From the NCBI GenBank assembly GCA_024276605.1, contig JAJRWX010000036.1, forward strand, positions 1-40,987: DNA of 40,987 nucleotides, given 5' to 3'. The DNA comes from Planctomycetota bacterium (lineage in GTDB: Bacteria > Planctomycetota > Phycisphaerae > UBA1845). The notes below the pieces were generated by a model that made no database searches, was not told where the DNA came from, and worked only from the letters and a program-made list of their open reading frames with translations. The position numbers and the translations under genes were made by a program. This document shows, piece by piece, positions 1 through 40,987 of the stretch (positions within the stretch are counted from its first letter, which is position 1; every line of letters starts with the position of its first letter).

Positions 1-142
1 CAACCCACCGCTCTGCAAACCCGAGCGTTGGCCCTGCTTGGCGTCCCCTACCCCTCGTAGCCAGAAAGCGCGCAGTCTGAATTAACCTAACCCGCTCAAC
101 CACAAAGCCTTATCGCAATTGCGGAGAAAAAGTACGGGCTAG

Positions 143-506
143 AGTGCGGCGAATTCGCACAAGACGGCGATCCTGGAGCAATGGCTACAGTTCAAGGCAA
201 TCGCAGTCCACAACAAAGACGCACAGTGGATCGAAATGCGAGAGTTCAGTGTCTCGGAGTTGGCTCGTGCGATGGGAGCAAGAGATCGCACGCAAGCTTA
301 TCAACCCACGATCGCAGTTGTTCGCGGAGCACTTGGTCGATGGACTGCTACGGAGCGATACGACGAATCGATTCAACGCCTATCAGACGGTGATCGCTTC
401 CGGATGGATGTCGCGTAACGAAGCGAGAGCGCTCGAGAATATGAACCCGGTTGACGGGCTGGATGAGTTTATGACTCCGCACAATATGGGTGTGGTCAAC
501 AGCTAG
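143..506 (+). pseudogene. Degraded phage portal protein (HK97-type) fragment
   Basis: Two reading frames together resemble the C-terminal third of an HK97-type phage portal protein, the ring through which DNA enters the capsid. From 143 to about 270, one frame reads LEQWLQFKAIAVHNKDAQW and then MREFSVSELARAMG, which matches the portal stretch just before the membrane-facing helix. From about 265 to 506 another frame reads RWEQEIARKL, then FAEHLVDGLLRSDTTNRF, WMSRNEARALENMNPVDGLDEF and a stop. Intact portals have roughly 25-30 residues between these blocks, so the junction at about 258-275 looks like an internal deletion that also shifts the frame. No start, no upstream portal domain and no other phage genes are visible. 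The family assignment is from remembered motif patterns. It is most likely a prophage remnant. Confidence 0.6.
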
Positions 507-576
507 GGTACTAACGACTATCGCTCTTCCGTTTTAGATAATGTGCGTTACGCGGTTTACAATGGGAAATGATCTG

Positions 577-927
577 CTAATTCCAGACGACTGCGGCAAC
601 TTGAGCTGTGCAATTCACACACGCCGAGACATCTGTTACAGCTGGATTAACCTCCGGTGAACAAACTTCGAGGAAAATGTCCATGTACTCTGACCGCGAC
701 ATTCCGTCATCACGCGCAGCTTCCGCTAGGAGAAAAGCTGTGTCAACAGAATCCGCACCCGATCCGACATCCAGTGCGTGCGTCAGGCAGGTTGCACGAG
801 CTTCAGCGAGAGTAACACTACCTGTGACATTCGACCTACCCGCTGTAGGATCGTCGAAGTTCGTTCCACAACCAGCAACCACCAACACACACAACGATAA
901 GGATAGGATAATTGTTACGCTACGCAT
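577..927 (-). CDS. Small predicted lipoprotein, function unknown
   Basis: This encodes 116 residues. It starts with a basic residue and a hydrophobic stretch ending in the lipobox VAGC, so Cys20 is the likely lipidated residue and the mature protein would be anchored to a membrane. A GGAG ribosome site lies six bases before the ATG, which supports this start. The mature part has several Cys residues, including a CVNC pair near the C-terminus. No family is recognised. It stands alone, pointing back toward the portal remnant, and the opposite strand has a long open frame that lacks comparable signals. Confidence 0.7.
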   Translation of the reverse strand: MRSVTIILSLSLCVLVVAGCGTNFDDPTAGRSNVTGSVTLAEARATCLTHALDVGSGADSVDTAFLLAEAARDDGMSRSEYMDIFLEVCSPEVNPAVTDVSACVNCTAQVAAVVWN

Positions 928-1190
928 GACATGCTCCAGAGAACTGACAACTCCAGATACACCATCGTATCCAAGATACGCAAAAACACAATATCACAGG
1001 CAATTCATACACAGCATGCAATATAAAATCGGCTCTGGTAGGCTCTAATCGACGGTTACGGCGTGTTTTGAACAGCTTGAGTCTCCTCCTACCTCGGAGG
1101 TACCCAGGGTCATGTTGACTGTTTCAGGGCCATTTCCTCGTTGCCCTTAGACAAGCGACGGGGTGCGTGACAGACTCGGCGGGCAGGGTC
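928..1190. other. Intergenic spacer, no gene seen
   Basis: No coding signal is seen on either strand. The stretch TACCTCGGAGGTA near 1090 is a short palindrome. The spacer leads into the nested palindromic element at 1191-1427. Confidence 0.5.
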
Positions 1191-1427
1191 GCAGGCTGAA
1201 AGCCTGTTCGATAGTAGCCGGTGGCAAGCGTAGCGCCGCCACCGGATAGCGTCGCCGACGAGTCTTCCGACCCTGAAAGGGTCGTATACTCGATGGCGTG
1301 CGTATTGTGAGGCTGCGCTTATACGACCCCTTCAGGGTCGACTTAAACGGGCCCTGGAGTAACCGTGGGCGACGTCCGCCTGAGGCGGACTTACCCACGG
1401 CTACTATCGATTAGCCTTTCAGGCTGC
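1191..1427. repeat. Nested palindromic element (MITE-like or structured RNA)
   Basis: Outer arms at 1191-1220 and 1398-1427 are 30 bp inverted repeats that differ at a few positions; within the arms the small GGCT...AGCC pairings have changed together. Inner arms at 1268-1288 and 1320-1340 are 21 bp inverted repeats with one difference. Three side hairpins sit between them: CCGGTGGC/GCCACCGG at 1218-1245, CGTGGG/CCCACG at 1364-1399, and within that GTCCGCC/GGCGGAC at 1374-1390. No transposase lies inside. The open frame across it on the minus strand has no ribosome site and is explained by the palindromes. It could be a non-autonomous mobile element or a folded RNA. Confidence 0.7.
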
Positions 1428-1508
1428 ACGAGTGACCGACACTAAAGCCGCGGATACTGTCACGGACCACCCGACATCCAAAGAAGCGGCGCGAGAATAG
1501 CTATCAAC
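1428..1508. other. Spacer upstream of the tetR-paa promoter
   Basis: No gene or strong signal is seen between the palindromic element and the promoter at 1509. Confidence 0.4.
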
Positions 1509-1537
1509 TTGTCAGGCGAGGCCAATAACCGTATTAT
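1509..1537 (+). promoter_or_regulatory. Sigma-70-type promoter of the tetR-paa unit
   Basis: TTGTCA at 1509-1514 and TATTAT at 1532-1537 are separated by exactly 17 bases. Each is one base from the consensus. Transcription would start near 1544, inside the palindromic operator at 1540-1553. Confidence 0.65.
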
Positions 1538-1539
1538 TA

Positions 1540-1553
1540 AACAAGCGCTTGTT
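1540..1553 (+). promoter_or_regulatory. TetR-type operator palindrome
   Basis: AACAAGCGCTTGTT is a perfect 14 bp palindrome overlapping the expected transcription start. TetR-family regulators of fatty and aromatic acyl-CoA genes often bind palindromes of this ACAAGCGCTTGT type. The regulator encoded directly downstream probably binds here and represses its own unit until an acyl-CoA ligand appears. No second copy is seen in the 100 bases before paaA. Confidence 0.65.
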
Positions 1554-1594
1554 AGATGGGTGCTCCTTGGCGGGCTTTGAGAGGATATCGGGTG

Positions 1595-2182
1595 ATGGCT
1601 GATTCGGCTGTGCAGCGATTGGATGAGGTGTTACTAGTGGCGGAGTCGCTGTTTGCTCAGCGGGGATACGAGGCCACTAGCGTGCGGGACATCGCTGAGG
1701 CGTTGGGATTACAAGCTGGGAGTCTTTATGCCCACATCGAGAGTAAGGACGATCTGCTCCATCAGATTCTTAGCCGGGCCGCTGAGAGATTTTTCCTGGC
1801 GACCAAACCGATCGTCGAATCGGATTTGGTGCCGGTTGAGAAATTGCGCCGGCTGATGCTCGCGCATGTGCAGGTGATTACCAGCGATCTCAACGCCGCA
1901 GCTGTGTATTCCACGGAATGGCGCCATTTGAGTGAGCCGCGTCGCGGTGAATTTGCGGCACGGCGTGATGAATACGAAGGCATGGTGCGCTGCATGGTGC
2001 GTGATTGTATTCGTGAGGGTACCTTCGGTGATGTGGATGAAAAGTTCGCCACACTATTGATTTTATCCTCGATGAACTGGATTTATCAGTGGTATAAGGA
2101 TGACGGGCCTATGACACCGGAAGACATAGCCCGCAAACTGACTGATATGCTGTTCAAAGGTTTGCGCCGGCCCGTTGGGTAG
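1595..2182 (+). CDS. TetR-family transcriptional regulator of the paa genes
   Basis: This is a 195-residue DNA-binding repressor. The N-terminal helix-turn-helix is clear: an AESLFAQRGYEATSVRDIAE stretch is followed by GLQAGSLYAHIESKDDLL, the usual TetR signature. The C-terminal half is the variable ligand and dimer domain, with a WRHLSEPRR stretch that recalls the KstR2/PaaR-like acyl-CoA-sensing group. The ATG at 1595 is preferred because GAGAGGA lies about ten bases before it; an in-frame ATG at 1556 abuts the operator and has no ribosome site. The promoter and palindrome directly upstream and the paa genes downstream suggest an autoregulated repressor responding to phenylacetyl-CoA. That ligand is an inference from context. 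Confidence 0.85.
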   Translation: MADSAVQRLDEVLLVAESLFAQRGYEATSVRDIAEALGLQAGSLYAHIESKDDLLHQILSRAAERFFLATKPIVESDLVPVEKLRRLMLAHVQVITSDLNAAAVYSTEWRHLSEPRRGEFAARRDEYEGMVRCMVRDCIREGTFGDVDEKFATLLILSSMNWIYQWYKDDGPMTPEDIARKLTDMLFKGLRRPVG

Positions 2183-2281
2183 GGCGTATTTATTATGTTA
2201 ACAGATCAATCATATACAAGTTGCTTTGTCGGCGAAAATGATGCCATATAGCCACACGTTTGAATCATAGAGGTAATCATC

Positions 2282-3271
2282 ATGGTCATAGCCATTGATC
2301 CCCAGCTCAATAAGTTATCCAAAGAGGAGTGCGAGCGTCATCTCGAAGTTTTTGAAGGGCGTATTGCACGCGGCGATAAGGTCGAGCCGACGGACTGGAT
2401 GCCGGAGGAATATCGTCACCAGTTGATTCGTCTCATTCATGTACATGCCAACAGCGAGATTTGCGGCGCACTTCCCGAAGGCAAATGGATTCCTCACGCT
2501 CCGTCGTTTAAGCGGAAAATGGCCCTGCTAGCCAAGGTGCAGGACGAAGTGGGTCATGCCCAGTTATTGTATCGGGCAGCCGAGACCCTGGGTGCGTCGC
2601 GACAGCAGATGATTGAGGATCTGATTTCCGGGAAGTCTAAGTTTTCCAACGTGTTTCACTATCCGGCTGAAATATGGACGGACGTAGCCATTATCGCCTG
2701 GCTCATTGACGGGGCGGCTATTGTCAATCAAACGATGATGTCCGATGGATCGTATGGACCGTACTCACGAGCCTTGAAGCGTATCTGCTACGAAGAAGCG
2801 TTTCATCTCAAGCATGGCTATGAGATGGTGGTCACCATTGCGCAGGGGACGAAGAAACAGCGGGAGATGCTACAAGACTCCCTGGACCGCTGGTGGCCGC
2901 CGATCATGATGTTTCACGGCCCGGCAGATAAAGTATCCAAACATACGACGATGTTGGTGCAGTGGGGAGTCAAGCTCAAGACCAACGACGAGCAGCGCCA
3001 GCAGTTTCTTCGTCAGTTTGTCCCCAAAATGCTTGACTTGGGTTTGCATATTCCAGATCCCAACTTGCGACTGGATGAGAAAACCGGCGAATGGCTTTAT
3101 ACCGAACCGGATTGGGATGAATTCAAGCGGGTCATCAACGGTGGTGGTCCGGTATCCGGTGATCGTGTGGCGACGCGTAAGCTAGCCCATGAGGAAGGAC
3201 GCTGGGTACGGGAGGCATTAGCCGCTGCGGCAACGAATCAGCCGGTTCCGATGCCGACGATGACTGACTAA
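2282..3271 (+). CDS. paaA: 1,2-phenylacetyl-CoA epoxidase, catalytic subunit PaaA
   Basis: PaaA is the di-iron oxygenase subunit that epoxidises the ring of phenylacetyl-CoA in the cytoplasmic PaaABCE complex, the second step of aerobic phenylacetate breakdown. The 329-residue length is normal. The ferritin-like four-helix fold carries the expected iron ligands: Glu59, the QDEVGHAQ motif at 87-94 (Glu89, His92), Asp143 and the YEEAFHLKH motif at about 170-178 (Glu172, His175). The substrate-side stretch [13 protein letters not shown] is typical. GAGGT lies about seven bases before the ATG. It follows the TetR gene by 100 bases and is followed by paaB after 156 bases. Confidence 0.96.
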
Positions 3272-3427
3272 GAGGTGGAAGAAGCGTGGGGCAAGAGGGA
3301 GCGAAGGGTGGGCGTGCCATTGTGCTGATTATAGCCGCACGCCCGCTTTGTCGCTTTATCGTCACCGTTGATCGGTGTTTTGCTTCACCGCCTCGTAAAG
3401 GCAATTGGACAGGGGAGTTAGTGACTT

Positions 3428-3730
3428 ATGGCTGACACGCAATGGCCGGTGTATGAGGTGTTTCATCAGCAGGCGCGGGGTGAACCGCACATCCACGTGG
3501 GATCGGTGCACGCGACGGATGCAGAAATGGCCTTGGTGATGGCTAAGGAGCAGTATTGTCGACGGCAAGCCTGCGTGAATCTTTGGGTCGTACCTGCCGC
3601 GGCGATTTTGGCCAGTGAGTATCAAGACGGCGATATGTTTGAGCACACTACGGATAAAAGTTATCGAGAGTCGTGGGGATATAAAACGCCCAAGACGATT
3701 CAAAAATCCGATGAGGAGACCCCCACGTGA
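3428..3730 (+). CDS. paaB: 1,2-phenylacetyl-CoA epoxidase subunit PaaB
   Basis: PaaB is a small subunit that helps hold the PaaA-PaaC core together. The 100-residue product has the family pattern of WPVYEVFHQ near the N-terminus, HVGSVHATDAEMALVMAKE in the middle and a LWVVPA segment. Its stop overlaps the GTG start of paaC (GTGA), which points to coupled translation. The 156-base gap from paaA is longer than usual within this operon and holds no gene. Confidence 0.95.
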   Translation: MADTQWPVYEVFHQQARGEPHIHVGSVHATDAEMALVMAKEQYCRRQACVNLWVVPAAAILASEYQDGDMFEHTTDKSYRESWGYKTPKTIQKSDEETPT

Positions 3731-4518
3731 TCGCTACCATAGATACGCTCCACGATATGGAGGCATCACTCAAATCCGCCGTGATTGATCTGCTCTATCG
3801 CTTAGCGGACGATGCCATCATCATTGGACATCGCGGCTCCGAGTGGACCGGCTTCGCACCCATTCTTGAAGAAGACATCGCTTTTTCTTCGATGGCCCAG
3901 GACGATATGGGCCATGCCCAAACTTTCTATCAGATGCTATTCGAACTGGGTGAACCCGACCCGGATACCAATGTCTTCGCCCGTAAGTTAGATCAGTGGA
4001 CCTGTGCCGGCATGGTCAGTATTTCGAGTCAGCGCGATTGGGCCATGAGCTTGGTCCGTAAGTATTTCTACGACGTTGCCGCGTCGATTCGATTGGATGC
4101 CTTAGCCGAGGGGGCGTTGGTCCCGCTAGCGCAATTAGCCCGCAAGCTGCGCAGTGAGAAAAAATATCATCTCATGCACGGGACAATGTGGATTCCCAGG
4201 CTAGGAACAGGGACCAGAGAAAGTCATCAGCTCATGCAGAGTGCCGTGGATACCCTGTATCCACATGCACTGGGCATGTTTGAACCGACAAGTGCCGATC
4301 TACTGTTAGAGCAAGCTGGGGTTTGCCCACGTGAAGACGAATTACGCAAGCGGTGGCAGGCCGAGGTTGAAAACGTGTTATGCGGAGCTACGTTGAAAGT
4401 CGATGCAGATATGTCTCCAGTGTTTGGCGGTCGTGCAGGCAAGCATCCGAAAGACCTGATGGCCTTGCTTGACGATATGCAATTGGTGTACAACTTAGAC
4501 CCTCATGCAAAGTGGTAG
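3727..4518 (+). CDS. paaC: 1,2-phenylacetyl-CoA epoxidase subunit PaaC
   Basis: PaaC is the ferritin-like structural partner of PaaA; in known complexes it is needed for activity but does not hold the catalytic iron. The product has 263 residues and the family pattern: LADDAIIIGHRGSEWTG at 26-42, EEDIAFSSMAQDDMGHAQ at 48-65 and a YHLMHG motif in the third helix. The start is a GTG overlapping the paaB stop. The 3' end runs directly into paaD, whose ATG lies six bases after the stop. Confidence 0.95.
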   Translation: MIATIDTLHDMEASLKSAVIDLLYRLADDAIIIGHRGSEWTGFAPILEEDIAFSSMAQDDMGHAQTFYQMLFELGEPDPDTNVFARKLDQWTCAGMVSISSQRDWAMSLVRKYFYDVAASIRLDALAEGALVPLAQLARKLRSEKKYHLMHGTMWIPRLGTGTRESHQLMQSAVDTLYPHALGMFEPTSADLLLEQAGVCPREDELRKRWQAEVENVLCGATLKVDADMSPVFGGRAGKHPKDLMALLDDMQLVYNLDPHAKW

Positions 4519-4523
4519 TTGCT

Positions 4524-5054
4524 ATGTCATCCCAAGACGAGTCGAAAGGTGTGGCCCCTCGATCACGACCTCGCAGTAAACGACTTCGAGCCGTGTGGCA
4601 ATCGCTGGAAACTGTGACCGATCCGGAAATTCCGGTCATCAACATCGTTGAAATGGGCATGATTAACGATGTACGGCTCGATGAAGATCATGTGATTGTG
4701 GACATGACACCCACGTTTGCGGGCTGCCCGGCCCTGGATTTTATTCGCAGCGAAATTCGCGCAGCTGTAAGCGGCTTTGAAAAAGAAGTTAAGGTCAACG
4801 TGGTCTTCGATCCGCCGTGGTCAACGGATCGGATCACCGAAGAAGCCCGGCAAAAGCTTAAAGCCTTCGGTCTAGCCCCGCCGACACCAGCTAGCTGCGA
4901 GAAAGGTCAGGAAGACATGCAGCACGTACCCTGCCCGCTGTGTGACTCGACCCATACCTCGCTGGAATCGATCTTCGGCCCCACACTATGCCGGTCCATT
5001 CATTACTGCCACGACTGCCTGCAATCGTTCGAACATTTCAAAACTATTCGCTAA
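4524..5054 (+). CDS. paaD: Phenylacetate degradation protein PaaD (MIP18/DUF59 family)
   Basis: PaaD is a MIP18-family protein thought to help mature or load metal centres for the epoxidase. The 176-residue product has the DPEIPV motif at 33-38, the conserved TPTFAGCPALDFI stretch, and a C-terminal zinc-ribbon-like tail with CPLC and CHDC pairs. The ATG at 4524 is preferred over a GTG at 4512 that overlaps paaC; neither has a strong ribosome site, so translation is probably coupled. It ends the paa block. The reductase gene paaE, normally next, is not found, so electrons must come from a protein encoded elsewhere. Confidence 0.93.
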   Translation: MSSQDESKGVAPRSRPRSKRLRAVWQSLETVTDPEIPVINIVEMGMINDVRLDEDHVIVDMTPTFAGCPALDFIRSEIRAAVSGFEKEVKVNVVFDPPWSTDRITEEARQKLKAFGLAPPTPASCEKGQEDMQHVPCPLCDSTHTSLESIFGPTLCRSIHYCHDCLQSFEHFKTIR

Positions 5055-5092
5055 CCAAGGGCATGCTCGTTATTTGCTTTTCGATTGGGTGT

Positions 5093-5177
5093 CCCATGTC
5101 CTTCCTTTTGGACATGGGGGAGTCGATGATACACATACAATCTGAGCCGCAAGCGCCAGCGCCCGGTGTCTTCGGAT
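5093..5177 (+). repeat. Hairpin plus GAGCCG repeat, copy 1
   Basis: A perfect 9 bp hairpin, CCCATGTCC at 5093-5101 and GGACATGGG at 5110-5118, is followed by GGAGTCGATGAT. A 34 bp conserved block then runs from 5144 to 5177, beginning GAGCCGCAAGCGCCAGC. Both parts recur at 40431-40673 beside the IS110 element, in the same order but further apart. The hairpin lies 39 bases after paaD and could help end that transcript, but no T-run follows it. The rest of 5055-5333 shows no gene. Confidence 0.75.
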
Positions 5178-5333
5178 TCCAATTCACGTTGAACTGTTCT
5201 GGGCGATTCCGGCGTGCAATGCGCGTTGAAGACACGGGTCGCTTGCGCTCGCCGCTCGGATTTTCGGATTTGGCGCTATGTTTGACATACTTGGTGGATG
5301 GGATGATGTGCCGATCCATCTGGGTCAACGAAC

Positions 5334-6413
5334 CTATTCCAATTTCAAATCCACGATCAATGGCCGATGGTCTGAGCCTGCGCCGTAGCCTATGCGTGTA
5401 GCCGTTGGCGTGAACGCTTGCGAAGTGTAGACATGATCAATACGGAATCCCGGTAACCAATTGATGGAAGATGTCTTAGGCCAAGTTGTGCCGCGACCTT
5501 GTCCCACCGCGTCGTGCGCATCGGTTAAACCTGCGCTCAACATATACTCGTGCATTTTCGATAAGCCGGTGAAATTAAAATCACCGGCTACAATCACCGG
5601 CATGGATTCATCAGCCACACGCTCACGCAACACGCGCAGTTGTCTTCGCATTTTTCTAAGTCGGCCAAGGATAGGTCTAAACAAATGCACGTTATAGAGC
5701 GCTACTTCACGTCCTCTCACGTCAATCGTCATACGCACAGCCGGTAGACTCTTCCTTTGATGGCCGGTGTAAAGCTCGGGCTGACCGAGGATGGGAAATT
5801 TCGACAATATAGCTGAGCTATATGAACCTCGACGTTGACCTATATGCGTGTAGGGATATTGTGAGCCTAATTTGATCGGCAAATCGCGTTGCCACACAGG
5901 TGGACATTCTTGGATCACAACCACGTCCGGCGTATATCGATTGATCTCAGCGATAGCGCTGCCGGCATTAGCATTGTACCAATAGGCATTATAGCTCATC
6001 ACGCGCACATCGTATGGCTGCAACTCAGACGATATCGGCTGTAACGTAGCGAGGGCGCTAGGTAACAATGTACACATGAGCAACGGTATCGCGCAAATAA
6101 CCAATCGCATTTGACGTAGGCACACGGCACTGCCCACTACGACCAGACTCAAAAGCCCCAGATGAAAAATCGCCGTTCTACATACAAACGCGACATACCA
6201 TAAGCATATATAAAGGTGGTCGTCGCGTAATAAGTCGGCAGGACCAAGTGCAGCATAGAGCAGCGCTAGGTAAGTTAATCCTATGAAAATGATATTGGCC
6301 TGTCGCCAGAGATACACCAACGCTGTAACACGACGCGAACTGCGGGAAGTTTCGACGATTTTCCAATCGCTGCGTAGCGGCATCCGGTTTACGTTGAAAG
6401 TTGATCTTTCCAC
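5334..6413 (-). CDS. Membrane-anchored endonuclease/exonuclease/phosphatase-family protein
   Basis: The C-terminal half has the EEP-fold motifs of metal-dependent phosphodiesterases: a VMSYNAYWYN strand, the catalytic Glu in VVIQECPP, NVHLFRP, the GDFNFTG motif with its Asp and Asn, and the final GSDHRPLIVD with the catalytic His. The N-terminal 120 residues contain about three to four hydrophobic segments, so the domain is probably held at the membrane and faces outward, as in the YafD-like group. The substrate cannot be told: DNA, phosphoinositide-like lipids and nucleotides are all possible. The GTG start at 6413 overlaps the end of mutS by 25 bases; an ATG at 6383 is a reasonable alternative that avoids overlap. 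Neither has a strong ribosome site. Confidence 0.82.
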   Translation of the reverse strand: MERSTFNVNRMPLRSDWKIVETSRSSRRVTALVYLWRQANIIFIGLTYLALLYAALGPADLLRDDHLYICLWYVAFVCRTAIFHLGLLSLVVVGSAVCLRQMRLVICAIPLLMCTLLPSALATLQPISSELQPYDVRVMSYNAYWYNANAGSAIAEINRYTPDVVVIQECPPVWQRDLPIKLGSQYPYTHIGQRRGSYSSAILSKFPILGQPELYTGHQRKSLPAVRMTIDVRGREVALYNVHLFRPILGRLRKMRRQLRVLRERVADESMPVIVAGDFNFTGLSKMHEYMLSAGLTDAHDAVGQGRGTTWPKTSSINWLPGFRIDHVYTSQAFTPTATRIGYGAGSDHRPLIVDLKLE

Positions 6414-9052
6414 GTCTGCAACAGTTGAAGCGCTTGCATGGGCGTGAGTTGTTGTGGGTCGATCGATCGTAGTAACTCCAATAGCTGTTCGCCATGATCG
6501 CGAAACAAGGTTAGTTGGCCGTCGTCTTTAGTTTTTCGGCGCGAGAGTTGCGGCGATTTAGCTTCACGCTCGAACCCGCGTTGCAATTCATCCAATACTT
6601 CCAGGCTTCGCGCGATCACAGGTTTAGGGATACCAGCTAGCTTAGCTACGTGCACACCGTAACTCTTACTCGCTCCGCCCGGAACAATCCTATGTAAAAA
6701 AGCGATCCCCTCGCTTTGCGTAGCCCCGTCACTATATTCTCGCACAGCTACGTTATAATTACGCACTCCCTTAAGTATATCGGCTAATTCCGTCATCTCA
6801 TGGTAATGCGTAGCCACCAGTGTTCGACAGCGAATATCCCGACTGAGATGCTCGGTAATCGCCCAGGCCAGCGATAGCCCATCAAAGGTGGAAGTCCCCC
6901 GACCCAGTTCGTCCAACACGACCAGGGAACGGTCGGTGGCATGATGGAGGATGGTCGCTGCTTCAGACATCTCGACCATGAACGTCGATTGCCCGCGCAT
7001 GATTTCATCACTTGCACCTACCCGTGCAAAAATACGGTCGGTCGGCATAAAAGTCATGGTTGACGCCGGTACGAAAGACCCGATTTGAGCTAACAACGTG
7101 ATGAGTGCAACCTGCCTGATATACGTACTCTTACCCGCCATGTTCGGCCCGGTGATAACAAATACCATCGAATCAGGCGCAGCCATCGAGCAATCATTGG
7201 GGACGAAACTCGTTCCCAGCGTATGGTCCAATACCGGATGCCGACCGTCACGAATGTCAAGCACGCAATCAGTGGTCAAACTCGGGCGCGTATAACGACG
7301 CGTCGCCGCTAGTTCCGCTAGTCCCGACAAACAGTCCAGTTCACCAATGGCATTAGCTACCCGCATCAGATCCGTCAGTCGATCCGCCACTTCACATCGC
7401 AACTGTTCAAACAAGGTTCGTTCGAGTTCCACCGCCCGCTCCGCAGCGGTCAGCACTTCGGTTTCATGTTTTTTCAGCGCCTCGGTGATGTAGCGCTCCG
7501 CATTTTTGATGGTTTGCTTACGCACGTACTCCGGTGGTACGAGATCGCGGGCGCTATGCGTGACTTCAAGATAATAGCCGAACACACGGTTATACCCGAC
7601 TTTTAAGTTACTGATTTTCGTACGCGCGCTTTCGCTTTTCTGATACTCAGCCAGCCAGCTTTGACCATCGGTACGAATGCAGCGCAGACGGTCCAGCTCC
7701 GCGTCAAAACCGTCAGCGATATAGCCGCCGTCATTGGTGGTCGCGGGCACTTCCTCCTGTAGCGCACGTTTGAGTCGATCAGCTAAGGCGTCCTGCCCGT
7801 CCAAATCCTTATGAATGTCTTCCAGGATAGCCACCCGCGATTCAGTTATTGCATCCTGCAATGACGGAAGCGCCGTCAGCGCATTAGCCAACCCCAGCAG
7901 ATCACGGGGATTAGCCCGCACCAGCGCGATCCGGCTGGCAATGCGTTCAACGTCAGCCAATATTTTCAATCGCTTGCGTACCTGTTGCCGCGCCGTGCTT
8001 TGCTCGACGAAAAAACCGATGCCGTCCTGACGGTGCATGATCTGCGCTTGATCGATCAATGGTCTGCGAAGCCAATGGCGTAATTTTCGGGCACCCATCG
8101 GATGTACGGTTTGATCGATAGCATAAAGCAGCGTCCCTTCACGGGCACCGCTTCTCAGCGTGCGATCCACTTCCAGCGAGCGCCAGGTGCTATGATCGAT
8201 TTGTAGATGGTCTCCGGAAACGCGCCGCGTTATTTTGTGAATATGTACCAGCGAAGTTTTCTGCGTTTCCTGCAAGTACTGCATCAACGCCCCAGCCGCA
8301 CATAGTCCGGGCGTCATATCATCGAAACCAAAACCGGCTAACGTCGCTACATCAAAATGTTCGTGTAAGCATTGCTGCGCTTGATAGTCGGCGAATTCAA
8401 AATCAGGGCGCGTGGTGATAGCCGTACCGCAATGTCTGTAAAGATCGTCCGCGATGGTCTTGACCTCCCCACGACCATCCACCATGAGCAGCTCAGCCGG
8501 GTGCGCACGAACCAGTTCATCCAGCAGCGTGGTGTGATCCAGATCGACGACTTCAAAACGCCCACTAGCTAACTCGACCATAGCTAGGCCCACGTTTTTC
8601 TTCGTGACGCTAATCGCTGCCAACAAGTTGTCATCACGGTCGCTGAGTAAGTTATCATCTGTCAGCGTCCCAGCCGTAACCACCCGCACGACGTCACGCT
8701 TAACCACACCCTTCGCCTGCGAAGCCTCTTCCATTTGCTCTGAGATGGCCACCTTGTATCCGGCGGCGACGAGTTTGCTGAGATATCCATCCAGCGCGTG
8801 ATAAGGAATGCCCGCCAGGGGAACCGGATGATCCTTCGAACGCGAGGTCAGCGTAATACCCAACACCTTCGAACACAGCACGGCATCCTCGTAGAAAGTC
8901 TCGTAGAAATCGCCCATACGAAACAAAAGGACGGCTTCGCCCACGCGTTTCTTCTGCTCGACATACTGTCGCATCGCCGGCGTGAGCTTTTGCGGGTCTA
9001 CACTAGCCGCCTTAGCTGTGGTCCCCAATGAGTTAGCTTCAAGCGTCGTCAC
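6389..9052 (-). CDS. mutS: DNA mismatch repair protein MutS
   Basis: MutS binds mismatched bases and small loops in DNA and, with ATP, calls in MutL to start repair. The 887-residue product is full length. The N-terminal mismatch-binding domain has the Phe-X-Glu motif in the GDFYETF stretch at about 47-53. The clamp and lever region follows, and the C-terminal ATPase has the Walker A motif GPNMAGKST at 635-643, the STFMVEMSE segment, Walker B VVLDELGRGTSTFDG and the ATHYHE stretch. The start is a GTG with GAGG about eleven bases upstream; the next in-frame ATG lies 26 codons in, just before the conserved MRQYVEQK. It is probably transcribed together with the overlapping downstream gene. No mutL is seen. 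Confidence 0.97.
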   Translation of the reverse strand: MTTLEANSLGTTAKAASVDPQKLTPAMRQYVEQKKRVGEAVLLFRMGDFYETFYEDAVLCSKVLGITLTSRSKDHPVPLAGIPYHALDGYLSKLVAAGYKVAISEQMEEASQAKGVVKRDVVRVVTAGTLTDDNLLSDRDDNLLAAISVTKKNVGLAMVELASGRFEVVDLDHTTLLDELVRAHPAELLMVDGRGEVKTIADDLYRHCGTAITTRPDFEFADYQAQQCLHEHFDVATLAGFGFDDMTPGLCAAGALMQYLQETQKTSLVHIHKITRRVSGDHLQIDHSTWRSLEVDRTLRSGAREGTLLYAIDQTVHPMGARKLRHWLRRPLIDQAQIMHRQDGIGFFVEQSTARQQVRKRLKILADVERIASRIALVRANPRDLLGLANALTALPSLQDAITESRVAILEDIHKDLDGQDALADRLKRALQEEVPATTNDGGYIADGFDAELDRLRCIRTDGQSWLAEYQKSESARTKISNLKVGYNRVFGYYLEVTHSARDLVPPEYVRKQTIKNAERYITEALKKHETEVLTAAERAVELERTLFEQLRCEVADRLTDLMRVANAIGELDCLSGLAELAATRRYTRPSLTTDCVLDIRDGRHPVLDHTLGTSFVPNDCSMAAPDSMVFVITGPNMAGKSTYIRQVALITLLAQIGSFVPASTMTFMPTDRIFARVGASDEIMRGQSTFMVEMSEAATILHHATDRSLVVLDELGRGTSTFDGLSLAWAITEHLSRDIRCRTLVATHYHEMTELADILKGVRNYNVAVREYSDGATQSEGIAFLHRIVPGGASKSYGVHVAKLAGIPKPVIARSLEVLDELQRGFEREAKSPQLSRRKTKDDGQLTLFRDHGEQLLELLRSIDPQQLTPMQALQLLQTWKDQLST

Positions 9053-9170
9053 AATGACTAAAACCTCAATGATTAAGCTGCCAGCAGTTACCCTATAGCC
9101 ACTGCGTGCTCACCAGCTACTAATGTACCATCAGCCCACCTTCACGGGAATGACAACCGGCGATTGCGTT

Positions 9171-9217
9171 GGGTGGCATGGGTAAGCAACAGCTTACCCG
9201 TGTCTTTTGAAACTCCA
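9171..9217 (+). repeat. GGGTGGCATG hairpin repeat, copy 1
   Basis: The block starts GGGTGGCATGGGTAAGC, forms the hairpin GGGTAAGC (9180-9187) / GCTTACCC (9192-9199) and goes on as GTGTCTTTTGAAACTCCA. A closely similar copy lies on the other strand at 23782-23830. Confidence 0.75.
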
Positions 9218-9384
9218 TACACGCAGGCAAACAGGTACGACAGGCAAACAAGTACACGGGCAAATCCCGATGTACCCGAAAAGCCGGTTCGGGGTATCCC
9301 GACTTTATGTCGGGGTACATCGGGACTTGCCCATGCCACCCCTCATCCGTCGTTCCCACCCCGTCCTTCATACCCGCGCAGGCT

Positions 9385-9465
9385 GTCATACCCGCGCACG
9401 CGGGTATCCAGTTTCCTACCGCACGCACTGGGCCACTGCTGGATTCCCGCCTTCACGGGAATGAC
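9385..9465 (+). repeat. Palindromic 81 bp repeat, copy 1
   Basis: The ends are inverted repeats: GTCATACCCGCGCACGCGGG opens the block, and the reverse complement of its last 27 bases begins GTCATTCCCGTGAAGGCGGG. The centre holds ACTGGGCCACTG. A second copy at 21963-22045 matches along the whole length with scattered differences. There is no coding capacity; it resembles a REP/MITE-like element. Confidence 0.75.
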
Positions 9466-9577
9466 GGCGTAGTACACGGGCATGACAGCGTGGTACTACA
9501 CCTCGTGGAGAGCATCCTATCCCCGTTGTAGGACCCCCTGAAGGCCGATTTCTTAGTTTCCGAAGATTTTTTTATTT
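9452..9577 (+). repeat. CCTGAAGGCCGATT repeat upstream of the large secreted protein, copy 1
   Basis: The stretch begins TTCACGGGAATGAC and contains GTGGTACTACACCTCGTGGAG and CCCTGAAGGCCGATTTCTTAG, then a T-rich tail. The same order of blocks is found at 15114-15197, upstream of the secreted protease gene. It overlaps the end of the 81 bp palindromic repeat. Confidence 0.65.
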
Positions 9578-9850
9578 TTTGTGGGCGCACCGCGTGGATA
9601 AGTTGCTTATCATAATAGGCGAGGGAAAGATTACCCCTTCGTATGTTCAGGTTCATCGTTGCCAGTCGGCGTTTCTTCCGCCGGGATGCTTGTCATAAAC
9701 ATTTGTCGGGTGGTGGTTCTACGGTAACGGGCCGGTCGAGCACTTAGGATTGGGTATATCAAGATTGGATGCCTTAGCCATTAGCAAACATCCGCAGGAT
9801 GGGTGTGCATTATAGCGATGGTGTGTCAATACCATTTGGGAGCAGGTCAT

Positions 9851-12800
9851 ATGAATAGCCAATTATGCAATCGTCTTGGGTTTTGTTTCATTCTCATTAT
9901 CAGCTTGTTACCGGGATTTACCAGCCATGCACGAGCAGCGGATTTCTTCTGGCTCGTCCCATTTAACGGCAACTACCAAGACGCTAGCAACTGGGACCAA
10001 GCGACTGTCCCCGGCCCATTGGACAGGGTTCTTTTCAGTCTACTGTCCACGGGCTACACCGTTTCCTTTGCCGCCGACGCAACCAACGACCGCTTTTTTT
10101 TATGCTGCGACGTTGCCACCTTCGACCTTGGCGGATTCACCTACACCGTCGACATCATGACCATCAATAACGTCACTAACGATACCGGCAAACTCACTAT
10201 CCAGAACGGTGTGGTTAATTCGCTTGGCTCTACCAGTATAGGAAGCGGCGGAACCGGTCGCCTGACGCTCACTGGTGCGACCACTACATTTAATTCGGGT
10301 GACCTCACCTCGCTGGGGACAGGCGCTTTCGCGTCCACCGCGAATCTCGATGTACTCGCTGGAGCCACCTTCAATGCCAACGGCTCATCCTTGCGGATGG
10401 CCGCCGTCCCGGGCACCCAGGCCACGCTACTCGTCTCGGGGACCGGCTCCACGCTCAACGAAAACACAACCGCTGGCATGACCATCGGCGAAGGTGGCAA
10501 CGGCACCCTCAATGTCTCCAGTGGTGGTACCGTCAACGCAACCAAACTCCTTTTAGGCAGGTTTGCCGGTTCCTTCGGTGGCATGGTGATCAGCGATGCC
10601 ACCTCCACGATCAACATGAGCGGCCCCATCACCATTGCCCTGGCAGGCGCCGCATCCGTAGACATAAGTAGCGGTGGGCTGCTGGAGCAAGTCGTCCCTA
10701 ATACTTTGGGTGTTGGCACTGACGGTACCATGGACTTATTCCTCGGTGGCCAATTGATTACCCGTGGGACGGCGATACTGGGCAGCGCTGTCGCAGGTAA
10801 AAGCCCCGCCACAATCAGTGTCTCCAGTTCCGGCACGATATGGAGCGACCTGGGCGAAGTGCGTGTGGGCACCACCGGCCCAGCCCAGCTCACCGTAAGC
10901 AGTGGCGGTCTGTTTGATGAAAAAAACCCCAACCCTTTCATCGTCGGCCCAAACGCCACGATCGATGTGCAAAGCGGCGGCATTATCCGTAGCGGCGGTA
11001 GCGTGACACCGGGCGGCACCACCACCATCGGTAGCGCCACCGGGAGTACAGCCACGGTGACTGTTAGCGGTACAGGTTCCACGTGGGAGACCTTCGGCCC
11101 GACCAATATTGGTGTCAGTGGTCCGGCATCATTGATTGTATCAAGCGGCGGCTTGGTGGAGGGTAAGGATCCCGACCCCTATATCGTTGGTCCGGACGGT
11201 CTACTCTCATTAAATAGTGGAGGTGATCTCATTACCCGTGGTACGACCACCATCGGTAACGGCGGGGTGACCTCGGCACAGGTTATTGTAGACGGTGTCG
11301 GCTCGCGTTGGGATAGCTTCGGTGCGGTCAACGTGGGCACCAACGGACTCGGGGTACTCACCGTGAGTAACGGCGGCTTGATGGAAGAACAAAACCCCGT
11401 ACCCTTGATCGTCGGGCCGGATGGAAATGTGGATGTCAGAAGCGCAGGTAAGATTACCACGGCTGACGTTACCGTCGGCGCGGCTGGTGTTGGCGAGGCC
11501 GTGATTACAGTTTCCGACGCTGGCAGCCGTTGGGACATCAGCGGTACGACCAGTATCGGCGAAGCGGGCAGAGCGAAGGTCTTCGTTAATACCGGCGGCA
11601 TTATGGACTCTACAGACCCCTCCGGATGGATCGTTGGTCCGGATGGCGACGTAAACATAAGCACCGGCGGTAGTCTGCTTACCCACGGCCCGGTCGACAT
11701 CGGCACCTCAGCCGTTGGCACGGCGACGATGACGGTGACCGGCACCGGCGCACGTTGGGATGCGTTTGATGTGGTTAACGTGGGGACTGGTGTCGGGGCA
11801 GGCGCCATCACGGTAGACAGCGGCGGTGTGATGGAGTTGCGGGAACCCATGATTGGCACGGTGTGTAATAATGACAGCGATAACGCAGGGTCTTTGTGCA
11901 CGGTTGATGCGGAATGCCCTGGCGGACTTTGTATCATGGTACCCAGTGGCGCATCATCGGTCTTCGGCGCCAAAGGGCTTACAGAGGTGTTGCCCGGCGG
12001 CACGATGATCACCAGTGGACCAATCGTTGTTGGAAATGCGGCAGGAGCAACGGCTACGGTGGTGGTTAATGGCGCTAGCGCCAACTGGACCATGTTCAAT
12101 GGCACCAGTTTCGGAGAATCCGGCCCGGCGAACTTGAGCATCGGCAACGGCGGTCTGGTAGATTACGATGCAACCAACCCTTTGAATATTGGTCCGGACG
12201 CGACCATTGATGTAACAGCCGGCGGTAGTTGGTGGACCGGCGGGACCACTAACATCGGTACCGCCTATGGGGGTTCGTCCTACATCAGCCCGGCACGGGT
12301 TACGGTCAGCGGCGCGGGTGCTAGTTGGGATAACTTCGAAACGCTGAATGTTGGAGAAAGTGGCCTGGCTCATATTACCATCGCCAACGGCGGTGTCATG
12401 ACGGATTTCAGTCCAACCAGTACGAGCGTTGGCCTGGACGGACAGGTCTTCGGCAGCGGCACGATGGCCGGTGATTATCTCAATAGTGGTCGGTTTCATC
12501 CCGGTGCCTCGCCCGGTGTGCTCACCGTCACGGGTAACTATACGCAGAGCAGCGACGGGCAACTCATCCTGGAAATCGATGGGGATCTCCCGGGCAGTTT
12601 TGATCAAATCAACATCTCCTTCGTAGCGACGTTAGACGGACGCTTAGTGATCGATCGAGACTTTCTCTTTGTACCTTCCTTGGGTGACACTTTTACAGTG
12701 ATGACCTATGGAGCGCGGGTAGGCACCTTCGCCGAAGTCGATAGCAGCAGCTTTGGTAGCGGCCTGGCGTTTCAACTTAACTACAATGCTATGGATTTGA

Positions 12801-13012
12801 CCTTGCAAGTGGTAGCCGATTGTAACTATAACAGCATCCCCGATAGCGAAGACATTTCTAATTGTGCCGGTGATCCCGATTGCTCAGATTGCAACGGCAA
12901 CGGTATTCCCGATGCCTGCGATATTGACTTATGCGACCGGGCCAACGACCCTACCTGCGATGATTGCAATGGTAACGGTGTGCCCGATTCGTGTGACATT
13001 TTCGCTGTGTGA
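9851..13012 (+). CDS. Giant secreted beta-repeat protein, N-terminal part (frameshifted)
   Basis: The ATG at 9851 follows GGGAG at suitable spacing and starts a signal peptide ending HARA before ADFFW. The body is built from repeats of about 65-90 residues with the pattern SGGLxE..PxPxIVGPDG, then TTIG, then TVSGxGSxW. This is the T5SS/PEP-CTERM-associated repeat type expected to fold as a right-handed beta helix. It closes with FHPGASPGVLTVTGNYTQ and an ILEIDGDLPG stretch, as in autotransporter-like passengers. Tandem DCNGNGIPD-type acidic, Cys-containing motifs then follow; these probably bind calcium. The reading frame stops at 13012 in the middle of such a motif. The next frame continues the same protein, so this is probably one gene of about 1,716 residues broken by a one-base shift. 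It is likely a surface or extracellular-matrix protein. Confidence 0.85.
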   Translation: MNSQLCNRLGFCFILIISLLPGFTSHARAADFFWLVPFNGNYQDASNWDQATVPGPLDRVLFSLLSTGYTVSFAADATNDRFFLCCDVATFDLGGFTYTVDIMTINNVTNDTGKLTIQNGVVNSLGSTSIGSGGTGRLTLTGATTTFNSGDLTSLGTGAFASTANLDVLAGATFNANGSSLRMAAVPGTQATLLVSGTGSTLNENTTAGMTIGEGGNGTLNVSSGGTVNATKLLLGRFAGSFGGMVISDATSTINMSGPITIALAGAASVDISSGGLLEQVVPNTLGVGTDGTMDLFLGGQLITRGTAILGSAVAGKSPATISVSSSGTIWSDLGEVRVGTTGPAQLTVSSGGLFDEKNPNPFIVGPNATIDVQSGGIIRSGGSVTPGGTTTIGSATGSTATVTVSGTGSTWETFGPTNIGVSGPASLIVSSGGLVEGKDPDPYIVGPDGLLSLNSGGDLITRGTTTIGNGGVTSAQVIVDGVGSRWDSFGAVNVGTNGLGVLTVSNGGLMEEQNPVPLIVGPDGNVDVRSAGKITTADVTVGAAGVGEAVITVSDAGSRWDISGTTSIGEAGRAKVFVNTGGIMDSTDPSGWIVGPDGDVNISTGGSLLTHGPVDIGTSAVGTATMTVTGTGARWDAFDVVNVGTGVGAGAITVDSGGVMELREPMIGTVCNNDSDNAGSLCTVDAECPGGLCIMVPSGASSVFGAKGLTEVLPGGTMITSGPIVVGNAAGATATVVVNGASANWTMFNGTSFGESGPANLSIGNGGLVDYDATNPLNIGPDATIDVTAGGSWWTGGTTNIGTAYGGSSYISPARVTVSGAGASWDNFETLNVGESGLAHITIANGGVMTDFSPTSTSVGLDGQVFGSGTMAGDYLNSGRFHPGASPGVLTVTGNYTQSSDGQLILEIDGDLPGSFDQINISFVATLDGRLVIDRDFLFVPSLGDTFTVMTYGARVGTFAEVDSSSFGSGLAFQLNYNAMDLTLQVVADCNYNSIPDSEDISNCAGDPDCSDCNGNGIPDACDIDLCDRANDPTCDDCNGNGVPDSCDIFAV

Positions 13013-15000
13013 GCGGTGCCAACAGTGGCCTTCCCTGTGCGACGGACGCGGATTGCGAAAATATCGCGGGTGCTTGCGCGGGCGGTCCGAGTTTCGATAC
13101 CGCAGATAGTAACGGCGTTCCGGATGAGTGCCTTGTGGCTGTCGGTGGTGGTGGGACTACCAACTATACCGACGGTACCAACTGGATCGGCGGTGTACCG
13201 GCCATCAATGTTGTACCCAATTCCTTCAGCGCTACGCTGGACGGCTGCGGTGCGAAGCTGATACTCGATGCCGATGTGATCGTGGATACTATGAACATTC
13301 GTAGTTGTGCGAGCCTGGATGTATCCGGCGGTAATTTGACTACCGTCCTACTCGGGGGTATCGATGTCAACGGCGATACGTCGGGGCCACTGCCGGGTAC
13401 GCAGAACGCGGAACTATCTATTCGCGGTAGCCATACAGTCACCACGGACAATGTGCAGGTACGCAATGACGGCAACGTAATCATGGATGGGCTTAGCAGT
13501 CTGAACGTCTCCGACACGCTCGAAATCGCCGCAGGTGGTAAAGTGTCCAAAGACCCTGTAGCCGTGGCTGTGGCTGCGTCTATTGATGCCGGTACGGTAG
13601 TGATTAGTGGCGGCAGTTGTGCAGCCGGGACCAATGGCGGGGAGTTGATTCTTGATGACAAGATGTCGCTTAACGTGACCGGTGATTTAGTCATGAACGG
13701 CTCGACTGAAACAGCCGCAGATTGCCTACCATCTCGTGGTGGGGTTACCCCGCCACCTAAGTTTGATCCCAATGGCTGTGGCGGTGGTCGGCGTACGGGT
13801 ACGCCTAGCGTGACCATTGGCGGCAGTTTGCGCATACAAGATAACGTGGTGGTCACAACGACTACGAATTGTGCCCGAAGTTCGTCAGCAGTCACTGAAG
13901 CACAGGTACTCGTCAAAGGTGATGTGGTCAATCATTCCACGACGCCGTTAAGTTTCGATTGGTCTACCGGTGGTATTGAACTGTCAGCGATAGATTCGCA
14001 CACCTTTGAAGTGGCTGGTCGAGATGTGAGTGCGAACCTGAAAGGCTTTGCCCTGCAAGGCTGTAGCAAGACGTTGACGCCGTGTGGTGATGTAGGGACG
14101 CCCGCGTGTTCTAATGAAGTTTGCACGCCATATACCAATGCGTCTATGGGGCTGGTAAAGATTGGTGATAATGCCACGGTCACTTTTGTGGATAACTTCG
14201 ATAACGAGGATTACATTCGCGGTGCCCCCGAAGCGCTGTATGTGGACACGTTGACCATTGGTGTCGGTGCCAGTGTGACGGTGAACAATTGCAGCGTGTA
14301 CTATCGCACATTGGTCCCTCCGGGTTTCGTGCCGACGCTTGTAGGCACGGCCAAGTTTGAGCAATTACCCGTGACCATCGCCCCTCCCGGTCCTGTACCG
14401 CCCCCGTTCGACTTCACCAAAGATCGTTACTTATCCTTTGATCCCAGTACGAATGCAGGACAGTTCACTGCGCTGCGGGTGATGCGCGTAAGTTCACCTT
14501 TACCCTGGTATGTAAGTTGTGTACTGCAGGACGTTGGCGCGGACGGCAAGCTTAGTGAATTGGTGACTGCCGCTGAGTTCTGCGACTGGACGGATTCAGT
14601 CATTCACGTGCGTGGTTGCGAGGTTGTGCCGGGCAATGAGTATCTGGTCGAAGCCACGACGGACGATGTCGTCTTCTCGTCATCACTATCATTACTTACC
14701 ACTGCGCCACAGATTGGTGCTAGTCGACAGTTCGGTGACGTAGTCGGTGCGCTCGTGGCTGGGGCATGGACCGCGCCGGATGGCATTGTCACCGTTAGTG
14801 ACATTACTTCGGTGGTGCAGAAATTCCAGTTGCTCACCTCGGCGCCGCATATATCGCGCATAGACAATGACGGTAAAACACCCAACGGCATCTTAGCGAG
14901 TAATGACATCCTTAGGGCAGTCATCGCTTTCGCCGGTGGCGACTTCGGCTTCGGCGTTACGAATTGCCTAACCGGAACATGCGTACCGAGTTGTCCGTGA
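13009..15000 (+). CDS. Giant secreted beta-repeat protein, C-terminal part with dockerin-like module
   Basis: This frame has no signal peptide and no ribosome site. Its upstream reading RCVSGANSGLPCATDADC matches the SLCTVDAECPGGLC pattern seen earlier in the preceding frame, so it is the continuation of the gene that starts at 9851. One extra T in the run TTTT at 12999-13002 would join them as DIFRCVSGANSG. It holds another beta-repeat block opening with NYTDGTNWIGGVP. A C-terminal module of about 190 residues begins KDRYLSFDPSTNAG. Within that module WTAPDGIVTVSDITSVVQKF and NGILASNDILRAVIAFAGGD look like a pair of dockerin-type calcium loops, and the end is CVPSCP. The same module ends the protease at 15362. 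A GTGA overlap could in principle give reinitiation, but a frameshift is the simpler reading. Confidence 0.82.
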   Translation: MSGANSGLPCATDADCENIAGACAGGPSFDTADSNGVPDECLVAVGGGGTTNYTDGTNWIGGVPAINVVPNSFSATLDGCGAKLILDADVIVDTMNIRSCASLDVSGGNLTTVLLGGIDVNGDTSGPLPGTQNAELSIRGSHTVTTDNVQVRNDGNVIMDGLSSLNVSDTLEIAAGGKVSKDPVAVAVAASIDAGTVVISGGSCAAGTNGGELILDDKMSLNVTGDLVMNGSTETAADCLPSRGGVTPPPKFDPNGCGGGRRTGTPSVTIGGSLRIQDNVVVTTTTNCARSSSAVTEAQVLVKGDVVNHSTTPLSFDWSTGGIELSAIDSHTFEVAGRDVSANLKGFALQGCSKTLTPCGDVGTPACSNEVCTPYTNASMGLVKIGDNATVTFVDNFDNEDYIRGAPEALYVDTLTIGVGASVTVNNCSVYYRTLVPPGFVPTLVGTAKFEQLPVTIAPPGPVPPPFDFTKDRYLSFDPSTNAGQFTALRVMRVSSPLPWYVSCVLQDVGADGKLSELVTAAEFCDWTDSVIHVRGCEVVPGNEYLVEATTDDVVFSSSLSLLTTAPQIGASRQFGDVVGALVAGAWTAPDGIVTVSDITSVVQKFQLLTSAPHISRIDNDGKTPNGILASNDILRAVIAFAGGDFGFGVTNCLTGTCVPSCP

Positions 15001-15097
15001 GGATTATGAAAAATGAGTTGAGGCAATAGCCGGGATCATAGCACGGAACATCCTTCCCCCACCCTATGCCAGTAGGCAAAGGATGGGGCACACGCGC
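15001..15097 (+). repeat. Conserved 3' tail with REP-like hairpin, copy 1
   Basis: The bases after the stop codon, starting GGATTATGAAAAATGAGTTG, are identical by eye to those at 17549-17645 for about 97 bases. The second half is a hairpin: CCCACCCTATGCC, a short AGTA loop, then GGCAAAGGATGGG with a few mismatches. A third copy of the hairpin part lies at 40772-40825. Confidence 0.85.
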
Positions 15098-15113
15098 CGG
15101 CGACTTCTGAATA

Positions 15114-15197
15114 CCCACCTTCGCGGGAATGACAATGTGGTGCTACACGCCGTGGAGGGTACCCTGAAGGCCGATTATTCAGTTTTTTAAGATTTTA
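15114..15197 (+). repeat. CCTGAAGGCCGATT repeat, copy 2
   Basis: It begins TTCGCGGGAATGACAATGTG and continues with GTGCTACACGCCGTGGAG and CCCTGAAGGCCGATTATTC, then an AT-rich tail. It matches 9452-9577, with a shorter middle. Confidence 0.65.
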
Positions 15198-15229
15198 TAG
15201 TGGTTCAAGTCCGTGAACAGTTATTCCAA

Positions 15230-15258
15230 TTGACAGATCAATTAACCTATAATACTAT
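15230..15258 (+). promoter_or_regulatory. Candidate promoter of the secreted protease gene
   Basis: TTGACA at 15230-15235 is a perfect -35 box. TACTAT at 15253-15258 follows after 17 bases and matches four of six consensus positions. Transcription would start near 15265, about 100 bases before the ATG. Confidence 0.5.
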
Positions 15259-15361
15259 GGCGTTATGTTCTGAGAGGCCGGAACCGTGTCACTTTGATTC
15301 GGCATTGATCTAAAAAAGTATTTAGTACTATTTTTTGTTGGTTACTACGAGAGGAGCCGCT

Positions 15362-17548
15362 ATGGAGGCCGGAATGAAGGTACGGTATTGCGCAATTATT
15401 ATCTTTGCGGTTATGAATGTTGGAGTTGCAAAAGTGCACGCGGAATGGCACTACTATTATAACGATGAAAGCAGGACATTGCAGCTTGATTCTTCTCGTG
15501 TGGCCGTGTTTCAATCTGCACAATTACGCGGCCTTACATCTGCGCTACCGAACTTGAAGTCATTTAGTATCGATGCGGAAGATGTCGATGCCCGGTCAAT
15601 ATCCGGATGGTATATGGTGACACCTCCAGCTGACTATCGGGGTATCAACGAACAAATCCCTGTGTTGTTGTCACAATTGGATGATTCCCCGGAAGTTGAT
15701 TTCGTTTCCCCGGTGTTTACGGGTGATTATGGCGGAGCTGTCATCATCACGCCTTACATTCATTTGAGATTTGATTCAAACGTTACGAAGGCTCAGGCGG
15801 AAGCGGTCATGGCGGCATCCGGCGCGGGAGAGATTATAGTTCGAAACTGGGGAAACATGCCGGGTGCCTATCGAATTCATAGTCTTGCTCGCAATGGTAC
15901 AGATGTGTTGAATGTTGCCAATAAGTTGGCACAAATGAAGATAGTGGATTTTGCCGTTCCGGATATGATGTTTACAGGCAAGGGATCTCTCGTTCCTAAT
16001 GATCCGTTGTACCCCTCTCAATGGGCACTAAATAATACAGGTCAATTTGGTGGCGTTGTAGATATGGACATGGACGCACCGGAAGCATGGAATACCACCA
16101 CAGGTGACCCATCCATAATCGTCGTTTCGATTGATACCGGCGTTCAGCAAGACCATCCAGACATCAATCAAATGGCAGGTGCGGATTTTACAGACGATGC
16201 ATCAACAGATGGCGGACCTGTCAACGAATTTGATAACCACGGGACAGCGGTGGCTGGTTGTGTCTCTGCCATCATAAATAACTCGATCGGGGTGGTGGGT
16301 ATAGCGCCCGATTGCACAGGGGCTTCAGCTCGCTCATTCATCGGCATCAATTCCAGTGGAAATTGGGATACCGTTGGATCATGGACTGTTGATGCGCTTG
16401 TTTGGGCAGAATCCATTGGCGCACGCGTGACTAACAACAGTAATTGTTATGGATTTCAAGATCCTGCGATTGAAGCAAAGTATGACCAGCTCAGGTTGGC
16501 GGGCATGGTTCACTTCGCCAGCTCTTGCAATAATGGTGCGAATACTATTAGTTATCCATCTAGTATTCCTTCGGTCAATGCGGTGGGAGCGTTAGCCCCT
16601 AATGGAGTTATTGCATCATTCAGCAATCGTGGTGTCGGTTTGGCTTTTTCCGCCCCTGGGCAATTGATCAGAACGACCGATCGCACCGGAGCTGATGGAT
16701 ATGTAGGGAATGATTATACATTCATAGACGGTACTTCCTTTGCTTCTCCATATGCTGCCGGTGTGGCTGCGTTGTTATTGTCATTAGACCCGTCCATGAC
16801 CGCATTGCAAGTCGAAACTCGATTGCAAGAGTCCGCCGTGGATGCTGGGGATCCAGGTTACGATACTACGTATGGTTGGGGACATATCAACGCAAATATG
16901 GCCGTTAACTTTGGCATTATTTCGCCTCTAATGCCGGCTATTTTTCCTGACAGTATAACGACGGACAGGTATCTACCATTTAGCCCAAATACAAACGGTT
17001 CGCTAGCGGTAGCTATCCGCGTTACGCGGGTTGATAATGCAGCTACGACACCCTGGTATGTGAGTTGTACACTTCAAGATGCAGGTGCGGACGGTAAACT
17101 TGGCGAATTAGTACCCACGGCAGAATTCTGCGTATGGACAGACTCCGTTATTCGTGTTCGTGGATGTGAGGTTGTTCCTGGTAACGAGTATTTGATTGAA
17201 GCTACGGCTGATGATGCTATTTTTTCAACACCCATATCTATTTTCACAACGGATCCTCAAATTGGTGCGAATCGACAGTTTGGAGATGTCGTCGGCAGCC
17301 TAGTGTCTGATGAATGGACGGCACCCGATGGTTTGGTTACGACTAACGATATCGTCGCGGTGGTGCAGAAATTCCAACTTAACCCAACAGCACCGCATCT
17401 ATCGCGTGTGGATAATGACGGCAAGGCGCCCAACGGTATTGTCGCCAGTAATGACATCCTACGTGGGGTCGTCGCTTTCGCCGGCGGCGATTTCGGCTTT
17501 GGTGTTACGGATTGCCTAACCGGAACGTGTGTGCCGAGTTGCCCGTGA
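15362..17548 (+). CDS. Secreted subtilisin-like serine protease (S8) with dockerin-like C-terminus
   Basis: This is a 728-residue exported protease. GAGAGGAG precedes the ATG at 15362; an ATG at 15374 is also possible. A signal peptide ends KVHA before EWHYYYND. A propeptide region of about 200 residues follows, then the S8 catalytic domain. Its triad is Asp258 in SIDTGVQQDHPD, His293 in DNHGTAVAG and Ser459 in DGTSFASPYAAG, with an oxyanion Asn in the SSCNNG stretch. The last 190 residues, from about TDRYLPFSPNTNGS to CVPSCP, repeat the C-terminal module of the large protein just upstream at roughly 70 percent identity by eye. The module has two dockerin-like loops and is probably for surface attachment or complex assembly. 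The target substrate is unknown. Confidence 0.92.
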   Translation: MEAGMKVRYCAIIIFAVMNVGVAKVHAEWHYYYNDESRTLQLDSSRVAVFQSAQLRGLTSALPNLKSFSIDAEDVDARSISGWYMVTPPADYRGINEQIPVLLSQLDDSPEVDFVSPVFTGDYGGAVIITPYIHLRFDSNVTKAQAEAVMAASGAGEIIVRNWGNMPGAYRIHSLARNGTDVLNVANKLAQMKIVDFAVPDMMFTGKGSLVPNDPLYPSQWALNNTGQFGGVVDMDMDAPEAWNTTTGDPSIIVVSIDTGVQQDHPDINQMAGADFTDDASTDGGPVNEFDNHGTAVAGCVSAIINNSIGVVGIAPDCTGASARSFIGINSSGNWDTVGSWTVDALVWAESIGARVTNNSNCYGFQDPAIEAKYDQLRLAGMVHFASSCNNGANTISYPSSIPSVNAVGALAPNGVIASFSNRGVGLAFSAPGQLIRTTDRTGADGYVGNDYTFIDGTSFASPYAAGVAALLLSLDPSMTALQVETRLQESAVDAGDPGYDTTYGWGHINANMAVNFGIISPLMPAIFPDSITTDRYLPFSPNTNGSLAVAIRVTRVDNAATTPWYVSCTLQDAGADGKLGELVPTAEFCVWTDSVIRVRGCEVVPGNEYLIEATADDAIFSTPISIFTTDPQIGANRQFGDVVGSLVSDEWTAPDGLVTTNDIVAVVQKFQLNPTAPHLSRVDNDGKAPNGIVASNDILRGVVAFAGGDFGFGVTDCLTGTCVPSCP

Positions 17549-17645
17549 GGATTATGAAAAATGAGTTGAGGCAATAGCCGGGATCATAGCACGGAACATC
17601 CTTCCCCCACCCTATGCCAGTAGGCAAAGGATGGGGCACACGCCG
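17549..17645 (+). repeat. Conserved 3' tail with REP-like hairpin, copy 2
   Basis: This is an exact match by eye to 15001-15097, directly after the stop codon of the protease. Identity ends at about CACACGC. The hairpin part at about 17597-17637 might also act as a weak terminator or mRNA-stabilising end; there is no T-run. Confidence 0.85.
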
Positions 17646-17831
17646 CATGGCGCCAGCCTGCGGACCGGATGAGTCAACATAGCCACATGCGCCCACTGCC
17701 GGTACGTCACCAGGCTTGCGCCAGGTGCTCTGACAGGACTCGCCGCAGATACTATCACGGCCCGTTGATCCAATGCTTCCACGACACAGTCGGTTAGACG
17801 CGATAGTCCAGCCTGCTACAATGATTTGGCT

Positions 17832-18986
17832 ATGCCAAGGAAAAAAGGAAAAGTGGTTGTCGCCATGAGCGGCGGTGTGGATTCCAGTGTCGCCGCCTGC
17901 CTGTTGATTGAGCAGGGGTACGAAGTGATTGGTCTATTCATGCGGCATGGTGTGGCACAGGAGCAGTCAGCCCAAACCTGCAACACTAGCTTAGAGATTG
18001 CACCGCGAACCCATCAGGGCTGTTGCAGCGCACAAGACGCCGGAGATGCTCGATTTGTTGCCGGCATGTTAGACATTCCTTTTTTCTCACTCAATTTTGA
18101 ACACGATTTCGATGAGTTGATAGATTACTTCGCCGATCAGTACGCCCAAGGCCGAACCCCCAACCCGTGCATTATCTGCAACGATCGACTCAAGTTTGGG
18201 CGCATCGTTGAATACGCCGACGCCGTCGGAGCGGATTATCTGGCTACGGGCCATTACGCCCAAATAGGATCGCGTCATGATAGACCCGCGCTGATGCGTG
18301 GTGTGGACTGCGACAAGGACCAATCCTACGTACTGTTTGGCCTATCGCGTGATGTGTTGGATCGTGTGCTCTTTCCCATCGGCCAATATACCAAGCCTGA
18401 AATTCGCGCGATGGCTGCCAAGTATAACCTGCCTAATCGTGACAAGCCTGACTCCGTGGAAATCTGTTTTGTGCCCGATCGCGATTATGCCCGTATTGTG
18501 CAGCAGCGTCGGCCTGACGCCTTCGTGCCCGGCCAAGTGGTGGATGATGAAGGAAACGTCCTAGGTCAACATAACGGCATTGGCCATTACACCATAGGCC
18601 AGCGCCGTGGGTTAGGCATCGCCGCTGCGAATCCCATTTATATTAATCAGATCAACGTCAGCGAAAATACCGTAACCGTAGGCGAAGCTGATTCTTTGCT
18701 CTACACAGGGCTGATAGCCAAACGCGTGAGCTATCTGGTCGATCATCCCGGCCCATCGTTTCGCGCTGCTGTGCAAATTCGCTACCTGCATCGCGCTGCT
18801 CCCGCTACCCTGCAAGTAAACAGTCAAGGCGAAGTTGAGGTCCAATTCGATGAGCCGCAACGGGCTATCACGCCCGGACAAGCCTGCGTATTTTATGAGG
18901 GTGAAGTGGTCATCGGTGGCGGTTGGATAGAATGCGCTCTGCGCAAAAATAAAGCGCCCCAACCGGCTGAGCCAATCCTTGACTAG
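17832..18986 (+). CDS. mnmA: tRNA-specific 2-thiouridylase MnmA
   Basis: MnmA puts sulfur on uridine 34 of Lys, Glu and Gln tRNAs in the cytoplasm. The 384-residue product has the PP-loop AMSGGVDSSVAACLL at the N-terminus, which binds ATP. It also has the conserved NPCIICNDRLKFG with the first catalytic Cys, TGHYAQ, DKDQSYVLF, DSVEICFVPD with the second catalytic Cys, and GQRRGLGIA. The C-terminal beta-barrel ends with the GQACVFYEGEVVIGGGWI stretch. The ATG at 17832 is used because the protein starts MPRKKGKVVVAMSGG, as in homologues; a TTG six bases earlier is less likely. The gene faces dnaA, with 48 bases between their ends. Confidence 0.96.
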   Translation: MPRKKGKVVVAMSGGVDSSVAACLLIEQGYEVIGLFMRHGVAQEQSAQTCNTSLEIAPRTHQGCCSAQDAGDARFVAGMLDIPFFSLNFEHDFDELIDYFADQYAQGRTPNPCIICNDRLKFGRIVEYADAVGADYLATGHYAQIGSRHDRPALMRGVDCDKDQSYVLFGLSRDVLDRVLFPIGQYTKPEIRAMAAKYNLPNRDKPDSVEICFVPDRDYARIVQQRRPDAFVPGQVVDDEGNVLGQHNGIGHYTIGQRRGLGIAAANPIYINQINVSENTVTVGEADSLLYTGLIAKRVSYLVDHPGPSFRAAVQIRYLHRAAPATLQVNSQGEVEVQFDEPQRAITPGQACVFYEGEVVIGGGWIECALRKNKAPQPAEPILD

Positions 18987-19003
18987 CCGGGTAAGGCGCT
19001 TCT

Positions 19004-19029
19004 CGTGTCTCACTTCCGTGTGGGACATG
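19004..19029. terminator. Possible bidirectional terminator between mnmA and dnaA
   Basis: CGTGTCTCAC at 19004-19013 can pair with GTGGGACATG at 19020-19029 around a TTCCGT loop, counting two G-T pairs. It sits between two convergent genes. No T-run follows on either side, so the call is weak. A second small hairpin, GGCGCT/AGCGCC, overlaps the dnaA stop codon at 19031-19046. Confidence 0.35.
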
Positions 19030-19034
19030 CGGCG

Positions 19035-20486
19035 CTAGGCAGCGCCGGCAACAGATAGTTCCTTATCTGCGGGAACCAATCCCAATTGTTCTTCCAATTC
19101 TTCAACCAATACAGCCAAGTTTTGCTCTCGTTGACCGGCGGGTGTCATCCAGCGGGCCGGCTCATTGGTTTGTATGATTTTACCAATCCGCCGACAGGCA
19201 AGAATAACGGTAGAATGATTTTTATTGCCCATGTATCGACCGATCTCCGGGAAACTCATTCCCGTATGCTTGCGGGCTAGATACATCGCGATACCACGCG
19301 CCAGGGCAATCGTGCGTGATTTTCTCGACGTATGCAAATCGGCTGGGGTTAAACCAAAAAAGATGGCGACGACGGTTTCAATGTCTGAAAGTACCACGAC
19401 CGGCGCCGTCTGACGTACCAGATCACGCATGGCACGTTCGGCTAATGAAACCGTGATAGACTGTTCGGTTACCTGGGCTTGGGCGACAACCTTTAGCAAA
19501 GCGCCTTCCAACTCACGGATATTGGCACGGAAGTTTTCCGCAATGTGCATGATCACCGCATCACTAATATCGACCTGCATCTGTGACGCACGACGACGCA
19601 ATACTTCCGCCCGCACAGCCACATCAGGCGAGTCAATGCGAACGACCATGCCCGATAGGAAGCGACTCACCAAAGATTCGGAAAAGTGCCCGATCATTTT
19701 CGGGTGGGCATCCGAGGCTAAGACGATCTGCTTACCTGCTGCGTCGATCGATTTGAAGGTGTTGAGAAACTCCTCCTGTGTGCCGCGCTTGTTCGCGAAG
19801 AAATGCACATCGTCAATAATCAACACATCCAGCTTACGGTATTGCTTACGGAACGCGTCCTCCTCATGGGCACGCACGGAGTAAACGAAATCATTCGTAA
19901 ACTCCTCGCCGGACACGTAACGCCAATTCAATTGTGGTGAATGCGCGCTGAGGTGATTGCAGATGCCTTGCAACAAATGCGTCTTCCCCAAACCGCATCC
20001 ACCATGAATAAACAAGGGGTTGTACGTTTTACCCGGCGCTTCCGCCACGGCCACTGCCGCGGCATGCGCCATGCGATTCGAAGTGCCAACCACAAAAGTG
20101 GATAGCTGACCTTTCAACTGCGGCATAGCCATCGACCGTGCTTCAGGCCGCGGTTGTCTGGCTAGACGCTCGGGGTTGTGGGTGACAAAATCCAATTGGC
20201 GGTCGGGTTGCTTCTTTCGAAGATCCTTCGCCAACAGTGGATCAATCGCGAAGCTCAGGGTATACTTGTTCCCCGTGACCTCCTCGATGGCCTCCAAAAT
20301 AGTGTCAGAGAAATGTCGCTCAATCCAATCACTAATGAAATGATTGGGAGCATTCACGCGACAGTACTGATCAGTGAACAAAAACCTTGTGGCATTTTTG
20401 AACCAAACATTGAATCTTTGCGATCCAATCCTCTCAGCAATACGTGCTTCTACTTGCGAAACGGCATCAGTAGCGCAAACAGTCAC
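19035..20486 (-). CDS. dnaA: Chromosomal replication initiator protein DnaA
   Basis: DnaA binds origin boxes and opens the DNA duplex at the start of replication. The 483-residue product has the N-terminal helicase-loading domain, with WFKNATRFLF and the stretch NAPNHFISDWIERHF. After a variable linker comes the AAA+ core with Walker A GGCGLGKTHLL (about residue 160-170), Walker B VLIIDDVHFF and a sensor region SLVSRFLSGMVV. The C-terminal DNA-binding domain has ARGIAMYLARKHTGMSFPEI and NKNHSTVI. The start is GTG with a very good AAAGGAGGT ribosome site five bases upstream. No dnaN or recF neighbours are seen; the context mnmA-dnaA is unusual but such scattering is common in planctomycetes. 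Confidence 0.97.
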   Translation of the reverse strand: MTVCATDAVSQVEARIAERIGSQRFNVWFKNATRFLFTDQYCRVNAPNHFISDWIERHFSDTILEAIEEVTGNKYTLSFAIDPLLAKDLRKKQPDRQLDFVTHNPERLARQPRPEARSMAMPQLKGQLSTFVVGTSNRMAHAAAVAVAEAPGKTYNPLFIHGGCGLGKTHLLQGICNHLSAHSPQLNWRYVSGEEFTNDFVYSVRAHEEDAFRKQYRKLDVLIIDDVHFFANKRGTQEEFLNTFKSIDAAGKQIVLASDAHPKMIGHFSESLVSRFLSGMVVRIDSPDVAVRAEVLRRRASQMQVDISDAVIMHIAENFRANIRELEGALLKVVAQAQVTEQSITVSLAERAMRDLVRQTAPVVVLSDIETVVAIFFGLTPADLHTSRKSRTIALARGIAMYLARKHTGMSFPEIGRYMGNKNHSTVILACRRIGKIIQTNEPARWMTPAGQREQNLAVLVEELEEQLGLVPADKELSVAGAA

Positions 20487-20820
20487 CGCGACCTCCTTTT
20501 GAAAAGTAGGACAAAGCTAACATTAGTATGTAAATCTACGAGTCTTCAACAAACGTGCAGGTCAAATTTGGTCCGACGCTTCGTGACCGATTTTGCCGCC
20601 GAACTACGTGGTCCCTTGCCTTCCACTGACGATCAATTTAGCAACTACGCGCGGCAACGTCAACAGTTTTTATTGACTCGATGGCACGCTGACGCTGCGG
20701 TGTTATCTATCACAAGGACTTAGCGTAAAAAAAAAATCTTTGCCCACGAATTCATCCACATCGACGTGGCATCTTTGTGGATAAAAGAGCAAAAGTTAGA
20801 CCGATTTTTCCAATAAATTC
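20487..20820. other. Candidate replication origin region upstream of dnaA
   Basis: The 334-base spacer between dnaA and the GNAT gene has a perfect DnaA box TGTGGATAA at 20776-20784 (TTATCCACA on the other strand) and a one-mismatch box TCATCCACA at about 20752-20760, about 15 bases away. An A-run of ten lies near 20727-20736 beside them. Two clear boxes are few for an origin. They could instead be the autoregulatory sites of dnaA. Confidence 0.4.
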
Positions 20821-21774
20821 CTAATAATGTAGAGGTGCTGAAGTAGCAATCCACGCTTGGCGTATCAAAGCCTGTTCAAAACCCCAACGATCATACATTT
20901 TTCGCGCTGGTAGGTTGCGCTCATCCACCGCGAGTGTCACTAGCCTGTCACCTGATGCCCGCGATGTATCAAAAACGCGACAAAGTAGCGCATCTGACAC
21001 ACCTCGACCTCTAGCATGTTTGGCGACGCCAACATAGACAATTTCGACAGCGGGCTGAAACTCTATCTTGTTTACCAAAATTACCCCGGCTGGTCCATCT
21101 GATGTTAAGGCAACCCACCAGCGAGATGGGCTGAATACCCCCGTCACACGGTGGTCCGCCAGCACCGCTTTTGTGGGGCGTAGCCCGCTCAGTTCCCTAC
21201 AATCAAGTGTTTCCGCATAAGTAGCTTGTAATGCTTGGCTGAATAAATCCTCTTGACTTTCATCATACGGGATCCACGTCAATGGCTGCGTACAAGGAAA
21301 AGATACAGTAGGACGGGAAACGTCGCGCGTGAGATAAATTAAATTGGTAAGATAGGTGAATGTGCTCAGATTGAGAATGTCGATTTCGAAGGGTAAATAC
21401 GGGTCAACCAAAACCTCCAGTAGCTCAATGGACAAAGTGTTGGCCCTGTCCGCCAGACTATTCAAACAGGCCGCAGCAGCATCCCTCCGTCCCGCGGCAT
21501 GTTGGTTATCCACCCCGAAATGGACCAATCCCGCGCCACCAGGTGACTTAATGACCACAGCAGCAGCAACCAATCGGTTACTTTGGTGGCAGCCGCAGAG
21601 AGAAAAATCGGCGTCTGGCCGACGCTGATGCTTGGCAAGCAAATCAGTGACTTTCGGGCTTGGCTCCCCGCCGGTGGGCCGGTTATCACCTAGTGCCATG
21701 TGCAGACCAAGCATGAAATCAGGGTGGTCTTCACACAATAGATCCGCTGATACAGCTCGTGAGATAGGTTTCAT
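20821..21774 (-). CDS. GNAT-family N-acetyltransferase, tandem-domain type
   Basis: The C-terminal 150 residues have the GNAT acetyl-CoA-binding motif VYVGVAKHARGRGVSDALL and the following DRLVTLAVDERNLPARKMYDRWGFE stretch (given here in pieces: LAVDERN, ARKMYDRWGF). The N-terminal half also has acetyltransferase-like strands, with FGVDNQHAAGRRDAAAACL recalling a degraded acetyl-CoA motif, so the overall layout resembles tandem-GNAT proteins such as mycothiol synthase. The 317-residue length fits. The acceptor is unknown. No ribosome site is obvious before the ATG. It is separated from dnaA by the candidate origin region. Confidence 0.75.
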   Translation of the reverse strand: MKPISRAVSADLLCEDHPDFMLGLHMALGDNRPTGGEPSPKVTDLLAKHQRRPDADFSLCGCHQSNRLVAAAVVIKSPGGAGLVHFGVDNQHAAGRRDAAAACLNSLADRANTLSIELLEVLVDPYLPFEIDILNLSTFTYLTNLIYLTRDVSRPTVSFPCTQPLTWIPYDESQEDLFSQALQATYAETLDCRELSGLRPTKAVLADHRVTGVFSPSRWWVALTSDGPAGVILVNKIEFQPAVEIVYVGVAKHARGRGVSDALLCRVFDTSRASGDRLVTLAVDERNLPARKMYDRWGFEQALIRQAWIATSAPLHY

Positions 21775-21962
21775 TCGTGTTCACAACCAGCCAACAAGTG
21801 GATTTCGAGTTTTTTGCCAGATGTGATGTTAACGCCGATCGAGGACGACTCCAACTTTCACGATAGCATAGAACGGGTATGGCTGGGATGTGGTGAGGGA
21901 TTGTGGCTTTGGATTGAGATAAGGCCGTCATGCCTGTCCAGGCCTTGGTTCCCACGCATACT

Positions 21963-22045
21963 GTCGTTCCCGCGTTGGTGGGAACCCAGTTTCGTGCTGT
22001 ACATACGCTGGGCCACTGTTGGATTATCGCTTTCGCGAGAATGAT
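21963..22045 (+). repeat. Palindromic 81 bp repeat, copy 2
   Basis: It starts GTCGTTCCCGCGTTGGTGGG and ends CGCTTTCGCGAGAATGAT, with the shared centre CGCTGGGCCACTGTTGGAT. It matches 9385-9465 over its full length with scattered changes. The rest of 21775-22052 shows no gene. Confidence 0.7.
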
Positions 22046-22052
22046 GGAGTGG

Positions 22053-22493
22053 CTACGTGAGTGGCATGGAAGTTGTTGGTCGCGATGCGTCATCCATAGC
22101 CGCGCGATCTGCGTCTATTTCGTCGAGTAAGGCGACGAGCACGCGATGATCGCAGGGTTTGGTGCAGAAAAAATCAGCCCCGGCGTAGTCAGCCATCTGT
22201 TCAATATAATCGCGCGTCAAACGATCTGTCGTGTCAGTCATCATGACGATCATCGCATCTGCGTTCCGCCAACAACGTCGCACATAGGTGCATACTTCAA
22301 ACGCATCAATGTCTGACAGGTTCATATCGAGGATCAATGCGTGGCAGGTGTTGATCTCACCGTGCAAGATGGCATCTTCCCCGAGCGTAAATGCATCTAC
22401 CTCATACCCTGCGTCTTTGAGTTGCTCGCAAAGATGAGTGCGACGTATGCGGTCAGTGTCCGCGACCACAACGCGATATCCTAGCGCGTCCAT
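22053..22493 (-). CDS. Single-domain response regulator (receiver)
   Basis: This 146-residue protein is a CheY-like receiver with no output domain. The acidic pocket is present: Asp12 and Asp14 near the N-terminus, the phospho-acceptor Asp56 in LILDMNL, Thr86 and the conserved Lys112 in CTKPCD. The ATG at 22493 is preferred since a strong GAGGGGGAG ribosome site lies just before it; an in-frame start 30 codons upstream would put extra residues before the receiver fold. No histidine kinase is nearby, so the partner is unknown. The last 25 residues extend past the receiver fold. Confidence 0.85.
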   Translation of the reverse strand: MDALGYRVVVADTDRIRRTHLCEQLKDAGYEVDAFTLGEDAILHGEINTCHALILDMNLSDIDAFEVCTYVRRCWRNADAMIVMMTDTTDRLTRDYIEQMADYAGADFFCTKPCDHRVLVALLDEIDADRAAMDDASRPTTSMPLT

Positions 22494-22731
22494 AACTCCC
22501 CCTCTCCCCCCATACAAATGGTCAGACACGCAGATATGATCTATGACCGTGTCTGATCCCTCCAGCGGAAGTGTAGAATACACAGCTTCGATGGACCAAC
22601 CATCAACCTACACGGCATTTGTGTCCGGTATTTTCCACGTTACGCAAGCATGAAGGGCAATCTGCTTGTACAATAAGTCCGTCTCCGGCGTCCATACTCC
22701 GCGTTATTGTTATCTAAGAAGGAGCCTATAA

Positions 22732-23229
22732 ATGCGTAAACCTGTTATTAGAGTTATGGGTGGGTCAAAAGCGACGCCATCGGTGGCTGCGATGGCTTTT
22801 GAGCTTGGTCGACTCATTGCTGAACGCGGTTGGATACTACTCAACGGTGGACGTCATCTCGGCGTCATGTCGGCCTCGGCGAAAGGGGCCAGGCAAGCCG
22901 GCGGGATGGTGATTGGTATATTGCCGGATAAATCCTCAGCGAAGGCCTCTCCCGATCTGGATATTGCCATTATGACGGGGATGGGGGAAGCCAGAAATGT
23001 CATTAACGTCCTTTCGTCCGATGTCGTGATCGCCTGTCCGGGAAAGTTGGGCACGCGTTCGGAGGTTAATTTTGCGCTCAATGCAAAAAGAAACGTGATC
23101 CTCCTGCAATTCGATATGGGAGACGCGTACGACCATTACCAGCGGCGAGGCTTGTTGCACTATACCGACTCGCCGGAGGAAGCTGTCGAATTGACGGCGG
23201 ACCTATTGTGTGATCGTGATGGCACTTAG
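22732..23229 (+). CDS. SLOG/LOG-like Rossmann protein (TIGR00725-like)
   Basis: The 165-residue product has the nucleotide-binding pattern of the TIGR00725 branch of the LOG/SLOG superfamily: VMGGSKA at the N-terminus, LNGGRHLGVMSASAKGAR, GMVIGILPD, TGMGEARNVINVLSSDVVIA, and PGKLGTRSEVNFAL where the usual PGGxGT motif stands. True LOG enzymes release cytokinin-like bases from nucleotides. Here PGKLGT replaces the classic PGGYGT, so activity is uncertain. AAGGAG precedes the ATG by eight bases. It stands alone between divergent or convergent neighbours. Confidence 0.78.
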   Translation: MRKPVIRVMGGSKATPSVAAMAFELGRLIAERGWILLNGGRHLGVMSASAKGARQAGGMVIGILPDKSSAKASPDLDIAIMTGMGEARNVINVLSSDVVIACPGKLGTRSEVNFALNAKRNVILLQFDMGDAYDHYQRRGLLHYTDSPEEAVELTADLLCDRDGT

Positions 23230-23257
23230 GGCTGGAGCAAGGTCTATTTGTTTATCA

Positions 23258-23611
23258 CTAACCGCGATATTCGCAGCGGGCGTTACACGTCTCAGCTATG
23301 TTGATTTGCACGAGGATGGGCAGCGTCGGCTTTAGTTGGATCCAAATCCAGCGTGCTAGAATTTCCGAGGTAGGGTTTTCCAAACCTTGAATATCGTTGA
23401 GATAGTGATGGTCAAGACGATCGTATATAGGTGAGAAAAGACGCTTGACCTGGGCAAAATCGATGAGCCAACCTTTCTGCGGATCGATCTTACCCTCACA
23501 AATAAGTTCCACCTGAAAACTGTGGCCATGGAGACGGGTACATTTGTGACCTTCGCCGGCGTTGGGCAATCGGTGAGCGGCTTCAAAGGTGAATCGGCGC
23601 ACGATGCGCAT
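23258..23611 (-). CDS. queD: 6-carboxytetrahydropterin synthase QueD
   Basis: QueD turns dihydroneopterin triphosphate into 6-carboxytetrahydropterin, a first step toward queuosine and other deazapurines. The 117-residue product has the zinc ligands His13 in FEAAHRLP and His28 and His30 in RLHGHSF, the catalytic Cys24 in KCTRLHGH, the DHHYLND stretch at 67-73 and the NPTSE motif. The ATG at 23611 begins just where the family begins; in-frame starts further upstream would add up to 63 residues that run into a repeat at 23782-23830 and look non-coding. The ribosome site is weak. No queC, queE or queF is seen nearby. Confidence 0.9.
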
Positions 23612-23867
23612 GGTATCACCCGGTAGTGGGGCGGCGCGTGCGGTTGCGGGTTTGTCCGACGAATCCGTATTGCCTGAGTGTGGAATCACGTTGTTGCTCG
23701 AAACCATGTTGCCTAGTGCCTTATCGCATCTGGCATTCATGGTTGGCATGGATCCCGATGGACACCGAGATTTACCCATGTCTGGAGTTACGAAAGACAC
23801 GGGTAAGCTTTCGCTTACTCATGCCACCCATCAGATGCTTAAAGCCTGAACACGAACGGGTCGCGTG
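23612..23867. repeat. Spacer with GGGTGGCATG hairpin repeat, copy 2 (23782-23830)
   Basis: On the minus strand, 23830-23782 reads TGGGTGGCATGAGTAAGCG, then GCTTACCCGTGTCTTTCG and AACTCCA. It is a close copy of 9171-9217 in opposite orientation. The bases that follow (to about 23741) also keep part of the CATCGGG sequence seen near 9320. No gene is supported in this spacer. Confidence 0.65.
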
Positions 23868-24989
23868 TTATTGATCTTCTTCTTCCGGCGGGAGGATTTC
23901 AAATAACTCAAACTCGAAGACAACCGTCTCGCCGGCTGCGATCCTGTTGGGGACGCCACGATTGCCGAAGGCTAAATCGGGAGGAATAATAAACATTCGC
24001 TTCCCGCCCTCACGCATCATGACAACGCCTTCTTCCAGCCCTTTGATAAGGTTGTATAGCTTCTTGTGAGGTGCCTCATCTCCTCTCATGGTGTTCTCGA
24101 TTTCACCGCCGGCAAGATGCGATACTCGATAGTGATACATGATCGTATCATCTAACATGGGAGATGCGCCGTGTCCTTCCCGAATCACGGCATACTGCAA
24201 CCCGGATTCGGTCGTGGTAAATGTGGCCCCGGCTTCTTTTTCAATACGTGCAACCGCATCAAGATAGGCTTGCTGACGGGCTTCGATGGCTTCGTTTCGC
24301 AAGCGATCGGTTTCGGCTCGGAGTTCGTCTAGTTTGCGTTGTGCGACCTTTTGGTCAAAGCGGCCTACCAAGCGTATTTTCTTTATCATGATGGGGGAGA
24401 CCGGAACGACGGCGGAATAGCCTGCCGCGAAGCTCGGATGCGTACTGGTGGAAGTCTGAGAGATTTTGTCGGCTACGTCCAACCCCTCCACAATACGACC
24501 AAAAACTGCATACCCCCCATAGTCGTTGGTGTCAGCCAATGACGAGTTGTTGCGGATGTTGATGAAAAATTCCGCCCGCGTGGAATTAGGGACGTTGAAT
24601 TCATGGTACATGGCAATGGTGCCACGTTGATGTCGTATATCTTCGGTCCACTCCAGGGCAATGCCCGGTTGCAAGCCGTTTTCGCGCGGTTTCATGTCAG
24701 GCGTAAACTTTCCACCCTGGATTAATGTGCCTTCCAGTACGCGATGGAAAATGAGTCCGTCATAGTAACGTTTATTCACGTAGTCCATGAAATTGATGAC
24801 CGTCATGGGCGCCGTATCGGCGTCCAACTCCAACACCATGTCGCCCAAAGTCGTGGTCATGCGCACGCGCGGGTGAAGTCCGGAAGAGGATGACTGATTC
24901 GACTGAGCTTTGATGGAAGAATTCTGGATGTTTGCGACCAGCAGTGCCGCCATGACCCATTTTGAGCGTGTCCACATAGTACGGTACAT
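23868..24989 (-). CDS. Exported cyclophilin-FKBP fusion peptidyl-prolyl isomerase
   Basis: This 373-residue protein joins two unrelated prolyl isomerase folds. After a signal-like N-terminus, the cyclophilin domain (about 42-205) has DTAPMTVINFMDYV, YYDGLIFHRVLEGTLIQGG, RGTIAMYH, AEFFINIRNN and YAVFGRIVEGLDV. The linker (about 206-255) is rich in Glu, Arg and Ala and likely a coiled coil. The FKBP domain (about 260-373) has SGLQYAVIREGHG, a GLEEGVVMMREGGKRMFIIPP core and a FEFELFEI end. Several cyclophilin and FKBP active-site positions are replaced, for example MYHEFN where MA-A/S is usual, so part of it may serve as a chaperone. It is the last of four clustered isomerase genes. Confidence 0.88.
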   Translation of the reverse strand: MYRTMWTRSKWVMAALLVANIQNSSIKAQSNQSSSSGLHPRVRMTTTLGDMVLELDADTAPMTVINFMDYVNKRYYDGLIFHRVLEGTLIQGGKFTPDMKPRENGLQPGIALEWTEDIRHQRGTIAMYHEFNVPNSTRAEFFINIRNNSSLADTNDYGGYAVFGRIVEGLDVADKISQTSTSTHPSFAAGYSAVVPVSPIMIKKIRLVGRFDQKVAQRKLDELRAETDRLRNEAIEARQQAYLDAVARIEKEAGATFTTTESGLQYAVIREGHGASPMLDDTIMYHYRVSHLAGGEIENTMRGDEAPHKKLYNLIKGLEEGVVMMREGGKRMFIIPPDLAFGNRGVPNRIAAGETVVFEFELFEILPPEEEDQ

Positions 24990-25009
24990 AAAAATCGATC
25001 CAATGGTAG

Positions 25010-25546
25010 TTATTTTTTGGGAAACTTTTTATCCAAAATACTGTTCCACTCTGCAAGCTGTTGTTTTTGTGCATCCATCAGTGCTGTGGTATCCCCTTCG
25101 ATGGTGATGGAATGCATACAGCCGCCCTGAGTAACGGCGTCGATCACCGCCTGTCCTTCGGTCACTTTGCCGAAAACCGTGTGCTTATCGTCAAGCCAAT
25201 CGGTGGCGACGTGGGTGACGAAAAACTGGCTACCGTTGGTGCCGGGGCCGGAGTTAGCCATCGAGAGCACGCCGGGTGCATCGTGGCGTCGTTTCGGATG
25301 AAACTCGTCTTTGAATTGGTATCCAGGACCGCCTGATCCGGTACCGGTAGGATCACCGCCTTGTACCATGAAATCTGCAATGACCCGATGAAAAGTTAAG
25401 CCGTTGTAATAGCCTCGCTGGGATAAGTTGGTGAAATTTGCCACCGTCAGTGGGGCTTCGTCGGGAAACAATTCCAGGCGAATCTCACCTTTGTCGGTTG
25501 CAATAACAGCCGAGAGGCCTTCGTTTTGATGTTGTGTATCTGTCAT
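25010..25546 (-). CDS. Cytoplasmic cyclophilin-type peptidyl-prolyl isomerase
   Basis: This 178-residue cyclophilin has no signal peptide. The core motifs are complete: [22 protein letters not shown] (in pieces, [16 protein letters not shown]), [50 protein letters not shown] and a GQAVIDAV end. Arg in FHRV and Phe and Gln in QFF are the expected active-site residues. The last 35 residues are an added charged tail. The gene lies 20 bases upstream of the fusion isomerase and 29 bases downstream of the next cyclophilin, which supports one transcript. Confidence 0.92.
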
Positions 25547-25575
25547 AGTAATTATATTTTCCTGCTGATACGGAT

Positions 25576-26184
25576 TTACTTACCGCTGGAGGGTTTTGCA
25601 GCCTTTATGTCCCCCGCAATATGAACCGCCTTGATGATAACCGGAGTTACGGGGACGACCTTGCCACCGGGGTATTTAGGATTAGATTCCGTGGGGGTGT
25701 GCCGAATTTTATCGACGACATCCATACCTTCGATCACTTTACCAAACACGGCATAAGCAGCACCGCCACGTGGAACATCTAAACTGGCATTATCCACGAC
25801 GTTGATGAAAAACTGCGATGTGGCAGAGTCCGGAGCGCTCATGCGCGCCATGGAGATCGTGCCGCGGACATTTTTTAGACCGTTTTGCCATTCGTTTTTA
25901 ATCGGCGAATACATGCCTTCGGTCTTTTTGTTTAGATCCTTATCCATGCCACCACCCTGGATCATAAAGTTGGGCATCACACGATGAAATACGGTGCCGT
26001 TATAAAAACCATCTTTGGCATAACGTAGAAAATTCTCTGTGCTGATCGGCGCTTTTTCGGCGTCCAATTCCAGCACGATTTTACCGAGCGTGGTCTCCAT
26101 CGTCACTTTAGGGTTTGCCTTGCCGTCTGCCCACGCCGAGGCTGATATCAAGGTGATAGTCAATATGGTTGTTATGATGCGCAT
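25576..26184 (-). CDS. Exported cyclophilin-type peptidyl-prolyl isomerase
   Basis: The 202-residue product starts with a signal peptide ending SAWA, so it acts outside the cytoplasm. The cyclophilin domain has [21 protein letters not shown] (in pieces, [15 protein letters not shown]), [40 protein letters not shown], and [24 protein letters not shown] precedes the ATG. It resembles PpiA-type periplasmic cyclophilins. It sits second in the cluster, in transcription order after the tandem FKBP gene. Confidence 0.93.
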
Positions 26185-26235
26185 CTCATTCTTCCTTACA
26201 TTATATCGTGAACCGTGTTCAGAATCCGTGTTACT

Positions 26236-27066
26236 TTACTGAGTTGAAATTAACTCAATCTCGAAAATCAAGGTCGCCTTAGCAGGAATCGTAGGTGGTC
26301 TACCTCTCTCGCCATAAGCAAGATTGTAGGGAATCTCCAAGCGTCGTTTGCCGCCTACATTCATTGAACCGACACCTTCGGTCCATCCGGGGATCACTTG
26401 GTTTAAGCCAAACGTCGCAGGTTGACCCCGTTGGACGGAACTGTCGAATAACTTGCCATCAGTCAACCAGCCGGAGTAATGGACCGTCACGCGTGACTCA
26501 GCACTGACCGGCGACGCCCCATCGCCAACCTTGATATCCCAATACTTAAGTCCCGACTCGGTAGTGATCGGCTTGATACCATCAATCGATGTTTGCTTGG
26601 GAGGCATAACAATATCCAATAATTCGACTTCGAATATCAAGGTAGCTTTGGCTGGAATGGTAGGCGGACGGCCACGTTCACCATAGGCGAGTTGATAAGG
26701 GATTTCGAGGCGGCGCTTACCGCCCATCTTCATCGAGCCTACGCCTTCGGTCCAACCCTTGATGACTTGGTTGAGGCCAAACGTAGCGGGCTGACCGCGC
26801 TGCACGGAGCTGTCGAAAAGTGTTCCATCCATAAGCCAACCGGAATAATGAACTTTAACTTTGGTGGAAGCATCCGGCGGCGATTTGCCCTCACCTACCT
26901 TAATGTCCCAATACTTCAGCCCCGATGGGGTCTTCACTTCTTTGAGACCTTCGATCGAAGTTTGCTTAGGTTCTTCCGCGATGGCTTGAGACGGCGCTAT
27001 CATGCTCATTGTCAATGTGGCAGCGATGGCGACGACGCCGGCGCGTATTCCATAAATGTTCACCAT
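26236..27066 (-). CDS. Exported tandem FKBP-type peptidyl-prolyl isomerase
   Basis: The 276-residue product has a signal peptide ending SQAIA and two FKBP domains in a row (about 34-150 and 154-276). Each domain has [18 protein letters not shown], the block [38 protein letters not shown] and [20 protein letters not shown]. The two copies are nearly the same in this core, at the DNA level too (about 26250-26560 against 26630-26900), so the duplication is recent or kept even by gene conversion. Key FKBP residues (Tyr in HYSG, Phe and Asp in LFDSS, Trp in GWTEG, the final Phe) are present in both. AGAGGA lies about eleven bases before the ATG. It is the first gene of the isomerase cluster. Confidence 0.94.
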
Positions 27067-27413
27067 AACCTAACGATTCCTCTGTGTTGTATACTATTCA
27101 CATCCAAGTGCTCCAACTCCTTGCACGAGGCGGTATTGTCCACACTTATCGTGAGTTTGCAAACCGGTGCGGCAGTCAGGTTTTGAGGGGTGAGTCGTGT
27201 CGGCTGATGGCGTCGGTACGCTGTCCATGAACCAAGACGTGGGGTACGATGCCGCTGGGTTACCGCGGTGATACCTCCGGGTTGGAGCAGGCTCAAAGCC
27301 TATGTGACGGCCTTTAGGCCCGGATTATCCCGATGTTTTGCGTACCCACGACGACACACAAGCGAACGTAGTGGAGAGGTCATGCCACCATATATCGTGG
27401 AGATTACATCGTC
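27067..27413. other. Spacer between divergent genes, no gene supported
   Basis: These 347 bases should hold promoters for the isomerase cluster (minus) and the MFS-PlsC gene (plus). An open frame on the minus strand across 27060-27296 has no ribosome site or recognisable features and runs through the expected promoter area. GGCCTTTAGGCC at about 27312-27323 is a short palindrome. Confidence 0.5.
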
Positions 27414-29348
27414 TTGACCGCAGACGCTCATACCCACGCAGCCGGGGGCTCACGTTTGTTACGTAATCGTAACTTTATACTGCTCTGGTGCGCGTATGCG
27501 GTCAGCGCGATGGGAGACCATCTGTCTGAGATGGCGATTCTCAAGACGCAAAATGCACTCGATGCCAACGTGGATATGACCGCTCTCAACGCGCGGATGA
27601 CCTTCACCTTTTTCCTCCCGTTTTTCTTACTCAGTTCAGCGGCAGGTGTCATGGCGGATCGATTCCCGCGACGCGCCTTGATGGTCGGCGCTGATCTGGT
27701 GCGCTGCATCATCCTGGTGATGTTTGGCACGCTGATTTTATGGACGCAACACTGGGGCGCGTGGGGGGTATTCTTGCCACTGAGCCTGGTCGGTGCTTTT
27801 GCCGCCGTTTTCTCGCCCGCCCGCTCCGCTTTGTTATCCACCATTGTTCAGCCGGATCATTTAGCCCGCGCTAACGGTATGATAAGTGGATTGGGTATCA
27901 TCGCGACGATGGTTGCTGCGATGATCGGCGGGTTCTTGGCCGATTACTACGAACCGACGGTTGCTTTTCGCGTTGACGCCGCGACTTTTGTGGTCAGCGC
28001 CGTGCTGTTGATGTTGATGATCCCGCCGCGCAGGCAACCCTTGGTATCTGTAGAAAAAAAGACGAGCGTGTTAGCTGATCTGCGAGCGGGTTTTAATTAC
28101 GCCGGGTCTCACCGTCACGTAGCTGAACTCCTGGGTGTGGCTGCCCTGGTCTGGTTTTGCGGGTCATTGGTCCACAGCGTGCTCCCGGCTATTGTTCGAG
28201 ATGTGTACGAGGGCACCTATCAAGACATTAGCAACTACCGGGCACTGCTTGGTCTCGGCTTCATTTTTGGTGCCATTATCGTGTCAATCATTGGGAACAC
28301 CTTACACAGTGGTATTATCATTACCTGGGGTTTCTTCGGCATATCAGCGAGTATTGCGGTGCTGGCATCTTCGGTCATTCTTTCACGGTGGGGTTGGCCT
28401 GCGAGCACCCTGGCTACTATGGGCGGTTGCGGTGTGGTAGCCGCGGGCTTGTTTGCCGTATCAATCATGGCTACGTTCAATGCGATGTTGCAGCGCACGG
28501 TGGCGAATCGGTACCGTGGCCGAATTTTCGGTGTGACCGATGTTTGCACCGTCGGGGCGCTGCTTCTAGCCACGGGTGCGTTGGGGTTGCCGACCTCATT
28601 TCGTGTGGATCGCTGGGTGGGCGAAATACTGTTGGGTGTATCGCTTCTTACCTTTTCAGCCGGCGTGCTTACCTTTATGGTGCGACTAAGACGAAACTGT
28701 ATGGATGACGCCATCGTGCTGGTTTTTTGTCATATCGCTCAGTTTTTAGCACGATTCTGGTGGCGGATGAAACGGATCGGGCCGGCGACGTTACCACGTG
28801 AAGGTAGTGTGATTATCACCGCGAATCATACCTCTTCCATCGATCCTTTTTTACTGCACACCGCGGCGCCTTATCGTTTAATTTCCTATATGTTTGCGCA
28901 AGAGCACGCAGAAAAGCCACTGATTAGATGGTTTGCCAAAAAGGTTGAATGCATCCTCGTGAAGCGCGATGGACAGGATACCGGCGCGACAAAACAGGCC
29001 ATGCGATTTTTACGTGCCGGGAAAGTAGTCGGCATTTTTATCGAAGGAGGAACGGTCGCCCCCGGTCAACAAAGTGAACCCAAAGACGGCGTTGCGCTAC
29101 TTGCCCTGCGAACGGGAGCCACGGTCATCCCCGCGTACATTAGCGGTGTCGTGTATTACGAAAGTATGTTGGCGGGTTTTATCCGGCGACATCATGCCCG
29201 GGTGCGCATGGGAAAACCAGTGGATTTATCAGAGTTTCGCCAAGGCAAAGCCGACCGTGAACAAGTACGCGCCGCGACTGGGAAAATTTTCTCAGCCGTG
29301 CGCTCACTGGCACCCTCCTCTACGGATGAGAATGAAAAAAACGTGTAA
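27414..29348 (+). CDS. MFS transporter fused to PlsC-type acyltransferase (LplT/Aas-like)
   Basis: The first 430 or so residues are a multi-pass membrane transporter of the major facilitator type, starting LLRNRNFILLWCAYAVSAMG and with FPRRALMVGADLVRC at the loop between helices 2 and 3. From about 440, a PlsC-like acyltransferase domain follows, with the NHTSSID catalytic motif (Asn471, His472, Asp477) and FIEGG at about 542-546 in place of the usual FPEGT. This arrangement matches LplT-Aas systems, in which lysophospholipid is flipped inward and re-acylated. The Aas ligase domain is missing. The TTG start at 27414 is chosen because GGAG lies eleven bases upstream and the sequence before the first helix fits; it is uncertain. 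pgi follows six bases after the stop. Confidence 0.88.
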   Translation: MTADAHTHAAGGSRLLRNRNFILLWCAYAVSAMGDHLSEMAILKTQNALDANVDMTALNARMTFTFFLPFFLLSSAAGVMADRFPRRALMVGADLVRCIILVMFGTLILWTQHWGAWGVFLPLSLVGAFAAVFSPARSALLSTIVQPDHLARANGMISGLGIIATMVAAMIGGFLADYYEPTVAFRVDAATFVVSAVLLMLMIPPRRQPLVSVEKKTSVLADLRAGFNYAGSHRHVAELLGVAALVWFCGSLVHSVLPAIVRDVYEGTYQDISNYRALLGLGFIFGAIIVSIIGNTLHSGIIITWGFFGISASIAVLASSVILSRWGWPASTLATMGGCGVVAAGLFAVSIMATFNAMLQRTVANRYRGRIFGVTDVCTVGALLLATGALGLPTSFRVDRWVGEILLGVSLLTFSAGVLTFMVRLRRNCMDDAIVLVFCHIAQFLARFWWRMKRIGPATLPREGSVIITANHTSSIDPFLLHTAAPYRLISYMFAQEHAEKPLIRWFAKKVECILVKRDGQDTGATKQAMRFLRAGKVVGIFIEGGTVAPGQQSEPKDGVALLALRTGATVIPAYISGVVYYESMLAGFIRRHHARVRMGKPVDLSEFRQGKADREQVRAATGKIFSAVRSLAPSSTDENEKNV

Positions 29349-29354
29349 TCAAGA

Positions 29355-31037
29355 ATGAGTTTGACAGTCCACCCAAGCGCGGCATCATGCGACTATTACA
29401 TAGGTGAACGCCTGAGTGAAGGCATAGGGAATTACGACATGGACACACTAAACACGGCTCAACTTTGGGATCGATACAACAAGTATTTTCTGCGTGCTGA
29501 GCATCTCGGGCTTTCGCTTGATGTTAGCCGTATGCGATTCGATGAGGCATTTTTTGATCGCATGAAGGTGCCTTTTGCCGAGGCGTTTTCGTCCATGGCA
29601 CTGCTTGAGGGAGGGGCGCACGCCAATGCGGACGAGGATCGTATGGTTGGTCATTATTGGCTTCGTCAACCGTCCATGGCACCTAGTGATGATATGCGTC
29701 AGGATATTGAGCAGACCGTCGAGGATATTAAACGTTTTGCCCGCGACGTGCACGATGGCGCAGTCAAACCTAAAACTGCGGATGGTTTTTATGTCACGTT
29801 ACTGATAGGGATAGGCGGTTCAGCGCTAGGCCCTCAGTTTGTCTGCGATGCACTGGGGACTGCGGACGACCCCATGATCGTGCGGTTTATCGATAATACC
29901 GACCCGGATGGCATGGATCGTATCCTGGATGAATTATCCGACATGTTGGGGCAAACACTCACGGTGGTCGTGTCAAAATCCGGCGGTACGGTTGAAACTC
30001 ATAATGCCATGCTAGAAGTTAAAAAAGCTTATGAGCAAGCCGGTCTGTCGTTCGCCGAGCACGCGGTGGCTATTACGTGTAAGGATTCTCAGCTCGATAA
30101 GTTAGCGCAACAAGATCATTGGCTTCGCACGTTTCCCATGTGGGATTGGGTGGGTGGTCGAACCTCCGTACTGTCCGCTGCCGGGTTGCTCCCCGTTGCG
30201 TTGCAGGGTGTGGATATTGATGCCTTGCTTCGCGGCGCGCGAGAATGCGATGTGCTCACACGCGGTTCGAGCGTCCTGGAAAATCCGGCTGCCCTGCTGG
30301 CCGCCATGTGGCACTACGCGGGTGATGGACGCGGCACACGCGATATGGTCGTTTTGCCCTACTGTGATCGACTGGCTATGTTTGGAAAATATCTACAACA
30401 GTTGGTGATGGAGTCGATCGGTAAGTCGTGCGATCGAGACGGTCAACAGGTGCATCAAGGGTTAACGGTGTATGGGAACAAAGGGAGCACGGATCAACAT
30501 GCTTTTGTACAGCAGCTTCAAGAGGGTCCGGGCGACTTTTTTGTCACATTCATCGAAGTGTTGCAGCATCGGTCCAAGGCGTCGATAATGGTGTCACCGG
30601 ATGTTACAGCCGGTGATTACCTGGACGCTTTTCTGCATGGCACGCGAAATTCTTTGTATAACAGCGGGCGCGATTCACTCACCATTACCCTGGATCATCT
30701 CGACGCCCGCTCGCTGGGTGCATTGATCGCGCTATTTGAACGCGCGGTCGGCCTATACGCGGAACTTATCCACGTAAATGCCTACCATCAGCCGGGTGTG
30801 GAACATGGCAAAAAGGCCGCCGGTGAGACCATTAAGCTCCAAGCATTGGCCTTACAGCATATGCGGACACATGCAGATACAGCCTGGACTTGCCAAGCCT
30901 TAGCTGACGCCATAGACCGGCCCGAAGCAGTGGAAGCGCTGTACCACATATTACGTCATATAGCCTCTAATCCAGATCATGGCATTACCATTCAACCAGC
31001 AGACACGCCAGCATTGACGCATTTTCAGGCTTCATAA
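29355..31037 (+). CDS. pgi: Glucose-6-phosphate isomerase
   Basis: Pgi interconverts glucose 6-phosphate and fructose 6-phosphate in glycolysis and gluconeogenesis. The 560-residue product has the GIGGSALGPQFV phosphate-binding stretch, VVSKSGGTVET, the family signature GGRTSVLSAAGLLPVAL, GSTDQHAFVQQLQEGPGDFF and, near the end, HQPGVEHGKKAAGETI with the catalytic Lys region. The first ATG at 29355 lacks a clear ribosome site; an ATG at 29439 gives 532 residues, begins closer to the usual N-terminus and follows AGGG, so it may be the real start. It is probably cotranscribed with the transporter gene before it. Confidence 0.95.
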   Translation: MSLTVHPSAASCDYYIGERLSEGIGNYDMDTLNTAQLWDRYNKYFLRAEHLGLSLDVSRMRFDEAFFDRMKVPFAEAFSSMALLEGGAHANADEDRMVGHYWLRQPSMAPSDDMRQDIEQTVEDIKRFARDVHDGAVKPKTADGFYVTLLIGIGGSALGPQFVCDALGTADDPMIVRFIDNTDPDGMDRILDELSDMLGQTLTVVVSKSGGTVETHNAMLEVKKAYEQAGLSFAEHAVAITCKDSQLDKLAQQDHWLRTFPMWDWVGGRTSVLSAAGLLPVALQGVDIDALLRGARECDVLTRGSSVLENPAALLAAMWHYAGDGRGTRDMVVLPYCDRLAMFGKYLQQLVMESIGKSCDRDGQQVHQGLTVYGNKGSTDQHAFVQQLQEGPGDFFVTFIEVLQHRSKASIMVSPDVTAGDYLDAFLHGTRNSLYNSGRDSLTITLDHLDARSLGALIALFERAVGLYAELIHVNAYHQPGVEHGKKAAGETIKLQALALQHMRTHADTAWTCQALADAIDRPEAVEALYHILRHIASNPDHGITIQPADTPALTHFQAS

Positions 31038-31235
31038 TCTGTTTGGGATACTATTGGGCGAGTTCTGCTTGACGGAAGTCGCCTCTTACTCTCAAATAAT
31101 GCGTCCGGGTGGGTTATCTGTCGGGCGTATTGGGGGGAAGGGTAACTGCGTACGGTGGTGCTATGACGCGAGGCGTCAGTTACACTCATTAGATATATCG
31201 CCCTTGGGGTTGTTTAATCAACGGAGCTTATCGAC

Positions 31236-32507
31236 ATGCCTGTAAAGGTTGTTCGCACATTACCATTATTGACCATCGTTGTTCTAGCGAGCATGGCCGG
31301 AGTGACTCAAGCGCAGATAGTAGAAGATGCAGCGCTTCGTGATATCGGCTTATCCACCTATTGGCGTGCCCAGTTGCCACTAGCTGCGGATGATGCCGTT
31401 GTGCAGTCATTTTTAGTAGATGAAGCGCTTTATATTACTACGAAAAACGGCACGATATTCTCCCTTGTTGCAAATGCGGGTTTGATACGGTGGGCTGAGA
31501 AGGTAACCGAACGCAACTATACGATATACGCGCCGAGCCATGCGTGGACCGCCGATGGTACAGGCCCGGTGATTGTGACGACAACAACTCAGATTTACAT
31601 ATTAGACCGATACTCCGGCGAACTTATCAATGCTTTCCGCCCTGACTTCCCAGCAGGTGGGGCGGCCATTGGTGCAGATTACGAATTGTATCTCGGCAGT
31701 GCGAATAGTATGTTCTATTCATTAGCTTGGAAACCGCAGCGGGGTTGTACACCCATAAAGCGATGGGAAGTTCGATCCGGTGGGCCGATCTCGGCAGCAC
31801 CGCAGTTTCTTGGTGGAGATAGCCTGGTTTTTGCATCGCAAAGTGGCTACGTTTTTTCCTGCACGACAAACGACAAAGCCTTGAACTGGTCTTATCCTAT
31901 CGGCCAAGCCGTAGTCGATTCGCTGGTCGTTGATGAAACCGGCGTGTACGCGGCGAGTGTTGATCGGTCGCTGTATAAAATTAACGCAAGCAACGGGCGT
32001 TTGATCTGGCGGCATCGTATGCCCAGTCCCCTTCGTCGTGCGCCCGTCGTTGTAGATCAAACAGTTTATCAGTTCTGCCAGAATTTCGGTTTAGCAGCCA
32101 TCAACCGAGACACGGGTCGAGAAATATGGCATTATCCGGAAGGCGTGAATATAGCCGCGCAGGATGAGCGGATAGACTTCGTATTCGCACATGGCCCGGC
32201 ACTGGTGGCTATCGATCGTGAAAACGGCCAAGCCCAAGGTCGCCTTGACTTAACCGGCGTCCATCACGCTACGACCAATGCCATGAGCGACCACGTATAT
32301 CTGATCGGCCATCAGGGGTATATGGTGTGTGCCCGACCCAGCAGTGTATCTTTTCTTCGTAAAGAAGCGGTAGCACAGGTGAAAGAGAGATTGACGCTGC
32401 CTCCGTTGAAGCATGATGCTAACAGCCACGATCATTTTCCTGCAAGCACAGCAAGCCATACCAGTAACAATGATCCACTAAAAAGCGGCTTCGACGCCAA
32501 TCGGTAA
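31236..32507 (+). CDS. Secreted PQQ-like beta-propeller protein (BamB-like fold)
   Basis: The 423-residue product has a signal peptide ending TQAQ and then repeats of the PQQ-like propeller type: LYITTKNGTIFSLVANAGLIRW, IYILDRYSGELI, LYLGSANSMFYSL, LVFASQSGYVFSC, VYAASVDRSLYKINASNGRLIW (here shortened) and AAINRDTGREIWHY. Such blades usually have a W after a G-x-x-W turn, as here. The last 60 residues are polar and without repeat. GGAG lies nine bases before the ATG. Its role is unknown; related folds help outer-membrane protein assembly or bind cofactors. The closeness to isomerase genes on the other strand may be chance. Confidence 0.8.
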   Translation: MPVKVVRTLPLLTIVVLASMAGVTQAQIVEDAALRDIGLSTYWRAQLPLAADDAVVQSFLVDEALYITTKNGTIFSLVANAGLIRWAEKVTERNYTIYAPSHAWTADGTGPVIVTTTTQIYILDRYSGELINAFRPDFPAGGAAIGADYELYLGSANSMFYSLAWKPQRGCTPIKRWEVRSGGPISAAPQFLGGDSLVFASQSGYVFSCTTNDKALNWSYPIGQAVVDSLVVDETGVYAASVDRSLYKINASNGRLIWRHRMPSPLRRAPVVVDQTVYQFCQNFGLAAINRDTGREIWHYPEGVNIAAQDERIDFVFAHGPALVAIDRENGQAQGRLDLTGVHHATTNAMSDHVYLIGHQGYMVCARPSSVSFLRKEAVAQVKERLTLPPLKHDANSHDHFPASTASHTSNNDPLKSGFDANR

Positions 32508-32580
32508 AACGCGCGCTTCTAAAAAAAACCGTTGCTCCCATGGCCTATCCGTAGTCAAATACGCGGAGCGTACTTTTGTG

Positions 32581-32609
32581 TTGAGGCTAAACGAGAGCTG
32601 TCATATTAG
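32581..32609 (+). promoter_or_regulatory. Possible purH promoter
   Basis: TTGAGG at 32581-32586 and TATTAG at 32604-32609 are 17 bases apart; each matches four of six consensus positions. The start of transcription would be only about five to seven bases before the purH ATG, giving an almost leaderless message, which fits the lack of a ribosome site. Confidence 0.35.
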
Positions 32610-32621
32610 TTGCAGATACCC

Positions 32622-34301
32622 ATGAGCCAATTACCCATTCGACGAGCACTGATTAGCGTATTCGATAAGACCGGTGTTGTGGCGTTTGCCGGGTCGTTGG
32701 TAAAAGAATTTCAGATTGAAATCATTTCCACCGGTGGTACGGCGCTGCTGCTCAAGGAAAACGCCATTCCGGTGACACTTGTTGAAGAGGTGACCGGCTT
32801 TGGGGAAATGATGGATGGTCGCGTGAAGACGCTCCATCCCCACATTCACGCCGGACTCCTCGCTGATCGAAGTAATCCCGACCATATGCGACAAATGAAG
32901 GAGCAGGGTATTGAGCCTATCGATATGGTGGTGGTCAATCTCTATCCGTTCTCACATACCATCGCCCAGCCGGATTGTACGTTTGATCAAGCGATTGAGA
33001 TGATCGACATTGGCGGGCCGACCATGTTACGGGCGGCGGCGAAAAACCATAAACATGTGCTCACTGTTTGCCATGCTTCGTGGTATGACCGGGTGCTATT
33101 AGCTATGCAGGCGGGGGATGATGCGATCCAGTCGTTGCGCCGAAGCAGTGCTTTAGCGGTTTTTCAGCAAACCGCTGCCTATGATCGAGTCGTTTCTCAG
33201 TGGTTGCGTAGTGAGCTACGAGCGCAAGATCATCTCGACTTATCGACCGATGCTACGGATGTGCCCGACGTGCCGCAATGGTTGCCTATCATAGACAAAC
33301 CACTGCGCTACGGTGAGAATCCTCATCAATTCGCCCACCTGCTGCTACATGTCAACGATGAACGAGCCGTTGATTTGACGGTGGGTGATGAGGGTCTCGA
33401 TAGTGCCAAAGCGATGTCTTTCAACAATTACGTTGACGCTAGTGCTGCGGTGGATTTATGCGAAGAATTGCATCGCGGCTTCGATGGCCGACCGGCGTGC
33501 GTGTTTGTTAAACATACGAATGCCTGCGGTTGTTGCGTGGATAATGACCCGGTAGAGGCCTATCGCAAGGCTTATGTGGGTGATCCCCAAGCCGCGATGG
33601 GTGGCATTTTAGCGTGCAATTTCAATATCGAGGCAGACTTTGCAACCGCAGTTATGGAAACCTATGACCGTTTGGGCAAAGCTGCCGGCGCAGGTGGATT
33701 CTTTGTTGAGGTCTGGTCAGCCGCCGCATTTTCTCCGCAAGCCCTTAGCATCATTCGTGAGCGCAAAAAATGGGGCGCCAATGTGCGATTGCTTCAACTA
33801 AGCCGCTTTGAAGAATCACCGCATTCACACGAAATGGACCTTAAAAAGATAGCCGGTGGAGCACTGTTGCAACAGCGAGACACACTGGGATTGAATGAAA
33901 GCAAATGGACCGTAGCTACAAAGCGTAAGCCAACGGAGCAAGCGCTGGCCGATCTGCGTCTGGCCTGGCTAATTTGTAAACACACTAAGAGTAACGCGAT
34001 TACCATCTGTAACGATGGCATGCTCATTGGCAATGGGGCTGGGCAGATGAGTCGCGTGATGAGTTGCCGCATCGCCGCCTGGCTAGCCAAGGAAAATGGT
34101 CACGGCGAAAGGCTTAGCGGGGCAGTTGCCGCCTCCGACGCTTTCTTCCCCTTCTCTGACGGTCCGGAAATTCTCGCTGATGCCGGAGTGGGGTCAATCA
34201 TCCAACCCGGCGGCTCAAAACGAGATAGCGATACCATCAACTTCTGCAACATCCGCAATATAGCTATGCTCTTCACCGGCACGCGTCATTTCAAGCATTA
34301 G
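32622..34301 (+). CDS. purH: Bifunctional AICAR formyltransferase / IMP cyclohydrolase PurH
   Basis: PurH does the last two steps of purine synthesis, from AICAR to IMP. The N-terminal cyclohydrolase part has ALISVFDKTGVV, the ISTGGTALLL stretch and GEMMDGRVKTLHPHIHAGLL. The larger formyltransferase part has RYGENPHQ, AMSFNNYVDASAAVDLC, the FVKHTNACG motif with catalytic Lys and His, and near the end DAFFPFSDGPEILADAGVGS (a standard signature) and QPGGSKRD. The 559-residue length is a little more than the E. coli enzyme. The ATG at 32622 begins just before the conserved start and no ribosome site is seen; a TTG twelve bases before is an alternative. The gene stands alone. Confidence 0.96.
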   Translation: MSQLPIRRALISVFDKTGVVAFAGSLVKEFQIEIISTGGTALLLKENAIPVTLVEEVTGFGEMMDGRVKTLHPHIHAGLLADRSNPDHMRQMKEQGIEPIDMVVVNLYPFSHTIAQPDCTFDQAIEMIDIGGPTMLRAAAKNHKHVLTVCHASWYDRVLLAMQAGDDAIQSLRRSSALAVFQQTAAYDRVVSQWLRSELRAQDHLDLSTDATDVPDVPQWLPIIDKPLRYGENPHQFAHLLLHVNDERAVDLTVGDEGLDSAKAMSFNNYVDASAAVDLCEELHRGFDGRPACVFVKHTNACGCCVDNDPVEAYRKAYVGDPQAAMGGILACNFNIEADFATAVMETYDRLGKAAGAGGFFVEVWSAAAFSPQALSIIRERKKWGANVRLLQLSRFEESPHSHEMDLKKIAGGALLQQRDTLGLNESKWTVATKRKPTEQALADLRLAWLICKHTKSNAITICNDGMLIGNGAGQMSRVMSCRIAAWLAKENGHGERLSGAVAASDAFFPFSDGPEILADAGVGSIIQPGGSKRDSDTINFCNIRNIAMLFTGTRHFKH

Positions 34302-34519
34302 AACAAGCTCAATGCTATGTTGATGGGGCTGAATGCCCCCAATCCAAACTGAAGGACATTTCTTGCTGTGGTTGACTTAGAAATTCTATTGGTTGGATTG
34401 GGAATTAATTTGAAAAGAAGGCTCATCACGCCTCACGACAGCAACGGCTATCATGACTGAGCACACCTATCACCACGGAAATTGAATAGCTGGTTGGTAA
34501 GCTAACTTGAATCTACGAT

Positions 34520-35131
34520 TTAGAACCTGCGAACGAGGGGAACGCAGATAGCTATACCGATTAATCCCAACCATGCCGCCGAGGGAACCGGGACGACGAC
34601 GCCGCCAAGATCAGTACCGCCTCGACCTACGAATTCATCCCAAGTCAGTGATGGTGGTGTAAAGAAATCCCATACCGAGCCGTCCCAAGATGCCGCAGCA
34701 ACTTGGATGGAGCCAGGTGTTAGATAGCTGTCAAAAGTAAAGGCTGTCAGCACAAAACTCTGCGTTGACATGTCACCCCAAAAATGAGATCGCCAATACA
34801 AGTCGTTCGTCGATGCCCCCGAGGCCACGGTGATATTATTACCCAGGTTGAGCGTGTTGGTCCAAGAAGCCGAAGTTGAGCCGAGTGGAGAAACGGCAAA
34901 ATCCCAGGCTGGTGGCTTAAACCCTGACGTGCCGTCGTCACCGGCCAGTGGTGTAAGTATCAAACCTAAATTGTTAAAGTTGGTAGTCGTCGTCAGGTTA
35001 AAACCCTGATACCAGCTACCGCTAGGTGTGGGACTCCCCATCGAGTCAAAGGCTATGTTCGCTTGCGCACGTGAGCCGGAAAAACCAGCCATAGCCACCA
35101 GTACAGAAAGAACTAAACACCGCTTTAACAT
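34520..35131 (-). CDS. Secreted protein with PEP-CTERM-like sorting tail
   Basis: The 203-residue product has a signal peptide ending SRAQA and a C-terminal tail VPVPSAAWLGLIGIAICVPL followed by VRRF. A VPxPxAxW motif, a hydrophobic stretch and a final basic cluster are the pattern of PEP-CTERM/VPxPA-type sorting signals, which are cut by an exosortase. The body has strands such as LYWRSHFWGDMSTQSFVLTA with a beta-sandwich look and no known enzyme motif. AGGAG precedes the ATG by six bases. No exosortase is seen in the window. Confidence 0.85.
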   Translation of the reverse strand: MLKRCLVLSVLVAMAGFSGSRAQANIAFDSMGSPTPSGSWYQGFNLTTTTNFNNLGLILTPLAGDDGTSGFKPPAWDFAVSPLGSTSASWTNTLNLGNNITVASGASTNDLYWRSHFWGDMSTQSFVLTAFTFDSYLTPGSIQVAAASWDGSVWDFFTPPSLTWDEFVGRGGTDLGGVVVPVPSAAWLGLIGIAICVPLVRRF

Positions 35132-35479
35132 AGCATGCTCCTAACTTCCGCTCTCGCCACACGCGATACCGTGCGACACGTAGAGGCTAAATACTTCACA
35201 TCCCCAAAGATACTCGACTCTTGACATACGCCAAAAGCCGTTGTTAAAAAAACACAGGAAACAAACTCGGCCCAAAAATCCAAAACTCCCCGTACTTAAC
35301 TGGCTGATACTACATGAATCCAGCGACGTATTCAACCTAATAATGAGGTTTTTTTCAGTAATTAATCAAAAAAATATCGAATACCGATAACAGCCCGTCT
35401 TACGCAAGCTAACTAGACACATGGCGAATATCGGTCTAAATAGCCCAAACCTGAGAATAATATAAGAATCGGTAGATTT
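35132..35479. other. Spacer upstream of the PEP-CTERM-like gene
   Basis: No gene is supported here. A minus-strand open frame from 35335 has no ribosome site and low-complexity content. A promoter-like pair is listed separately. GAATCGGTAGATT occurs twice in tandem near 35466-35499, partly inside the end of the next gene. Confidence 0.45.
35307..35335 (-). promoter_or_regulatory. Candidate promoter for the PEP-CTERM-like gene
   Basis: On the minus strand TTGAAT (35335-35330) and TAGTAT (35312-35307) are 17 bases apart. Transcription would start about 170 bases before the ATG, leaving a long leader of unknown role. Confidence 0.4.
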
Positions 35480-35668
35480 TCAAGAATCGGTAGATTCGGC
35501 TTCGGAATCAGCGGGCTGGGTCTTGCACGCACGCTTTTTGGCGAAATGTTCTTTTCTACCGGCAGCCGCTTTTTCCCAAAGCTGATAGGCTTCTTTCTTT
35601 TCGCCTCGTTTCCAGGCGGTTATAGCGTTTAATCTTATCCGGCGTAAGGCTTTTTTCGGTCTTGGCAT
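35480..35668 (-). CDS. Small basic protein, function unknown
   Basis: The 62-residue product starts MPRPKKALRRIRLNAITAWK, is rich in Lys and Arg through its first two thirds and then turns acidic (AESTDS at the end). A helix with WKRGEKKEAYQLWEKAAAGR looks like a short helical repeat of the TPR kind. AGGA lies about eleven bases before the ATG. No family is recognised. The amino-acid pattern (amphipathic helix, low Cys) is more gene-like than chance, but the call rests on little. Confidence 0.5.
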   Translation of the reverse strand: MPRPKKALRRIRLNAITAWKRGEKKEAYQLWEKAAAGRKEHFAKKRACKTQPADSEAESTDS

Positions 35669-35888
35669 CGGTGCTTAATTCCTGGTTAACGTCAGCTCAA
35701 TAGGTATTCATAGCGATCGATTCGCGGATTCTATCCACGAAAGAGGGGCAGTATACGCCCGAATGACATGGTTGCCAAGAGGGCTGTGATATGCTTTTTG
35801 GACGACTTTGGGGGTAGTAGCGTGTGACCCTCATCATCTGAAATAGCCTCTGAGTCTGACAATTACGTCGTAAATGAGAGCGTCAGCC
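35669..35888. other. Spacer, nothing recognised
   Basis: No coding or structural signal is seen between the small basic protein gene and the end of selA. Confidence 0.4.
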
Positions 35889-37346
35889 CTAAACGACAGG
35901 CAACGAAATGTCGGTCGAATCCTCATCTTCATCGTCCTCCGGCTCATCCTCCAGCACGACCGAGGCAACTGTATCAACCAGATTTTCCAGGTCGTCATCG
36001 CGAATGGTGCGAAGATCAAAGCAGATGGCTTCATCACGGATACGGGCGATGACCGGGACGTCCGCCTCCCGCATAGCCGAGGTAATCTCGCTAGCACTAG
36101 CCCCCGCCGGTCGCCACTGTACGATCACTGTGGGTATTTCACGGGCCGGCAGCGTACCGCCACCCGCAAACGCCACATCCGATCCCACGTAAAAGTGCTC
36201 CTCAGGCAGCGCCTGAGACAGCATTTCGGCCAGTTGGTCCGCTCGTGGTGCCAGGGCACCGGTGGAAGCGGTGAGCATAGCCAGTGTGGGGACCAGGGTT
36301 GGTGCCTGATCGCGGTCGGCGTAACATCGCAGAGTAGCTTCCAGGGCGAGTAGTGTCAGCTTCCCTACGCGATAGGTGCGCATCAGCGGATTGGCTTCTA
36401 TGTTATCGATTAAATCTTGCCGACCGACAATAATGCCGCATTGCGGCCCGCCGAGTAGTTTATCACCGGAAAAGCATATCAGGTCCGCACCGGCTTGAAG
36501 CGACGACTGGACATCAGGCTCGTCGGGTAATCCCAACGACTTCAAATCGAAAAGTGCGCCGCTACCGAGATCGTCCACCACAGGTAATTCGAAACGATGG
36601 GCTAACGCTACCAGTTCCGCGATGGCCACGCTTTCGCAAAAACCTTCGATGCGATAGTTGCTCGTGTGTACGCGCATCAGTATAGCTGTGTCGCTACAGA
36701 TCGCTTGCTCAAAATCGCGGAGGCGGGTGCGATTGGTCGTCCCCACTTCGTGGAGCACAACACCGGCTGCCCGCATGATGTCCGGTAAGCGAAAACTGCC
36801 GCCGATTTCAACCAATTGACCGCGCGACACGACCACCTCTCTACCTTGGGCTAGGGTCTGTAGGATCAGGAGCGTAGCTGCGGCGTTGTTGTTGACGACC
36901 GTAGCCGCCTCTGCGCCGGTAAGTTCAATAAGGTGCTGAGCGACGTGTGCTTGTCGCTTCCCGCGTCGCCCGGTTTCCAGATCATATTCAAGATTGCAAT
37001 ATCCCCCGATGCTCTCAGCCAATGCCTCAACAGCCCCTTCACAAAGAGGTGCACGCCCCAGCCCTGTATGCAGGACAACGCCTGTCGCGTTAATCACACC
37101 ACGCAAACCGGGCGTGGATCGTTCAAGTAGATATTCCTCAGCCAGAGCTACAAGATCGTCAGGATCGATGGATATGTCGTCGTCATCAGAAAGAATAGCC
37201 TCGCGTGTTTCGTCGATAGCCGCTTGCAAGGAGGAAACGACATAAGCCCGCGGTGAACCTTGTAGCCAGTCCACAACTTCTTCATGTTCAAGCAACGAAG
37301 ACACCGAAGGCAGTTCTCGTAGCCTTTTTTTCATCGTAGCTTTCAT
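35889..37346 (-). CDS. selA: L-seryl-tRNA(Sec) selenium transferase SelA
   Basis: SelA is a PLP enzyme that changes serine on tRNA(Sec) to selenocysteine with selenophosphate. The product of about 485 residues has the N-terminal LRELPSVSSLLEHEEV stretch, GVINATGVVLHTGLGRAPL, YDLETGRRGKR, the VVNNNAAATLLIL strand, the Arg-containing VHTSNYRIEGF, and FSGDKLLGGPQCG with the PLP lysine at about 296. The ATG at 37346 follows GGAGG five bases upstream, an excellent site; the frame is open further to a TTG at 37394 with no such signal. The last 20 residues are strongly acidic. selB, selD and tRNA(Sec) are not in the window. Confidence 0.93.
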   Translation of the reverse strand: MKATMKKRLRELPSVSSLLEHEEVVDWLQGSPRAYVVSSLQAAIDETREAILSDDDDISIDPDDLVALAEEYLLERSTPGLRGVINATGVVLHTGLGRAPLCEGAVEALAESIGGYCNLEYDLETGRRGKRQAHVAQHLIELTGAEAATVVNNNAAATLLILQTLAQGREVVVSRGQLVEIGGSFRLPDIMRAAGVVLHEVGTTNRTRLRDFEQAICSDTAILMRVHTSNYRIEGFCESVAIAELVALAHRFELPVVDDLGSGALFDLKSLGLPDEPDVQSSLQAGADLICFSGDKLLGGPQCGIIVGRQDLIDNIEANPLMRTYRVGKLTLLALEATLRCYADRDQAPTLVPTLAMLTASTGALAPRADQLAEMLSQALPEEHFYVGSDVAFAGGGTLPAREIPTVIVQWRPAGASASEITSAMREADVPVIARIRDEAICFDLRTIRDDDLENLVDTVASVVLEDEPEDDEDEDSTDISLPVV

Positions 37347-37518
37347 ACAGGCCTCCAATACTCTTGCACGGGCGCGGCTATGATAGGCCAACAAGTCGCT
37401 CTAATCGTAACGGAACACTCGCTTTTATGTAATATGATCGGTATGACCGCGTCTCAGGGCTTTTTTTATAGAGTTTGACATCAGAATCTGCTATCATGCT
37501 GGTATGGGGAAGGCGATG
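37347..37518. other. Spacer between divergent selA and the IPTL-CTERM gene
   Basis: Promoters for both genes should lie here. A perfect TTGACA is found near 37477 on the plus strand, but no -10 box stands at the right distance (TATCAT is only about 11 bases away). Confidence 0.4.
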
Positions 37519-38874
37519 ATGATTCACACTAAAACATTATGTACTGTCGTTACATTACTTTTTGCATCGGTTGTCTGCGCAGATGATTTTATCCAGCGCT
37601 ACGAAGGCGATGTCTTTCCCTTTGATCCCGTTGCTGGGTGGGACATCTTCAATCCCTGTGAAGACGAATGTACGGAACTACTCGATAACGGGCACTTCAT
37701 ACTACAGTGGGACGATAGTGCGGACATAGTCAACTATAGCTATACCATTGCTGTACCACCCACACCACAGCCATCTTCTCTTTGGGTGGAATGGCGCTTT
37801 CGCTCAAACAATGCATTCCCCCTAGTCGCTTTTGGCTGTGATGCGAGCTTTTTCGTTCAGTGGGCCGGGATCGGCGAAGTCATCTCTTTGCATAGCGATT
37901 CTGCGTTTTCGTTTGGCGGGGACTTTTTTATCCTTGGACTAGATCCAACCCAATTCCATACCTACCGATTTGAAAGTGTTGACGGCACGAACTATCGCGT
38001 TTCCGTGGATGGTCTCGTGTTCATTAACTCGCCCAACACACCGATTCCTACTGGAAACTTCATCCAGTTTCGCGGTAACGGAGGATGTTCTAGCAACAAC
38101 ATCCCAGTAGTCATCAACGAATGGGATTTTGTGCGGTCGGGTACGGTGTCCTTCGGTGAAACCATTGTAGCTACCGATCCACCCACAGGATTTGTTAACC
38201 CCTTAGATCATCCCAATCTGGATCGATTCGTGGTGACGTTTGACGTGGCCAATTATGCCTATCCGGAAGACATCACCATTGGCGTAACCGGGGGCAATAT
38301 TCCATTGATCTCAAAAACCCGACGACGTGATAACGATGAACCAACTAACCTGGAAATTGTGTTGACCCAGCCTTTACCGATGGGTGAAACCACGACGTTC
38401 ACTTTTAACGACGGACAGGCAACCAATGAAGTGGCGTTTACATATGGATGTCCTAACCCGGCGGATAATATAGACCCAGACAATGACGGCATAGCGAATT
38501 GCCTGGATGACTGTCCATTTGACCCGAATAAGTCGGTCCCAGGTCAATGCGGTTGCGGTAGTTCAGATGTTGATACAGACAGCGATGGCACTTCAGACTG
38601 TATCGACGGTTGCCCAACCGACCCCAACAAAACAGATCCCGGCGAGTGTGGATGTGGCCGACCTGAAGACAATGTTGGCGATAGCGATGGGGACTCAGTT
38701 GCGGATTGCGTAGATCAATGCCCCGGAGGCGACGACACCATCGATCTAAACGAAAACGGCACCCCTGACTGCGCCGAGGCTATTCCCACCGTGTCGCATT
38801 GGGGATTGGTTGTGCTTACTTTACTACTACTCACCATGTCCAAATGCGCCGCACGTTTAAGATCAATGGCGTAG
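37519..38874 (+). CDS. Secreted protein with calcium-binding repeats and IPTL-CTERM tail
   Basis: The product has about 451 residues. A signal peptide ends VVCA before DDFIQRYEGD. The first 220 residues look like a concanavalin-like sheet domain with FVQWAGIGEVISLHSDS and YRFESVDGTNYRVSVDGL. After a beta domain, thrombospondin type 3-like acidic loops follow: DPDNDGIANCLDDCPFDPNK, DTDSDGTSDCIDGCPTDPNK and DSDGDSVADCVDQCPG; these bind calcium. The tail IPTVSHWGLVVLTLLLLTMS with a basic end is an IPTL-CTERM-type sorting signal. The ATG at 37519 is best placed after GGGGAAGG; an ATG at 37504 has no ribosome site. It lies just before the IS110 element. Confidence 0.87.
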   Translation: MIHTKTLCTVVTLLFASVVCADDFIQRYEGDVFPFDPVAGWDIFNPCEDECTELLDNGHFILQWDDSADIVNYSYTIAVPPTPQPSSLWVEWRFRSNNAFPLVAFGCDASFFVQWAGIGEVISLHSDSAFSFGGDFFILGLDPTQFHTYRFESVDGTNYRVSVDGLVFINSPNTPIPTGNFIQFRGNGGCSSNNIPVVINEWDFVRSGTVSFGETIVATDPPTGFVNPLDHPNLDRFVVTFDVANYAYPEDITIGVTGGNIPLISKTRRRDNDEPTNLEIVLTQPLPMGETTTFTFNDGQATNEVAFTYGCPNPADNIDPDNDGIANCLDDCPFDPNKSVPGQCGCGSSDVDTDSDGTSDCIDGCPTDPNKTDPGECGCGRPEDNVGDSDGDSVADCVDQCPGGDDTIDLNENGTPDCAEAIPTVSHWGLVVLTLLLLTMSKCAARLRSMA

Positions 38875-38888
38875 CGTCGGTCGGGTGA

Positions 38889-38925
38889 GTTTTGAGACAT
38901 AGTCAATATGTATATGTCTGAAAAC
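38889..38925 (-). other. Stem-loop at the transposase 3' end of the IS110 element
   Basis: GTTTTGAGACATA at 38889-38901 pairs with TATGTCTGAAAAC at 38913-38925 around an 11-base loop, with one internal mismatch. It starts four bases past the transposase stop codon and may be the right end of the element, a terminator, or both. Confidence 0.65.
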
Positions 38926-38929
38926 CAGT

Positions 38930-40234
38930 TTATGCCGCTGATTTTTTATGGGTCATGTAGTACTCCAGGTCGTATTTTCGGTTGTCCCGTAGCATGGCGA
39001 AGATAATGTCCGACAGTCGGCGTGCCAACCGAACGCGGGCGGCGCCGCCGATGATACCACAGGATACCAAATGTTTTTGATAGGCCTTCGAGGCCACGTG
39101 GTACCTCGGAGCGTTCAGCGCCAGTTGCATGAAAGCTTGCCTCAGACGTTTATTGCAACGTCGGTTCTTCACCTGTTTAGGTTTTCGCCCACTGCTATCA
39201 GCACGCGGCGCGGTCCCGTTGTAGCGGGCGAATCGATCGGCAGTGGCAAACCGTTCGATCGAAAGCGTCTCACCGTGGATGGCACCGGCTGTCACCGGTC
39301 CGATCCCTTTGAAGCTAACCAGCGGTGACTTGATGGACTCAAGCAACGCTTCGATTCGCTTCCTGATTTGCTTCAGGCCGGCATTGAGGTATTCCAGATG
39401 GCGGCCCAGCATGCGAATATCTTCCGCCCAGGCCGACCAGCGATTCGGATTCTGCTTCCCCAGTGCCAGCACCATTACCCTGGCGGTACCCTGAATGTCG
39501 CACGCCTTTTTCGCGCAGCCTTCGAGATTAATTCGTCCACAGCTAGCCTTACGAATCAACGCAACCAGGTCATCGCGATTCGCTTGGGCCGCCTCCGCTG
39601 GCGTGGGGTACTGTTGCCACATGGTCAACGCCGCCGCACCATCAATATGGCTGAAAAACCGCTGATAATCAGCCAACCAAGCTAGGCGGAGCACGGCGTG
39701 CAGTTCGTTGCACACCGCCGTGTGGTTTTTGGTCCATCGCCCGTGGCGACGCGACAGTTGGCGAAGCCAATGGTATTCACAAGCATTCGGATCTGCTTGG
39801 ATCGCTTCTTGGGCGGGCGCCCGAGTCAGATCGGGTTGGACCATGACGAAACGGGCCACAGCCTCGGCGTCAACCAGATCGTTGGCGTCGGCCCCGAGCA
39901 CCTCTTTGAAACGGGCCACCTTCAAAGCACAGACCACTACCGGTTGGAAACCTTCCCCTCTGAGAAGGCATGTCAACGCCTCTCCGTAGGCGGTAGCTTC
40001 TTCGATGGCAATGGTCAGATGTCCGCCACTTTGCTGATGCCATTCTTTCAATTGTTCGACAAACCGCGTCATCCCGGCGATCGTGTTGTCGATCATGCGT
40101 CGCTCAAGGCGTACACACGATCCGATCCACATAGCCGCAATACCATGTTTGTCGAGACCGGGGTCGATACCCACAACGATCCCCGTACTTGCAGATACAG
40201 CCGTCGTCGATGGTTTTTCATTTGCGTGTTTCAT
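38930..40234 (-). CDS. IS110-family transposase (DEDD recombinase)
   Basis: The 434-residue product is a bridge-RNA-type recombinase. The N-terminal RuvC-like domain has the four acidic residues: Asp24 in VVGIDPGLDKHG, Glu78/79 in LTIAIEEATAYG, and Asp119 and Asp122 in ADANDLVDAEAVARF. The C-terminal Transposase_20 part has SFKGIGPVTAGAIHGE, RFARYNGTAPRADSSGRK (with serines where the catalytic Ser is expected) and NKRLRQAFMQLAL. GGGAG lies about seven bases before the ATG at 40234; the frame is open further upstream to 40345 through the hairpin region, which is judged non-coding. It appears intact and perhaps active. Confidence 0.93.
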   Translation of the reverse strand: MKHANEKPSTTAVSASTGIVVGIDPGLDKHGIAAMWIGSCVRLERRMIDNTIAGMTRFVEQLKEWHQQSGGHLTIAIEEATAYGEALTCLLRGEGFQPVVVCALKVARFKEVLGADANDLVDAEAVARFVMVQPDLTRAPAQEAIQADPNACEYHWLRQLSRRHGRWTKNHTAVCNELHAVLRLAWLADYQRFFSHIDGAAALTMWQQYPTPAEAAQANRDDLVALIRKASCGRINLEGCAKKACDIQGTARVMVLALGKQNPNRWSAWAEDIRMLGRHLEYLNAGLKQIRKRIEALLESIKSPLVSFKGIGPVTAGAIHGETLSIERFATADRFARYNGTAPRADSSGRKPKQVKNRRCNKRLRQAFMQLALNAPRYHVASKAYQKHLVSCGIIGGAARVRLARRLSDIIFAMLRDNRKYDLEYYMTHKKSAA

Positions 40235-40260
40235 AGACGTTCTCCCGTTAGAATAAAGTG

Positions 40261-40394
40261 CCTCCTGTGGGTCGAAGCCAGTTAAACGCTTTCTGGCAGA
40301 GTTTTGATGTCGTTGTCCCGCAGGAGGTCTTTCCACCGGTGGCAATCACCCGGAAGTGTTGGACAAGCCCACGAAGCCTTGCCGGCGGAAAGAC
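40261..40394 (-). ncRNA. Candidate IS110 bridge RNA (two stem-loops)
   Basis: Two long hairpins stand back to back upstream of the transposase. Stem A pairs CCTCCTGTGGG (40261-40271) with CCCGCAGGAGG (40317-40327) and holds an inner GCCAG/CTGGC hairpin at 40277-40297. Stem B pairs GTCTTTCCACCGG (40327-40339) with CCGGCGGAAAGAC (40382-40394). Each leaves about 40-45 bases of loop. In IS110 elements of the IS621 type, a bridge RNA with a target-binding and a donor-binding loop is made from this end. The strand is taken as that of the transposase. Which loop does what, and the RNA ends, are not known. Confidence 0.6.
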
Positions 40395-40430
40395 GCTTGT
40401 ACACCAATCGAACACCTTTGTCTTAACTGG

Positions 40431-40673
40431 CCCATGTCCTTTTGTTTGGACATGGGGGAGTCGATGATGCGTGCCCAGCGCCAAGACAACGACACTACGA
40501 AGACATGACGAATCTGTTGAGTTTCATATTCGGGCGATTTTCTGCCGACGGTGATACACTTTCCTTACATGATGAGATTCGCCCGCGATCATCGCCTCCC
40601 CCACCTCGAAACGAGGTGGGCCACCCGTCGTCCTGATCCGAGCCGGTAGCGCCAGCGCCCGGTGTCTTCGGAT
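40431..40673 (+). repeat. Hairpin plus GAGCCG repeat, copy 2 (flanking the IS110 element)
   Basis: The hairpin CCCATGTCC (40431-40439) / GGACATGGG (40448-40456) and GGAGTCGATGAT match 5093-5130. The 34 bp block at 40640-40673, starting GAGCCGGTAGCGCCAGC, matches 5144-5177 with about three differences. In this copy about 170 bases lie between the two parts, including the stem CCCACCTCG (40600-40608) / CGAGGTGGG (40612-40620) with an AAA loop. Confidence 0.7.
40600..40620. other. Perfect 9 bp hairpin
   Basis: CCCACCTCG, AAA, CGAGGTGGG form a tight stem with no T-run. It sits inside the spread-out repeat copy at 40431-40673, and no gene ends near it. Confidence 0.6.
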
Positions 40674-40987
40674 GGTCACACACGCCATAAATGTTCTACG
40701 TGATTGCGGTGTATATGGCATGGGAGGGGGCGGATCTTGTGTCGAAAGGCCATGCAGGTGTCACTGTCATTGCACGGAACATCCTTCCCCCACCCTTTGC
40801 CAGTAGGCAAAGGATGGGGCACCCGCGCCGGTTGTACATTTGCATAGTAGCCGCTTCCTTACCAAGCTGTCTAAATACCTTGCGTACGCTGGATGGCTTG
40901 CGCCTCTTCAAACCCGGCTGGTGTTCCGTTTGGTTGGCCCGGATCATGGGGCAACCTGGCGACCGAACTTTACCAGGCGAGGGTAGG
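40674..40987. repeat. Window end with REP-like hairpin repeat, copy 3 (40772-40825)
   Basis: From GCACGGAACATCCTTCCCCC at 40772, the sequence matches the hairpin half of the tails at 15001-15097 and 17549-17645, here with the better paired stem CCCACCCTTTGCC / GGCAAAGGATGGG. No gene is supported in the rest; an open frame on the minus strand (40696-40947) crosses the repeat and has no ribosome site. Confidence 0.65.

Follow-up and report, generated by a model that had tools for sequence, protein, structure and literature searches.

The window analysed here is a 40,987-nucleotide contig (JAJRWX010000036.1) of a Planctomycetota bacterium of the class Phycisphaerae, and its minus strand carries an insertion sequence of the IS110 group near one end (Table 1). 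The recombinase of this element contains the DEDD_Tnp_IS110 and Transposase_20 domains in Pfam, and it scored 145.6 bits against the NCBIfam model 'IS110 family RNA-guided transposase', for which the cut-off is 140. All five catalytic residues, the D-E-D-D set and the C-terminal serine, were present by alignment, with D24, E78, D119, D122 and S348 corresponding to D11, E60, D102, D105 and S241 of IS621. Two solved sequences, the ISCro4 and IS621 transposases, were matched at E 0.1 or better. Outside the element, the ORF at 37504-38874 (plus strand) likely encodes a secreted protein in which D-rich motifs of the calcium type are repeated and which ends in a C-terminus of the IPTVSHWGL... type, taken here to be IPTL-CTERM, and the ORF at 35889-37394 (minus strand) presumably resembles SelA (selenium transferase).

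Table 1. Coordinates of the insertion sequence and its features in the window
Feature	Position	Strand	Remarks
IS110-group insertion sequence	38888-40429	minus	1542 bp, one CA core counted
Left non-coding end (LE), proposed bridge RNA inside	40235-40427	minus	193 nt; first 133 nt including the core align gap-free in three genomes
Right non-coding end (RE)	38888-38929	minus	42 nt
Recombinase ORF	38930-40234	minus	434 aa; Pfam PF01548 and PF02371; NCBIfam NF033542
Left CA core	40428-40429	minus	GGGC-CA-GTTAAG
Right CA core	38886-38887	minus	AAAACT-CA-CCCG
REP-like target hairpin, left part through core	40428-40470	minus	own-genome homology
Target-binding hairpin	40327-40394	minus	68 nt; loop matches target
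Donor-binding hairpin	40261-40327	minus	67 nt; loop matches element ends
Left target guide CGTGGGC	40367-40373	minus	one G.T wobble to target
Right target guide CGGGTG	40347-40352	minus	core complement included
Left donor guide TCAAAACT	40300-40307	minus	identical to RE end
Right donor guide TTTAACTG	40279-40286	minus	complement of core and LE, one wobble
Candidate donor-loop handshake guide GC	40277-40278	minus	complementary to two target bases left of core; by eye
Candidate -35 box TTGACT	38901-38906	minus	17 nt to TAAGAC in LE; promoter only in circular form

The left boundary of the element was set by the end of homology to a dispersed, REP-like repeat at the core (40428). When the host genome was queried with the element and its flanks, at least 47 places were found (40 of 123 first-look candidates were scored), comprising the element itself and 46 matches to the left flank only. 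None of these 46 extended more than 3 bases beyond the core, and most of those reaching the core contained a REP-like hairpin ending in ...GGACATGGGCCA or a near variant. The right boundary was set by the repeated CA core and by the conservation of the RE in two related genomes, G034 and G017. The short CA core is common to both element ends, and a single CA is found in uninterrupted copies of the repeat. Because the flanking-repeat homology ends at the core, we place the element at 40429-38888 with the LE and RE lengths given in Table 1, and the region that had been proposed as a bridge RNA in the initial annotation lies inside these ends.

The uninterrupted site TGGGCCACCCG occurred 28 times in the host genome, compared with 2 times for the reversed control, and 26 and 30 times in two congeners (0 and 3 for the control). 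The corresponding counts were 21 and 7 in G017 and 9 and 5 in G034. In the window, REP-like hairpins were clustered at 40428-40470, 40590-40640 and 40786-40830, the third read by eye, and TGGGCCACCCG was present at 40617-40627 on the plus strand, in a REP-like hairpin beside the element and in the opposite orientation. This cluster is like a BIME layout in a planctomycete.

Across the RE-LE junction, the motif TTGAC(T/C)-17-TAAGAC was found in all three elements. Because its -10 part is a weak match, we infer from the motif no more than a possible promoter at this junction.

Two abutting hairpins in the left end

Two stems were identified in the LE. In stem 1, GTCTTTCCGCCGG (40394-40382) pairs with CCGGTGGAAAGAC (40339-40327) over 13 pairs, and in stem 2, CCTCCTGCGGG (40327-40317) faces CCCACAGGAGG (40271-40261) over 11 positions, of which 10 are paired and one is a C.A mismatch. 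The initial annotation had described two adjacent stems of these lengths that share one base, with no obvious separate 5' hairpin. Both stems are where it had placed them, with base 40327 common to both, apart from the mismatch in the 11-position stem. In the alignment, G034 has A.C as the outermost pair of stem 1, and base 40327 is therefore better assigned to stem 2, so that the stems in the window are better given as 12 and 10 pairs with a zero-length linker.

The absence of a 5' hairpin was also borne out by predicted folding. The 25-nt leaders before the first hairpin had energies of -0.1 (window), -2.7 (G034) and -3.8 kcal/mol (G017), with no stable separate hairpin predicted in any of the three, compared with -14.5 kcal/mol for the E. 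coli IS621 RNA (first 33 nt), used as a control. As the predicted fold of the whole region suggests, an outer stem, AAGGUG/CACUUU, could enclose both hairpins; 11 of its 12 cells were paired in the window and G034, with no two-sided change, a count that leaves out G017, which is without the 3' side. The minimum-free-energy folds of trimmed sequences showed pairings other than this outer stem. A scan of the window at Rfam gathering thresholds returned zero matches.

The folding energy of the whole 205-nt region was like that of shuffled sequences (z = -0.85, 37 of 200 as good) and was rejected as proof of a structured RNA. Against mononucleotide shuffles, the two hairpins alone gave z = -3.14 (0 of 200 as good) and z = -2.98 (1 of 200), and the two together z = -4.05 (0 of 200), values that are biased because the hairpins were chosen after inspection. 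The low whole-region score is what would be expected if these were chance hairpins in an ordinary non-coding end with coincidental guide matches. The case for a guide RNA rests on how well the loops match the insertion site and the ends of the element, as described below, and not on folding energy.

Pairing was kept in 54 of 56 stem cells across the window, G034 and G017, so the expectation that the stems are kept in relatives held for these two relatives, apart from the 3' arm of stem 2, which G017 lacks. There was one two-sided change, which 267 of 500 shuffles equalled; the covariation is without significance because the sequences comprise only three distinct ones. The gap-free alignment of 133 columns from the three genomes had 41 variable columns, as counted by hand from the list of invariant columns. 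Twenty-six of them fell in the 5' leader (columns 16-27), the left target guide and apical loop (56-69), and the right target guide and the next base (77-80 and 85), and the other 15 fell elsewhere. The high conservation of the remainder of the RNA argues against chance hairpins. Just 5' of the target hairpin, the heptamer GTACAAG (40396-40402, minus strand) was invariant in all three sequences and had no pairing partner in the two-hairpin model; it is perhaps a recombinase contact.

The hairpins lie directly upstream of the recombinase start codon, as they would if they formed a 5'-UTR regulator of the recombinase mRNA, acting as an attenuator or by sequestering the ribosome site, and were not a guide RNA. 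There is a precedent in ISPpu9, which the available part of PMC8450116 describes as controlled by two small RNAs and a 5'-UTR structure. In our element, however, GGGAGA, the likely ribosome site, is not part of the second stem but follows it on the 3' side. Regulation would also leave unexplained both the loop matches to target and donor on the two sides of the core and the changes of the target loop that track the insertion site. We therefore regard a regulator alone as very unlikely, while a dual role as guide RNA and 5'-UTR regulator is conceivable.

Guide matches to the insertion site and the element ends

The first loop matches the target GGGC-CA-CCCG, with CGTGGGC corresponding to its left half and CGGGTG to the complement of CACCCG. 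The order in the LE is target loop first and donor loop second, each with a left and a right guide. These matches of loop bases to the element ends and the target agree with the bridge-RNA reading of the initial annotation.

The donor loop of the window scored 16, a value reached by none of 5648 other CA sites and none of 20,000 shuffled loops, and that of G034 scored 15 (0 of 3123 other CA sites; 10 of 20,000 shuffled loops). Shuffled loops did as well as the target loop in 22 (window) and 4 (G034) of 20,000 cases. With guide positions fixed and Watson-Crick pairs only, the window target loop formed 11 pairs, equalled at 1 of 8169 other CA sites (three REP-like sites were set aside from this pool), and the G034 target loop formed 13 pairs, equalled at 0 of 8169, the fixed positions in both cases having come from the free-position test on the same elements. 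When wobble pairs were added at fixed positions, 9 (window) and 0 (G034) of 8169 CA sites were as good. The target match was weaker with free positions and wobble, where it was equalled at 50 of 5648 CA sites for the window, a pool that includes REP copies, and at 12 of 3123 for G034. The 50 sites are the kind of background that coincidental matches would produce, but the donor matches equalled at no site, together with fixed-position matches equalled at 1 and 0 sites in two elements with different targets, leave chance hairpins with a negligible probability.

With positions free and wobble allowed, the window and G034 target loops also scored 13 on the donor, which is the window loop's own-target score. 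By eye, this score comes from the conserved CAAGGCT with two wobbles, and we do not read it as a guide, though it may carry some meaning. Also by eye, the G034 target guide is the only left guide in which the second core base is not mismatched. In the donor loop, the core complement is followed by GC in both sequences that could be scored (window and G034), and this GC can pair with the GC preceding the target core. The target loop has an A in all three that can pair with the T preceding the donor core, and the next base pairs in one of three. These details fit the handshake pairing of IS621, and by analogy they may have the same role.

The recombinase superfamily is common to IS110 elements and the IS1111/seekRNA group, so another guide-RNA arrangement like that of seekRNAs was considered. 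The guides of our element lie in an LE longer than the RE (193 vs 42 nt), and the bottom-strand match comes before the top-strand match; both are features of the IS110 group in the available parts of PMC11208160 and PMC11187229. The long RE of the IS1111 group was absent, and no subterminal inverted repeats of 7-17 bp were seen at the junctions, where the inverted match was only the 4-bp GTCT/AGAC (TCT/AGA in G034, by eye). A seekRNA-like arrangement is thus extremely improbable.

Distribution and retargeting in related elements

The element belongs to a narrow clade. A covariance model built from the three sequences matched only the host genome, G034 and G017 (six places) among 397 genomes of the class, under stricter filters and with at most eight candidates scored per genome among the matches listed. 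Protein searches at E 1e-25 found relatives in 2 of the 114 genomes searched from the order, the host genome (G000) and G034, and in 1 of 392 genomes of a phylum sample (G000). At E 1e-12, 4 of 397 class genomes were positive (G000, G034, G017 and, at 24%, the distant G563), and at E 0.001, 14 of 60 relatives were, among which, besides G000, only G034 and G017 were close and the rest were 26-35% identical. A left-end pattern with up to 2 mismatches occurred at 18 places in 18 of the 114 genomes of the order; 16 of these were dropped, since by eye the same element continues from the places in G000 and G034 but not from the others. This pattern missed G017, which was recovered by DNA search.

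In viral contigs, there was no protein relative, and a 25-base pattern from the donor loop had no exact match. Plasmids gave zero DNA matches to the LE; 488 plasmid records had protein relatives, all below 60% identity, and the 20 listed were 25-27% identical. The leaders of two distant planctomycete IS110 elements (L083 and L084; 24 and 27% identity) had no obvious kinship by eye, and both were excluded from every count. A truncated recombinase fragment was found at a contig end of a named Planctomycetota MAG (JADFIX010000151.1, positions 1-60), with a best segment of 17 residues that was 100% identical.

G034 belongs to the same family but another genus, and its recombinase was 61 and 64% identical in two pieces. 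The pieces lie in different frames and meet at residues 135-136, a split that is possibly decay or a sequencing error. This genome carries the same element at a different site, GTGTGC-CA | ... | AAAACT-CA-CGGCCGTG. Of its two donor guides, the left is unchanged and the right is short of one U on the 5' side. Its target guides, GTGTGC and TGGCCGTG (one wobble), match its own flanks (site GTGTGC-CA-CGGCC). The uninterrupted site GTGTGCCACGGCC was present in 2 copies in G034 and in 0 copies in four other genomes, and both G034 copies run on into GTGTCGGCCGTGC, as does the sequence next to the element. On their own targets, the two loops formed 11 (window) and 13 (G034) Watson-Crick pairs, compared with 5 and 5 on each other's.

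G017 is a third member with the window's type of target, its target loop scoring higher on the window target (12) than on that of G034 (5). Four left and four right element ends were found in this genome, all at contig ends. With wobble allowed, the match lengths were 7, 8, 8 and 5 nt between its left target guide CGATGGGC and the four left flanks, and 6, 5, 7 and 7 nt between its right target guide CCGGGTG and the four right flanks. By eye, the left flanks resemble REP-like hairpins. The assembly ends within the donor loop, before the right donor guide.

The window and G034 form a clean natural experiment, in which the donor guides are nearly fixed and the target guides fit each element's own site. 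In G034 the target guides have been replaced and the donor guides have hardly changed, and we conclude from this comparison of sequences that the element switched its target from one repeat family to a different site.

A proposed compact bridge RNA in a planctomycete

Together with the loop matches, these comparisons make us highly confident that the IS110 element encodes its own bridge RNA on the minus strand, at about 40261-40420, a reading that rests on sequence. By homology to IS621, the element would excise as a circle via its CA cores, the RE-LE junction would form a promoter in the circle, and the bridge RNA would be transcribed from the LE and bind the recombinase. In the sequence, the first hairpin loop has a left guide that is the same as the left half of the target and a right guide that complements the core and right half, and the second loop has the equivalent guide pair for the element's own RE-LE junction, so that the recombinase would bring together the circle and the host REP-like repeat. 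The two would then be joined via two RNA-DNA pairings, with strand exchange at CA.

The likeness to IS621 (PMC11208160 and PMC11208158, in their available parts) includes a guide RNA in the LE with the target loop before the donor loop, a left guide identical to the top-strand left half and a right guide complementing the core and right half, insertion in a REP, and the DEDD and serine residues. The loop modules are also similar in size, with 68 and 67 nt here and 65 and 68 nt in IS621. The two differ in the linker, which is 11 nt in IS621 (modules 34-98 and 110-177; PMC11208158, in part), whereas here there is none and the stems overlap by one base. They also differ in the core (CA vs CT), in the gap between the donor guides (13 nt vs 26 nt at 131-156 of the IS621 RNA, from the same partial sources), and in the recombinase, which at 434 aa is 108 residues longer than the 326 aa of IS621. 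The planctomycete leaders are predicted to lack the stable 5' stem-loop of IS621. In E. coli, deletion of that stem-loop lowers RNA binding and slightly lowers recombination, and the two loops of one complex were suggested to come from two RNA molecules (available part of PMC11208158). Given these data, the compact RNA could still work.

Other relatives share parts of this pattern. ISPpu9, ISPpu10 and ISPa11 likewise insert into repetitive extragenic palindromes, in different hosts (PMC1525189, in part), and bridge RNAs of ISPpu10 and ISPa11 are modelled in PMC11208160. IS1111/seekRNA elements also have RNA-guided DEDD recombinases, but they carry the RNA in the RE, with reversed guide order and long subterminal inverted repeats, and natural retargeting by guide change is known there for ISEc11 and ISXne4 (PMC11187229, in part). 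As a separate observation, the first part of the LE is duplicated in E. coli IS621 copies (L091, about 1501-1580, and L082). The duplication junction, at ATCGGGCCT, lies within the DNA of the left target guide, which resembles IS621's own REP target; the duplication looks like a self-insertion into the guide that later collapsed.

The initial annotation had also proposed a new IS110 subtype. In partial support of this, the clade is narrow (3 of 397 class genomes) and the RNA compact; the element nevertheless falls within the IS110 group, and among the subset of published bridge RNA structures that were compared, the layout may be a new variant. We put forward as a tentative proposal, less probable than not, that these elements have a compact bridge RNA in which the hairpins abut, with neither linker nor 5' stem-loop. 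It would consist of two coaxially stackable modules and a short leader with the invariant GTACAAG, perhaps closed by the AAGGUG/CACUUU outer helix, and would go with a larger recombinase, a CA core and natural retargeting between unrelated repeat families.

The principle is not new, because guide-RNA transposition into REPs and natural retargeting have been published; the available parts of PMC11208160, PMC11208158, PMC11187229 and PMC1525189 cover REP targeting, retargeting and the bridge RNAs that lie in the left ends of IS110 elements. A literature search, with most subscription papers outside its reach, found no paper that brings bridge RNAs and IS110 together with planctomycetes. Such a system from a planctomycete, with a CA core and a small RNA, helps to ask what a bridge RNA needs, and it is a possible editing tool.
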